Assembly: GCF_004361735.1 (NCBI RefSeq)
Contig: NZ_SNVV01000021.1
Location: 1 to 64,000, forward strand
Source of the DNA: Azoarcus indigens
GTDB lineage: Bacteria > Pseudomonadota > Gammaproteobacteria > Burkholderiales > Rhodocyclaceae
Direction of reading: 5' to 3'
Length of the DNA stretch: 64,000 bases
A program made the translations under genes and the position numbers. The notes below the pieces were generated by a model, which searched no databases, was not told where the DNA came from, and saw nothing but the letters and a program-made list of their open reading frames with translations. Every line of letters starts with the position of its first letter. Position 1 is the stretch's first letter. Of this stretch, positions 1 through 64,000 are shown in pieces.

Positions 1-170
1 TGGTGGAGCAGAACGCCCGCGCGGCCCTCCAGGTGGCCGACTACGCCTATGTGCTGGAGACCGGCCAGATCGCGATGGAGGGGCCGGCGGCGCTGCTGAA
101 GGATGATCCCAGGGTCATCGAGGCGTATCTGGGGCTGGGCGGCAAGCATCAGGAAATGCTCTCCAGCTGA
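1..170 (+). CDS. livF: Branched-chain amino acid type ABC transporter ATP-binding protein, C-terminal end (LivF family, partial)
   Basis: The window opens inside this gene. The readable frame begins at base 3 and gives about 55 residues. The sequence VEQNARAAL is followed by ADYAYVLETGQI and a stretch ending in EAYLG. This is the typical C-terminus of LivF, the cytoplasmic ATPase of branched-chain amino acid/aromatic-acid uptake systems, after the Walker B and H-loop region. Walker motifs lie outside the window. Such transporters often sit beside aromatic-acid degradation genes in Azoarcus/Thauera relatives, which fits the aryl-CoA ligase downstream. The substrate cannot be read from this fragment. 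Confidence 0.85.
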   Translation, partial: VEQNARAALQVADYAYVLETGQIAMEGPAALLKDDPRVIEAYLGLGGKHQEMLSS

Positions 171-205
171 GCCGGCCCGGTGGCCTTCCACCCTGACTCA
201 AGACC

Positions 206-235
206 GGAAGGAGCGCGCCGACCGCGCCTCCTTCC
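206..235. terminator. Stem-loop after livF, terminator-like without a T tract
   Basis: GGAAGGAG (206-213) pairs perfectly with CTCCTTCC (228-235). Inner CGCG arms (214-217 and 223-226) can extend the stem past one bulged C. It lies 36 bases after the livF stop. No run of T follows, so intrinsic termination is uncertain; it may instead stabilise the 3' end of the liv transcript. Confidence 0.4.
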
Positions 236-334
236 CCAAGACACAAAGCGACCGGCGATCCCGGCAAGAACAGCGGCACTCAGGCGGACCGGCAAAACAG
301 GCCGCATTGCATGCCTAAAACCATGGAACCGACC

Positions 335-1357
335 ATGACATCCCCAGCCCCCAAACAACGCATCTGCATCGCCGGCGCCGGCGCCATCGGCTGCACCATC
401 GCCGCCCGCCTGGCCATGTCAGGGCAGGAAGTGAGCGTGCTCGCCCGTGGCGCCACGCTGGCAACCCTGCGCAGCCAGGGCATCGTCCTGACCGATCTGG
501 AAGGCACCCATACCGTGCCGGTGAACGCCGGCTCCGCCGCCGACTTCGGCGTGCAGGACATCATCTTCCTGTGCTGCAAGTCGCAGGACATCGCCGCCCT
601 GCTGCAGCAGATCAAGCCGCTGGTGGACGAGAATACCGTCGTCGTGCCGGCCATCAACGGCGTACCCTGGTGGTACTTCCACGGCGAGGGCGGCCGCTTC
701 GCCGGCAGCACGGTGGAAGCGGTGGACCCGGCCGGCAGCGTGAGCGCCCTGCTGCCGCTGAGACAGATCATGGGTACCGTCGTCTTCATCACCGCCGAAG
801 CCAGCGCGCCCGGCCAGGTAACAGCCAAGAACCCGCACCTGATGATGTTCGGCGAGCCGGACAACAGCAGCAGCGAGCGCCTGCAGCGCCTGTGCGCTGT
901 CGTAGCCGCCGCCGGCATCGAGGCCCGGCCGCTGGAGCGCATCCGCGACAAGCTGTGGACCAAGATCATCGCCAACGCCAGCACCAACCCGCTGTCGGTG
1001 GTCGCTGGCGCCACGCTGGAGGAGCTCTACACCCGGCCGGCGCTGCGCGACACGGTGGTCGCCATCATGCAGGAGGTGCTGCTGGTGGCCGCCAGCTACG
1101 GCGCGCGGGTGGAGATCGACCCGCTCACCTTCCTCGAACTCGGCGCCGCCATGGGCCCGGTGCGCACCTCCATGCTGCAGGACTACGAGCGCGGCCGCGC
1201 GCTGGAGCTGGGCTCCATCGGCGACGCGGTGCTCGAACTTGCGGCCCGTTTCGACATTCCGATGACGGTGACGCGCAAGGTCATCGGCCTCGCCCGCTTC
1301 CACGGCGAGAAGCATTCAAGCTCCACCGCCACTCAGGCTGCCGCCGCAAGCGCCTGA
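335..1357 (+). CDS. Ketopantoate reductase-family (PanE/ApbA) NAD(P)H-dependent oxidoreductase
   Basis: The protein has about 340 residues. The N-terminal Rossmann fold shows the dinucleotide-binding motif GAGAIGC, and the C-terminal helical domain contains DKLWTKIIANASTNPLS, typical of the PanE/ApbA family (2-dehydropantoate 2-reductase). Three in-frame ATGs (311, 323, 335) are possible. I chose 335 because GGAA sits six bases upstream and the product then starts just before the nucleotide-binding strand. The gene precedes a class II aldolase gene by 33 bases and is probably cotranscribed. That context, rather than coenzyme A genes, suggests a dedicated catabolic reductase acting on another 2-oxo acid. 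This is inference; a true PanE role is not excluded. Confidence 0.75.
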   Translation: MTSPAPKQRICIAGAGAIGCTIAARLAMSGQEVSVLARGATLATLRSQGIVLTDLEGTHTVPVNAGSAADFGVQDIIFLCCKSQDIAALLQQIKPLVDENTVVVPAINGVPWWYFHGEGGRFAGSTVEAVDPAGSVSALLPLRQIMGTVVFITAEASAPGQVTAKNPHLMMFGEPDNSSSERLQRLCAVVAAAGIEARPLERIRDKLWTKIIANASTNPLSVVAGATLEELYTRPALRDTVVAIMQEVLLVAASYGARVEIDPLTFLELGAAMGPVRTSMLQDYERGRALELGSIGDAVLELAARFDIPMTVTRKVIGLARFHGEKHSSSTATQAAAASA

Positions 1358-1390
1358 ACCCTCCCTCCACTCTCTCATCAAGGAACCGCC

Positions 1391-2164
1391 ATGAACGCCG
1401 CCATCAAGCCCGCCGTCGTCAAACCGGCAAACTGCAGCGATGAAGAATGGGCCCTGCGCATCCAACTCGCCCACTGCTACCACCTGGTGGACTACTTCGG
1501 CTGGACCGAGACCATCTTCAACCACATCTCCGCCCGCCTGCCCGGCGGCGACAACTACTACCTGGTGAACCCCTTCGGCCTGAACTACACCGAAGTCACC
1601 CCGGCCAACCTGCTGAAGGTGGACCTGCAGGGCAACAAGGTGGAACCCTCGCCCTACGACGCCAACCCGGCCGGCTTCGCCCTGCACAGCGCCATCCACG
1701 GCGCACGTGAAGACATCCACTGCGTGATCCACACCCACACCAACGCGGTGTCCGCCGTGGCGCAGAAGAAGGCCGGCTTCAGCCAGGACAACTTCTACGG
1801 CGCCCAGCTGTATGGCCGCGTCGGCTACCACACCTTCGAAGGCATCACCCTGTTCGCCGAAGAGAAGGTGCGCATGCTCGCCAGCCTGGGCGACAAGCAC
1901 ATCCTGGTGCTGCGCAACCACGGCGTCGCCGTCGGCGAGATGGACATCGCCAAGACCTTCTTCCTGCTGTGGACGGTGCAGCGCGCAGCCGAGATCCAGT
2001 GCCACGCAGGCCAGATCCCGGGCGAAGACACCCACCTGCCGGACGCCATCGGCCAGCGCTGTGCGGACCTCACCCAAATGCTGATCCGCGATAGCGGTTT
2101 CGCGGTGAAGTTCTTCGACGCCATGGTGCGCAAGATGATCGCCGAGCGCGGGCAGCTCTGGTAA
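1391..2164 (+). CDS. Class II aldolase/adducin family protein
   Basis: The 257-residue protein matches the class II aldolase/adducin fold of zinc-dependent aldolases, epimerases and decarboxylases. Zinc-ligand candidates are the HTHT motif (from VIHTHTN) and the histidine in LRNHGVAVGE. FNHISARLP near the N-terminus is a family hallmark. A good ribosome site (AAGGA, 1380-1384) precedes the ATG. It is the last gene of its unit, since a strong terminator follows at 2221. Family members in degradative clusters cleave or decarboxylate hydroxy acids. The substrate here is unknown, but the pairing with a ketopantoate-reductase-like protein suggests consecutive steps on a hydroxy/oxo acid. Confidence 0.8.
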   Translation: MNAAIKPAVVKPANCSDEEWALRIQLAHCYHLVDYFGWTETIFNHISARLPGGDNYYLVNPFGLNYTEVTPANLLKVDLQGNKVEPSPYDANPAGFALHSAIHGAREDIHCVIHTHTNAVSAVAQKKAGFSQDNFYGAQLYGRVGYHTFEGITLFAEEKVRMLASLGDKHILVLRNHGVAVGEMDIAKTFFLLWTVQRAAEIQCHAGQIPGEDTHLPDAIGQRCADLTQMLIRDSGFAVKFFDAMVRKMIAERGQLW

Positions 2165-2220
2165 GAGCGGCGCAGGCAGCGGCGCCTGCGCGGCATGGCG
2201 CCTCTGCAACGGTCGAACGG

Positions 2221-2254
2221 GAGGGGCTGGTTTTCCAGCCCCTCTGCTTTTTTT
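2221..2254 (+). terminator. Intrinsic terminator of the panE-like/aldolase unit
   Basis: A perfect 10-bp stem, GAGGGGCTGG (2221-2230) with CCAGCCCCTC (2235-2244), encloses a TTTT loop. Seven Ts follow at 2248-2254. It lies 57 bases after the aldolase stop codon. Confidence 0.9.
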
Positions 2255-2715
2255 GGCGCTGCTCCGGGCCGCTTGGTTTCTACAAGATAAGGATTCTCGT
2301 TTATAGCTCTGCACCCACCGACTTCCGCAGCGCATGCCTCTGCGCCAGCAGCAGTGCCACCAGACCCTGAGCACCCGGGGCCAGCAGCAGCAACTGGTAG
2401 GCGAGCCACCCAACCTGATACTCACGGTGCGTGCGCTGGTCTGAGCGCCCCAGCCGGCCTTCCCGGCGACCACCGCAGACCGCCCGACCGGCTTGTCAGC
2501 TGCTTCTCCACTCCCATTCCAGTGCGCGCCTTTTGCGCGCTGCGCCATTTCTGCCTTCCGCTAAACCTTCTCTCCCCGCGCTGCTTGGGGCGGACCACCT
2601 TGGTTTCCTGCGTCAGGCGCTCCTCCGGACAGCGCTTTCGCATGCACCGTTCTTGCCGCAGTGCAGCGCCATTTTGGGGTACCTCAAAATACTTTACATT
2701 TGAACTTTTTATTCA

Positions 2716-2744
2716 TTGACATTGTCGAGGAGCGGGTAATAAAT
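2716..2744 (+). promoter_or_regulatory. Sigma-70-type promoter candidate for the aryl-CoA ligase
   Basis: TTGACA (2716-2721) is followed by a 17-base spacer and ATAAAT (2739-2744), in the only AT-rich part of the intergenic region. The start codon is at 2834, leaving a leader of about 80 bases. TTATTCAT just upstream (2709-2716) recurs, on the opposite strand, beside the palindrome ahead of the MarR gene. This could be part of a shared operator. Confidence 0.5.
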
Positions 2745-2833
2745 TGACGCCGAAGTAACTGATCCAACTCCCGAAAAACCGGCGATACCCCTCCGGTCAT
2801 GCTCCATCCGCGGACCGGAACAGAGGAGACGAG

Positions 2834-4441
2834 ATGACCCCCAGCGCGCATGTGGACGATTTCGTTCGCACCCATCAGCCCCCCGCCGACCAGTGGCCGG
2901 AACTGGTGTTCGAGACCCCGGAACTGCAGTTCCCCGAGCGGCTGAACGCCACCGTCGAACTCCTGGACCGCGCCATCACCGAAGGTCATGGCGACCGCCC
3001 CGCCATCATCGGTGCCAGCGTGCGCTGGACCTACCGCGAATTGCTCGCCCAAGTGAACCGCCTAGCCCGGGTACTGGTGGAAGACATGGGCCTGGTGCCC
3101 GGCAACCGCGTGCTGCTGCGCGGCGCCAACAGCCCGATGTTCGCCGTTTCCTGGCTGGCGGTGTTCAAGGCCGGCGGCGTCGCCGTCGGCACCATGCCGC
3201 TGCTGCGCGCCAAGGAATTGAAGGACGTGCTGAAGATCGCCCAGGTCAGCCATGCCCTGTGCGAGGCCGCGCTGGCGGAAGAGCTGATCGCCGCGCAGAT
3301 GGACTGCCCGCAGTTGAAGGAAATCGGCTACTACGGCGCCGGCGGCACGCTGGAGGCCCGGATGGCGGAGAAACCCGCCGACTACATCGCGGTGGATACC
3401 GCCGCCGACGATCCGGCGCTGATCGCCTTCACCTCCGGCACCACCGGCGTTCCCAAGGGCTGCATCCACGCCCACCGCGACATCCTGGCGATGTGCGAAC
3501 TCTTTCCCCGCCACTGCCTGAAGCCGGGTGCGGACGACATCTTCATCGGCACCCCGCCGCTGGCCTTCACCTTCGGCCTCGGCGGCCTGCTGTGCTTCCC
3601 GCTGTGGGCACGCGCCAGCACCGTGTTGCTGGAGAAGCTTGCGCCGGAGCCGCTGATGAAGGCCATCCAGGACTACAAGGCCACCATCTGCTTCACCTCG
3701 CCCACCGCCTACCGGCAGATGGCGGGGCTGGTCGGCAAGTACGACATCTCCAGTCTGAAGAAATGCGTCTCCGCCGGCGAGGCGCTGCCCACCGACACCC
3801 GCGACAAGTGGCGCGAGGCCAGCGGCATCCAAATCCATGATGGCATCGGCGGCACCGAAATGATCCACATCTACATCGCCTCCGGCCCGGAGGACTACCG
3901 GCCGGGCGCGCTGGGCAAGCTGCTGCCCGGCTACCGCGGCATGGTGGTGGACGAGGACATGAACCCGCTGCCGCCGGGCGAAGTGGGCAAGCTGGCGATC
4001 AAGGGCCCCACCGGCTGCCGCTACCTCGCCGACGAACGCCAGCTGAACTACGTGCGCGACGGCTGGAACCTGCCGGGCGACGCCTTCCACATGGACGAGG
4101 ACGGCTACTTCTACTACCACGCCCGGGTGGACGACATGATCGTCACCTCCGGCTACAACGTCTCCAGCCCGGAAGTGGAATGGGCCCTGCTCGCCCATCC
4201 GGCGGTGGCCGAATGCGGCGTGGTCGGCGTGCCCGACCCGGACCGCGGCCAGATCATCAAGGCCTTCATCGTGCTGGCCCCCGGCTACGAGGGCAGCGAG
4301 GAAACCACCCGCACGCTGCAGGATTTCGTCAAGAACACGGTGGCGCCGTACAAGTACCCGCGAGCAATCGACTACGTCAGCAGCCTGCCCCGCACCGAGA
4401 CCGGCAAGCTGCAGCGCTTCCGTCTCAAGGAGCATGGCTGA
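2834..4441 (+). CDS. Aryl-CoA ligase, benzoate/2-aminobenzoate-CoA ligase family
   Basis: The 535-residue AMP-forming acyl/aryl-CoA synthetase would activate an aromatic acid with ATP and CoA in the cytoplasm. Visible motifs are the P-loop TSGTTGVPKGCIH (about residue 201), GIGGTE before the adenine site, GDAFHMDEDGYFYY, the hinge region VDDMIVTSGYNVSSPEVE, and the catalytic-lysine motif RTETGKLQRF near the C-terminus. The N-terminal part (PPADQWPEL, PERLNATVELLD) resembles the 2-aminobenzoate-CoA ligases annotated in Azoarcus and relatives. AGAGGAG precedes the ATG. A MarR regulator follows 137 bases downstream. The exact acid is inferred: 2-aminobenzoate or benzoate are the best guesses. 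Confidence 0.82.
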   Translation: MTPSAHVDDFVRTHQPPADQWPELVFETPELQFPERLNATVELLDRAITEGHGDRPAIIGASVRWTYRELLAQVNRLARVLVEDMGLVPGNRVLLRGANSPMFAVSWLAVFKAGGVAVGTMPLLRAKELKDVLKIAQVSHALCEAALAEELIAAQMDCPQLKEIGYYGAGGTLEARMAEKPADYIAVDTAADDPALIAFTSGTTGVPKGCIHAHRDILAMCELFPRHCLKPGADDIFIGTPPLAFTFGLGGLLCFPLWARASTVLLEKLAPEPLMKAIQDYKATICFTSPTAYRQMAGLVGKYDISSLKKCVSAGEALPTDTRDKWREASGIQIHDGIGGTEMIHIYIASGPEDYRPGALGKLLPGYRGMVVDEDMNPLPPGEVGKLAIKGPTGCRYLADERQLNYVRDGWNLPGDAFHMDEDGYFYYHARVDDMIVTSGYNVSSPEVEWALLAHPAVAECGVVGVPDPDRGQIIKAFIVLAPGYEGSEETTRTLQDFVKNTVAPYKYPRAIDYVSSLPRTETGKLQRFRLKEHG

Positions 4442-4481
4442 GGCGGCATGCCGCCCGAGTAGGGGAACTGCAGCGGACGAT

Positions 4482-4493
4482 ATGTTTAAACAT
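4482..4493. promoter_or_regulatory. Perfect palindrome upstream of the MarR gene, candidate operator
   Basis: ATGTTTAAACAT is a perfect 12-base palindrome 85 bases before the marR-type start codon, in a short AT-rich patch. A TACAAT hexamer (4519-4524) downstream could be a -10 element. MarR-family repressors commonly bind such palindromes in their own promoters. Binding is not shown by the sequence. Confidence 0.45.
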
Positions 4494-4578
4494 GAATAAG
4501 TCAGTGCTGAGCTAAGGGTACAATCCCCGCCAACACTGACCGGGGCGCCAGCCGCCCCCATGAATACGGGACACCGCC

Positions 4579-5115
4579 ATGACGCTCGCAAGCAACACAC
4601 CCGCACCGGAAGACCCGCCCGACCTGCTGGAAACCATAGACCACGAAACCCGTGCCACCGATGACGACCACGAAGCGCTGCGCGTCTGGCTGCGGCTGCT
4701 GACCTGCACCAACATCGTCGAGTCCCGGCTGCGCACCGGCCTGCGCACCAGCTACGACTCCACCCTGCCCCGCTTCGACCTGATGGCCCAGCTGGATCGC
4801 CATCCGGACGGCCTCAAGATGCGCGAACTGTCACGCCGGCTGATGGTCACCGGCGGCAACGTCACCGGCCTCACCGACAAGCTGGTCGAGGAAGGCCTGG
4901 TGGAACGCCGCGACGATCCGCGCGACCGCCGCGCCTACACGGTGCACCTCACTCCCGAAGGCAAGCGCCTGTTCCGCAAGATGGCCGGCGCCCACGAGCA
5001 ATGGGTGATCGACCTCTTCGCCGGCCTGGATCACGGCGAGAAGATGCAGATGCTGGAACTGCTCAACCGCCTGAAGCGTCACCTCGGCCAGATGGAAAAC
5101 GGCGGCAACGCCTGA
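4579..5115 (+). CDS. MarR-family transcriptional regulator
   Basis: The 178-residue protein carries a winged-helix MarR domain from about residue 35. The recognition region LKMRELSRRLMVTGGNVTGLTDKLVEEGLV is followed by the wing DPRDRRAYTVHLT, whose Asp-x-Arg-x-Arg pattern is characteristic. The N-terminal 30 residues are acidic and variable. Its position directly after an aryl-CoA ligase gene matches MarR regulators that sense aryl-CoA thioesters or aromatic acids in aromatic degradation. The ligand is inference. A palindrome upstream (4482-4493) suggests autoregulation. The next gene is convergent. Confidence 0.88.
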   Translation: MTLASNTPAPEDPPDLLETIDHETRATDDDHEALRVWLRLLTCTNIVESRLRTGLRTSYDSTLPRFDLMAQLDRHPDGLKMRELSRRLMVTGGNVTGLTDKLVEEGLVERRDDPRDRRAYTVHLTPEGKRLFRKMAGAHEQWVIDLFAGLDHGEKMQMLELLNRLKRHLGQMENGGNA

Positions 5116-5158
5116 GCGCCGCCGCCGTTCCGTCCTGCTTGCCCCGCTGTGCTGGCGC

Positions 5159-5896
5159 TCAATCCTGGCAGAGCGCCTCCAGGATGTGCCGTACCCGGCC
5201 CATGGATTCCTGCACCACGTCCTCTATGCGCTCGAAGCGGATGCCCTCCGCGCTGGAGGCGCGGCCGGCGGCGGCATTCACCACCACGTTGATTGCCGCG
5301 TAAGGCAGGTCCAGCTCCCGCGCCAGCGCGGCTTCCGGCATGGCCGTCATGCCGATCACGTCGGCGCCGTCCCGCTCCAGCTTGTTCACCTCGGCCGCGG
5401 TTTCCAGCCGCGGCCCCTGCGTCACCGCATACACGCCGCCATCCACCGCCCCCTCGCCGGCGCGCGCCGCGGCCGTGAGCAGGCGCTGGCGCAGCGCCGC
5501 GTCGTAGGGATGGGTGAGGTCGATGTGGCGCACCGGCTCGTCGCCGCCATCGAAATAGGTATTCTTGCGGCCCCAGGTGTAATCGATGATCTGGTCCGGC
5601 ACCACCAGCACGCCCGGCTCCAGATCGGCGCGGATGCCGCCGACCGAGGCCACCGACACCAGCGCGGTCGCCTTGGCGTGCTTCAGCGCCCAGATGTTGG
5701 CGCGGTAATTCACCAGATGCGGCGGAATCGTATGGCCGTAGCCGTGGCGGGCGAGAAACACCACCTGCCGGCCCGCCAGCGACCCGAAGGTGAGCGCCCC
5801 CGAAGGCTCGCCGTAAGGCGTGCGCGCCACCTCGCGGCGCACGATCTCCAGGTTGGAGAGTTGAGTCAGGCCAGTACCGCCCATGATCGCCAGCAT
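5159..5896 (-). CDS. S-methyl-5'-thioinosine phosphorylase (MTAP/PNP family)
   Basis: The 245-residue nucleoside phosphorylase of the MTAP/PNP family would salvage the nucleoside left by polyamine and autoinducer synthesis. Motifs are IMGGTGL (phosphate site), ARHGYGHTIPPHLVNYRAN, ASVGGI, TQGPRLET and GMTAMPEAALARELDLPYA. The sequence resembles the Pseudomonas aeruginosa methylthioinosine phosphorylase much more than classical MTA phosphorylase, so methylthioinosine is the likely substrate. I chose the ATG at 5896 because GAGGGG precedes it and family members begin with this MLAIMGGTG-like strand. An upstream in-frame start at 5938 lacks a ribosome site. It is convergent with the MarR gene. 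Confidence 0.85.
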   Translation of the reverse strand: MLAIMGGTGLTQLSNLEIVRREVARTPYGEPSGALTFGSLAGRQVVFLARHGYGHTIPPHLVNYRANIWALKHAKATALVSVASVGGIRADLEPGVLVVPDQIIDYTWGRKNTYFDGGDEPVRHIDLTHPYDAALRQRLLTAAARAGEGAVDGGVYAVTQGPRLETAAEVNKLERDGADVIGMTAMPEAALARELDLPYAAINVVVNAAAGRASSAEGIRFERIEDVVQESMGRVRHILEALCQD

Positions 5897-6039
5897 GGTG
5901 ATCCCCTCGGGGAATGAAAACGGCGCGGATTCTAGCACCGGCGCCGGCTCCCGCCCCGCCGGCCTGTCATCGAAAAGCCATGCTGCGGCGCGACAGCCCG
6001 TGTTAGAATCGACGACTTTTCAAAGACTTCCCAGCCCCC

Positions 6040-7854
<1,815 letters not shown>

Positions 7855-7875
7855 TCCCCGCCAGGCGCGGGATGA

Positions 7876-7905
7876 AAAAAGGCGCTGCCGCGGCAGCGCC
7901 TTTTT
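7876..7905. terminator. Bidirectional terminator between typA and galU
   Basis: This is a perfect 30-base palindrome: AAAAAGGCGCTGCCG (7876-7890) followed directly by its reverse complement (7891-7905), continuing into CTTTTT. The A run on one side and T run on the other let it act for typA on the plus strand and galU on the minus strand, which converge here. Confidence 0.92.
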
Positions 7906-7954
7906 CTTTTTGCGGAGCTGGCGGACGCTCCCTGCGCCGCCAGCCCGCTCCGCC

Positions 7955-8830
7955 TCAGCCGCGGGTGGCGAGATACTCGCCGAAGTCGCCGCCGATTTCC
8001 GGATGGCGCAGCCCCAGTTCCACCGTCGCCTTCAGGTAGCCCAGCTTGGAGCCGCAGTCGTAGCGCACGCCCTTGAACTGGTAGGCCAGCACCGCTTCCT
8101 CCTTCAGCAGCGAAGCGATGGCGTCGGTGAGCTGCAGCTCGCCGCCGGCGCCCGGCTTCAGCGCGCGCAGGTGATCGAAGATGCGCGGCGTGAGGATGTA
8201 GCGGCCGACCACCGCCTGGGTGGTGGGCGCGTCCTCAGGCTTGGGCTTCTCGACGATGCCGGTGACGCGCTGGGTGTCGCCGTTCTGGTTCTCGGTGCTG
8301 ACGATGCCGTACTGGCGGGTGTCCTCGCGCGGCACGTTCATGGTGCCGAGCACGGAACAGCGGTTGTAGTTGTAGACGTTGGCCATCTGCGCCATCACCG
8401 CCTCGCCGCCGTAATTGTCCAGCAGGTCGTCCGCGAGGATGACGGCAAAGGGCTCTTCGTCGCCGACCACCGCCGAGGCGCACAGCACTGCATGCCCCAG
8501 GCCCAGCGCTTCCGCCTGGCGGATGTAGATGCAGTTCACGCCCTTGGGCACCGTCTTCTTCACCACCTCCAGCAGCTCCTTCTTGCCGCGGGCTTCGAGC
8601 TCGGTTTCCAGCTCGTAGGCCTTGTCGAAGTGGTCTTCGATGGCGCGCTTGGTGCGGCCGGTGATGAAGATCAGGTCGGTGATGCCGGCCGCGACCGCTT
8701 CCTCCACCGCGTACTGGATCAAAGGCTTGTCGACCACCGGCAGCATTTCCTTCGGGCTGGCCTTGGTCGCCGGCAGGAAGCGGGTGCCCATGCCGGCAAC
8801 CGGAAACACCGCCTTGGTAACTTTCTTCAT
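7955..8830 (-). CDS. galU: UTP-glucose-1-phosphate uridylyltransferase
   Basis: The 291-residue nucleotidyltransferase makes UDP-glucose for lipopolysaccharide, exopolysaccharide and glycolipid synthesis. It starts [31 protein letters not shown], the GalU nucleotide-binding signature, and continues with [11 protein letters not shown] and the acidic ILADDLL. The ATG at 8830 is chosen over the far-upstream in-frame start at 8971 because the latter would overlap ligA, and AAGGAG lies 11 bases before 8830. It sits 43 bases after ligA and may be transcribed with the smc-zipA-ligA group. Confidence 0.96.
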
Positions 8831-8873
8831 ATTGCGTACGACTCCTTGTTCCTGCGTTGCGGAGGCCTGAGAT

Positions 8874-10892
<2,019 letters not shown>

Positions 10893-11987
10893 TCAGGCGG
10901 AGAAGAGACGTTTCGCCAGCGGGCTGCCGGCGGGAATGGCATGGCTGGCCATGCGCTCCTGGAACTGGGCGATCTGGCTGCGGATCATGCCGGCGGCGTC
11001 GCTGCCGAAGGGGGCACGGTTGTCATCGACGACGATGCCGTGCAGGGCATCGGCGAACTGGTTGGCGAAATGCATCATGCGGTCGAAGGCGCCGACGCCA
11101 TTGGCCACCCGCGGCACGTCGATCACCAGCGTCAGGCCGCCGGTCTGCAGGCTGCGCATGTTGTCGGCGACGAACACGCCCGGCTCCAGGTTGCTCAGGT
11201 AGAACAGCACATTGCCTTCCTCGTCCCGGGCGTGGAAGCTGCCGTCGTCGCTCAGCACCATGCCCTGGGCTTCGGCCAAGCCGCGGATCTTGGTGCCAGG
11301 GAAGGGCTGGTTGGCGGCGATCACGTTGATGCCGATCTGCACGTCCACCTCGGCGCAGAAGCGGTCCAGCGAGGTGGCGCTGCCCAGGGCCTCGGCCCGC
11401 GCCGGCAGGCCGGCCGGCACCGCCATGAAGTGGTCGGCCACCCGCTGCACGCCGCCGGAGAAGCGCATGAAGTCCGCCTCGCCGATGGGGCCCTGGCGGT
11501 CCACCAGCTGCATCGCGGCGCAGTACCAGTGGTGGGCGCCGGCATTGTGGCCATTCACCGGCTGCCACAGGTTGGAGTGATCATCGAAGGCGAACCAGCG
11601 CACCGGCTTGGACAGGCCTTCCAGCTGCTCCAGCTGTACCGGCCACAGGGCGGAAGCCGCCAGCGGCTCGATGGCTTCGATGCGGATGATGCAGTCCACC
11701 CGCGGGTCCAGCGTCTCCGGCGCTTCCGGCGCGCTGCGCTTCACCGGTGCTTCGCGCACCGGCCGCGGCGCCGGCTCGGGGGGCATGGCCTCGGTCAGGC
11801 CCGGCTCTTCGCGTTCCACTTCCCCCCCGCCTTCATGCGGTTCCAGGAGGACATCGCGATGGGAGGATTTGAAGGCCTGCTCGGCCTGCTTGCGGTGCTT
11901 GCGCTCCTGCCACTTGTTGTAGGCCAGCACGAGCACCACGAAGGCCACGCCGGCACCGATCAACCCAACCTGCAGTTCGCTATCCAT
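10893..11987 (-). CDS. zipA: Cell division protein ZipA homologue
   Basis: The roughly 364-residue protein has one N-terminal membrane segment (about residues 5-25, VGLIGAGVAFVVLVLAYNKW), a charged and proline-rich linker, and a C-terminal ZipA FtsZ-binding domain from about residue 230 (FCAEVDVQIGINVIAANQPFPGTKIRGLAEAQG is split around its centre). It would tether FtsZ to the membrane at the septum. The ATG at 11987 follows a GAGAAG site and places the membrane segment at the N-terminus; the upstream in-frame start (12020) would overlap smc. Position between smc and ligA is conserved in betaproteobacteria. Confidence 0.9.
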   Translation of the reverse strand: MDSELQVGLIGAGVAFVVLVLAYNKWQERKHRKQAEQAFKSSHRDVLLEPHEGGGEVEREEPGLTEAMPPEPAPRPVREAPVKRSAPEAPETLDPRVDCIIRIEAIEPLAASALWPVQLEQLEGLSKPVRWFAFDDHSNLWQPVNGHNAGAHHWYCAAMQLVDRQGPIGEADFMRFSGGVQRVADHFMAVPAGLPARAEALGSATSLDRFCAEVDVQIGINVIAANQPFPGTKIRGLAEAQGMVLSDDGSFHARDEEGNVLFYLSNLEPGVFVADNMRSLQTGGLTLVIDVPRVANGVGAFDRMMHFANQFADALHGIVVDDNRAPFGSDAAGMIRSQIAQFQERMASHAIPAGSPLAKRLFSA

Positions 11988-12016
11988 AGTTCTTCTCGCG
12001 CTTCCTCTTCTCTGTG

Positions 12017-15550
<3,534 letters not shown>

Positions 15551-15674
15551 GGGGGCGAGTTCAGGTCGGCTGTATTACAGGCTCGGGCGGCGCCCGAAAG
15601 GCGCGCCATGATAACATCTTCGCCCTTTACGACCGCCCCGCCCGCAGCCCCGGACGGAGGCCAATTGTTCCAAA

Positions 15675-16868
15675 GTGAATCCGAATCTCGCCCGCCTCCA
15701 GACCTACCCGTTCGAGAAGCTGCGCGCCCTGTTCGCCGGCGTCCAGCCGGCCGCGGAGCTCAAGCCGATCCGCCTGTCCATCGGCGAGCCGCAGCACCCG
15801 ACGCCACCCTTCATCCTCCAGGCATTGAGCGACAACTTCGCCGGCATGGCGGCCTACCCCAGCACCCAGGGCTCGGAAGCGCTGCGCGGCGCCATCGCCG
15901 GCTGGCTGGAACGCCGCTATGCGCTGCCCAGGGTGGATGCCGCCACCCAGGTGCTGCCGGTGAATGGCTCCCGCGAGGCGCTGTTCGCCTTCGCCCAATG
16001 CGTGGTGGATGGCGGCAAGCCGGGGGCCAAGGTGGTCTGTCCCAACCCCTTCTACCAGATCTATGAAGGGGCCACGCTGCTGGCCGGCGCCGATCCGGTG
16101 TTCCTGAACAATCTGCCGGAGAACAACTTCGGCTCCGATTTCGACTCGCTGCCGGAAGCGGTGTGGCGCGACGTGCAGCTCGTCTTCGTCTGCTCGCCGG
16201 GCAATCCCACCGGCCGGGTGCTGTCGCTGGACGAATGGAAGCGCTTGTTCGAACTGTCGGACCGCTACGGCTTCGTCATCGCCGCCGACGAGTGCTATTC
16301 CGAGATCTACTTCGACGACGAGGCGCGGCCGGTCGGCGCGCTGGAAGCTGCGCACGCGCTGGACCGCGGCGACTTCCGCAACATCGTGGTGTTCTCCAGC
16401 CTGTCCAAGCGCTCCAATGTGCCAGGCATGCGCTCCGGTTTCGTTGCCGGCGACGCCGCCATCCTCAAGGACTTCCTGCTCTACCGCACCTACCACGGCT
16501 GTGCGATGAGCGCGACCATACAGGCCGCCTCGGTCGCTGCCTGGAACGACGAAGCGCACGTGGCCGAGAACCGCCGCCTCTACCGCGAGAAGTTCGCCGC
16601 CGTCACGCCCATTCTGTCGCCCTGGCTGGACACCCGCCTGCCCGACGCCGGCTTCTACCTCTGGGCACGCACGCCGCTGCCGGATACCGACTTCGCCCGC
16701 CGCCTGCAGGCTGAATATAATGTGACGGTTCTGCCGGGCAGCTTCCTCGCCCGCGAGGCCGACGGCGTCAATCCAGGCGCCGGCTTCGTGCGCATCGCCC
16801 TGGTCGCCGACACCGCGGAGTGCGTGGAGGCCGCCGGCCGCATCGCCGCATTCTGCCGGGCGCTCTGA
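15675..16868 (+). CDS. dapC: Succinyldiaminopimelate transaminase DapC
   Basis: The 397-residue class I/II aminotransferase uses PLP to convert N-succinyl-2-amino-6-oxopimelate to N-succinyl-diaminopimelate in lysine and peptidoglycan synthesis. CSPGNPTGRVL, ADECYSEIYFD and the PLP-lysine motif SSLSKRSNVPGMRSGF are visible. The start is GTG at 15675, with the conserved NPNLARLQTYPFEKLR N-terminus. The GGAGG at 15656-15660 is unusually far away. The assignment is supported by dapD 36 bases downstream and dapE nearby. Confidence 0.93.
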   Translation: MNPNLARLQTYPFEKLRALFAGVQPAAELKPIRLSIGEPQHPTPPFILQALSDNFAGMAAYPSTQGSEALRGAIAGWLERRYALPRVDAATQVLPVNGSREALFAFAQCVVDGGKPGAKVVCPNPFYQIYEGATLLAGADPVFLNNLPENNFGSDFDSLPEAVWRDVQLVFVCSPGNPTGRVLSLDEWKRLFELSDRYGFVIAADECYSEIYFDDEARPVGALEAAHALDRGDFRNIVVFSSLSKRSNVPGMRSGFVAGDAAILKDFLLYRTYHGCAMSATIQAASVAAWNDEAHVAENRRLYREKFAAVTPILSPWLDTRLPDAGFYLWARTPLPDTDFARRLQAEYNVTVLPGSFLAREADGVNPGAGFVRIALVADTAECVEAAGRIAAFCRAL

Positions 16869-16904
16869 CCGCCCGCCCCTGATACCAACCACGACGGAAA
16901 CCCC

Positions 16905-17729
16905 ATGTCTGCATCCCTGCAAAAGATCATCGACGACGCTTTCGAGAACCGCGCCAGCCTATCTCCCTCCGCCGCGCCTGCAGAAGTGCGCAACGCGGTG
17001 GCCGAGGTCATCGCCGGACTGGACGCCGGCAGCCTGCGGGTGGCCGAGAAGAAGGACGGCGCCTGGGTGGTCAACCAGTGGATCAAGAAGGCGGTACTGA
17101 TCTCCTTCCGCCTGCGCGACAACGAAGTGATGCCGGCTGGCAGCCTCAACTTCTTCGACAAGGTGCCGACCAAGTTCGGCGACTACACCCCGGAACAGTT
17201 CGCCGCCGGCGGTTTCCGCGTGGTGCCGCCTGCCGTCGCGCGCAAGGGCAGCTACATCGCCAAAAACGTGGTGCTGATGCCTTCCTACGTGAACATCGGC
17301 GCCTATGTGGATGAAGGCACCATGGTGGACACCTGGGCCACCGTCGGCTCCTGCGCCCAGATCGGCAAGAACGTGCACCTGTCCGGCGGCGTCGGCATCG
17401 GCGGCGTGCTGGAACCCATCCAGGCCGGCCCGGTGATCATCGAGGACAATGTCTTCGTCGGTGCCCGCTCCGAAGTGGTGGAAGGCGTGGTCATCGAAGA
17501 GAACGCGGTACTGTCCATGGGCGTGTACATCGGCCAGAGCACCAAGATCTACGACCGCGAGACCGGCGAGATCCACTACGGCCGCGTGCCGGCCGGCGCC
17601 GTCGTGGTGCCGGGTAGTCTGCCTTCCGCCGACGGCAAGTACAGCCTGTACTGCGCGGTCATCGTCAAGAAGGTGGACGCCCAGACCCGCGCCAAGACCG
17701 CGATCAACGACCTGCTGCGCGGCGCCTGA
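16905..17729 (+). CDS. dapD: Tetrahydrodipicolinate N-succinyltransferase DapD
   Basis: The 274-residue cytoplasmic enzyme transfers succinyl from succinyl-CoA to tetrahydrodipicolinate in the succinylase branch of diaminopimelate synthesis. The N-terminal helical domain is followed by a left-handed beta-helix of hexapeptide repeats (residues about 105-230, including [21 protein letters not shown] and [14 protein letters not shown]). These are family hallmarks. Length equals the E. coli enzyme. It directly follows dapC and is probably cotranscribed. Confidence 0.97.
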
Positions 17730-17793
17730 GCACCGTTCAGCACCGGCGGGGCCGCGGCCCTGCCCGCATCGTCAGACGGAGATTCCGAGACCG

Positions 17794-20135
<2,342 letters not shown>

Positions 20136-20152
20136 TCCCAGGGGAGTCCGCC

Positions 20153-21133
20153 ATGAGCCACGATCACGACCACGACGCCGAGCACTGCGAGCACTGCGGC
20201 GACGACGGCCACCATCATGACCACGAGCACGAGAGCGGCCCGCTTGCCGAACTCGTCACCGTCCGCGATTGGCTTCGCTACGCCGTCACCCGCTTCAACC
20301 GCGGTGGCCTGTTCTTCGGCCACGGCTGCGGCGACGCCTATGACGAAGCGGTGTGGCTGGTGCTGTCCACCCTCGCCCTGCCGCTGGACCGGCTGGAGCC
20401 CTTCCTCGACGCCTGCATCCCTTCGGATGAGCGCCCGGCGCTGTACGAGGCCATCAACCGCCGCACCGACGAGCGCGTTCCTACTGCCTACCTCACCCAC
20501 GAGGCCTGGCTGGGCGACTTCCGCTTCTATGTAGACGAGCGCGTCATCGTGCCCCGCTCCTTCTTCGCCGAGCTGCTGGAAGACGGTTTGTCACCGTGGA
20601 TCGAGGATCCGGAGGAAGTGGTTTCCGCGCTGGACATGTGCACCGGCTCCGGCTGCCTGGCGGTGCTGATGGCGCATGCCTATCCGAACGCCGACATCGT
20701 CGCCGCCGACCTGTCGGGCGATGCACTGGAAGTCGCCGAGCGCAACGTAGCCGACTATGCACTGGAAGACCGCATCGAGCTGGTGAAGAGCGACGTTTTC
20801 AGCGCCCTGCAAGGCCGCAGCTTCGACCTCATCCTCAGCAACCCGCCCTACGTCACCGCCGAGGCGATGGACGCCCTGCCGGCCGAGTACCTGCATGAGC
20901 CGCGCATGGCCCTCGCCTCCGGCGAAGATGGGCTGGACGTGGTCCGCGTCCTGCTTGCCCAGGCCGCCGACCACCTGAATCCCGGCGGCTTGCTGGCGGT
21001 GGAAGTCGGGCATAATCGCGCCATCGTCGAAAGCGCCTTCCCCGAGTTGTCTTTCACCTGGCTGCCGGCCCGCGGGGGCGATGACATGATCTTTATCTTG
21101 CGGCGCGAGGAGCTGCCCGGCGCGCAGGCATAG
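20153..21133 (+). CDS. prmB: Ribosomal protein L3 N5-glutamine methyltransferase PrmB, with His/Cys-rich N-terminus
   Basis: The 326-residue SAM-dependent methyltransferase modifies a glutamine of ribosomal protein L3. The core has LDMCTGSGCLAV (SAM site) and LSNPPYVTAEAMDALP with the NPPY catalytic motif, and FYVDERVIVPRS is typical of PrmB. The ATG at 20153 follows GGGGAG. The first 28 residues are remarkable: 10 His, 2 Cys and many Asp/Glu (for example HDHDHDAEH and GHHHDHEHE). This is a likely metal-binding extension absent from E. coli PrmB. It lies 17 bases after dapE. Confidence 0.92.
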   Translation: MSHDHDHDAEHCEHCGDDGHHHDHEHESGPLAELVTVRDWLRYAVTRFNRGGLFFGHGCGDAYDEAVWLVLSTLALPLDRLEPFLDACIPSDERPALYEAINRRTDERVPTAYLTHEAWLGDFRFYVDERVIVPRSFFAELLEDGLSPWIEDPEEVVSALDMCTGSGCLAVLMAHAYPNADIVAADLSGDALEVAERNVADYALEDRIELVKSDVFSALQGRSFDLILSNPPYVTAEAMDALPAEYLHEPRMALASGEDGLDVVRVLLAQAADHLNPGGLLAVEVGHNRAIVESAFPELSFTWLPARGGDDMIFILRREELPGAQA

Positions 21134-21157
21134 CCGACCCCGCCCAGGGAGAAACGA

Positions 21158-21616
21158 ATGGCAAGCGAACGTCCCATCCTGCTGGTGGAAGACAATCCAG
21201 ACGACGAGGCGCTGACGCTGCGCGCCTTCGGCAAGAACCGCATCGCCAACCCGGTGGTGGTGGCGCGCGACGGGGTGGAGGCGATCGATTACCTGTTCGG
21301 TACCGGCGAGCACGAAGGCCGCGACCTCACCGTTACGCCGGCGGTGGTATTGCTGGACCTCAAACTGCCCCGCATCGATGGCCTGGAAGTGCTGAGGCGC
21401 ATCCGCGCCGACGAACGCACTGCGCTGCTGCCGGTGGTGGTGCTCACCACCTCCCGCGAGCTGCAGGACATCCAGGAAGCCTACCGCCTGGGCGCCAACA
21501 GCTACATCCGCAAGCCGGTGGATTTCGAGCGCTTCATCCAGGCAGTCGGCCAGTTGGGCGTTTATTGGCTGTCGCTGAACGAGACGGTGGAAAGCGCGGC
21601 CAACACGCCTTATTGA
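21158..21616 (+). CDS. Single-domain response regulator (CheY-like, Rcp1 type)
   Basis: The 152-residue receiver domain has no output domain. Acidic pocket E11/D12 (LLVEDNPDDE), phosphoacceptor D67 (VVLLDLKLPRIDG), the conserved Thr (VVLTTS) and Lys (YIRKPVDF) are all present, so it should be phosphorylatable. The EDNPDDE start and the long insertion before D67 resemble Rcp1-like regulators partnered with phytochrome or hybrid kinases. No kinase gene is adjacent. GGGAG precedes the start. It ends at a strong terminator and may share the prmB transcript. Confidence 0.9.
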   Translation: MASERPILLVEDNPDDEALTLRAFGKNRIANPVVVARDGVEAIDYLFGTGEHEGRDLTVTPAVVLLDLKLPRIDGLEVLRRIRADERTALLPVVVLTTSRELQDIQEAYRLGANSYIRKPVDFERFIQAVGQLGVYWLSLNETVESAANTPY

Positions 21617-21669
21617 GCGGCCCCCGAGCCCCCTGGGTGGTGTGCCGGAAGTCTGCCCTCTGAACGCAA

Positions 21670-21700
21670 AAAAGCCGGCTGATGCCGGCTTTTCTTTTTT
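21670..21700 (+). terminator. Intrinsic terminator after the response regulator
   Basis: AAAAGCCGGC (21670-21679) pairs perfectly with GCCGGCTTTT (21684-21693) around a TGAT loop. CTTTTTT follows. The A run on the left could allow weaker function on the minus strand for the convergent peroxidase gene. Confidence 0.92.
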
Positions 21701-21736
21701 CCGCACGCTCAGGCTCTCGCCGGATCGACACAGCGC

Positions 21737-22222
<486 letters not shown>

Positions 22223-22258
22223 TTCGCGCTCCCGGGTCACCGGTTCAGGCGGGACAAC

Positions 22259-22453
22259 TCAGGCCAGTTCGTCCATCCAGGCCTGCTGGATGGCCTCGAG
22301 GATGCGCTCGCCGCAGCGCTTCGGATCGTCGTCGAACTCGGGCAAGGCCATCACCCAGTTCATCAGATCGACAAAATTGATCTTGCTGGGATCCGCGTCC
22401 GGATGGGCGTCGCTAAGCTGGATGGCGATTTCCTGTACGTCAGTCCACTTCAT
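22259..22453 (-). CDS. iscX: Fe-S cluster assembly adaptor IscX
   Basis: The 64-residue acidic protein [11 protein letters not shown]...FVDLMNWVMALPEFDDDP matches IscX (YfhJ), which binds IscS and iron and tunes the rate of cluster assembly. Length is standard. Its start codon overlaps the fdx stop (TGATG), so translation is coupled. It is the last core isc gene. Confidence 0.95.
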   Translation of the reverse strand: MKWTDVQEIAIQLSDAHPDADPSKINFVDLMNWVMALPEFDDDPKRCGERILEAIQQAWMDELA

Positions 22454-22794
22454 CAGTGCTTGCCCTCCCGGGCCATGTTGATGGTGTAGCGCGGAATTTC
22501 CACCACCAGCGGCGTCTCCCCCACCAGCGCCTGGCAGGAAAGGCGGGAGTTCGGCTCCAGGCCCCAGGCCTTGTCCAGCAGATCCTCTTCTTCCTCTTCC
22601 GCCGGATTCAGCGACTGGAAGCCTTCACGCACTACCACATGGCAGGTGGTGCAGGCACAGGATTGCTCGCACGCGTGCTCGATGTAGATGTCGTTCTGCA
22701 GCAGGGTGTTGCAGATGGACTCGCCCGGTTGGGCTTCGATCACCGCCCCGTCCGGACAGAGCTCGACATGGGGCAGCACAATGATCTGGGTCAT
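22453..22794 (-). CDS. fdx: Isc-type [2Fe-2S] ferredoxin
   Basis: The 113-residue ferredoxin supplies electrons for cluster assembly. Ligands C42, C48, C51 ([13 protein letters not shown]) and C87 (RLSCQAL) follow the adrenodoxin-like C-x5-C-x2-C pattern. It overlaps hscA by four bases (ATGA) and iscX by one, forming a translationally coupled chain. Confidence 0.97.
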
Positions 22795-24659
22795 ACCTCT
22801 ATCTCATCCACTTTCTGGCCGGCCAGCGCGGCACGGATGCTGTTATCCATGCGGCGGGCGGCAAATTCATCGGTCGCGCGCGCCAGCGCGTCGATGCCGG
22901 TCTTGATGGCGCGGTGATCCTGGCCCCGTGCCAGCTCGCGCAGTCGGGCGATCGCGGCCTCGATCTCGGCGCGCTCCTGCTCGTTCAGCAACTGGCCATC
23001 CTTGGCCAGCGCCTGCTCGGTCGCCTCCACCACCCTGCCGGCCTCGACCTGCTGCTCACGCAGCGCGCGGGCCTGCATGTCGTCACCCGCGTGCTCCACG
23101 CCGGCTCGCAGCATGCCGGCGATTTCATCGTCGCTTAGGCCGTACGATGGCTTCACCAGCACGCTGGCCTCGACCCCGGAGGACATCTCCCGCGCAGACA
23201 CCGACAGCAGACCATCGGCATCCACCTGGAAGGTCACCCGGATACGGGCGGCGCCTGCCACCATGGGCGGGATGCCACGCAGCTCGAAGCGCGCCAGCGA
23301 GCGGCAGTCGGACACCAGTTCGCGCTCGCCCTGGACGACGTGGAAAGCCATCGCCGTCTGGCCGTCCTTGAAGGTCGTGAACTCCTGCGCGCGGGCAATC
23401 GGCAGCGTGGAGTTGCGCGGCACCACCCGCTCCACCAGCCCGCCCATGGTTTCCAGGCCGAGAGAGAGCGGAATCACGTCCAGCAGCAGCCAGTCGTCCT
23501 CGTCGGCACGGTTGCCGGCGAGCACATTGGCCTGCATGGCCGCCCCCAGGGCGACCACCTTGTCCGGGTCCAGGTTGGTCAGCGGTTCCTGGCGGAAATA
23601 CTCCGCCACCGCGCGCTGGATGTGGGGCATGCGGGTAGCACCGCCCACCATCACCACGCCCTTGATGTCCTCCACCGTCAGCCCGGCGTCGCGCAAGGCC
23701 TTGCGTACCGGCGCCAGCGTCTTCTGCACCAGGTGGCGGGTCATCTCGGCGAAATCGTCGCGGGTGATCACCAGGTCGATCTCCTCGCCGCTGGAGAGCT
23801 TGACCTTCACCGGCGCCTGCTCGCAGGAGGTAAGGAGTTCCTTGACCTCCCGCGCCTTCATCTGCAGGCGGCGGGCATCGGCGGCATCCGGCGGCGAGAT
23901 GCAGGCCTTGTCCAGCATCCAGCAGAACAGGCGGTGATCGAAGTCGTCGCCGCCCAGCGCCGCGTCGCCGTTGGTGGACAGCACCTCGAACACGCCGCGG
24001 GACAGCTTGAGGATGGAGAGGTCGAAGGTGCCGCCGCCGAGGTCATAGACCGCGTAGACACCCTCCGCCGCATTGTCCAGACCGTAAGCGACGGCCGCGG
24101 CGGTCGGCTCGTTGAGCAGGCGCAGCACGTTGATGCCGGCCAGCGTGGCGGCATCCTTGGTGGCCTGGCGCTGTGCGTCGTCGAAATAGGCCGGCACGGT
24201 GATCACCGCGCCGGTGAGCTCGCCGCCCAAGCTTGCTTCCGCGCGCAGGCGTAGCGGGCGCAGGATCTCGGCCGAGACTTCGACCGGCGTCTTGGGGCCT
24301 TGCACGGTACGCAGCCGCACCATGCCGGGGGCGTCCTCGAAGTCGTAGGGCACGGCCTCGATGTGGGCCACGTCCTTCAGCCCACGGCCCATGAAGCGCT
24401 TGACCGACACCACGGTATTGCGCGGGTCCAGCGCCTGCGCCTGCAGCGCGGCGCTACCCACGACGATGCCGCCGTCGGCGAGGTAGCGCACCGCGGAAGG
24501 CAGCATGGTGCGGCCGGACTCGTCCGCCAGGCAGACGGCGATGCCATTGCGCACGGTGGCGACGAGGGAGTTGGTCGTCCCGAGGTCTATGCCCACCGCG
24601 AGCCTGTGCTTGTGCGGCTCGGCGGACAACCCGGGTTCGGCGATTTGCAGCAGTGCCAT
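22791..24659 (-). CDS. hscA: Fe-S assembly Hsp70 chaperone HscA
   Basis: The 622-residue specialised Hsp70 binds the LPPVK motif of IscU and drives cluster transfer. The ATPase domain has [13 protein letters not shown], the phosphate loops [13 protein letters not shown] and [11 protein letters not shown], and the linker [17 protein letters not shown]. The substrate-binding domain follows. Stop and start overlap with fdx (ATGA), and the start overlaps the hscB stop (TGATG). Confidence 0.97.
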
Positions 24660-25192
24660 CAGCTTTCCAGCGCCTCAAGGGCGTCGTCGATCTCGTGTTG
24701 CAGCTTCTCGATGAACATCAGCCGGCGCACGGTGTCCGCCGCGGCCGGATAGTCTCTGGCCTGGTCGAGCGTGGCTTCGAGTTCGGCCAGTACTTCACGA
24801 GCGTGTTGCTGCAGCCGGTGATGGAGTTGTTCGAGCTCTTCGACCTGCGCGGCGACCCGTGCCTCTTCCACCGCCTCCCGCCACTCCATCTGTTCCATGA
24901 GGAACTCGGGCGACATCGCGGTGTTGGTCTCCAGGCCGGTATCCACGCCCGCGAGTTCCAGCAGGTACTGGGCGCGAGACAGGGGCTTGCGCAGCGTGCG
25001 GAAGCCTTCGTTCACCCGGGTCGCCCACTGCATCGACCGGCGCTTGTCGGCATCCGGCAGATGGGCGTGGCGGTCGGGATGGACCTCGGCCTGCAGCTTG
25101 TGCCACACGGCCTCCAGCGCCGCTTCGTCGATGCGGTAGCGGCGCGGCAGGCCGAAGAGCGCGAAGTAATCCTGTTGCAGGTCTATGCTCAT
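24659..25192 (-). CDS. hscB: Fe-S assembly J-protein co-chaperone HscB
   Basis: The 177-residue J-domain protein has the HPD motif in [12 protein letters not shown] and the following helix [22 protein letters not shown]. It stimulates HscA and delivers IscU. The C-terminal three-helix domain binds IscU. I chose the ATG at 25192 ([15 protein letters not shown]) because it fits family N-termini; the open frame extends upstream into the iscA intergenic spacer. Overlaps hscA by one base. Confidence 0.95.
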
Positions 25193-25205
25193 GCGGCCTG
25201 CAACC

Positions 25206-25529
25206 TCATACGTTGAAGCTCTCGCCGCAGCCGCACTCGTCCTTGACATTGGGATTGTTGAACTTGAACCCTTCGTTCAGCCCTTCGCGGACGAAATCCA
25301 GCTCGGTGCCGTCGATGTAGGGAAGACTCTTAGGATCGACGATGACCTTGACGCCGTGGCTCTCAAAGACCATGTCCTCAGCCTGCTGCTCGTCGACGAA
25401 CTCCAGCTTGTAGGCCATGCCGGAACAACCCGAGGTCCGCACCCCGAGCCGGATTCCGACACCCTTGCCGCGCTTGGCGATGAAATTCGCCACATGCTTC
25501 GCCGCGCTCGGAGAGAGGGTAACGCTCAT
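25206..25529 (-). CDS. iscA: A-type Fe-S carrier IscA
   Basis: The 107-residue A-type carrier has the three ligand cysteines C35 (SGCSGMAY), C99 and C101 (ECGCGESF). It carries iron or a cluster to apoproteins. Located between iscU and hscB as in the canonical operon. Full length. Confidence 0.97.
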
Positions 25530-25552
25530 CGTTCAGGCTCCCGCTTGCAAGT

Positions 25553-25936
25553 TCAGTTGCTGTGCTTCTTCTTGTAGTCCGCCACCGCGGCCTTGATCGC
25601 ATCCTCGGCGAGGATGGAGCAGTGGATCTTCACCGGCGGCAGCGCGAGTTCCTCGGCGATCTGGGTGTTCTTGATCTCCAGCGCCTGATCCAGCGTCTTG
25701 CCCTTGACCCATTCCGTCACCAGCGAGGAAGAGGCGATCGCCGAACCACAGCCATAGGTCTTGAACTTGGCGTCTTCGATGACGCCATCCTTGCCGACCT
25801 TGATCTGCAGCTTCATCACGTCGCCACAGGCCGGTGCTCCGACCATGCCAGTCGCCACGCTCTCGTCATCCTTGGCGAAGGAGCCCACGTTGCGGGGATT
25901 CTCGTAGTGGTCCAGGACCTTTTCGCTATATGCCAT
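25553..25936 (-). CDS. iscU: Fe-S cluster scaffold IscU
   Basis: The 127-residue scaffold has the ligands C37 (APACGDVM), D39, C63 (TYGCGSA), H105 and C106 (KIHCSI) and the HscA-recognition motif LPPVK at 99-103. Clusters are assembled here with sulfur from IscS. Full length and typical in every motif. It lies 27 bases after iscS. Confidence 0.98.
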   Translation of the reverse strand: MAYSEKVLDHYENPRNVGSFAKDDESVATGMVGAPACGDVMKLQIKVGKDGVIEDAKFKTYGCGSAIASSSLVTEWVKGKTLDQALEIKNTQIAEELALPPVKIHCSILAEDAIKAAVADYKKKHSN

Positions 25937-25963
25937 TTTCGTTCTCCTTGCTATCCGTTTCTG

Positions 25964-27175
25964 TCAGTGGGCGGCCCACTGCACCGTATCCAGATCCACG
26001 CCTTCCTTCACCATTTCCCACAGCGGTGAAAGCTCGCGCAGCTTGCCGATCTTCTTGTGCAGCAGATCCACGGTGAAGTCGATCTCTTCCTCGGTGGTGA
26101 AACGGCCCAGGGTGAAGCGGATGGAGCTGTGCGCCAGCTCGTCGTTGCGGCCCAGGGCGCGCAGCACGTAGGACGGCTCCAGGCTGGCCGAGGTGCAGGC
26201 GGAGCCGGAGGAGACGGCAATTTCCTTCACCGCCATGATCAGCGACTCGCCTTCCACGTAGGCGAAGGAAATGTTCAGGTTGTTGGCGACCCGATGCTCC
26301 ATGTTGCCGTTCACATAGACGGCTTCCATGTCCATCAGGCCCTTGTACAAGCGATCGCGCAGCGCGCGCAGGCGCGGGATCTCGGTCGCCATCTCCTCGC
26401 GGGCGAGGCGGAAGGACTCGCCCATGCCGACGATCTGGTGGGTGGGCAGCGTGCCGGAGCGCAGGCCGCGCTCATGGCCGCCGCCGTGCATCTGCGCTTC
26501 CAGGCGCACCCGCGGCTTGCGGCGCACGTACAGCGCACCGATGCCCTTGGGGCCGTAGGTCTTGTGCGCGCAGAAGCTCATCAGGTCGACCTTCAGCGTC
26601 TCCAGGTCGATCTCCACCTTGCCGGTGGCCTGGGCGGCGTCCACATGGAAGATCACGCCCTTCTCGCGGCAAAGCTCGCCGATCTGCGCGATGGGCTGGA
26701 TGACGCCGATCTCGCTGTTCACGAACATGATGGACACCAGCACGGTATCCGGCCGGATGGCCGCCTTCAGCACGTCCAGATCGACCAGGCCGTCTTCCTT
26801 CACCGCCAGGTAGGTGGCCTCGAAACCTTCGCGCTCCAACTCGCGGAAGGTGTCCAGTACCGCCTTGTGCTCGGTCTGGAGAGTGATGATGTGCTTGCCC
26901 TTGCTCTTGTAGAAGTGGGCCGCACCCTTGATCGCCAGGTTGTCGGACTCGGTGGCGCCAGAGGTCCAGATGATTTCCTTGGCGTCGCAATTGACCAGGC
27001 GAGCGACGTTCTCGCGCGCCTCCTCGACCGCCTTCTCCGCCTCCCAGCCATAGGAGTGGGAGCGGCTGGCCGGGTTGCCATAGTGGGACGTCAGCCACGG
27101 AATCATCTTTTCCGCCACTCGGGGGTCGACCGGCGTTGTCGCTGCGTTGTCGAGGTAGATGGGGAATTTCAACAT
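25964..27175 (-). CDS. iscS: Cysteine desulfurase IscS
   Basis: The 403-residue class V PLP enzyme mobilises sulfur from cysteine. The PLP lysine is in [12 protein letters not shown], and the mobile-loop active cysteine is in [19 protein letters not shown]. The C-terminus ([28 protein letters not shown]) matches group I IscS and the IscU-docking region. I chose the ATG at 27175 ([15 protein letters not shown]) over a GTG at 27190, giving almost exactly the E. coli length. It is the second of two desulfurase genes in the operon. Confidence 0.96.
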
Positions 27176-27198
27176 TGTTATCTGCTCCACTTGATCAT

Positions 27199-28347
27199 TT
27201 AGACCGCCAACGCGGTCAGACTTCTCAGTTCCCTGGTGAGACGGGCGAAGGCCTCGCCGAAGCGCGCCACCTCGTCTTCCGTGCTATCCCTGCCCAGACT
27301 CAGGCGCACCGCGCCCCGGGCCGTTTCCTCATCCACGCCCATCGCCAGCAAGGTATGCGAGGGCTCCGGACTCGCACTGGAGCAAGCCGAGCCGCTGGCG
27401 CAGGCAAAACCGGCACGGTCCAGCTTGGCCACCAGGGTCTCGCCGTCGATCCGCTCCATGGCGAAGAACACGGTGTTGGGCAGGCGGGCCGCCTGCGCCG
27501 AAAACACCCTCGCCCCGCAGGAGCCCAGCAACTCCACCAGGCGGTCACGCAACACGCTCAACCGTTTCGCCTCTTCACCCTGTCTTGCCGCCGCGCGCTC
27601 GCAGGCCACGCCGAAGCCAACGATGGCGGCCACGTTCTCGGTACCGGAGCGCAATCCGCGCTCCTGGCCCCCGCCGGCGATCAGCGGTGCCAGTTCCACC
27701 CGCTTGTCCACCACCAGGGCGCCTGCACCCAGCGGGCCACCGACCTTGTGCGACGAGATCGTCAGGCCATGCACGCCCAGGCGGCGGAAATCCACCTCGA
27801 CCTTGCCCAGTGCCTGCACCGCATCGGTGTGCAACCACACGCCCTTCGCCCTGGCCTGCTGGGCAAACTGCGCGACGTCCTGCAAGGCGCCGGTTTCATT
27901 GTTGGCCAACATCACCGACGCCAGCGCCGGCTTCTCCATCACGGCGGCTTCCCAGTCTGCGGAGGACACAACGCCTTGGGCATTCACCCCGATCTCGCGC
28001 AGTTGCCAGCCACTGCGGCTCAATTGCCTGGCCGGCTCGCGCACGCAGGGGTGCTCGATGGCGCTGATTGCAATCACCCCTGGCTTGCGGGCCGCTGCCG
28101 CACCTTTGATGAAGAGGTTGTTTGCCTCCGTGCCGCCGCTGGTGAATAGCACCTCGGTAGGATGGGCACCGACCGCTGCCGCCACCCGCGCCCGCGCCTC
28201 ATCGATGGCCGCCCTAGCCTGCCGCCCGTACTCGTGGCGGCTGGAAGGGTTGCCGAAACGCGCACCCAGCCAGGGCAACATCGCCTCGCGGACTACCGGA
28301 TCCAGCGGGGTGGTTGCATTCCAGTCGAAATAGACGGGAGCAAACAT
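27199..28347 (-). CDS. Second cysteine desulfurase of the isc operon (NifS/IscS-like)
   Basis: The 382-residue class V aminotransferase has [12 protein letters not shown] at the N-terminus, a PLP lysine in [14 protein letters not shown], and the active cysteine in [22 protein letters not shown]. It is shorter and clearly diverged from iscS next door and lacks the conserved IscS C-terminal tail, so it is closer to NifS-like enzymes. GAGG precedes the ATG at 28347. It lies between iscR (10 bases) and iscS (23 bases) and must be IscR-controlled with them. A paralogue at this place occurs in some betaproteobacteria; its separate role is unknown. Confidence 0.93.
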
Positions 28348-28357
28348 GGAAGCCTCT

Positions 28358-28840
28358 TCAGGCCGCAGCAGCCTCGCGCAGGGAGACCGCCGCACGGCGG
28401 CGCACTTCCTTCAGCACGCCCATGTCCGGGTCAGGCTGGATCTCGCGATTGACCAGGGCGCCAAGCGTCACCGAATCCAGGTAGGCATACATGCGCTTGT
28501 TGAGGTTGGACCACAGGTCGTGCGTGCTGCAACGGTGCTCGTCGTGGCAGTTCTGCTTGCCGCCGCACTGGGTCGCATCCAGCGGTTCATCCACCGCGAT
28601 GATGATGTCGGCAACAGTAATGGCCGACATTTCACGCGCGAGACGGTAGCCGCCGCCCGGACCACGGACGCTGGAAACCAGTTTGTGGCGGCGCAGCTTG
28701 CCGAACAGCTGCTCCAGGTAGGAGAGGGAGATTTTCTGGCGATCGGCAATGCCGGCCAGGGTAACCGGACCATCGGCCTGCCGCGAGGCAAGATCGATCA
28801 TCGCCGTGACGGCGAAACGTCCCTTAGTGGTGAGTCTCAT
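28358..28840 (-). CDS. iscR: Fe-S-sensing transcriptional regulator IscR
   Basis: The 160-residue Rrf2-family winged-helix protein binds a [2Fe-2S] cluster through C92, C98, C104 and H107 (QCGGKQNCHDEHRCSTHD) and, when loaded, represses the isc operon. The N-terminus MRLTTKGRFAVTAMIDLA and RGPGGGYRLAR wing are characteristic. It is the first gene of the leftward operon. A site matching the IscR type 1 consensus overlaps the promoter -35 (28912-28936), which predicts autoregulation. Confidence 0.97.
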   Translation of the reverse strand: MRLTTKGRFAVTAMIDLASRQADGPVTLAGIADRQKISLSYLEQLFGKLRRHKLVSSVRGPGGGYRLAREMSAITVADIIIAVDEPLDATQCGGKQNCHDEHRCSTHDLWSNLNKRMYAYLDSVTLGALVNREIQPDPDMGVLKEVRRRAAVSLREAAAA

Positions 28841-28870
28841 CTGGGGATACCTCGCAATTTTTTATATGTC

Positions 28871-28894
28871 ACGTTCAGCTCAATACCTGAACGT
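28871..28894. repeat. Inverted repeat in the isc leader
   Basis: ACGTTCAG (28871-28878) is perfectly inverted as CTGAACGT (28887-28894) with eight bases between. It lies just downstream of the isc -10 element in the transcription direction, so it spans the probable start site and 5' leader. It could be a second operator or an RNA hairpin. Confidence 0.5.
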
Positions 28895-28902
28895 TTCGCT
28901 CG

Positions 28903-28932
28903 ACTATACGTTATTCCGACAAAAACGGTCAA
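28903..28932 (-). promoter_or_regulatory. isc operon promoter
   Basis: Read on the minus strand: TTGACC (28932-28927), an 18-base spacer, and TATAGT (28908-28903). Both hexamers are close to the sigma-70 consensus. Transcription would start near 28896 and run into iscR at 28840. Confidence 0.75.
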
Positions 28933-28936
28933 CTAA
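28912..28936 (-). promoter_or_regulatory. IscR type 1 binding site
   Basis: Read on the minus strand, the 25-base site contains the half-sites GTTGACC and TGTCGG around a GTTTT centre. This matches the type 1 pattern (YYGACY-RWWWY-NGTCRR) recognised by [2Fe-2S]-IscR at nearly every conserved position. It covers the -35 hexamer of the isc promoter, the expected place for repression. The match is to a consensus recalled from enterobacteria, so binding is predicted, not shown. Confidence 0.75.
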
Positions 28937-28965
28937 TGCACAGACTATCGCCCCGATAACCCTGA

Positions 28966-29721
28966 TCAATCAACCATTTTCGAAAGCCTCGAGGCATCAA
29001 AGGAATCGGCTTTTTCCACCGCGGCGTCCAGCGTGATTCCGGCAGCCTCCAGCCTGTCCATCAGGCACTGCAGGCGGCGGTCGGTTTCCACCGCGTGGTC
29101 CAGCAGGCCGTGCAAAGCCTTGGACAAGGGGTCGTCCATGTCGCGGGTCACACCGTAGGCGGAAAAGCCCATTTGCTCCGCCTTCTGCGCCCTGGCGCTG
29201 TCGCGCTCGGGATCGAGGATGCGCGCCGGATTGCCGACGGCCGTCGCGCCGGCCGGCACCGGCTTCACCACTACCGCGTTGGAGCCGATCTTGGCGCCAT
29301 CGCCGACGGTGAATCCACCCAGCACCTTCGCCCCGGCGCCGACGACGACGCCCCTGCCCAGCGTGGGATGGCGCTTGGTACCGCGATACAGCGAGGTGCC
29401 TCCCAGCGTCACCGCCTGGTAGATGGTGCAGTCGTCGCCAATCTCGGCGGTCTCGCCGATCACCACGCCCATGCCGTGATCGATGAAGACGCGCCGGCCT
29501 ATCCGGGCGCCGGGATGGATCTCGATGCCGGTGAGGAAGCGGCTGAGGTGACTGATGAAGCGGCCGAGCCAGAACCAGCGCCGATTCCAGGCCCGATGCG
29601 CCAAGCGGTGAAACATCAATGCATGGATGCCCGGATAACAGGTGAGGACTTCCCAGGTCGAACGCGCAGCGGGATCCCGCTCACGGACGCTGGTCAGATC
29701 TTCACGCAATTGGGCGAACAT
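28966..29721 (-). CDS. cysE: Serine O-acetyltransferase CysE
   Basis: The 251-residue enzyme acetylates serine, the first step of cysteine synthesis. The N-terminal helical domain is followed by a left-handed beta-helix ([43 protein letters not shown]), with catalytic His/Asp in the IDHG motif. I chose the ATG at 29721 ([19 protein letters not shown]). It lies immediately upstream of the isc operon on the same strand. Supplying cysteine to the two desulfurases is a plausible functional link, but the isc operon has its own promoter. Confidence 0.95.
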
Positions 29722-29742
29722 GGAATGCAATCTCCGCGGGGC

Positions 29743-29771
29743 AAAAAAGCGGGCCCGCATCGTGGCGGGCC
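29743..29771 (-). terminator. Intrinsic terminator of trmJ
   Basis: On the minus strand, GGCCCGC (29771-29765) pairs with GCGGGCC (29758-29752), followed by CGC and six Ts (29748-29743). It lies 39 bases after the trmJ stop and ends 22 bases before the cysE start codon, so cysE must start within or below it. Confidence 0.75.
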
Positions 29772-29810
29772 TATCAGCCTTGAAACTGGCAGGGTTAATT
29801 TCCGACTATT

Positions 29811-30545
29811 TTAATCGACTTTACGCTGAAAGCTAGTCAGCATGCCGCGCAGGATGCCCACCTCTTCCTTCTCCAGCCGCACACGGCCGAACAGGCGGCG
29901 CAGGCGGGGAATCAGGCGGCGGGGGTTCTCCGGGTCGTGGAAGCCGCTTTCGATGACGGCCTTTTCGAGATGACCGAAAAAGCCCTCGACTTCATCGTGC
30001 GTGGCAGGTTGAGCCGGATTTTCATCGCCGAATACCGGCGCCGGCTGCATTGCGCTCATACGCAATTCGTAGCTCAGCAGTTGTACGGCGGAGCCCAGAT
30101 TCAGGGAGGAGAAAGCGGGGTTCGTGGGGATGGTCACCGGCATCGAGCAGAGGGCGACTTCCTCGTTGCTGAGGCCACTGCTTTCACTGCCGAACACGAT
30201 GGCGACGTCACCCCGCCGGGTATAGGCCAGTACCTGGCCCGCAGCCTCTCTCGCGGTAACCCGCGGCAGACTCAACTCACGCCGCCGCGCGGTCACTGCG
30301 GCAGCCAGCACGGTGCCAGCAAGCGCTTCTTCCAGACTGCCCACTACCCGGGCAGTTGCCAGCACGTCATCCGCGCCGGAGGCCCGGGCATCTGCCACCG
30401 GGCTGGGAAATTCGGCCGGCTGCACCAGCCACAGGGACTTCAGCCCCATCGTTTTCATCGCCCGGGCCGCAGCCCCGATATTGCCAGGGTGACTGGGATG
30501 GGAAAGGACGATACGGATGCGGTCGAGCGCGTCAGCGCCGTTCAT
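29811..30545 (-). CDS. trmJ: tRNA (cytidine/uridine-2'-O-)-methyltransferase TrmJ
   Basis: The 244-residue SPOUT-class methyltransferase modifies the ribose of position 32 in tRNA anticodon loops. [26 protein letters not shown] is the classic motif 1; [13 protein letters not shown] and [24 protein letters not shown] form the SAM-binding knot. The C-terminal extension has [33 protein letters not shown], the TrmJ-specific tail (shown here in description only as the FFGHLE region). The ATG at 30545 is chosen because the reading frame further upstream enters suhB on the other strand. Confidence 0.94.
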
Positions 30546-30639
30546 ATTAAAATCCGGTGTTTTTCGTATTCGATCGCGACGGGAACAGGGGCTGCGGCCT
30601 CGCCCGGCACGATCTGCCGAACCTAGCCGAGACCTTCGC

Positions 30640-31452
30640 ATGCATCCCACCCTGAACATCGCAGTTAAAGCAGCCCGACGGGCCGCCAGTGTCATCAACC
30701 GGGCGTCCACCCAACTCGATCTGCTCACTGTGCAAACGAAGTCGCCCAACGATTTCGTCACCGAAGTGGACCGGGCTGCAGAGGACGCGATCGTCGAAGT
30801 GTTGCGCGACGCCTATCCGGGGCACGGGATTCTAGCAGAGGAGTCCGGCGAACTCGGGCCGGCGAACGGCGAGGAAAGCGAGTTCACCTGGATCATCGAT
30901 CCGCTGGACGGCACCACCAACTTCATCCACGGCTTCCCGCAGTACGCCATCTCCATCGCCCTGACCAAGGGCGGCGCGTTGGAGCATGGCGTGGTGTACG
31001 ACCCCATCCGCAACGAGCTCTTCACCGCCAGCCGTGGCAGCGGCGCCTTCCTGAACGACCGCCGCATCCGCGTCTCCCGCCGCAACCGGCTCGCCGATGC
31101 GCTGCTGGGCACCGGCTTCCCCTACCGCAAGTTCGACCATGCGGATGCCTACTTGGCCACGTTCAAGGAACTGACGCAGAAGTCCGCCGGCATCCGCCGC
31201 CCGGGTGCAGCCGCGCTGGATCTCGCCTACGTGGCTTGCGGCCGGCTGGACGGCTTCTGGGAAATGGGGCTGGCGCCGTGGGACATGGCTGCCGGTACCT
31301 TGCTGATCCAGGAAGCGGGCGGCCTGGTTTCCGACTTCGCCGGCGAGGCCAACCACATGACCACCGGCAACCTCGTCGCCGGCACGCCCAAGGTGTTCGG
31401 GCAGTTGCTGCCCATCGTCCAGGCTTACCGGCCGGCCAATCTGCCGGCCTGA
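30640..31452 (+). CDS. suhB: Inositol-1-monophosphatase family protein SuhB
   Basis: The 270-residue magnesium/lithium-sensitive phosphatase has the family motifs [20 protein letters not shown] and [24 protein letters not shown]. In E. coli SuhB also acts as an rRNA antitermination factor, a likely role here as well. ATG at 30640 gives [15 protein letters not shown], the family N-terminus. It is divergent from trmJ with 94 bases between. Confidence 0.95.
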
Positions 31453-31456
31453 CGAA

Positions 31457-31479
31457 GCGGGCCCCTGCATAGGGCCCGC
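31457..31479. terminator. GC hairpin after suhB
   Basis: GCGGGCCC (31457-31464) pairs perfectly with GGGCCCGC (31472-31479) around CTGCATA, four bases after the suhB stop codon, between two convergent genes. No T tract follows, so it is terminator-like only. Confidence 0.45.
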
Positions 31480-31485
31480 GTGGCT

Positions 31486-31734
31486 TCAATGCCGGGCGGT
31501 CAGCGCGCCGACGTGCACATGGCGGCCGGAGCGCCCGCCCACCCGGGCAAGTACCGAGGGCGGCGTGCCTTCGGCAAACTCGATCAGGTAGCCAGCCACC
31601 ATGCCATTGCGGTCCAGCTCCTGCCTGTCGTTGATCACCCAGCGCAGAACATCTTCCACGCCGATTCCCAGGGTCGCGGCCAGGATCTCGGCCTTGGCGT
31701 AGTCGCTGTCCGCGCGGGATTGGGGCTTGTCCAT
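31486..31734 (-). CDS. Small hypothetical protein (82 aa)
   Basis: I do not recognise a family. The reason to call it is the near-perfect ribosome site AAGGAGGT six bases before the ATG at 31734, and a balanced, soluble-protein composition (ADSDYAKAEILAATLGIGVEDVLRWVIND then GMVAGYLIEFAEGTPP). There is no signal peptide or membrane segment. The C-terminus is basic with three histidines (GRHVHVGALTARH). The N-terminal half looks like an alpha-helical adaptor. It is convergent with suhB and divergent from mutS. Function unknown. Confidence 0.65.
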   Translation of the reverse strand: MDKPQSRADSDYAKAEILAATLGIGVEDVLRWVINDRQELDRNGMVAGYLIEFAEGTPPSVLARVGGRSGRHVHVGALTARH

Positions 31735-31988
31735 CTCAGACCTCCTTAGCGTGATTCAAGGGAAGGTCTGGGGGTGACTTCCCGACGGCGGGGAAATTCC
31801 CCGGCGCGCGAGAATAGACGCTGAACGGCGGGAAGCGGGCGCCGACACCCCGACAGGAAAGGTGAAGCGCATCACATATCATTCCCCGCCGCGCCGCGCG
31901 TGAGCAGCGGAAACCGCCCCGGCCCTGTGGCTGCCGCCCGCCGGTAATACAACAGCGCCAGAACATTTCGGATAAATCGGTTACAGCC

Positions 31989-34580
31989 GTGAAGAACAGC
32001 CAGCAGACATCCGCACGGGAACCCATCGAAAGCCACACGCCGATGATGCAGCAGTACCTGCGCATCAAGGAGCAGCACCCGGACACGCTGCTCTTCTACC
32101 GCATGGGCGATTTTTACGAACTCTTCTTCGAAGATGCCGAGAAGGCCGCCCGGCTGCTGGACATCACCCTGACCACGCGCGGCCAGTCCGCCGGGCAGCC
32201 GATCAAGATGGCCGGCGTGCCCTTCCATGCGCTGGAGCAATACCTGGCCCGCCTGGTGAAGCTGGGCGAATCGGTGGTGATCGCCGAGCAGGTAGGTGAG
32301 CCGGGCGCGACCAAGGGGCCGATGGAGCGCGCCGTCAGCCGCATCGTCACCCCGGGAACGCTGACCGACGCCGCGCTGCTGGACGACCGCCGCGACTCCC
32401 TGCTGCTGGCCGCCAATCTGCATCGCGGCACGTTGGCGATGGCGTGGCTCAATCTTGCCAATGGCGACTTCCGGCTGATGGAGTGCCCGGCCGAATCGCT
32501 CCAGGCCCAGTTCGAGCGCCTGCGCCCGGCCGAAGTGCTGATTCCCGACGGCCTCTCCCTGCCGCTGCTGGAGACGCTCTCCCCGGCCCTGCGCCGACTG
32601 GCCGACTGGCAGTTCGATGCCGAGACCGGAGTGCGCCTGCTCACTGGCCATTTCGGCACCCGCGACCTCGCCGGCTTCGGCCTCGAAGGCCCTTCCCTGT
32701 GCCTGGGCACGGCGGCGGCACTGTATGAGTACGCCAAGGCCACGCAGCGCCAGAGCCTGGCGCACATCACCGGACTGACGGTAGAGCGGGAGTCGGAGTA
32801 CCTGCGCCTGGACGCCGCCACCCGCCGCAACCTGGAACTCACCGAGACGCTGCGGGGCGAGTCCTCGCCCACGCTCCTCTCCCTGCTGGACAGCTGCGTC
32901 ACCAGCATGGGCTCGCGCTGGCTGCGCCACGCGCTGCACCATCCGTTGCGCGAACGGCACATCCCGGAAGCGCGCCATGCCGCAGTGGCCGAACTCGTCG
33001 GCACTGGCGACGGCCGCTGCAACGACGCAGTCCGCGGCGCGCTGCGCGGCATCGCCGACGTAGACCGCATCACCGCCCGCATCGCTCTGCGCAACGCCCG
33101 GCCGCGCGACCTTTCCGCCTTGCGCGAAAGCCTGGTCCGCCTGCCCGAGCTCAGCATCGCCCTGGAGAGTACCGGCAGCCCGCTGTTGCTGCAGGTAAGG
33201 AATACGCTGGACGTTCCCGGCGCAGCGCTGGAACTGCTGGCGCGCTCCATCGCCGACGAACCCGCGGCCATGGTGCGCGACGGCGGCGTGATCGCCCCCG
33301 GCTACGATGCCGAACTGGACGAGCTGCGCGGCATCCAGAACAACTGCGGCGAATTCCTGCTCGCACTGGAAACCCGCGAGCGCGAGCGCAGCGGCATTGC
33401 CGGCCTCAAGGTGGAGTTCAACAAGGTGCATGGCTTCTACATCGAAGTCAGCCGCGCCAACGCCGAAAAAGTGCCGGACGACTACCGTCGCCGCCAGACG
33501 CTGAAGAACGCCGAGCGCTACATCACGCCGGAACTGAAGGCCTTCGAGGACAAGGCGCTGTCCGCCCAGGAACGCGCGCTGGCACGCGAGAAGATGCTGT
33601 ACGAGGCCATTCTCGACCAGCTCGCCGAACACATCCCGACGCTGCAGCGCATCGCGCGCGCCCTCGCCTGCCTGGACGGGCTCGCCGCCTTCGCCCATGC
33701 GGCGGTGCGCTATGGCTATGTGCAACCCGGCTTCGCCGATCAGCCCGGCGTCAGCATCAGCGGCGGCCGCCACCCGGTGGTAGAACGGCAGGTCGAAAAT
33801 TTCATCCAGAACGACTGCAGGCTGGCCGCCACCCGCCGCATGCTGATGATCACCGGCCCGAACATGGGCGGTAAATCCACCTTCATGCGCCAGGTGGCAC
33901 TGATCTGCCTGCTGGCGCACGTCGGCAGCTTCGTGCCGGCGGACGCGGCGCGGCTGGGGCCGCTGGATGCCATCTTTACCCGCATCGGCGCCTCCGACGA
34001 CCTCGCCTCCGGCCGCTCCACTTTCATGGTGGAGATGACCGAGGCGGCCGCCATCCTGCACGGCGCCACCGAGCACAGCCTGGTGCTGATGGACGAGATC
34101 GGCCGCGGCACCTCGACCTTCGATGGCCTCGCCCTCGCCTTCGCCATCGCCCGCCAGTTGCTGGAGAAGAACCGCAGCCTGACGCTGTTCGCCACCCACT
34201 ACTTCGAACTGACCCGACTCAACGGCGAATACCCGGAATGCGCGAACGTGCACCTGGACGCGGTGGAGCATGGCCACCGCATCGTCTTCCTGCACGCACT
34301 GGAGGAAGGCCCTGCCAGCCAGAGTTACGGTATCGAGGTGGCGGCGCTGGCCGGCATCCCCGCCAGCGTCATCCGCGACGCCAAGCGCCGCCTGCGCTCG
34401 CTGGAGAACCGGGAGATAGAGGCCGGCCCGCAGGCGGATCTCTTCGTCGGCCTGCCGGATCTTGAGCCGGAGCCGCTGTCCCATCCGGTACTCACCAGCC
34501 TGGCGGAGATCGACCCGGATGCGCTCACGCCGCGAGAGGCGCTGGAGCACCTCTACGCCCTGAAGCGGATGTCCTCATGA
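31989..34580 (+). CDS. mutS: DNA mismatch repair protein MutS
   Basis: The 863-residue protein begins at GTG 31989. The mismatch-wedging F-x-E motif is F42-Y-E44 (GDFYELF) after [12 protein letters not shown], and the C-terminal ATPase has [13 protein letters not shown] (Walker A), [16 protein letters not shown] (Walker B) and ATHYFELT. It finds mispairs and recruits MutL, which is not in this window. A start at ATG 32043 is possible but would remove the HTPM segment conserved with E. coli. Its stop overlaps the next start (ATGA). Confidence 0.97.
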
Positions 34581-35338
34581 GCGGCACGCCCATCGATATC
34601 TCTGAAAGCAGTGGCGTGCGCTACCTGCACTTCGGCTCGGACTGGGTGCAGGGCGCGATGCGCATCCGCCGCCCCTATGACCTGGAACTGGCCTACACCC
34701 GGGAGATGATGGCCGGCCTGCTGCTGCGCGTCGATTCGGGATGGCCGCGGCGGGCACTGCTGATCGGCCTCGGCGCTGCGTCCCTGACCAAGTTCATGCA
34801 CCGCCATTGCCCGCAATGCCGGATGGACGTAGTCGAGATCGAGCCAGCGGTGGTCGCCGCTGCCCGCCAGTTTTTCCGCCTGCCGGCGGAGGACGAGCGC
34901 CTGAGCATCCACATCGCCGACGGCGCCGAGCACATAGAGCGCTACGCCGGCGAACCCTACGACTACATCCTGGTGGATGGCTTCGACCGCAATGCCCGCG
35001 CCGGCGGCCTGGACACGCTCGCCTTCTACCAGGCCGCCCGGGACAAGCTCAGCGCCCAGGGGCTGCTTTCGGTGAACCTGTTCGGCCGCTCCAAGGGCTA
35101 CAAAACCAGCCTGGGCCGCATCATCGAAACCTTCGCAGACAGGGCGCTGGCCTTCCCGTCCTGCGACAGCGGCAATGTCGTCGCCTTCGCGGCGACCGGA
35201 GAGGAAATCGCCCTGCCGATGGAGGAACTGCGCGGCAGGGCCAGCCGGCTCAAGCAGGACACCGGCCTGGATCTGCTGGCGACGGTAAGTCGCCTGGAGG
35301 CCGCCGGCAGCGTGCCCGGCGGGGTGCTGCGGCTGTAG
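34577..35338 (+). CDS. Spermidine-synthase-like SAM-binding protein
   Basis: The 253-residue protein has the polyamine synthase/Rossmann methyltransferase fold: [17 protein letters not shown] (glycine loop), [17 protein letters not shown], and [20 protein letters not shown]. The N-terminal beta domain resembles spermidine synthase ([29 protein letters not shown] begins similarly). The usual gatekeeper loop and catalytic Asp are in the DGFDRN segment, but a true putrescine aminopropyltransferase role is uncertain; many such short homologues are uncharacterised. It overlaps mutS by four bases and is therefore translationally coupled. Confidence 0.8.
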
Positions 35339-35441
35339 GCGGCCGGGAAAGACTGAGGAGGTACGCCGGGAAGCGGCCCACGCGCCACCTCTGTCTCCAC
35401 GCTTTCCAGGCAGGCCGATCAAACCCGGCTACCGGCGCACT

Positions 35442-36167
35442 TCAAGCGGCGGCCGCCTCCTCGGCCGGCGCCGGTTCCTTCCACAGGCACAGGCCCTTGT
35501 TGGCCTTCTCGATCTCGCCCAGCACCTTGTCGTGGCCAAGCAGTTCTTCGGCTGTGGCGCGCAGCACCTTCAGCGGCGGCCGCTCCATCGGCAGGCCGCC
35601 CTCCTCGACCACACCCGGCGCCGGCTCCTCGAGCGCCATGATCAGGCTCTCCTGGCCGCGCGTCATCGCCAGGTAGACCTCCGCCAGCAGTTCCGAGTCC
35701 AGCAAGGCGCCGTGCAACGTACGGTGACCGTTGTCGATCTCGTAGCGTTCGCACAGCGCGTCCAGCGATGCCTTCTTGCCGGGGTTCTGCTCCTTGGCCA
35801 TGCGCAAGGTATCGATCACCTCGCGGCAGAGCACGTCCAGCTTGGGACGCTTGAGCAGGCTCAGTTCATGGTTGAGGAAGCCGACGTCGAAGCTGGCGTT
35901 GTGGATGATGAGGTCGGCGTCGCGCACGAACTCTTCGAACTCTTCGGCGATGGCCGAAAAGGTGGGCTTGTCCGCCAGGAATTCCTCGGTGATGCCGTGC
36001 ACCGCGATCGCCTCGGCGTCGATGCTGCGCTGCGGATTGATGTAGACATGGAAATGCCGGCCGGTGAGGCTGCGGTTGAGCAGTTCCACGCAGCCGATCT
36101 CGATCACGCGGTCGCCGTTGCGCCAGTCCAGGCCGGTGGTTTCCGTGTCGAGCACGATCTGTCGCAT
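35442..36167 (-). CDS. dnaQ: DNA polymerase III epsilon subunit DnaQ
   Basis: The 241-residue DEDDh 3'-5' exonuclease proofreads for polymerase III. Exo I is LDTETTGLDW (D7, E9), Exo II is HNASFDVGFLNHEL and Exo III is HRTLHGALLDSELLAEVYL. The C-terminal region that binds the polymerase alpha subunit is present and ends in an Ala/Glu tail. AAGGGGA precedes the ATG at 36167. Together with rnhA and gloB this reproduces the E. coli neighbourhood. Confidence 0.96.
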   Translation of the reverse strand: MRQIVLDTETTGLDWRNGDRVIEIGCVELLNRSLTGRHFHVYINPQRSIDAEAIAVHGITEEFLADKPTFSAIAEEFEEFVRDADLIIHNASFDVGFLNHELSLLKRPKLDVLCREVIDTLRMAKEQNPGKKASLDALCERYEIDNGHRTLHGALLDSELLAEVYLAMTRGQESLIMALEEPAPGVVEEGGLPMERPPLKVLRATAEELLGHDKVLGEIEKANKGLCLWKEPAPAEEAAAA

Positions 36168-36211
36168 GTGATCCCCTTGCTTGTTTCTGCTTGATCTTCG
36201 CCGGGAGCCGT

Positions 36212-36670
36212 TCAGGGCTCGACCGGCCGGCCGCTCTTGCGCGTCGCGTCCACGCCACGGCGCGCGAGCGCGTCCGCACGTTCGTTTTCCGGATGGCCAT
36301 TGTGGCCGCGCACCCATAGCCACTTCACCTGGTGGGCGCTGGCCGCCTCATCCAGGGCCCGCCACAGGTCGGCGTTCTTCACCGGCTCCTTGGAAGCGGT
36401 CTTCCAGCCTCGCGCTTTCCAGCCGTGGATCCACTCGGAAATGCCTTTCTGCACGTACTGGCTGTCGGTATGCACCCGGGCGATGACCGGCCGCTTGAGT
36501 TGGCCCAGGGCGCGGATCACCGCCAGAAGTTCCATCCGGTTGTTGGTGGTCTGCGGCTCACCACCCCAGATCTCCTTCTCGTGCTCCCCTGAGCGCAGGA
36601 TCGCGCCCCAGCCACCCGGGCCCGGGTTTCCGCTGCAGGCGCCATCGGTATAGATATCGACTTCTTCCAT
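36212..36670 (-). CDS. rnhA: Ribonuclease HI
   Basis: The 152-residue RNase H cuts RNA in RNA-DNA hybrids. Catalytic residues are D9 ([15 protein letters not shown]), E47 (NNRMELLAV), D69 (VHTDSQYV) and the Asp in NERADALAR, with the substrate-binding handle [15 protein letters not shown]. Here rnhA and dnaQ are on the same strand, while in E. coli they are divergent. Confidence 0.97.
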
Positions 36671-36709
36671 TCTCTTTTCCGTCCAACCTTTCTGGCCGCG
36701 CCAGTTCTT

Positions 36710-37432
36710 CTATTGTGTGGCGTCCTCGTTCCGCTGGGCGACGGTGGAAAGGCGTTTCGCGGTAGCGCGCTTCTCCCGCCAGTTCGGCATGATCACCCGC
36801 ATGCCCTGCACCCGCTTCACACCCTGCAGCATGTAGCTGCCGCCACAGACCGGCCACCAGCGGTCGCCCGCCTTGTCCATGAAACGCCAGCGCTCCAACC
36901 ACTTGGTACTGGTCACCGCCGGCGCGTAACAACCGAAACTGCCCGATTGCGTCTCGAAACCCAACAGGGTCAGCCAATCCTTCACTCGACCTACCGACAG
37001 GTACTGACCGCGCCAGGGATAACTCCCCTGCCCCCGCACCGCCAGCCGGCGGGCACCCCACAGGCTGAAGGGATTCAGCCCGGCGATGACCACGCTGCCT
37101 TCCGGTACCAGCACCCGCTCCACCTCGCGCAGAACCTGGTGCGGACGGGGGGCAAACTCCAGCACATGCGGCAGCACCACCAGATCCAGGCTGGCGGTGG
37201 CAAAAGGCAACGCATCCTCGAGCGCGAACACGCCCACCTCGCCGCTACGGCCACAGCGGAAGCGGAAGGGCATGCGGTTTGCTCTCAGGAAATCGATCTC
37301 GGGCAGACCGACCTGCAGGGCGTTGTAGCCGAAGATATCGGCCAGCAGGATGTCGAACTTGGCCTGCTCCCATTCGAGCAGGTATCGCCCCTGGGGTGTC
37401 GCCAGCCAGTCAGACAGGCTGAGGATTGACAT
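36710..37432 (-). CDS. Class I SAM-dependent methyltransferase (YafS-like)
   Basis: The 240-residue protein has a methyltransferase 11-type core: ALPFATASLDLVVLPHVLEFA and LREVERVLVPEGSVVIAGLNP, followed by a C-terminal extension with a basic tail. The N-terminus (SDWLATPQGRYLLEWEQ) and the gene order next to rnhA and gloB match E. coli YafS, whose substrate is unknown. Its start lies 29 bases from the divergent gloB start, so the two promoters must overlap each other or the coding regions. Confidence 0.85.
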   Translation of the reverse strand: MSILSLSDWLATPQGRYLLEWEQAKFDILLADIFGYNALQVGLPEIDFLRANRMPFRFRCGRSGEVGVFALEDALPFATASLDLVVLPHVLEFAPRPHQVLREVERVLVPEGSVVIAGLNPFSLWGARRLAVRGQGSYPWRGQYLSVGRVKDWLTLLGFETQSGSFGCYAPAVTSTKWLERWRFMDKAGDRWWPVCGGSYMLQGVKRVQGMRVIMPNWREKRATAKRLSTVAQRNEDATQ

Positions 37433-37461
37433 GGATGGTCAGCGCTTCAAAATCGGGACTT

Positions 37462-38241
37462 ATGGACGCCATTATCCCTCTTCCCGCCTTTCGCGATAAC
37501 TACATCTGGCTTCTTCGTCGCGGCCGCCACGCTGTCGTGGTCGATCCGGGCGACGCAGCGCCTGTGCAGGCCTACCTCCAGGCCGAGGATCTGGCCTTGA
37601 GCGCGATCCTCGTCACCCACCACCATCCGGACCATGTCGGCGGCCTCGGCGAGCTGCTGGACGCTGCACCGCTTAGCGCCAAAGAAATACCGGTGTTCGG
37701 TCCCGGCCGGGAGAACATCGCCGGCGTGAACCGGCCGGTGATGGAGGGCGATACCGTCGTGCTGCCGGACCTGAAGCTTACGCTCGGCGTGCTGGACGTG
37801 CCCGGCCATACCGCCGGCCATGTCGCCTACTACGGGGAGACGCTGCTGTTCTGCGGCGACACGTTGTTCTCTGCCGGTTGCGGGCGCCTGTTCGAAGGCA
37901 GCCCGGCCCAGATGGCCGCCTCGCTGGCCAAGTTCAACGCCTTGCCAGCCGAGACCCGGGTGTATTGCACCCATGAGTACACCTTATCCAATCTGGCGTT
38001 CTCCCGCGCGGCCGAGCCCCACAACCCGGCGCGCGACGAATACGCCCACTGGTGCGAAGCGCAACGGGCGGGCGGCAAGCCCACCCTGCCCAGCACCATT
38101 GCCCGGGAACGCGCCATCAATCCCTTCCTGCGCACGCAGGAGGCCGGGGTGATCGCCGCGGTAACCCAGCATGCCGGGACGCCGCCGGCGGATGCGGTTG
38201 CCTGTCTGGCAGCGCTGCGGGCCTGGAAAGACGTCTTTTGA
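37462..38241 (+). CDS. gloB: Hydroxyacylglutathione hydrolase (glyoxalase II)
   Basis: The 259-residue metallo-beta-lactamase-fold enzyme hydrolyses S-lactoylglutathione to lactate and glutathione, completing methylglyoxal detoxification. Metal ligands are in VTHHHPDHVGG, DVPGHTAGHVA and CTHEYTLSNL. FRDNYIWLL near the N-terminus is typical. The ATG at 37462 is chosen (MDAIIPLPAF); the in-frame start at 37426 would extend into the divergent methyltransferase start. Confidence 0.96.
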   Translation: MDAIIPLPAFRDNYIWLLRRGRHAVVVDPGDAAPVQAYLQAEDLALSAILVTHHHPDHVGGLGELLDAAPLSAKEIPVFGPGRENIAGVNRPVMEGDTVVLPDLKLTLGVLDVPGHTAGHVAYYGETLLFCGDTLFSAGCGRLFEGSPAQMAASLAKFNALPAETRVYCTHEYTLSNLAFSRAAEPHNPARDEYAHWCEAQRAGGKPTLPSTIARERAINPFLRTQEAGVIAAVTQHAGTPPADAVACLAALRAWKDVF

Positions 38242-38286
38242 GGGACTCGCCCCTGCGGCGCATGAGGCGCAAGCACCCCGGCAGCC

Positions 38287-39252
38287 TCAGTGGCTGGCGA
38301 AGCTCTCGTAGTGGCGCAACTCAAGGCGGTTCCGTCCACCGTGCTTGGCCGCATAGAGCGCATCGTCGGCCGCCTTCAGCAGCGCAAGATAACCCTGGTC
38401 ATCGCCCCGTGCCGGCTGCACCCAGGCCACCCCCACGCTAATCGTCACCACCGGCGCGGTGCTGGAGAAACGATGGGTGATGCGCAGGCTTTCCACCCCG
38501 TTGCGCATCGCCTCGGCAACACCCACCGCGCCTTCCGCGGCCGTGTCCGGCAGGATGGCAGCGAACTCCTCGCCACCATAGCGGGCGACCAGATCGGTCG
38601 GGCGGCGCAGGTTCTGCTCCAACGTCCGCGCCACCGCTTTCAGGCATTCATCGCCCACCTGGTGACCGTAACCATCGTTGAACTGCTTGAAGGCATCCAC
38701 GTCCGCCACCAGCAGGGCCATCGAGCTCCCGGCCCGGGAGGCGCGCCGCCATTCCCGCAGCAGGGTTTCGTCGAAGCGGCGCCGGTTGGCGATGCCGGTC
38801 AGGCCATCGACCGAGGAAAGACGGGTCAGCTCCCGGTTGGCCTCGTCCAGCTTGCGGGTCAGCACCAGCAAGGAATAGCGCATCTGGGCGATGCGCTGCA
38901 TCGCGCGCACCTTGGACTTCAGCACCATCTCCGAAACGGGCTTGGCGAGATAGTCGTCGCCCCCCACCTCGATGCCGCGCTGCAGATCCTCGTCGCTGGT
39001 CCGCGCGGTGAGGAAGATGATGGGCGTCCACTCGCCGTCGCGCTCCAGCTGGCGGATGCGGTGCGCCACCTCGAAGCCATCCAGCCCCGGCATGATGATG
39101 TCGAGCAGGATCAGGTCGGGCCGCTCGCGCTTGAACATCTCGATGCCCGTCTCGCCATTGCGCGCATGCAGCGCGGTCAGCCCCATCTTGGTGAGCTGAT
39201 TGCACACGAGGGTGGCACTCGTGACCGTATCTTCGATGACCAGGGCTTTCAT
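38287..39252 (-). CDS. Response regulator diguanylate cyclase (REC-GGDEF)
   Basis: The 321-residue protein has an N-terminal receiver (phosphoacceptor D51 in LILLDIIMPGLDG, K104 in YLAKPVS), a coiled linker (about 120-145), and a GGDEF domain with the active-site variant GGEEF (226-230). The inhibitory I-site RPTD (217-220) lies exactly five residues earlier, so product inhibition by c-di-GMP is expected. The architecture is that of PleD/WspR-like enzymes. ATG at 39252 (MKALVIEDT). No histidine kinase is adjacent. Confidence 0.93.
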   Translation of the reverse strand: MKALVIEDTVTSATLVCNQLTKMGLTALHARNGETGIEMFKRERPDLILLDIIMPGLDGFEVAHRIRQLERDGEWTPIIFLTARTSDEDLQRGIEVGGDDYLAKPVSEMVLKSKVRAMQRIAQMRYSLLVLTRKLDEANRELTRLSSVDGLTGIANRRRFDETLLREWRRASRAGSSMALLVADVDAFKQFNDGYGHQVGDECLKAVARTLEQNLRRPTDLVARYGGEEFAAILPDTAAEGAVGVAEAMRNGVESLRITHRFSSTAPVVTISVGVAWVQPARGDDQGYLALLKAADDALYAAKHGGRNRLELRHYESFASH

Positions 39253-39487
39253 GGCGGGAAGCGGGACCTCGACCCCAAGGACTGCAGCCATCCTAACAAG
39301 GCGAATGGCGCCAAAAAGGGAAACTTGACACGCTGGCGCATGTATTGGGCCGGATTATAACTTTCGTTTGAGTCCTCATGACCAGTGAAAGTCGCCCCCT
39401 TGCTTCGACAAGACCCAAATTGACGCGAAAGCCGGCCGCTGGCTAGACTCTCCCGCTTTACGCAGCGCCCCCGGCCCGGTTTCCGCC

Positions 39488-40963
39488 ATGGCGAAGTTCT
39501 TCGCGCCGCTCCTTCTCTCCCTCTCCGTACTGCTCTCCGGAGCATCGGTCTCCGCCCAGGAAACGTCGGCTGCACCGGCCGAGGCCATCGGTCTGCACGC
39601 CCCCAGCGAAATGACCAACGAGCCCCGGGTGCTGACGCTGGACCTGACACGCAACCCGAACGAGATCTGGGACCGCATCCGTCGCGGCTTCAGCATGCCC
39701 GATCTGGACAGCCAGCTGGTTGCCGACCAGCAACTCTTCTATCTCAACCGCCCGGGCTTCCTGAAACAGGTTTTCGCCCGCGGCGGCCGCTACCTCTACT
39801 ACATCGTCGACGAACTGGAACGCCGTGGCATGCCCACCGAGCTGGCGCTGCTGCCCATGGTGGAAAGCAGCTACAACCCGCTGGCCTACTCGCCGGCGCA
39901 CGCTTCCGGCCTGTGGCAGTTCATTCCCTCCACCGGCAAGAACTACAACCTCACCCAGGATTCCTGGGTGGACGAGCGGCGCGACGTGATCGCCTCCACC
40001 AACGCGGCACTCGACTATCTGCAGACCATCTACGAGATGCATGGCGATTGGCATCTCGCCCTCGCCTCCTACAACTGGGGCGAGGGCGCAGTGGCCCGGG
40101 CCATCCAGCGCAACGTGGACGCCGGCCTGCCGGCCGAGTACAGCCAGCTGCGGATGCCGGACGAGACGCGCAACTACGTACCCAAGCTGCAGGCGATCAA
40201 GAACATCGTCTCCCAGCCCGAACTCTTCCACTTCGAACTGCCCTACGTACCGAACGAAGCCAACTTCGTCGCGGTGGCCGCGCCTATCGGCACCGATCTG
40301 GCGGCGGCGGCGAAACTGGCCGGCCTGTCGCTGGAGGAGTTCCTGGCGCTCAACCCTTCGTTCAACCGCCCTGCCGTCACCCTGCCCGGCCAGACGCTGA
40401 TCGTTCCCACCGAACGCGCGAGCCACTTCGAGGCCGGCCTGGAGCAACTCTCGGAAGACGGCAAGGGCTGGCGGGTGCATGAACTCGGCCCCGGCGAAAA
40501 GCTGGCCGCCATCGCCCAGCGCCACGATCTCACCCTCGCCCAACTGCTGCAGCTCAACGGCCTGAACGCCCGCAGCCGCGTCGGCGCCGGCTACTCCCTG
40601 CTGGTGCCAGATGGCGTGGACCCCAGCGGCGCACTGCAGGTCACCCGGCTGCTGCCAAACCGGCCGCAGGTGAAACTCACTGCGAACACCACCACACCGA
40701 TCCGCAAGATTCCGACCACCCCGGCCAAGGCTCCCGCTTCGGGCAAGCCTGCCACCGCCCCGACCACAAAGGCGGCTGCAAACAAGAACACAGCGAAGAA
40801 GGCGACCACGTCGGCCAAGAGCGCTACACCCGCCAAGAGCAGTGCCAAGCCCGCGGGCAAGGCTGCGGCGCCTGCGGCCAAGGCCACGCCGCAGAAAAAC
40901 AGCAAACCGGTTTCGGGGGCAACCAAGCCCCAACAGCAGCCCAAGAAACCCGCGGCAAAGTAA
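39488..40963 (+). CDS. mltD: Membrane-bound lytic murein transglycosylase D with LysM repeats
   Basis: The 491-residue protein begins with a signal peptide (FFAPLLLSLSVLLSGASVSAQ) without a clear lipobox. The SLT domain has the catalytic Glu in LLPMVESSYNPLAYSPAHASGLWQFIP (split here around VESSYNP) and LASYNWGEGAV. Two LysM-like peptidoglycan-binding segments follow (about 275-320 and 335-380). The last 75 residues are an Ala/Lys/Pro/Thr-rich basic tail, resembling the repeat protein at 56723-57889. It would cleave septal or lateral murein in the periplasm. Confidence 0.92.
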   Translation: MAKFFAPLLLSLSVLLSGASVSAQETSAAPAEAIGLHAPSEMTNEPRVLTLDLTRNPNEIWDRIRRGFSMPDLDSQLVADQQLFYLNRPGFLKQVFARGGRYLYYIVDELERRGMPTELALLPMVESSYNPLAYSPAHASGLWQFIPSTGKNYNLTQDSWVDERRDVIASTNAALDYLQTIYEMHGDWHLALASYNWGEGAVARAIQRNVDAGLPAEYSQLRMPDETRNYVPKLQAIKNIVSQPELFHFELPYVPNEANFVAVAAPIGTDLAAAAKLAGLSLEEFLALNPSFNRPAVTLPGQTLIVPTERASHFEAGLEQLSEDGKGWRVHELGPGEKLAAIAQRHDLTLAQLLQLNGLNARSRVGAGYSLLVPDGVDPSGALQVTRLLPNRPQVKLTANTTTPIRKIPTTPAKAPASGKPATAPTTKAAANKNTAKKATTSAKSATPAKSSAKPAGKAAAPAAKATPQKNSKPVSGATKPQQQPKKPAAK

Positions 40964-40975
40964 TCCGCGGGCGTC

Positions 40976-43027
<2,052 letters not shown>

Positions 43028-43078
43028 CTGGATAGTCGAAAGGAAGGATTCAGAAGCTGACAGAGGCCGGATGCGACA

Positions 43079-43098
43079 GGGGCCGCTGTCGCGGCCCC
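43079..43098 (-). terminator. GC hairpin after slyD
   Basis: GGGGCCGC (43079-43086) is inverted as GCGGCCCC (43091-43098) around TGTC, 10 bases after the slyD stop on the minus strand. There is no T tract, so factor-independent termination is doubtful. Confidence 0.35.
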
Positions 43099-43108
43099 CG
43101 GGGAATGC

Positions 43109-43597
43109 TCAGTGGTGGTGATGACCGCCAGGGCCATGCACGTGACCGTGGGTGATCTCTTCACTGGTCGCCGCGCGGACTTCGGCGACGGTGATGTCGA
43201 ACACCAGCGCGACGCCGGCCAGCGGATGGTTGCCATCGACCACCACCTTGCCTTCGGCGATGTCGGTGACGCGGTAGAGGATCTCTTCCTCGCCGTCGTC
43301 GGTGACGCGCTCGAAAGACATGCCGACTTCGATGTTCTCCGGGAAGAGCTTGGCGTCTTCGACCAGCACCAGTTCCTCGTCGTAGTCGCCGAAGGCGTCT
43401 TCCGGTTGCAGCTTCAATTGCAGCTTGTCACCCGTCTTGCGGCCGTGCAGCGCCTCTTCCACCTTCGGGAAGATGCCGTCGTATCCGCCGTGCAGGTAAA
43501 TCAGCGGATGCTGGCCATCGTCGATCATGTTGCCGTCCGGATCGCGGACGGTGTAGTTAAGCGTGACCACGCTGTTCTTTACGATTTCCGTTTGCAT
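43109..43597 (-). CDS. slyD: FKBP-type peptidyl-prolyl isomerase SlyD
   Basis: The 162-residue protein has the FKBP domain interrupted by the insert-in-flap chaperone domain (PLIYLHGGYDGIFPKVEEAL, then EDAFGDYDEELV) and a histidine-rich C-terminus (HGHVHGPGGHHHH) that binds nickel in SlyD proteins. It folds proline-limited proteins and can supply nickel to hydrogenase or other enzymes. The ATG at 43597 has GGAA upstream and lies inside the bcp coding region, giving a 41-base overlap. Confidence 0.94.
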   Translation of the reverse strand: MQTEIVKNSVVTLNYTVRDPDGNMIDDGQHPLIYLHGGYDGIFPKVEEALHGRKTGDKLQLKLQPEDAFGDYDEELVLVEDAKLFPENIEVGMSFERVTDDGEEEILYRVTDIAEGKVVVDGNHPLAGVALVFDITVAEVRAATSEEITHGHVHGPGGHHHH

Positions 43598-44066
43598 TGG
43601 ATTCCAGTTCCTTGACGAGTTCGAATACCGCGGCGGCATGGCCGCGAGGCGTGACGTCGTAGAGCGCGTGCCTGAGCACGCCCTGCTTGTCGATGATGAA
43701 GGTGGAGCGCAGCACACCCATCTTTTCCACACCATCGACCACCTTGGGCCGCCAGACATGGTAGAGCCGGCACACTTCGGTGTCGGTGTCCGACAACAGC
43801 CTGACCGACAGCCCCTGCTCATCGCGGAACTCGGCGTGGGTCAGGCAATCGTCCGGGCTGACGCCCACCACCACGCAATCGTGGCGGGCGAACTCTTCCT
43901 CGTGATCGCTGAAGTCTGCGGCCTGCAGGGTGCATCCCGGCGTCTTGTCACGCGGGTAGAAGTAGAGAACCACATGGCGCTTGCCCTTCTCGGTAGCGAG
44001 ATCGAAATCCGCCATGTCCGCGTCGGGCAAAGAAAACGTGGGTGCGATGTCTCCGCTTTGCAGCAT
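43557..44066 (-). CDS. bcp: Thioredoxin-dependent peroxiredoxin Bcp
   Basis: The 169-residue AhpC/TSA-family peroxidase has the peroxidatic C45 in YPRDKTPGCTLQA. The resolving cysteine found five residues later in E. coli Bcp is absent (Ala50); C64 or C74 may serve, or it may act as a one-Cys enzyme. GGGGAG precedes the ATG at 44066. The last dozen residues (NANGNRKEQRGHA) are encoded over the slyD start region, so the tail is probably a dispensable read-through extension. Confidence 0.93.
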   Translation of the reverse strand: MLQSGDIAPTFSLPDADMADFDLATEKGKRHVVLYFYPRDKTPGCTLQAADFSDHEEEFARHDCVVVGVSPDDCLTHAEFRDEQGLSVRLLSDTDTEVCRLYHVWRPKVVDGVEKMGVLRSTFIIDKQGVLRHALYDVTPRGHAAAVFELVKELESNANGNRKEQRGHA

Positions 44067-44315
44067 GGGCTCCCCCTGACGTAGCGGCGATTCTAGCGGA
44101 GAGGCTGGGCGAACACTACCTGGAAGCGCTGCAGGACTGGACGGCACGGCATCCTCCTTTTCGACGGACCGACGCTCCGGTGGAACGCCTCGTCCATTAC
44201 GAATAGTTCAGATGCACGCCGGGCTCAAGCAGGCTTGCACATTCCTTCCCGCCGCTGCGCCTTTCGCCTGATGCCCGCCCGTCGCCACCGCTTTGCCTTC
44301 CCTTGAAGCCCGGGG

Positions 44316-44331
44316 CTGTTTAAAATTACAG
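44316..44331 (+). promoter_or_regulatory. SOS box (LexA operator) upstream of lexA
   Basis: CTGTTTAAAATTACAG has the LexA consensus CTGT-N8-ACAG with no mismatch in the outer palindrome and an AT-rich centre. It ends 18 bases before the lexA start and would overlap the promoter, so LexA should repress lexA, imuA and imuB until DNA damage. Confidence 0.92.
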
Positions 44332-44349
44332 CTCTACACGGAGATCGTC

Positions 44350-44961
44350 ATGAGCGCTCGCAGCGAGCACCTTACCCCCAGGCAGCAGGAAATCCTCGAC
44401 TTCATCCGCCAGAGCATAGAGCACGACAGCCGCCCCCCCACCCGGGCGGACATCTGCGCCGCCTTCGGCTTCCGCTCGCCCAATGCCGCCGAAAGCCATC
44501 TGCGCACGCTGGCGGCCAAAGGCGCCATCCTGCTGGAGGACGGCCGGGCGCGCGGCATCCGCCTCGTGCAACAGGCGCTGGGTCTGCCCCTGGTCGGCCG
44601 GGTAGCCGCCGGCAGTCCCATCCTCGCCGCCGAGCATGTGGAACAGCACTACCAGCTAGACCCCGCCCTGTTCTCTCCCCGCGCCGACTACCTGCTGCGG
44701 GTGCGGGGCATGAGCATGCGCGACGCAGGAATCCTCGACGGCGACCTGCTGGCGGTGCATCGCGCCGCCGAGGCCCGCAACGGCCAGATCGTGGTCGCCC
44801 GGCTGGAGGATGAGGTCACCGTGAAGACGCTGCAACGCAAGGGCGCGGTGGTGGAGCTCCTGCCCGCCAACCCGGATTACCAGCCCATCGTCGTCGATAC
44901 CCGGCATACCCCGCTGGTCATCGAGGGCATCATGGTGGGCCTGATCCGCAAGGACCACTGA
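44350..44961 (+). CDS. lexA: SOS repressor LexA
   Basis: The 203-residue repressor has an N-terminal winged-helix domain ([29 protein letters not shown] as recognition region) and a C-terminal self-cleaving protease domain. The cleavage site is A87-G88 (VAAGSP), the nucleophile S122 (GMSMRD) and general base K159 (VTVKTLQ), with the same 37-residue spacing as in E. coli. The ATG at 44350 is preceded by GGAG. Linkage to imuA and imuB marks it as a LexA of the mutagenesis-cassette type; whether it is the only LexA of the cell cannot be told. Confidence 0.95.
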
Positions 44962-45005
44962 GGGCTGCCACCGCCCTCCTCTCCCAGCCGCCGGCCGCGC
45001 ACATC

Positions 45006-45740
45006 ATGGGTCTCGCCCTCGCCAGGAGCGCCAGCGCGAACCCCACCGTCGACGTTGCCGGCCGACTCGCCACCGGCCTGGTCTGGCAGGCCAGCCGCAT
45101 GGCGCGCGGCAGCGGGCCGGTACGCCCCACCGGCTTCGCCGCGCTGGATGCGGAGCTGCCCGGCGGCGGCTGGCCGGCTTCGGCGCTGATCGAACTGCTG
45201 GTCGCACAGCCGGGCTGCGGCGAACTCGGCCTGCTGCTCCCCCTGCTCCGGCAGACGCCCGACGACCGCTGGCTGGCCTGGATCGCGCCGCCCTTCATCC
45301 CCTATGCGCCAGCGCTGGCGGCAGCCGGCGTGCCGCTGTCCCGGCTGCTGCTGATCACGCCTTCCAGCGCGGGCGAGATTCTCTGGGCCACCCGCCAGGC
45401 AGTGGCTTCCGCCGCCTGCGCCGCGGTGCTGTGCTGGCCGCAGCGGGCGGATACCGCCGCGCTGCGCCGGCTGCAATTGGCGGCCGAGGAGTCGGCCACG
45501 CCGCTCTTCCTCTTCCGGCCGGAGAACGCCGCCCGCCAGTCCTCTCCCGCCAGCCTGCGGCTGGCCCTGAGCCCGGCCGGCAAGCATCTGCGCGTCGACA
45601 TCCTGAAACGCCGCGGCCCACCAACCGCCGCACCCCTCTTGCTTCCCCTGCGCGGCGACGACCTCGCCGTGCCGCCTTCCGATGTTATGGCTCGCCCTGA
45701 TCCTGCCCCAGCTGCCCTTGCAGGTCTTTGCTCGCGGTAG
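45006..45740 (+). CDS. imuA: Mutasome accessory protein ImuA
   Basis: The 244-residue RecA-like protein of the ImuA/SulA-related family works with ImuB and DnaE2 in damage-induced mutagenesis. The segment RPTGFAALDAELPGGGWPASALIELL is the family's degenerate RecA-like N-terminal motif; a full Walker A is not present. It begins 44 bases after lexA and its 3' end overlaps imuB by 59 bases. The last 35 residues are Pro/Ala-rich and lie in the overlap. Confidence 0.88.
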   Translation: MGLALARSASANPTVDVAGRLATGLVWQASRMARGSGPVRPTGFAALDAELPGGGWPASALIELLVAQPGCGELGLLLPLLRQTPDDRWLAWIAPPFIPYAPALAAAGVPLSRLLLITPSSAGEILWATRQAVASAACAAVLCWPQRADTAALRRLQLAAEESATPLFLFRPENAARQSSPASLRLALSPAGKHLRVDILKRRGPPTAAPLLLPLRGDDLAVPPSDVMARPDPAPAALAGLCSR

Positions 45741-47148
45741 CGCGGAGCCTGGCCTGCTGACGGTGACCGAGGGCGCACCCGGCCGGCGCATCTGCGCCGC
45801 CAGCCCGCAGGCCCGCGCGCTCGGCGTGAAACGCGGCCAGCGCCTGGCCAGCGCGCTGGCTGTCGCGCCCGCGCTGCAACTGCGGGAGCGCAATCCGGAA
45901 CTGGAGGAAGCCACCCTGAAGGAGGTGGCTGACTGGGCCGGCGCCTACACACCGCAGCTCAGCTTCTGCCCACCGGACGGCTTGCTGCTGGAGATCGGCG
46001 CCAGCCTGCGCCTGTTCGGCGGCGAATCCAGCCTGCGCGAAAGCCTGCTCGCCGGGCTGGCCGCGCTGGGGTTGCATGCGGTGGCCGCCACCGCACCGAC
46101 ACCGCTGGCCGCGCGCTGGCTGGCACGCGCCGGCCGCGGCGGCGCGCCCCTGCCGCCCGACTGGCGCGGCATGCTGGACGAACTGCCGCTGGCGGTGCTC
46201 CTGGACGGCAGCGACGTCGCCGGCCACAACCTGGAGCTGCTGGCCGGCATCGGCGCCCGCACGCTGGGCGACATCCGCCGCCTGCCCCGCGCCGGTCTCG
46301 CCCGGCGGGACGCCGCCGCCGTCACCCATACGCTCGCTCTCGCCTATGGCGAAACGCCCGACCTGCGCTCCGCCTACCAGCCGCCGCCACGCTTCGAGCA
46401 CCGGTTGGTCATGCCCTCGCCCACCATCGCGGTCGAACCCCTGCTGTTCGCCGCCCGCCGGCTCTTCGCCAGTCTTTCCGGCTGGCTCGCCGCCCGGCAG
46501 GCCGCGGCCGATCATTGCCGGCTGGTGTTGATGCACGAACATGGCGAGGACACCGTGGTGGACATCGTCACCGGCGCCCCCAGCCGCGACCAGGACCGCC
46601 TCGGCCTGCTCGCCCGCGAGCGGCTGGCGGCGCTGAGCCTGCCGGAGCCGGTGGTGGAGTTGCGCCTGCATGCGGATGCCCCCTCGCCGCTGGCGCCGCG
46701 TTCCGACGATCTGTTCGGCGATCCCGGCACCGCGCGGGAGAGCGCCCGCCTGCTGGTGGATCGCCTGCGGGCGCGGCTGGGCGAGGACAGCGTCCGCCAG
46801 CTTCGTCCGCTGGCCGAGCATCGCCCCGAGCGGGCCTGGGGGACGGAACCGCCGGCGGATGCCCCGCGCGCGGAGCGCGGCATGCCACCGTTGCCGACCC
46901 AGCAGCGCCCGCTATGGCTGCTGCCACAGGCACGCCGCCTGCAGCCACAGGGCAAGGCCGCCGATGCCACGCCCGGCGAAGGCTTCCGCCTGCTCTCCGG
47001 CCCGGAGCGCATCGAGAGCGGCTGGTGGGACGAAGCCGGCATCCGCCGCGACTACTACCAGGCGCTGGACGCGCAGGGCGCGCGCTGCTGGCTGTACCGC
47101 GAACTCGACCCGCCCTGCGACTGGTACTTGCATGGTTACTTCGCCTGA
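45682..47148 (+). CDS. imuB: Y-family polymerase-like mutasome protein ImuB
   Basis: The 488-residue protein is a catalytically inactive Y-family polymerase homologue that tethers DnaE2 to the sliding clamp. The N-terminal palm (LWLALILPQLPLQVF) lacks the acidic catalytic residues of DinB. The HhH/thumb segment LLAGIGARTLGDIRRLPRAGLARR is visible. The C-terminus has QQRPLWLLPQ, a possible clamp-binding region, and ends in CDWYLHGYFA, the ImuB-specific tail. It starts inside imuA. dnaE2 does not follow directly but lies 4.7 kb downstream. Confidence 0.9.
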   Translation: MLWLALILPQLPLQVFARGSAEPGLLTVTEGAPGRRICAASPQARALGVKRGQRLASALAVAPALQLRERNPELEEATLKEVADWAGAYTPQLSFCPPDGLLLEIGASLRLFGGESSLRESLLAGLAALGLHAVAATAPTPLAARWLARAGRGGAPLPPDWRGMLDELPLAVLLDGSDVAGHNLELLAGIGARTLGDIRRLPRAGLARRDAAAVTHTLALAYGETPDLRSAYQPPPRFEHRLVMPSPTIAVEPLLFAARRLFASLSGWLAARQAAADHCRLVLMHEHGEDTVVDIVTGAPSRDQDRLGLLARERLAALSLPEPVVELRLHADAPSPLAPRSDDLFGDPGTARESARLLVDRLRARLGEDSVRQLRPLAEHRPERAWGTEPPADAPRAERGMPPLPTQQRPLWLLPQARRLQPQGKAADATPGEGFRLLSGPERIESGWWDEAGIRRDYYQALDAQGARCWLYRELDPPCDWYLHGYFA

Positions 47149-47269
47149 ACGCCGGCCCCACCTGCCGCAGCCTCGAGCCAACCTAAGCTCGCACCACTCG
47201 GGGGCGTAGTACACTCGCCGGCCGCGCCGGAACCGGCTGCGGCTCCTTTCCTCCCTTGCGACCGTCCCC

Positions 47270-47815
47270 ATGACCACCGCCTCCCCGTCCGCCCCCGCCC
47301 GCCTGCCCGGCGATGCCAGCCGGCGCCGCGCCCGCAACGCCCTGCTGCTGTTCGTTGTCGCCCTGCCGCTGTCGATCTGGCTGTTCGGCTCGGCCGAAGT
47401 GCTGTGGACCGGCATCATGCCGCTGGAAGGCGCCACCTTCATGGGTGCCGCCACCGCCTTCGGCGCCGCGCTTGCCCTCGCGCCGCTGCTGTGCCTGATC
47501 GGTTTCCTGGTCGCGCTGTGGTGTGGCGTGGAGAGCGTCTACCAGGCGCGCGACAAGCGCACGCCAGCGCTGGACAAGTTCATCGTCGGCCTCGGCTTCC
47601 TGATCTGGTTCCTCCCGGCGGTGGCCACCCTGGCGACCATCGTGGACGCACTGCTGAAGGGCCGGGTGCATTTTCCCAGCCCCTCGCGCGATTACTTCCT
47701 CGCCACCGATCCGATTCCCTACTGGCAGGGCATAGGCTTCCTGATCCTCGCCACCGGCCTGTTCGCCTTCCTCGCCTGGCGCTACTGGCGGCCGAAGCTG
47801 CAGCGCAAGGGCTGA
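47270..47815 (+). CDS. Hypothetical integral membrane protein
   Basis: The 181-residue protein has four predicted membrane segments: about residues 24-42 (ALLLFVVALPLSIWLFG), 63-85 (AFGAALALAPLLCLIGFLVALW), 105-128 (FIVGLGFLIWFLPAVATLATIV) and 152-170 (GIGFLILATGLFAFLAWRYW). The basic N-terminus suggests it stays inside. I do not recognise a family. The MATE gene begins 23 bases after its stop, so the two are probably cotranscribed and the protein may assist transport. That is inference from position only. Confidence 0.7.
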   Translation: MTTASPSAPARLPGDASRRRARNALLLFVVALPLSIWLFGSAEVLWTGIMPLEGATFMGAATAFGAALALAPLLCLIGFLVALWCGVESVYQARDKRTPALDKFIVGLGFLIWFLPAVATLATIVDALLKGRVHFPSPSRDYFLATDPIPYWQGIGFLILATGLFAFLAWRYWRPKLQRKG

Positions 47816-47838
47816 ACTCCACCGGCCGCCGTTCCCCG

Positions 47839-49206
47839 ATGTCCGCTCCCGAGTCCTTCTCCACCGTCGCCCGGCGGCTGTTCCATCACGCCTGGCCGGT
47901 GCTGGTCGCCCAGGTGCTCTCCATCGGCATGATGGTGGCGGACACGCTGATCGCCGGCGCCTACGGCACCGCCGACCTGGCGGCGGTGGCAGTAGGCGGC
48001 GGGCTCTATGTCTCGGTGGTGATGCTGCTGGTCGGCATCCTGCAGGCGGTGGCGCCCACCATCGCCCACCATTACGGCGCCGGCCGCATGGCGGAGATCG
48101 GGCCGACGCTGCAGCAAGGCTTCTGGCTGGCCGCCATGCTGGCCCTGCCCGGCACGCTGATGCTGGCGCAGCCCGGCATGCTGCTGGAACTCGCGCGGGT
48201 GCCGGCGGAGGTGGCGGAAAAGGCGGCCGATTACATGATGGCGACTGCCATCGGTCTGCCGGCGGTGCTGCTCTACCGCACCTTCTACGCCTTCAACAAC
48301 GCGGTGGGCCGGCCGCGGGTGCTGATGACGATCAGCTTCGTCACCACCACCATCCATGTGCCGCTGGCCTGGGCGCTGACCCACGGCCACCTCGGTTTCG
48401 CACCGCTGGGCGGCGCCGGCTGCGGGCTGTCCACCGCCATCGTCTGCTGGCTGGCGCTGCTGTGCGGCCTCGCCTACCTCGTCCGCAACCCGGCCTACCA
48501 GCGCTACCGCATCTTCACCGCCTGGCAGCCGCCGCGGCTGCAGGCGCTGGGGGCACTGCTGCGGCTGGGCGTGCCGATGGGCTTCTCCACCTTCATCGAG
48601 ATCACCTCCTTCACCCTGATCGCGCTCTTCGTCGCCCGCCTGGGCGCGCAGGCGGTGGCCGGGCACCGCATCGTCGCCAACCTGGCGGCGCTGATCTACA
48701 TGCTGCCGCTGTCGATGTCGATCGCCACGCTGGTGCTGGTGGGCCAGGCGGCGGGCGCCGGCGACTGGGCCCGGGCGCGGGCGACGATACGGGTGGCGCT
48801 GCTGATCACCGCCGGCCTGGCAGGCGGCATCGGCCTGCTGCTGTGGCTGGCGCGGCAACCGGTGATCGCGCTGTCGTCGGCGGACGAGGGCGTGCGGGCG
48901 GTGGCGCTGGGCTTGATCGTGTTCATCTGCGTCTATCAGCTCTTCGACGCGGTGCAGACGGTGGCTTCCCACGCCCTGCGCGGCTACAAGATCACCTTCG
49001 CCCCCATGCTGCTGCACACGCTGTGCTTCTGGGGCGTGGGCCTGGGCTGCGGCTACTGGCTGAGCTTCCACGCGCCCTGGCGGGTGGCAGCGCCCAGCGT
49101 GGCCGGCTTCTGGGAGGCCGGCGTGCTGGCGACCCTGCTTGCCTCCCTGTTGTTCGGCGCCTTGCTGCGGCAGGTAACCCGCCGGCTGGGCCGCGCCGCG
49201 GCCTGA
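47839..49206 (+). CDS. MATE-family multidrug/cation efflux transporter (NorM-like)
   Basis: The 455-residue protein has about 12 hydrophobic segments in the two-bundle MATE pattern. The N-terminal HHAWPVLVAQVLSIGMMVADTLIAGAYG (shown here for its LVAQ-MVADT core) and the repeat-related GVPMGFSTFIEITSFTLIALFVARLGAQAVAGH in the second half are typical of NorM. It would export cationic drugs or metabolites using a sodium or proton gradient. The ATG at 47839 gives the usual short cytoplasmic N-terminus; a longer open frame upstream overlaps the preceding gene. Confidence 0.93.
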   Translation: MSAPESFSTVARRLFHHAWPVLVAQVLSIGMMVADTLIAGAYGTADLAAVAVGGGLYVSVVMLLVGILQAVAPTIAHHYGAGRMAEIGPTLQQGFWLAAMLALPGTLMLAQPGMLLELARVPAEVAEKAADYMMATAIGLPAVLLYRTFYAFNNAVGRPRVLMTISFVTTTIHVPLAWALTHGHLGFAPLGGAGCGLSTAIVCWLALLCGLAYLVRNPAYQRYRIFTAWQPPRLQALGALLRLGVPMGFSTFIEITSFTLIALFVARLGAQAVAGHRIVANLAALIYMLPLSMSIATLVLVGQAAGAGDWARARATIRVALLITAGLAGGIGLLLWLARQPVIALSSADEGVRAVALGLIVFICVYQLFDAVQTVASHALRGYKITFAPMLLHTLCFWGVGLGCGYWLSFHAPWRVAAPSVAGFWEAGVLATLLASLLFGALLRQVTRRLGRAAA

Positions 49207-49253
49207 ATGCCCGGTAGCCCGCCGCAGGCAGCGGGCGCTGGCCAGCTCGAATC

Positions 49254-49601
49254 TCAGAACAGCTCGTTCACCCGCTCCGGTGGCCGGCCGACCACCGCCT
49301 TGTCGCCCCGGACGATGATGGGGCGCTCGATCAGGATGGGGTGGGCGACCATCGCGTCCAGCCAGCCTTCGTCGTCCAGCTGCTTGCCGGCGTAGTGCTC
49401 CTTGAACACCGCCTCGCCCTTGCGCAGCAGCGCCTCCGGCTTCATGCCCAGCTTGGCCAGCAGGCCGCGCAGCTCGTCCTTGCTCGGCGGCGTCTTCAGG
49501 TACTCGATGACTTCGGGCGTGACGCCCTTCTCCGCCAGCAGCGCGCAGGCGGAGCGGCTCTTGCCGCAGCGGGGGTTGTGGTAGATGCGGATGTCGCTCA
49601 T
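49254..49601 (-). CDS. ArsC-family protein (arsenate reductase-like, YfgD type)
   Basis: The 115-residue thioredoxin-fold protein has the active Cys C12 in YHNPRCGKSRSA, and PILIERPIIV with the conserved Arg. The end GRPPERVNELF resembles E. coli YfgD more than plasmid ArsC, which is about 25 residues longer. It may reduce arsenate with glutathione and glutaredoxin or have another redox role. No arsB or arsR is near. AGGAGC precedes the ATG at 49601. Confidence 0.87.
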   Translation of the reverse strand: MSDIRIYHNPRCGKSRSACALLAEKGVTPEVIEYLKTPPSKDELRGLLAKLGMKPEALLRKGEAVFKEHYAGKQLDDEGWLDAMVAHPILIERPIIVRGDKAVVGRPPERVNELF

Positions 49602-49654
49602 CGGGAAGCTCCTGGGTATCGAAAGAGGAAACAGTTGCGTGGCCGGGCGCGGCG

Positions 49655-51442
49655 TCACGCGCCCAGCCAGCCCTTGCGCAGGCGCCGCGCCGCTGGCGTG
49701 GGCTTGTCCGCGAGGGTGAGCTTGATGCTCTCGGCCGGCGCGGCGGCCAGCGTCAGCTCGAAGCGCATCAGCTCGTCGCGGCGGAAGGCGTGGAGCTCGA
49801 TGCGCTCGCCCGGCTGGCGGCGGGCCAGCATGGCCTCCACCGCCGCCACGCTGCCGGCCTTCAGGCCATCCACCGCGACCAGCACGTCACCCGCCGACAG
49901 CCCGGCCGCCTGGGCCGCGCCGCCGTCGTAAACGTTCGCCAGCTTCACCTCGCCGCTGCCGGCCAGCTTGGCGCCCAGCACCGGCGCGGCGGCGGCCTCG
50001 CCCTTGTAGCCCACGCCGAAGCCTTTCAGCAGACGGGCCAGCGGCAGGTCGTCGGTGCCTTCCACCGTCTTGCGCAGCCAGGCGGCCAGCGCATCGCCGC
50101 CGATTTCGGCGACCGCGGCGTAGATGCCGTCCTCGGCCACGCCCTGCCCGGTCTGACCGTGGCGCCGCCACAGCAAGCGCATCACGTCGTCCAGGCTGCG
50201 CTTGCCGGTGCTGGCCTCGCGCAACTGCAGGTCCAGCGCCAGCGCGATCAGCGAGCCCTTGGCGTAGTAGCTGACGATGGCGTTGGGGGCGTTCTCGTCC
50301 TGGCGGTAATACTTGGTCCAGGCGTCGAAGGAGGATTCGGCCACGCTCTGCTTCAGGCGGCCAGGGCCGCGCAGCACGGCGGACACCGTCTTGCCCAGCA
50401 GGCCGAGGTAGTCCTCCGCCGGCAGCACGCCGCTGCGCACCAGGGCGAGGTCGTCGTAATAGGAGGTGAAGCCCTCGAAGGCCCACAGCAGGCGGGTGTA
50501 GTTCTCCTGCGAGAGATCGTAGGGGGTGAAGGCGGCAGGCTTGATTCGCTTCACATTCCAGGTGTGGAAGTACTCATGGCTGCACAGGCCGAGGAAGGTC
50601 TTGTAGCCGTCCGGCAGGCCCTTCATGCCGGGCCAGGGCAGATCGCCCCGGCTGGCAATCAGCGCGGTGGAGGCGCGGTGCTCCAGGCCGCCGTAGCCGT
50701 CGCCGACGATGAGGGTGAGGAAGGCGTAGTAGTCCATCGGCGCCGGCGCGCCGAAGAGTTCGATCTGCCAGTTGCAGACGCGCTCCAGGTCTTTGGCCAG
50801 GCGGGCGGTGTCGCAGTCGTGACGGCCGGTGAGCACGATGTCGTGGCGCACGCCGCCGGCCTCGAAGTGGGCCAGGGTATAACGGCCCATCTCCACCGGG
50901 TGGTCGATCAGCTCGTCGTAGTTCGCCGCGCGGTAGAGGCCGAAGCCATAGGCCTTGGCCGCGCCGCGCTCGCCGGCGGCACGCGGCAGCGCGGTCGCCA
51001 CCTTCCAGCCCTTGGCGGCGGTGGCCGGCGGCGGCTGGATGTCCACCAGGCAGGGCGAGGCCAGTTGTCCTTCCACCGCCAGAAAGACGCTGGTGCCGTT
51101 GAAGAAACCGTGGGTCTGGTCGAGGTGGGCGGCGCGCACCGAGAGATCCCAGGCATAGACCTCGTAGTGCAGCGTCAGCGTCTTGCCGGCGGCTACCGGG
51201 GCCGCACGCCAGCTGTGCTTGTCCAGCTTTTCCAGCTTCACCGCCTTGCCGCCGGCCTCGGCGCGCAGGCTGACGATGTTGCGGGCGAACTCGCGGATCA
51301 TGTAGCTGCCCGGAATCCAGGCCGGCAGGCTGAAGCGCTGGCCGGCGGGGTCCGGCTGCGCCACCGCGCAGCTCACTTCGAACAGATGGGCCTCGGGGCG
51401 GGCCGGACGGATGACGTAGCGAATCGGGGCGGCAGCGCTCAT
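49655..51442 (-). CDS. M61-family (glycyl aminopeptidase-like) metallopeptidase with PDZ domain
   Basis: The 595-residue protein has the zinc motif HEYFH in LCSHEYFHTWNVKRIKP, with the downstream Glu ligand in FEGFTSYYDD. An N-terminal beta-sandwich domain precedes it and a PDZ domain follows (about 480-570, YDGGAAQAAGLSAGDVLVAVDGLKAG in its core). No signal peptide is seen, so it is probably cytoplasmic. Substrates are unknown. It lies 53 bases upstream of the ArsC-family gene on the same strand and is divergent from dnaE2. Confidence 0.9.
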   Translation of the reverse strand: MSAAAPIRYVIRPARPEAHLFEVSCAVAQPDPAGQRFSLPAWIPGSYMIREFARNIVSLRAEAGGKAVKLEKLDKHSWRAAPVAAGKTLTLHYEVYAWDLSVRAAHLDQTHGFFNGTSVFLAVEGQLASPCLVDIQPPPATAAKGWKVATALPRAAGERGAAKAYGFGLYRAANYDELIDHPVEMGRYTLAHFEAGGVRHDIVLTGRHDCDTARLAKDLERVCNWQIELFGAPAPMDYYAFLTLIVGDGYGGLEHRASTALIASRGDLPWPGMKGLPDGYKTFLGLCSHEYFHTWNVKRIKPAAFTPYDLSQENYTRLLWAFEGFTSYYDDLALVRSGVLPAEDYLGLLGKTVSAVLRGPGRLKQSVAESSFDAWTKYYRQDENAPNAIVSYYAKGSLIALALDLQLREASTGKRSLDDVMRLLWRRHGQTGQGVAEDGIYAAVAEIGGDALAAWLRKTVEGTDDLPLARLLKGFGVGYKGEAAAAPVLGAKLAGSGEVKLANVYDGGAAQAAGLSAGDVLVAVDGLKAGSVAAVEAMLARRQPGERIELHAFRRDELMRFELTLAAAPAESIKLTLADKPTPAARRLRKGWLGA

Positions 51443-51572
51443 GGACCAGGACCTGTGGGCAAAGACCGCGATTCTAGGCGCTCCGCAGCCGCCGCCTCAA
51501 ACCCGCTGCCCGATTTTCGGGCAACCCGCACCCCGCCTTTGCGCTCAAGGCAATAGCCGCTTCCCCCACACC

Positions 51573-51581
51573 TTATCCACA
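51573..51581 (+). promoter_or_regulatory. DnaA box, perfect match
   Basis: TTATCCACA is the high-affinity DnaA 9-mer. A TTTTCCACA near match lies 150 bases to the right in the same orientation. A single perfect 9-mer can occur by chance, so functional use is tentative. Confidence 0.45.
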
Positions 51582-51801
51582 GGGCCATCCACGGCGGCTG
51601 GGGAAAACCGGGTACATCGCAGCGCACTTCGCCTGCGGAGAAGTCTTTCCAGGCCGTGCCCGTTTTTTAGGCAGCGGCACGGAAACCTTTATAAACAGCG
51701 CCTTGAATCGCCTCGCCACAGGTTTTCCACAGCCTCACCCACGGTGGGCGGGGACAACTTCCACCGCCCTTTCACACCCTAGCCGGCTGTGGCGGCAACA
51801 T

Positions 51802-51817
51802 CTGTATGAGTATACAG
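51802..51817 (+). promoter_or_regulatory. SOS box (LexA operator) upstream of dnaE2
   Basis: CTGTATGAGTATACAG matches CTGT-N8-ACAG exactly and ends 11 bases before the dnaE2 ATG at 51829. The site would place dnaE2 under the same LexA control as lexA-imuA-imuB, although the genes are not adjacent. Confidence 0.92.
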
Positions 51818-51828
51818 TCATTGCCGCC

Positions 51829-54800
51829 ATGGTCGATTACGCCGAACTCCACTGCCTCTCCAACTTCAGCTTCCAGCGCGGCGCCTCCCATCCGGAGGAG
51901 CTGGCACAGCAGGCGGCCGCCTACGGCTACCGGGCGCTGGCGATCACCGACGAGTGCTCGCTGGCCGGCGTGGTACGGGCCTACCGGGAGATCGACAGCA
52001 AGCAGTTGCCGTTGCAACTCATCGTCGGCAGCGAGATCGCGCTGGAAGACGGCCCTCGCCTGGTACTGCTGGCCACCGACCGCCAGGGCTATGGCGCCCT
52101 CTCCCGCCTGATCAGCCGCGGCCGGCGGGCGGCGGAGAAAGGCAGCTACAGCCTGCGCCGGGAAGACCTCGCCCCCGGCCTGCCCGGCTGCCTCGCGCTG
52201 GTACTGGCGCCAGCGGGCGTGCCGGACGCCGGGCAGCTGGTGGAAGCCTGCCGGTGGACGCGCAACCGTTTCCCCGATGCCAGCTGGCTGGCGGTGGACC
52301 TGCCGCTGGACGGGCATGAGCGGCCCCGGCTGGCGCTGCTGCAGGCGGTTGCGGCGCAGGCCGGCGTCCCGGCGGTCGCTGCCACCGGCGCGCTGATGCA
52401 CGAGGCCGCCCGCCGGCCGCTGGCGGATGTGCTCGCCGCCATCCGCCTGCACATCCCGGTGGCCGAGGCCGGCTACCGACTCGCCGCCAATGGCGAACGC
52501 CGCCTGCATGAGCGGGCGGCACTGGCGCAACGCTATCCCGCCGCCCTGCTGGCGGAAACGCTGGCCATCGCCGGGCGCTGCCGCTTCAGCCTGACCGAGC
52601 TGCGCTACGAGTATCCGGAGGAGCTGGTACCACCCGGGGAAAGTGCCGCCTCCTGGCTGCGCCGGCTGGTCGAGGGCGGGCTGGCGTGGCGCTATCTCGA
52701 TCCTTCCATGGGCGAGCGCTCGGCGGTCGCCTCCCCCATCCCGCCGGGCATGCCCAGCCCGCCACTGGCCGGGGCCGACCCCGCGCCGCCAGGCGTCCGC
52801 CAGCAGGTGGAACAGGAGCTGGCGCTGATCCGGGAGCTGGGCTACGAGGCCTACTTCCTCACGGTGCATGACATCGTCCGCTACGCCCGCAGCCAGGGCA
52901 TCCTGTGCCAGGGGCGCGGCTCGGCGGCGAATTCGGTGGTGTGCTGGGCCCTGGGCGTCACCGAGGTATCGCCGGAAACCGGCAACCTGGTGCTGGAGCG
53001 CTTCATCTCGCGCGAGCGCAACGAACCGCCGGACATCGACGTCGATTTCGAACACGACCGCCGCGAAGAGGTCATCCAGTACATCTACCGCAAGTACGGC
53101 CGCGAACGCGCCGCGCTGGCCGCCACCGTGATCAGCTACCGCGCCCGCAGTGCGCTGCGCGACGTCGGCCGCGCGCTGGGCTTCGGCGAGGCGCAGATCG
53201 AGCGCCTGTGCCGCGACCATTTCTGGTTCGACGGCAGCGAGATCCAGGCGGAGCGCCTGCGCGACGCCGGCCTGGACCCGGACAGCCCCATGGTGCACAG
53301 GCTGGCGGCGCTCACCACCGAGCTGATCGGCTTCCCCCGCCATCTCTCCCAGCATGTGGGCGGCTTCGTCATCGCCCGTGGCCGGCTGGACGAACTGGTG
53401 CCGATCGAGAACGCCGCCATGGCCGACCGCACGGTGATCCAGTGGGACAAGGACGACCTCGACACCCTGGGCCTGCTCAAGGTGGACGTGCTGGCGCTGG
53501 GCATGCTCACCGCGCTGCGCCGCAGCCTGGAACTGGTGGGTGCCTGGGAAGGCCGGCGGCTGACGCTGGCGGACATTCCGAAAGAGGAAAAGGCGGTCTA
53601 CGACATGCTTTGCAAGGCCGACGCCATCGGCGTCTTCCAGGTCGAGTCCCGCGCCCAGATGACCATGCTGCCGCGCCTGCTGCCGCGGGCGTTCTACGAC
53701 CTGGTGGTGGAAGTCGCCATCGTCCGGCCCGGCCCCATCCAGGGCGGCATGGTCCATCCCTATCTGGAAGCGCGGGCCCGGATCAGGCGTGGAGAAGACC
53801 CGCTGGCCGATCTGAAGGAGAAGATCCGCCCAGTGCTGGAACGCACCCATGGGGTGCCCATTTTCCAGGAGCAGGTCATGCAGCTGGCGATGGTGGCTGG
53901 CGATTTCACCGGCGGCGAGGCGGACGACCTGCGTCGCTCCATGGCCGCATGGCGCCGCAAGGGCGACCTGAAGCGCTATGAAATCAAACTCATGCAAGGC
54001 ATGGCCAGGAACGGCTATTCAGAAGAATTTGCCACCCGCCTGTGCCAGCAGATCCAGGGCTTCGGCAGCTACGGTTTTCCCGAATCCCATGCCACCAGCT
54101 TCGCCATCCTGGTCTATTTCTCCGCTTGGCTGAAATGCTTCCACCCGGCCGCCTTCCTCTGTGGCCTGCTCAACAGCCAGCCGATGGGCTTCTACTCGCC
54201 CTCGCAGCTGATACAGGACGCCCGCCGCCACGGCGTCGAGGTGCTGCCGCCGGACGTCCGCATCAGCGACTGGGACTCCACGCTGGAAGCCCTGCCCGCG
54301 CCGGCACCCGCCAAACCAGCGGTGCGCCTCGGCCTGCGGCAGATACGCGGCCTCGGCGAGGAGGCCGGCCAGCGCATCGCCGCCGCCCGCCGCCAGGCCG
54401 TACCGAGTTCGGTGGACGATCTCGCCATCCGCGCCCGGCTGACGGCGCTGGAGCTGCGCCATCTCGCTGCCGGCGGCGCCTTCGCCGCCCTGGCCGGCCA
54501 TCGCCGCCAGGCCTTGTGGCAGGCTGCCGGCAGCGCCCCGCTGCCCGGCCTGCTGGCGCAGGCGCCCGGCCGCGAGATCCAGACCCCGCTGGCAGCACCT
54601 ACGGAAGCGGAGGAACTGCTGGCCGACTATGCCCGCCTCGGTTTCACCCTGGGTCGCCATCCGCTGGCCCTGCTGCGGGAGACACTGCGCCGCCAGCGCT
54701 TCCTCAGCGCCAGCGACATCGCCGGCAGCCCGGACCGCATGCTGGCGCGCGGCGCCGGCATCGTCACCTGCCGCCAGCGGCCGGGAACCGCCAAGGGCAC

Positions 54801-55020
54801 CTTGTTCGTGACGCTGGAGGACGAGACCGGCTTGATCAACGTCATCGTCCATCCCGAGCTCATCGAGCGCCAACGGCGGGAAATCCTCGGCGCCCGCCTG
54901 CTCGGCGTCTATGGCCAGATCAGCAAGCAGGGCCAGGTCGTGCAGCTGATCGCCAACCGGGTGGTGGACCACTCCGCCCTGCTTGGCCAGTTGGATACCC
55001 GCAGCCGGGATTTCCATTGA
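51829..55020 (+). CDS. dnaE2: Error-prone C-family DNA polymerase DnaE2 (ImuC)
   Basis: The 1063-residue polymerase III alpha homologue of the DnaE2/ImuC class performs translesion synthesis with ImuA and ImuB. The N-terminal PHP domain starts YAELHCLSNFSFQRGASHPEEL. The catalytic palm has PDIDVDFEHDRREEVIQYIY and the other finger/palm segments, including GRGSAANSVVCWALGVT. A C-terminal OB domain has GIVTCRQRPGTAKGTLFVTLEDETG. It is shorter than replicative DnaE and lacks its tau-binding tail. The ATG at 51829 is selected; upstream in-frame codons would contain the SOS box. No clear ribosome site is present. Confidence 0.95.
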   Translation: MVDYAELHCLSNFSFQRGASHPEELAQQAAAYGYRALAITDECSLAGVVRAYREIDSKQLPLQLIVGSEIALEDGPRLVLLATDRQGYGALSRLISRGRRAAEKGSYSLRREDLAPGLPGCLALVLAPAGVPDAGQLVEACRWTRNRFPDASWLAVDLPLDGHERPRLALLQAVAAQAGVPAVAATGALMHEAARRPLADVLAAIRLHIPVAEAGYRLAANGERRLHERAALAQRYPAALLAETLAIAGRCRFSLTELRYEYPEELVPPGESAASWLRRLVEGGLAWRYLDPSMGERSAVASPIPPGMPSPPLAGADPAPPGVRQQVEQELALIRELGYEAYFLTVHDIVRYARSQGILCQGRGSAANSVVCWALGVTEVSPETGNLVLERFISRERNEPPDIDVDFEHDRREEVIQYIYRKYGRERAALAATVISYRARSALRDVGRALGFGEAQIERLCRDHFWFDGSEIQAERLRDAGLDPDSPMVHRLAALTTELIGFPRHLSQHVGGFVIARGRLDELVPIENAAMADRTVIQWDKDDLDTLGLLKVDVLALGMLTALRRSLELVGAWEGRRLTLADIPKEEKAVYDMLCKADAIGVFQVESRAQMTMLPRLLPRAFYDLVVEVAIVRPGPIQGGMVHPYLEARARIRRGEDPLADLKEKIRPVLERTHGVPIFQEQVMQLAMVAGDFTGGEADDLRRSMAAWRRKGDLKRYEIKLMQGMARNGYSEEFATRLCQQIQGFGSYGFPESHATSFAILVYFSAWLKCFHPAAFLCGLLNSQPMGFYSPSQLIQDARRHGVEVLPPDVRISDWDSTLEALPAPAPAKPAVRLGLRQIRGLGEEAGQRIAAARRQAVPSSVDDLAIRARLTALELRHLAAGGAFAALAGHRRQALWQAAGSAPLPGLLAQAPGREIQTPLAAPTEAEELLADYARLGFTLGRHPLALLRETLRRQRFLSASDIAGSPDRMLARGAGIVTCRQRPGTAKGTLFVTLEDETGLINVIVHPELIERQRREILGARLLGVYGQISKQGQVVQLIANRVVDHSALLGQLDTRSRDFH

Positions 55021-55035
55021 GCCGCTTCAGCCGCC

Positions 55036-56589
55036 TCACCCCGCCAGCGGCACGGGCTCCGGCAGCGGCAACTCATCACCCTGCTTGATCATGAAAACCT
55101 GGTAATGCACCGCCTGGGCAAGCAGGCGCAGGGCGCGCACGCTTACCAGCCGCTGGCCGTCGGCCAGCAGGAACTCGCGCTGTGGCTGGAAATGGCGGCC
55201 CGGCATCAGCAGTACCCGGCCACGGCGCAGGCGCAGCGCCATCTGGTAGCGGCCGTTGGGATGCGAGATCACCGGCATCACCCTCACCGCCTCCGCCTGC
55301 GCGCCGACGAACTCGACGCCGCAACGCAGCTGCAGCCCCTCGCCGGAGAAGCCGACCCAGCGCACCAACCCGGGCCGCCAGGCACCGCCAGCCTCACGCA
55401 GCATCACCAGCTCGCCCGCGCGCAGCGGCTGCTGCGGCGCCTCGCCTTCCAGCTGCACGCCGGAACTGCTCTCGTTGCACACCTGCAGCATCGCCGGCGT
55501 TTCATCTTCTCCGGCGCCCTCCAGCTCCAGCGGTAGTCCCTGGAAGGCCAGCGACGCCTCGCCCGCCTCTGCCTGCAGTGCCCGCCAGCAATGCGCCAGG
55601 CCCACCCTCAACTCCACTTGCATCAAGCGCAACTGGCGCCGGCGCGGGTGACGCCGCCGCGGCGGACTCAGCCATTCCCGCTGCAAGCGCAACAGCAACT
55701 GCAACTCCTGGGGAGAGGCGAACTCGCCGTTCTGCAGCGTCGCCATCCGTGCGCTCAGGGCGCGGCTCACCGGTGCCAGATCCACCAGCCACCAGCTCGC
55801 CTCGGCGCCGCCGACTGGCAGCTCATCCACGAACTGCGGCGGCAGATCGGCGTCATCGCGGAAAACGAAGGCACCCGGAATGTCCGGCACATCGCGGATG
55901 CGCTGCAGGCGCAAGCCGGGCGCCTCGCGCTCCACCAGCGCGATCAGGTTCTCTATCCATTGCGGGTCCAGCCGATTGGCCGCGTTCATGCCCAGCAACA
56001 GGATGCGACGGTACAGCTCGCCCAGCCGAGCACCGTCGCTGCCGCCGCCATCCGGCTTGCGATAACGCTCCCACCCCTGTTCGGCGATGCAGGCGAAAAG
56101 CTGGTGGCAATCGCGCCAGAAGCCGTCCGGCAGGGCGCTGTAGCTGCGCGCATGGGCACACTGCAGGCGCCAGGCGCTGAGCAGCGCACCCGCCAGCGCC
56201 TGGCGCACCGGGCTGCGCCGGAAGAAGCGGCCCGCGTCGCGGCCAAGGTCCACCGCCACCCGCTTGTAACTGGTGTGTAGGCAAAGCAGCAGTTGCTGCG
56301 CCAGCACCGCCGCATGGCGTGCCGCCAGCACCGAGGCCGCGGGTCCGGCACGCGCGGCGTCCAGCAGCGGCGGCAGCACGCTCTGCAGAGCGTGTTCATG
56401 CTGTTGCAGCATCTGCAGGCGGGCTCCGGGGTCGGCGGTGAACATCACCGGCGCTTCCAGCGCGTCGAGCAGTTCCATGCCGTCGACGATATGCGCCGAC
56501 TCCCTGCCGCCGTAAGCCGGCGGCATCGCCACCCCATCCTCGTCCAGCAAGGGCTGTCTGGTCAGCGAAGCCAGGTTGAGTCGAATCAT
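55036..56589 (-). CDS. Uncharacterised protein with C-terminal PilZ-like domain
   Basis: The 517-residue protein has no signal peptide or membrane segment. Residues about 40-300 are mainly helical and unrecognised. From about 305 it resembles a PilZ domain: an Arg-rich RRRHPRRR block (311-318) corresponds to the RxxxR motif and NESSSG (372-377) to the D/NxSxxG motif that binds c-di-GMP. A second beta-rich stretch (SHPNGRYQMALRLRRGRVLLMPG) follows. This suggests a c-di-GMP effector, which fits the two diguanylate-cyclase genes in the window. The ATG at 56589 is preferred to an upstream GTG (56643). It is convergent with dnaE2. Confidence 0.65.
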   Translation of the reverse strand: MIRLNLASLTRQPLLDEDGVAMPPAYGGRESAHIVDGMELLDALEAPVMFTADPGARLQMLQQHEHALQSVLPPLLDAARAGPAASVLAARHAAVLAQQLLLCLHTSYKRVAVDLGRDAGRFFRRSPVRQALAGALLSAWRLQCAHARSYSALPDGFWRDCHQLFACIAEQGWERYRKPDGGGSDGARLGELYRRILLLGMNAANRLDPQWIENLIALVEREAPGLRLQRIRDVPDIPGAFVFRDDADLPPQFVDELPVGGAEASWWLVDLAPVSRALSARMATLQNGEFASPQELQLLLRLQREWLSPPRRRHPRRRQLRLMQVELRVGLAHCWRALQAEAGEASLAFQGLPLELEGAGEDETPAMLQVCNESSSGVQLEGEAPQQPLRAGELVMLREAGGAWRPGLVRWVGFSGEGLQLRCGVEFVGAQAEAVRVMPVISHPNGRYQMALRLRRGRVLLMPGRHFQPQREFLLADGQRLVSVRALRLLAQAVHYQVFMIKQGDELPLPEPVPLAG

Positions 56590-56722
56590 GATGGCGCGGC
56601 TTCCGGTTACGGCGGGATTTCCTGCAAAGGAAAGGGCGACCACCGCCGGCGATACTTAATCCGGCCGTGGTCGCCCCAGACCGCGGCCGGGAAAGCGACC
56701 GCTGTCGCAGCTGCAGCGGTGC

Positions 56723-57889
56723 CTACTTCTTGCTCTTGCCCTTGGGTACCACCGGCAGCGCATTCAGCAGCGCCAGCAGTTCGCCCTTACCGCGCGTCGC
56801 CAGCAGGCTCAGGCCGGCGCGCAGCAATTCGGACTTGGTGCTCTCGCGGCCGGCCTTCAGCAGATCCGCCCGCAACTGCTTGAGCTGCGCATGCTCATGC
56901 TTGGGCAGGGAGAAAGAATCCCGCACCACTTTCTCCCGCTTGCCCGCCTTGCCAGCCTTGGCCTTGTCAGCCGGCTTGGCCTTTGTGACCACGCCCGCCT
57001 CCGCGGCCTGCGCCTTGACCGGGGTGGCGGGCTGCGGCCTGGCAACGCCTGCAGTCTTGACCACCTTGCCGCTCTTCGCCGAGGCCCCTGCAGACGTAGA
57101 TGCCTTCTTGGCCGTGCTGGTGGAAGCGGCGGGCTTCTTCACTGCGGCAGCCTTGCCCGCGGTGGCAGCCGCAGTGACCGGCTTGCCCACGGCGGCGGCA
57201 GCCTTGGCGCCATTGCCGGAGGCTGCCTTGGCTGGCGCCGGGGCAACCGGGGCAGCCGTTTTGGATCCAGGTGTCGACGTGGCTTGAACCGCGGGTTTCA
57301 CCGCCGGCTTGCCCTCGGCGCCGTTGGGCCGCGCCTTCGCCGCCCGGGGCGCCGGCTTGGAGGAGGCTCCGGCAGCGGGCTTGGATGAAGTCTTGGAGTT
57401 GGGTTTCGCGGCCGGCGTGGCGGCAGCCGTGGAAGGGAGCTTGGGCGTGGCCTTGCTCGCGGGCATCTTGGAGGCTGCCGGTTTTGCTGCGCTACGCCCG
57501 CCCGTGGCAGGCTTGCCTGCGGCGGGCTTGGCCGGGCTGGCTTTGGCCGGCACGGCTGTGGTCGCCGCCTTCGTCCCCGCAGCTTTGACCGCCACTGCAG
57601 CGGCAGGCTGAGCCGCAGCCGGCGGCCTCACCTGGCCGGCCTCCACAGGCTTGGTTCCTGCACCCTGGACCGCAGCATCCGCCGCCTTGGCCGCTGGCGC
57701 CCCCGCCTTCGCTGTGGCCGGCTTGCCCGCCGCCTTTGCTGTGGCCGGCTTGCCCGCCGCCTTCACTGCCGCATCCGCCTTTGGCGCAGCAGGCCTGGGG
57801 CTGGCCGGCCGCTTCTTCGCGGTCGCGGTGCCCGCCTGCTTGTCCTGTCCTGCGGCCTGCTCCGCCGCCTTGCCATTCTCCGCTGCCAT
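56723..57889 (-). CDS. Ala/Lys/Pro-rich histone H1-like protein with RHH-like C-terminus
   Basis: The 388-residue protein has a low-complexity N-terminal three quarters built from Ala, Lys, Pro, Thr and Gly (AAGKPATAK-type repeats), like AlgP and bacterial histone H1-like proteins that bind DNA and compact the nucleoid. The last 90 residues are different and ordered: VRDSFSLPKHEHAQLKQLRADL and STKSELLRAGLSLLA, a pattern like a ribbon-helix-helix DNA-binding fold. GGAGAG precedes the ATG. The repeats include a 27-base tandem duplication. Codon third positions are less GC-biased than in neighbours. Nucleoid or regulatory function is inference. Confidence 0.75.
   Translation of the reverse strand: MAAENGKAAEQAAGQDKQAGTATAKKRPASPRPAAPKADAAVKAAGKPATAKAAGKPATAKAGAPAAKAADAAVQGAGTKPVEAGQVRPPAAAQPAAAVAVKAAGTKAATTAVPAKASPAKPAAGKPATGGRSAAKPAASKMPASKATPKLPSTAAATPAAKPNSKTSSKPAAGASSKPAPRAAKARPNGAEGKPAVKPAVQATSTPGSKTAAPVAPAPAKAASGNGAKAAAAVGKPVTAAATAGKAAAVKKPAASTSTAKKASTSAGASAKSGKVVKTAGVARPQPATPVKAQAAEAGVVTKAKPADKAKAGKAGKREKVVRDSFSLPKHEHAQLKQLRADLLKAGRESTKSELLRAGLSLLATRGKGELLALLNALPVVPKGKSKK
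57711..57764. repeat. 27-base tandem duplication in the histone-like gene
   Basis: Two adjacent 27-base units (57711-57737 and 57738-57764) differ at one base. Each codes for the nine residues of an AGKPATAKA-type repeat. Unit number could vary among strains by slippage or recombination. Confidence 0.85.
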
Positions 57890-58130
57890 GTCAGCTCTCC
57901 TGTGATTCCTTGCCTTAGGTCTATCCGGTCCGATTCCCCTTTAGCCTGACGGCATGGATCGGGCGGAGCCAGGGATGGGGTAATACCATAAGGCCGAAAA
58001 CCGGCGCTACCTTGCCCCGCAGCAATGCGTGCGACAGGGCTTTTGAGGACGGCCTGGTTTTGATATTTCGCAAATGCGAAGCATCTCCCCCTCGCTAGTC
58101 TTCCGGCCTACCCAAACCGGAATAGCGCGC

Positions 58131-60695
58131 ATGAATCTCAGAGGCTTCATCCTTGCCACCTCCGCCGCCGTCGGCATCGTTTTCCTTGGCGGCAGCTGGT
58201 TGGCGATAGGCCAGGCCTTCGATTCCGCGTTCAGCACCCACGCCCGCAGCCAGGCGAACGAGGCCGCCCGCCTCAGTTTCGCCGCCATGTACGTCGTCAT
58301 GAGCCAGGGCTGGAGCCGCGCCCAGGCGGAAGAGTTTCTTGCCGGCGTGCACGGCGATGGTGTCGGGAATGGCCTGCGGGTCGCCATCTTCCGCGGGCCC
58401 GCGGTGGAAGCGCGCTACGGCAGCATCGCCCAGCCGGCGCCCGGCCAGCTCGTGCGGCGCGCCCTCGAATACGGCGAGTCCACCGATAAGCTGGAAGAAG
58501 GCGAGTTCCGCAGCGTGCACGCGCTGAAGGCGGAACCCCGCTGCCTCGCCTGCCACGACAATGTCCGCAGCGGCGATGTGCTCGGCGCCATCGAGGTGAC
58601 CCAGCCCTATGCCAAGGTACTGCAGGACGTGCGCTTCGGCTTCTACACCACCGCGGTGCCCAGCCTGCTGTTCGGCCTGCTGCTGGCGGGCGCGGCGGTG
58701 TGGTGGGTCAGCCGCAGGATTGCCGGCAGCGTCAGCGAGGTCGAGCGCAGCCTGGAATCCATCAACAAGGTGGCCGATCTGCGCCATCTGATGCCGCGTG
58801 CGCGGCCGGACAGCTTCACCGAGATCGAGCGCATGCACGACGCCATCGCCGGCCTCGCCGCCCGCCTGCGCACCATCGCGGTGGACAAGGACATCCTGCT
58901 GTTCGAGATCGGCCTGCTGGAGAAATTCGTCATCACCTCGGAAGTGATACGCGACTGGCGCGCCTACGTCGGCAAGCTGCTGCAGGAGATCAACGCCATC
59001 GTCGACGCCCGGGTGTTGTTCTCGGTGTTCCAGATCGACGACGAGCTGTTCGACATCGAGATTTTCTGGCACGCACTGCCGGACGAAGCCATCCGCAAGC
59101 ACATCGAGCAGACGGTGCACGAGACCCTCCGCGCCGACACCCGCTTCAGCGAACCGGCCACGCTGAACATCCATCACCACTACCCCGACGCCGCAGACAA
59201 CGCCCCCACCATCAGCAGCAGCGATCTCACGCTGAGGGTGAAATCCTTCTTTGTCGATCGCCCCAAGATCGGCAGCATCGTCGGCATCGGCGTTCATTCC
59301 GGTGGCATGTTGGAGCAGACGCACAACCTGGTGATCGACTCCATCCTCTCCACCCTGCTCAACGTGGTGGGCTCCATCAAGGCCATCCACAAGTACACCC
59401 GCGACCTGGAGTACTACGCCACCCGGGATCCGCTGACCGACCTCTACAACCAGCGGGTGTTCTGGGAGCTGCTGGGCTACGAGGTGGACCGCTGCCGCCG
59501 CCACGACAGCGCCGCCACCCTGCTGGTGATCGACCTCGACAACTTCAAGCTGATCAACGACCACTACGGCCATGCCACCGGCGACCACTACCTGCAGCAG
59601 TTCGCCACCGCCATCCGCGATGCCCTGCGCAGCGGCGATGTGCTGGCACGCTACGGTGGCGACGAGTTCGTCGTCATCCTGCCGGAGACCCAGCTCGAAC
59701 AGGGATACACCCTGGCGCGCCGGGTGCTGGAAACCACCCGCCAGCTGACGGTGGACGCCCCCAACGGCGACGCGATACGCGCCACTGTCTCCATCGGCCT
59801 GGCGGTGTTCCCCGACCATGCAACCTCGGCCAAAGACCTCTTCCTGTTCGCCGACAACATGATGTACCGCGCCAAGAACGAGGGTAAGGAACGGGTGGTG
59901 CTGCCGACCACCGAGGATGTGATGGCGGTATTCCGTGACGTCTCCGAGATGAGCATGGCGGTGCTGGCGGCGGTGAACGAGCGCCGCGTGATTCCCTTCT
60001 TCCAGCCCATCATGGCGGTTCAGTCCGGCGGCATCGCGGCCGTGGAGGTGCTGTCGCGGCTGGAAGTCGGCGGCCAGCTGATGCGCGCCGACCAGTTCAT
60101 CGAGATTGCCGAGAAGATAGGCGTGATCCATCGGCTGGACGCCATCGTCATCGAAGCCGCGCTGGAGAAGGTGCGCCAGAGCGACTACAGCGGCTACATC
60201 TTCTTCAACCTGTCGCCGCGCGCCCTGGTGCTGGCCGAGTTCGCCCGCACGCTGCGCACCGTGGTGCGCAATTCCGGCATCGCGCCGGAACGCATCGTGT
60301 TCGAGATCACCGAGCGCGACACGGTGAAGAACCTGTCGCTGCTGGAGCGCTTCATCGTCGACCTCCGCTCGGAGGGCTTCCGCCTCGCCATCGACGATTT
60401 CGGTTCCGGCTTCTCCTCCTTCCACTACCTGCGCCGCTTTCCCTTCGACTTCCTGAAGATCGAGGGCGACTTCATCGCCAACATGATCCACAGCGAGCGT
60501 GACCGCATCTTCGTCCAGAGCATCACCGAGCTGGCGCGGGCGCTGAAGATCGAAGTGGTGGCGGAATTCGTGGAATCGGCCGAAGTGCTGGCACTGCTGG
60601 AGGACTTCGGCATCGACTACGCGCAGGGCTACCACGTGGGCCGGCCGGATCGGGAAATCCTCATCCATCGCCCCCAGCCGGAGGCCAACTACTAG
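58131..60695 (+). CDS. Membrane GGDEF-EAL protein with periplasmic c-type haem motif
   Basis: The 854-residue protein has a first membrane segment (7-27), a periplasmic region (28-168) with CLACH at 138-142 (a CxxCH haem-attachment motif), a second membrane segment (170-192), a HAMP-like linker, a GAF-like region (about 260-420), and cytoplasmic GGDEF and EAL domains. GGDEF is intact (509-513) with an I-site RSGD (500-503). EAL residues E639 (EVL variant), N693, E725, D755/D756, K776, E812 and Q832 are present, so both synthesis and hydrolysis of c-di-GMP are possible. It probably senses redox state or a gas. ATG at 58131. Own transcription unit. Confidence 0.9.
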   Translation: MNLRGFILATSAAVGIVFLGGSWLAIGQAFDSAFSTHARSQANEAARLSFAAMYVVMSQGWSRAQAEEFLAGVHGDGVGNGLRVAIFRGPAVEARYGSIAQPAPGQLVRRALEYGESTDKLEEGEFRSVHALKAEPRCLACHDNVRSGDVLGAIEVTQPYAKVLQDVRFGFYTTAVPSLLFGLLLAGAAVWWVSRRIAGSVSEVERSLESINKVADLRHLMPRARPDSFTEIERMHDAIAGLAARLRTIAVDKDILLFEIGLLEKFVITSEVIRDWRAYVGKLLQEINAIVDARVLFSVFQIDDELFDIEIFWHALPDEAIRKHIEQTVHETLRADTRFSEPATLNIHHHYPDAADNAPTISSSDLTLRVKSFFVDRPKIGSIVGIGVHSGGMLEQTHNLVIDSILSTLLNVVGSIKAIHKYTRDLEYYATRDPLTDLYNQRVFWELLGYEVDRCRRHDSAATLLVIDLDNFKLINDHYGHATGDHYLQQFATAIRDALRSGDVLARYGGDEFVVILPETQLEQGYTLARRVLETTRQLTVDAPNGDAIRATVSIGLAVFPDHATSAKDLFLFADNMMYRAKNEGKERVVLPTTEDVMAVFRDVSEMSMAVLAAVNERRVIPFFQPIMAVQSGGIAAVEVLSRLEVGGQLMRADQFIEIAEKIGVIHRLDAIVIEAALEKVRQSDYSGYIFFNLSPRALVLAEFARTLRTVVRNSGIAPERIVFEITERDTVKNLSLLERFIVDLRSEGFRLAIDDFGSGFSSFHYLRRFPFDFLKIEGDFIANMIHSERDRIFVQSITELARALKIEVVAEFVESAEVLALLEDFGIDYAQGYHVGRPDREILIHRPQPEANY

Positions 60696-60722
60696 TCACA
60701 CCCCGGCCAGTTCCGGCCTCCC

Positions 60723-60761
60723 AAAAAACAAGGCGGCGCTCCCCCGCAGGTGGCGCCGCCT
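60723..60761 (-). terminator. Terminator of the small Cys-containing protein gene
   Basis: AGGCGGCGC (60731-60739) pairs with GCGCCGCCT (60753-60761) around a 13-base loop. Read on the minus strand the hairpin is followed by TTG and six Ts (60728-60723). It lies 26 bases after the 60787-61137 gene. It may also stop the GGDEF-EAL transcript. Confidence 0.8.
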
Positions 60762-60786
60762 CTTTGCATGGGCTTGCAGCGAACGA

Positions 60787-61137
60787 TCAGGAATCCAGTC
60801 TGGCTGCCGCCGGGCAATTGCGCGTGCAGTTCTTCAGACCCTTCTGGCGGTCCACGCACAGGCAGTACTGGCTGCTGTCCCGACACAGGGAATCCGGCAC
60901 CGGCTCTCCCGGCTCAAAATCCTTCACCCGGGTGACCTTCAGGAAGTGCAGCGCGGCACCCAGCCCTTCGAACAGCGTCAGCCGGCCATCACCGGCATGC
61001 AGCCACCGGCTGTCCAGCGACAGCGCGAAGCAGCCATTGCGCTGGCCGCTCACCGGGTGCAACCTCACTCGCGCCTGCTGCCGCAGGGGCGCAAATGCAA
61101 ACTCAAGCCAAGTAGAAACACGCTCGACAGACTCCAT
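60787..61137 (-). CDS. Small hypothetical protein with Cys-rich C-terminus (116 aa)
   Basis: I do not recognise a family. The AGGAGGG ribosome site before the ATG at 61137 and a good terminator support it. The N-terminal 80 residues look like a beta-rich soluble domain (VRLHPVSGQRNGCFALSL, RLTLFEGLGAALHFLKV). The end has five cysteines, in CRDSSQYCLC and LKNCTRNC, spaced like a metal or Fe-S site or disulfide knot. There is no signal peptide, so a cytoplasmic metal site is likelier. Function unknown. Confidence 0.7.
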   Translation of the reverse strand: MESVERVSTWLEFAFAPLRQQARVRLHPVSGQRNGCFALSLDSRWLHAGDGRLTLFEGLGAALHFLKVTRVKDFEPGEPVPDSLCRDSSQYCLCVDRQKGLKNCTRNCPAAARLDS

Positions 61138-61292
61138 CCCGAGCCCTCCTTCTTATATTGCTACGTCATCTCCGCCAAGCGGGGCCGGCGAAGGGTGTGG
61201 AAGGCGTCATTATCCCCGCCAGGAGAAAAGCGGCAATCTGCAGCGCACAAAAAAATACATATTCTTTCAATCACTTCCCGGAAATGCCTTAT

Positions 61293-61335
61293 GCAGTTTT
61301 GCTGATTTCGTAATCGAACTGCGTCTGGCTATACT
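61293..61335 (+). promoter_or_regulatory. metY promoter candidate with inverted repeat
   Basis: TATACT (61330-61335) is a good -10 hexamer 29 bases before the metY start; the matching -35 (TTCGTA, 17 bases upstream) is weak. GCAGTT (61293-61298) and its inverse AACTGC (61317-61322) flank the -35 area with 18 bases between and may form an activator or repressor site. Confidence 0.4.
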
Positions 61336-61364
61336 CCGGCCTCATTCCACTTAGAGGAGACACC

Positions 61365-62636
61365 ATGAAACTCGAAACCCTCGCCGTGCATGGCGGCTAC
61401 AGCCCGGACCCCACGACCAAAGCGGTAGCCGTTCCCATCTACCAGACAACGTCCTATGCGTTCGACGACACGCAGCACGGTGCAGACCTTTTCGACCTCA
61501 AGGTGGCCGGCAACATCTACACCCGGATCATGAATCCGACCACCGCGGTGCTGGAGGAGCGCATCGCGGCGCTGGAGGGGGGCATCGCCTCGCTGGCCGT
61601 GGCTTCCGGCATGGCGGCCATCACTTACGCCATCCAGACCATCGCCGAAACCGGTGACAACATCGTCTCCGCCGCCACCCTCTACGGCGGCACCTACAAC
61701 CTGTTCGCCCACACTTTCCCCCAATTGGGCATCGAAGTCCGCTTTGCCGATCATCGTGACCCGGCCGCCTTCGACAAGCTGATCGACGAACGCACCAAGG
61801 CGATCTTCTGCGAATCCGTCGGCAACCCGCTGGGCAACATCACCGACTTCGAGCGCCTGGCCGAGATCGCTCACCGCCACGGCATTCCGCTGATCGTGGA
61901 CAACACCGTGCCCACGCCTTACCTGTGCCGGCCCTTCGAGCACGGCGCGGACATCGTCGTCCATTCGCTGACCAAGTACCTGGGCGGCCACGGCAACTCC
62001 ATCGGCGGCGCCATCGTCGATTCCGGCAAGTTTCCCTGGGCCGAGCACAAGACCCGCTTCCGCCGGCTGAACGAGCCGGACGTCTCCTACCACGGCGTAA
62101 CCTATACCGAGGCGCTGGGTGCCGCGGCCTACATCGGCCGCGCCCGGGTGGTGCCGCTGCGCAACACCGGCGCCGCGCTCAGCCCCTTCAACGCCTTCCT
62201 CATCCTGCAAGGCATAGAGACGATCGCCCTGCGCATGGACCGCATCTGCGAGAACACGGTGAAAGTGGCGGAATTTCTGCGGGCGCAGGAAAAGGTGGAA
62301 TGGGTGAATTACGCCGGCCTGCCCGACCACGCCGACCACGGCCTGGTAAGCAAGTACATGGGCGGGCGCGCCTCCGGCATCCTCTCCTTCGGCGTGCGCG
62401 GCGGCCGCGAGGCCGGCGCCCGCTTCCAGGATGCGCTGAAGCTGGTGACACGGCTGGTGAACATCGGCGACGCCAAGTCCCTCGCCTGCCACCCGGCCTC
62501 CACCACCCACCGCCAGTTGGGGCCGGACGAGCTGAAGCGCGCCGGCGTATCCGAAGACATGGTGCGGCTGTCCATCGGCATCGAGCACATCGACGATATC
62601 CGCGCCGACCTGGAGCAGGCCCTCGCCGCGGTCTGA
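61365..62636 (+). CDS. metY: O-acetylhomoserine sulfhydrylase MetY
   Basis: The 423-residue Cys/Met metabolism PLP enzyme makes homocysteine from O-acetylhomoserine and sulfide. The PLP lysine is in [36 protein letters not shown] and the [20 protein letters not shown] region are MetY-specific compared with cystathionine synthases. GAGGAG precedes the ATG. It is a single-gene unit ending at a very strong terminator. Direct sulfhydrylation would use sulfide from the same cysteine/sulfur network as cysE, though regulation is separate. Confidence 0.93.
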
Positions 62637-62650
62637 GCCCGGCAGCTCCC

Positions 62651-62692
62651 GGAAAGCAAAACGGGCGGAGATTTCCGCCCGTTTTGCTTTCC
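62651..62692. terminator. Bidirectional terminator between metY and phhB
   Basis: A perfect 19-bp stem (62651-62669 with 62674-62692, core AAAACGGGCGGA) encloses a GATT loop. It contains TTTTGCTTT on the right side and AAAGCAAAA on the left, so it can act for metY and for the convergent phhB. Confidence 0.9.
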
Positions 62693-62709
62693 TGCGCCGG
62701 CCCTTCCCT

Positions 62710-63000
62710 TCAGCCGGCCACCGCGTCGATGAAATGCGCCAGCGCGATGTCCTTCTGGGTGAGCCCGCCGGCGTCATGGGTGGAGAGCAGGATTTCCACC
62801 TTGTTGTAAACATTGGACCATTCGGGATGGTGGTCCATCTTCTCCGCCTGCAGCGCCACCCGGGCCATGAAGGCGAAGGCGGCGTTGAAGTCGGCGAACT
62901 GGAACTTGCGCCGGATCGCCTCCCGGTCCTCATCCAGCGTCCAGGCCGGCAAGGCGCCCAGCGCCTCGTTCCGCTCGGTACTGCTCAAACGTCCGCTCAT
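62710..63000 (-). CDS. phhB: Pterin-4a-carbinolamine dehydratase
   Basis: The 96-residue enzyme recycles the tetrahydropterin cofactor used by phenylalanine hydroxylase. The catalytic His-containing motif [18 protein letters not shown] is family-defining, and [15 protein letters not shown] follows. The ATG at 63000 is chosen because GGAGGG lies just upstream; an in-frame ATG at 63015 and the longer open frame have no such support. No phenylalanine hydroxylase gene is visible. Confidence 0.94.
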
Positions 63001-63043
63001 CTGCTTACCCTCCATGGCAATGGCCGCAGCGCGGCCCACCCGG

Positions 63044-64000
63044 TCAGCGCAGCGAAAACTGTACCTGCCTGCCCTTGCCGCCGTCGGCCGCCTCGACCTT
63101 GGGCGCCAGCAGGAAGACCCGCTCGGGCGCAACGCCGCCCTCACCCAGCAGCCATTCCTTGACGTTCTGGGCACGCGCCTGGGCCAGGCTGCGGAAATTC
63201 TCTTCGCTCACCTTGGTGTTGGCCATGATCAGCGCTTCCATCTCCGCCACCGGCAGCGTCTTGGCGAGGCCGATGAAGTTGCGCGGCTTCTCGAACTTGC
63301 CTTGGTCGTAGACCTCCTTCAGCAGCGCCGGGTATTCCTTGGCATCGAGCTGGATGTCGTCCAGCGAGGGCGCCTCCTGGCCGCGCTTGACCATGGCCTT
63401 CAGCTTCTCCGCCTTCACCTGGCGCTCCATCAGCGTGCGCTTCAGGCCATCCAGGTCGGCCGCCGTATCGGCCTTGCCGGTTACATCCAGGCGCAGCGCC
63501 GGCCTGTCCTTCAGCGCCTTGGCGAGGTTGGCCAGCTTCTCCGCCTCCTCGCCGCCCGGTTTGCGTGCGCCCGGCGCGAACTCCACATAGGACAACTCCT
63601 CGCCGCCGAACATCGAACCCAGCAGCGAGAACGGCGCGGTAACCGCCTTGCCCACCAGGTTGACCAGCGCCCGCATCACCAGCCCGAACACCGAGAACTG
63701 GGGGTCGTCCAGGGTGCCGCTGACCGGCAGGTTGAGGTCGATCTCGCCACGGCCGTTCTTCAGCAGCGACACCGCCAGTTGCACCGGCAGGTTCAGCGCG
63801 TCCGGGCTGTCCACCTTGTCGCCGAATGTGAGCTGATCGACGAAGATGCGGTTGGTCGCCGTCAGCTTGCGGTCTTCGATCTTGTAGTTCAGGTCGGCGG
63901 ACAGCTTGCCCCTCTGGATGCCGTAGCCGACGTATTTGCCGGAGTAGCTGGAGATGCCGGTGAGTTCGAAATCCTTCATCGCCAGCACGATGTCCAGGTA
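63044..64000 (-). CDS. DUF748 family protein, C-terminal part (AsmA-like, partial)
   Basis: The frame is open to the right edge of the window, so the N-terminus is missing; 318 residues are visible. [31 protein letters not shown] (in its YSGKYVGYG core) and [12 protein letters not shown] and [21 protein letters not shown] match the DUF748/AsmA-like family of large envelope proteins. These span from the inner membrane and may carry lipid or anchor envelope structures. The end ([31 protein letters not shown] in part) resembles an OmpA-C-like peptidoglycan-associated segment. Upstream of phhB on the same strand. Confidence 0.85.

Follow-up and report, generated by a model that had tools for sequence, protein, structure and literature searches.

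A predicted haem c Cache sensor on a GGDEF-EAL protein of Azoarcus indigens

Gene and domain architecture

The DNA analysed here (the window) comprises positions 1 to 64,000 of the forward strand of contig NZ_SNVV01000021.1 from Azoarcus indigens (assembly GCF_004361735.1), and the product of positions 58131-60695 is referred to as the window protein. The ORF finder placed its start at 58074; we prefer 58131 because the alignments of relatives begin, in nearly all cases, at residues 1 to 3 counted from this position. The neighbouring genes in the window encode, according to Pfam, an alpha type DNA polymerase III, a Cys/Met metabolism enzyme, a pterin dehydratase and a DUF748 protein, together with two ORFs that have no Pfam match; we found no functional link to the window protein among them. 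Scans for promoters and terminators were uninformative, each returning a single site on the minus strand (0.6 promoter-like and 2.1 terminator-like sites expected). The gene and its features are as follows.

58131..60695, + strand: gene for the haem-Cache/GAF-like/GGDEF/EAL protein (854 aa, stop-free ORF)
58146..58208, + strand: first membrane helix, residues ~6-26 (hydropathy; AF2 model)
58209..58643, + strand: predicted periplasmic haem-Cache sensor domain, residues ~27-171 (profile matches to 3b42 and 3b47; Foldseek; AF2)
58299..58301, + strand: codon of M57, predicted sixth (distal) haem ligand (conservation; alignment with Met60 of GSU0935)
58542..58556, + strand: C138-L-A-C141-H142 haem c attachment motif, with H142 as predicted proximal ligand (sequence, conservation)
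58644..58712, + strand: second membrane helix, residues ~172-194 (hydropathy; AF2 model)
58713..58895, + strand: HAMP-like helical linker, residues ~195-255 (helices in the AF2 model)
58908..59405, + strand: GAF-like middle module, residues ~260-425, preceding GGDEF (fold comparison)
59418..59894, + strand: GGDEF domain, residues 430-588 (Pfam PF00990, 158.7 bits)
59628..59639, + strand: RSGD inhibitory site (RxxD), residues 500-503, five residues ahead of GGDEF (sequence, conservation)
59967..60647, + strand: EAL domain, residues 613-839 (Pfam PF00563, 208.8 bits; signature residues)

The sensor domain and its haem motif

A preliminary description of this sequence had located a CxxCH motif at residues 138 to 142 between two membrane segments. 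These positions are exact, and hydropathy predicts the segments at residues ~1-30 and ~172-194, on either side of the motif. C138 and C141 are, with C455, the only cysteines of the window protein, and composition alone would yield 0.0003 CxxCH motifs in 850 positions. Absence of the motif from close orthologues had been set beforehand as the observation that would count against a haem; the motif survived this comparison, as it occurs in 82 of 86 aligned rows (the window protein and 81 of its 85 relatives). The four remaining rows are L091, which lies at a contig end, L081, in which the sensor is mostly missing, and L085 and L086 from Halorhodospira, the former of which keeps M57 and lacks CxxCH. 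Among the 76 sensor rows of alignment A1, the only invariant columns are M57, C138, C141, H142 and G152; in the wider alignment of 86 rows, position 57 is occupied by methionine in 83, by leucine in one and by a gap in two. A second RSGD sequence, unrelated to the I-site, occurs at residue 146.

The AF2 model of the sensor has a mean pLDDT of 87.6, and the first membrane helix continues in it into a long first sensor helix (residues 3-58). The CxxCH motif is situated in a short helix (136-140) between two strands (125-133 and 150-159), an arrangement typical of sCache_heme and Tll0287 domains. AF2 models contain no haem, and its attachment is read from homology to solved structures. A search with the A1 sensor profile (hmmsearch) matched 3b42 (GSU0935, E 2.9e-6) and 3b47 (GSU0582, E 2.7e-5), the c-haem sensor domains of two Geobacter sulfurreducens chemoreceptors; a profile match to the designed repeat protein 7rdr was dismissed, with no stretch significant by itself. 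In the 3b42 alignment C138, H142 and M57 correspond to residues 106, 110 and 26, respectively, and the last of these is Met60 of GSU0935 because the Cys140 and His144 given in the published description (PMC8396549) set a numbering shift of 34. Foldseek likewise ranked chains of 3b42, 3b47 and 5b82 (Tll0287) first to fourth for the sensor model.

Several observations run against this assignment. The single-sequence phmmer search of PDB with the N-terminal 220 residues returned chance matches only and no haem protein, and four of the 86 rows have no motif. The search for a DUF3365-type domain, suggested in the preliminary description, did find PF11845 in the window sensor, but at 18.2 bits (E 0.0036) this match falls below the gathering cut-off of 24.1, so that the sensor differs from sCache_heme as this profile draws it; across the family PF11845 matched 67 of 76 sensor members at E values up to 1 (best 5.2e-6). 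In VIA-align the sensor model gave Z 9.5 with 5b82 (rmsd 4.1 over 125), and the haem-free Cache domains of WalK scored level with or above Tll0287 (Z 12.2 and 9.5); the model fold therefore indicates a Cache domain and not a haem. Taking together the motif, the fold, the homology and the predicted extracytoplasmic position, the window sensor is very probably of the haem-Cache (sCache_heme) type represented by GSU0935, GSU0582 and Tll0287.

The middle module and the catalytic domains

The region that follows the second membrane helix is less well defined. Pfam HAMP gave no match in the window protein and a single one among the 80 members of alignment A2 (E 0.069). No Pfam entry matches the middle module of the window protein, and one of the 80 members matched GAF_NLP (E 0.049). 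Its model is weak (pLDDT 69; best Foldseek E 7.3e-3) and aligns with phytochrome and DosP chains at Z ~9.5; for 9bkv, a DosP chain, Z is 9.5 and the rmsd 2.9 across 124 residues. Profile comparison with the DosP sequence showed no significant similarity to the module, and GAF-like is therefore a tentative label taken from the fold comparison.

The GGDEF and EAL domains had both been described as apparently intact, along with the I-site, and the signature residues are indeed all present. The GGDEF signature of diguanylate cyclases lies at residues 509-513, with G509, G510, D511 and F513 found in 86 of 86 rows and E512 in 84; R500 and D503 of the RxxD I-site are kept in 79 and 85 of 86 rows, respectively. 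The EAL domain of the window protein carries E639, N693, E725, D755, D756, K776, E812 and Q832, which we take to be the metal-binding and catalytic residues. Conservation is near complete for N693 (86/86), E639 (85/86), E725, K776, E812 and Q832 (85/85 each) and D755 (84/85), with D756 altered in 4 of 85 rows. Within the individual motifs, EAL reads EVL, EGVE reads EFVE and KxD reads KIE. The last is the one differing position among the conserved residues, and the glutamate is usual for the family (E in 77, D in 6 and S in 2 of 85 rows). The nearest solved GGDEF-EAL pair is that of RbdA (PA0861, 5xgb, E 5.7e-69), and this pair likewise reads EFVE; LapD and FimX are further matches to the catalytic part.

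Candidate signals and known counterparts

The preliminary description had proposed that a periplasmic haem c is coupled to c-di-GMP turnover, and this is still the best reading. We consider it likely that the window protein is a c-di-GMP enzyme that senses redox state and/or NO through haem c, a statement that leaves the later steps of the mechanism aside. The reading is supported by the conservation of CxxCH and the restriction of invariance to five columns, by the profile and Foldseek matches to the haem domains of 3b42, 3b47 and 5b82, and by the retained GGDEF and EAL signatures, the nearest pair of which, RbdA, is listed as a phosphodiesterase in a 2022 census of c-di-GMP enzyme stimuli (PMC8846402). 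The genomes count for haem c in a small way, with cytochrome c assembly (PF01578) above cut-off in 50 of 50 related genomes and CcmF present in the genome of the window protein, against 8 and 5 of 14 control genomes, respectively.

In the proposed mechanism, a transmembrane one-component c-di-GMP enzyme would carry one haem c on its single external Cache domain, thioether-bound to C138 and C141 and, by homology, ligated by H142 on the proximal and M57 on the distal side. With reduced iron the His/Met-ligated sensor would be quiet. Oxidation of the iron, or displacement of the methionine by NO (or CO), would release M57 on the long first helix, and the resulting helix shift would pass through the second membrane helix, the HAMP-like coil and the GAF-like module to GGDEF-EAL. 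The output would be an altered net c-di-GMP turnover, most likely through EAL phosphodiesterase activity, with GGDEF acting as a GTP-binding regulator.

The model for the ligand switch comes from the two Geobacter proteins, whose homologous sensors have CxxCH in the same place and His and Met ligand positions that align with those of the window protein. Their sensors lie in the periplasm between two membrane helices (PMC3460858), a position that is predicted for the window protein. GSU0935 and GSU0582, being MCPs, continue into HAMP and MCP signal domains, unlike the window protein with its GAF-like, GGDEF and EAL modules. In the paper that describes them (PMC8396549), the sixth ligand Met60 of GSU0935 is switchable and its release on oxidation is proposed as the trigger, a redox mechanism is argued for both proteins, and potentials of -156 and -251 mV are given for the two Geobacter sensors. 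In the oxidised crystals, Met60 ligates one of the two haems of GSU0935, and no haem of GSU0582 has a bound methionine (PMC8396549); this counts against the best reading, as does the glutamate in KxD.

Narrower forms of this reading can be considered. Oxidation of the haem iron might by itself free M57 and set activity, NO binding being incidental. The match of M57 to Met60 fits this form, as do the 18 of 50 related genomes (including Guyparkeria, Oryzomonas and Desulfobulbaceae) with neither a strong NirS-type nor a long NirK-like match, although genes may be missing from draft assemblies. NO and CO are also ligands of both Geobacter sensors (PMC8396549), which speaks against it, and we regard a purely redox-driven sensor as possible but short of probable.

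The other form, in which the haem would only bind NO from denitrification or from outside, seems to us rather doubtful. An NO function has been proposed for signalling sCache_heme proteins, of which one from Pseudomonas azotoformans bound NO, released it slowly and formed no stable O2 complex (PMC12889525). The genome of the window protein has three Cytochrom_D1 matches above cut-off, and 29 of the 50 related genomes contain a strong NirS-type match (E below 1e-80); among the controls, 1 of 14 has a match above cut-off. Since a strong match is found in only 29 of the 50 and absent from 21, self-made NO is not the sole possible signal. For NirK (TIGR02376), none of the 50 related genomes passed the cut-off (controls 1/14); at E 0.001, 37 of 50 matched versus 7 of 14 controls, most matches being short. 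In seven genomes (G220, G222, G225, G227, G236, G237 and G238), of which three lack NirS, the NirK-like matches stay below the cut-off (E 1e-38 to 1e-56) but are long and cover most of the model; these genomes may encode divergent nitrite reductases. The invariant M57 speaks against this form, as it fits the redox-switched haems of GSU0582 and GSU0935, for which a redox mechanism was argued (PMC8396549).

An improbable alternative is a degenerate GGDEF-EAL receptor, for which the glutamate in KxD, the altered D756 in four rows and the matches to LapD and FimX could be cited; the remaining GGDEF and EAL positions are kept in 84/85 to 86/86 rows (E512 84/86). A haem-free disulfide switch between C138 and C141 would have a precedent for a periplasmic cysteine pair on an EAL enzyme in the CSS-motif phosphodiesterase PdeC (PMC8846402), but is very improbable, as H142 and M57, unneeded for a disulfide, are as invariant as the cysteines in A1 and the homology points to haem-bearing domains. 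Pfam gave six matches for the window protein, none of them to a CSS domain.

Sensors of this kind had been called little described. This holds for c-di-GMP enzymes: in the literature searched we found no experimentally tested one with a haem-Cache sensor. It does not hold for the sensor family (sCache_heme; DUF3365, Tll0287-like, PF11845), for which GGDEF and EAL are already named as fusion partners in a 2026 preprint (Deshpande et al., PMC12889525); the window protein, with its Cache fold, its CxxCH helix inserted between two strands and its fused signalling modules, adds another member. The proteins tested in that preprint were one stand-alone and one HAMP protein, and no c-di-GMP enzyme. 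A search of its text did not find "methionine" or "Met60", whereas M57 is invariant in the A1 rows of the window family; the new element is M57 as the predicted counterpart of Met60 of GSU0935, a putative switchable sixth haem ligand. In the 2022 census, the O2 and redox sensors tabulated for c-di-GMP enzymes are haem (PAS, protoglobin), haemerythrin, flavin and disulfide, and a search of its main text did not find "c-type", "cytochrome" or "DUF3365" (PMC8846402).

A functional parallel is the E. coli pair DosP (PdeO) and DosC (DgcO), in which haem-based sensing is joined to GGDEF-EAL. The sensors of DosP and DosC hold cytoplasmic haem b. Unlike the window protein, these enzymes use a haem PAS and a protoglobin for O2, and RbdA also has a haem PAS sensor for O2 and not a haem-Cache domain (PMC8846402). 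As with DosC and DosP, a separate cyclase with the same sensor class is present: the genome of the window protein also carries a haem-Cache diguanylate cyclase (L098) and a haem-Cache chemoreceptor, and in 12 of 80 related loci a haem-Cache cyclase or chemoreceptor gene lies within 4.2 kb. NnrU was considered for the intervening gene in Aromatoleum and rejected; this ORF has no Pfam match, and NCBIfam gives a weak methanethiol methyltransferase match. We tentatively suggest that the window protein and the L098 cyclase might form a periplasmic counterpart of DosC/DosP, with two haem-c Cache sensors driving c-di-GMP in opposite directions on the same redox/NO signal while the chemoreceptor steers motility by the same cue.

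If the window protein does carry a haem c sensor facing outwards from the membrane, cells could adjust biofilm formation or motility to the redox poise or the NO level in the periplasm, the site of respiratory chains in denitrifiers and sulfur oxidisers. Together with its conserved relatives, the window protein offers a specific case that can be tested, in which M57 is the predicted ligand switch.

Sensor architecture and fold

The protein under study is encoded by a single ORF.

58131–60695, + strand: ORF for a GGDEF-EAL protein of 854 aa

Pfam identified GGDEF (residues 430–588, 158.7 bits) and EAL (residues 613–839, 208.8 bits) domains in this protein, and its N-terminal part gave sub-cut-off matches to Tll0287-like (15 bits) and Mcp40H-20_sensor (13 bits). 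The preliminary description had placed a CxxCH motif between two membrane segments; C138, C141 and H142 are confirmed in the sequence, and the predicted segments (~1–30 and ~172–194) bear out this placement. C455 is the only other cysteine, and 0.0003 CxxCH motifs would be expected in 850 positions from the composition of the protein.

A profile built from an alignment of 76 sensor domains (A1) matched the PDB sequences of two Geobacter c-haem chemoreceptor sensors, GSU0935 (3b42, E 2.9e-6) and GSU0582 (3b47, E 2.7e-5), followed by matches of E 0.01 or weaker. In the AlphaFold2 model of residues 1–200 (mean pLDDT 87.6), the CxxCH motif sits in a short helix (136–140) flanked by strands 125–133 and 150–159. 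The four top-ranked Foldseek matches of this model were 3b42_B (E 1.3e-4), 3b47 (6.5e-4), 3b42_A (1.4e-3) and Tll0287 (5b82, 1.4e-2). Their TM-scores, normalised by query length, were low (0.28–0.35); we attribute this to domain swapping in the crystals and to the presence of two membrane helices in the query. VIA-align gave Z 9.5 for 5b82 (rmsd 4.1 over 125) and Z 6.4 for 3b42_B (rmsd 2.9 over 73). Because WalK and other haem-free Cache sensors score as high or higher (Z 12.2 for a model entry, and 9.5), the modelled fold says Cache, whereas haem binding is predicted from the motif and sequence homology.

The preliminary description had called such sensors little described. This holds in that the open-access passages searched report no test of a c-di-GMP enzyme that carries a c-type haem sensor; the kind of sensor-enzyme fusion, however, is already known, as passages of a preprint describe sCache_heme with the same architecture as our sensor and name GGDEF and EAL among its fusion partners (PMC12889525). 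The terms “c-type”, “cytochrome” and “DUF3365” are absent from the main text of a c-di-GMP census (PMC8846402), and excerpts of a paper on c-di-GMP in Azoarcus sp. CIB name no such enzyme (PMC7998248). Excerpts of other sources cover GSU0356, a Geobacter histidine kinase that has both DUF3365 and CXXCH (PMC7726332), the three solved c-haem domains (PMC8694187) and chemoreceptors (PMC8396549), or contain the search terms in other contexts (PMC6956133; PMC9237845). What we add is this protein as a member, the prediction of its ligands, its GAF-like module and its link with a haem-Cache cyclase.

Predicted haem ligands and their conservation

In the hmmsearch alignment with 3b42, C138, C141, H142 and M57 correspond to chain residues 106, 109, 110 and 26, and a review gives Cys140, Cys143, His144 and Met60 for GSU0935 (PMC8396549). 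The shift of 34 is identical at all four positions, and M57 therefore equals Met60 of GSU0935. According to that review, the methionine of both Geobacter sensors is ligated when reduced, released on oxidation and displaced from reduced haem by NO or CO; in oxidised crystals, one of the two GSU0935 haems had it as a ligand and no GSU0582 haem did (PMC8396549). By analogy, we predict that M57 acts as the same ligand switch. The main new support is its conservation: in A1, whose 76 rows were picked for having CxxCH, only M57, C138, C141, H142 and G152 are invariant, at identities as low as 20%. The haem-Cache cyclase of A. indigens also has Met at the aligned place.

A scan of genome contigs returned 97 relatives, of which 80 were retained, from Azoarcus, Thauera, Pseudothauera, Denitromonas, Aromatoleum, Guyparkeria, Thioalkalivibrio, Nitrospirae, Aquificaceae, Desulfobulbaceae, Oryzomonas and others. 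Aligned at full length with the window protein and five more relatives (86 rows), 82 rows keep both cysteines and the histidine, so that close orthologues retain the motif; at the M57 column, 83 rows have M, one has L and two have a gap. Among the four exceptions, L091 is cut by a contig end, and the Halorhodospira rows L085 and L086 have a shorter sensor domain with M and L, respectively, in the M57 column; both their genomes lack the motif in this protein yet carry cytochrome c assembly and NirS-type genes. The fourth, L081 (Aromatoleum anaerobium), has lost most of the sensor between its membrane helices. Its ORF (7602–9938) lacks ~110 sensor residues in frame, haem motif included, and keeps both helices; either the sensor was lost naturally or the assembly is faulty.

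Middle module and catalytic output

Residues 196–425 have no Pfam match, and their model is middling (pLDDT 69). Foldseek matches were weak (best E 7.3e-3, phytochromes), and VIA-align ranked photosensory modules of phytochromes (Z 9.6) and DosP (9bkv, Z 9.5, rmsd 2.9 over 124) ahead of LuxR-type and NifA GAF domains (Z 7.5–8.7), values (7.5–9.6) that may reflect no more than a common arrangement. A profile of the module gave no significant match to the DosP sequence. From the model we call it GAF-like. The sensor-less A. indigens paralogue L100 carries the same module (E 9.7e-19) ahead of GGDEF-EAL.

As the preliminary description had it, the GGDEF, RxxD and EAL residues are conserved; the KxD position of EAL reads KIE, and 77 of 85 rows have E there. 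The nearest solved GGDEF-EAL pair, RbdA (5xgb, E 5.7e-69), has the EFVE form in common with our protein; the GGDEF domain of RbdA binds GTP and serves as an activator. RbdA appears as a phosphodiesterase in an excerpt of the census (PMC8846402). We lean slightly towards net phosphodiesterase activity.

Other haem-Cache proteins, cytochrome c assembly and candidate signals

Besides a stand-alone Tll0287-like protein, the A. indigens genome encodes two further signalling proteins with this sensor class.

L097:508–2205 (C17), − strand: haem-Cache chemoreceptor, the third such signalling protein here
L098:1495–3357 (C13): haem-Cache diguanylate cyclase, with relatives in L032, L060, L063, L064, L065 and L070

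The chemoreceptor has CVMCH (sensor E 1.0e-13; MCPsignal 127 bits) and the 621-aa cyclase CLQCH (sensor E 1.2e-10). The segment of the cyclase between HAMP and GGDEF is rich in Cys; in both L098 and L063 it reads CRWCD...DMC...GICYAF...HYC.

Within 80 related loci, whose flanks extend at most 8 kb and are truncated in many cases, a second ORF matching the sensor profile with CxxCH lies 0.06 to 4.2 kb from the GGDEF-EAL gene in 12. It encodes a GGDEF protein in L032, L060, L063, L064, L065 and L070, five of which are close relatives, and an MCP-type protein in L038, L050, L057, L066, L073 and L088; the L057 MCP-domain match is sub-cut-off where the contig ends. The expectation is 0.4 in 1.17 Mb of loci, based on two other such genes per 5.46 Mb of A. 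indigens, and other genomes may be richer. In the Aromatoleum locus L063, the stretch between the cyclase and GGDEF-EAL genes (6512–7869) encodes a glutathione-peroxidase-like protein and a small membrane protein with a weak methyltransferase match. Near the window gene are a lysine/alanine-rich 388-aa ORF (56723–57889, −) and a 535-aa ORF (55036–56643, −), both without Pfam match; one stretch of the latter resembles a PilZ-type domain by eye.

Across 199 genomes of the family, residues 1–425 of the GGDEF-EAL protein (E up to 1e-40) matched in 57 (only partially or in two pieces in G075, G153 and G165) and the cyclase query in 49; both occurred in 25 versus 14 expected (Fisher p 1.2e-4, kinship ignored). 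The G075 orthologue (C1:1443963–1448266) is split ~3 kb apart into a sensor part and a part from residue 228 on, likely by an insertion. Genomes G012, G121, G156, G185 and G209 each have two GGDEF-EAL query matches on separate contigs.

A. indigens has CcmF, and cytochrome c assembly (PF01578) exceeds the cut-off in all 50 genomes selected for spread from the 80, compared with 8 of 14 controls. The genome also has three Cytochrom_D1 (NirS-type) matches. Of the 50 genomes, drafts in which genes may be missing, 29 have strong NirS-type matches (E below 1e-80), four have weaker ones and 17 have none (over cut-off in 1 of 14 controls); NirK exceeds the cut-off in none of the 50, with long sub-cut-off matches in seven, and 18 have neither a strong NirS-type nor a long NirK-like match. 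Self-made NO is therefore not general, and the remaining genomes need redox sensing or outside NO. In A. indigens, NO from its own denitrification is a possible signal, and we regard redox and NO as about evenly placed.
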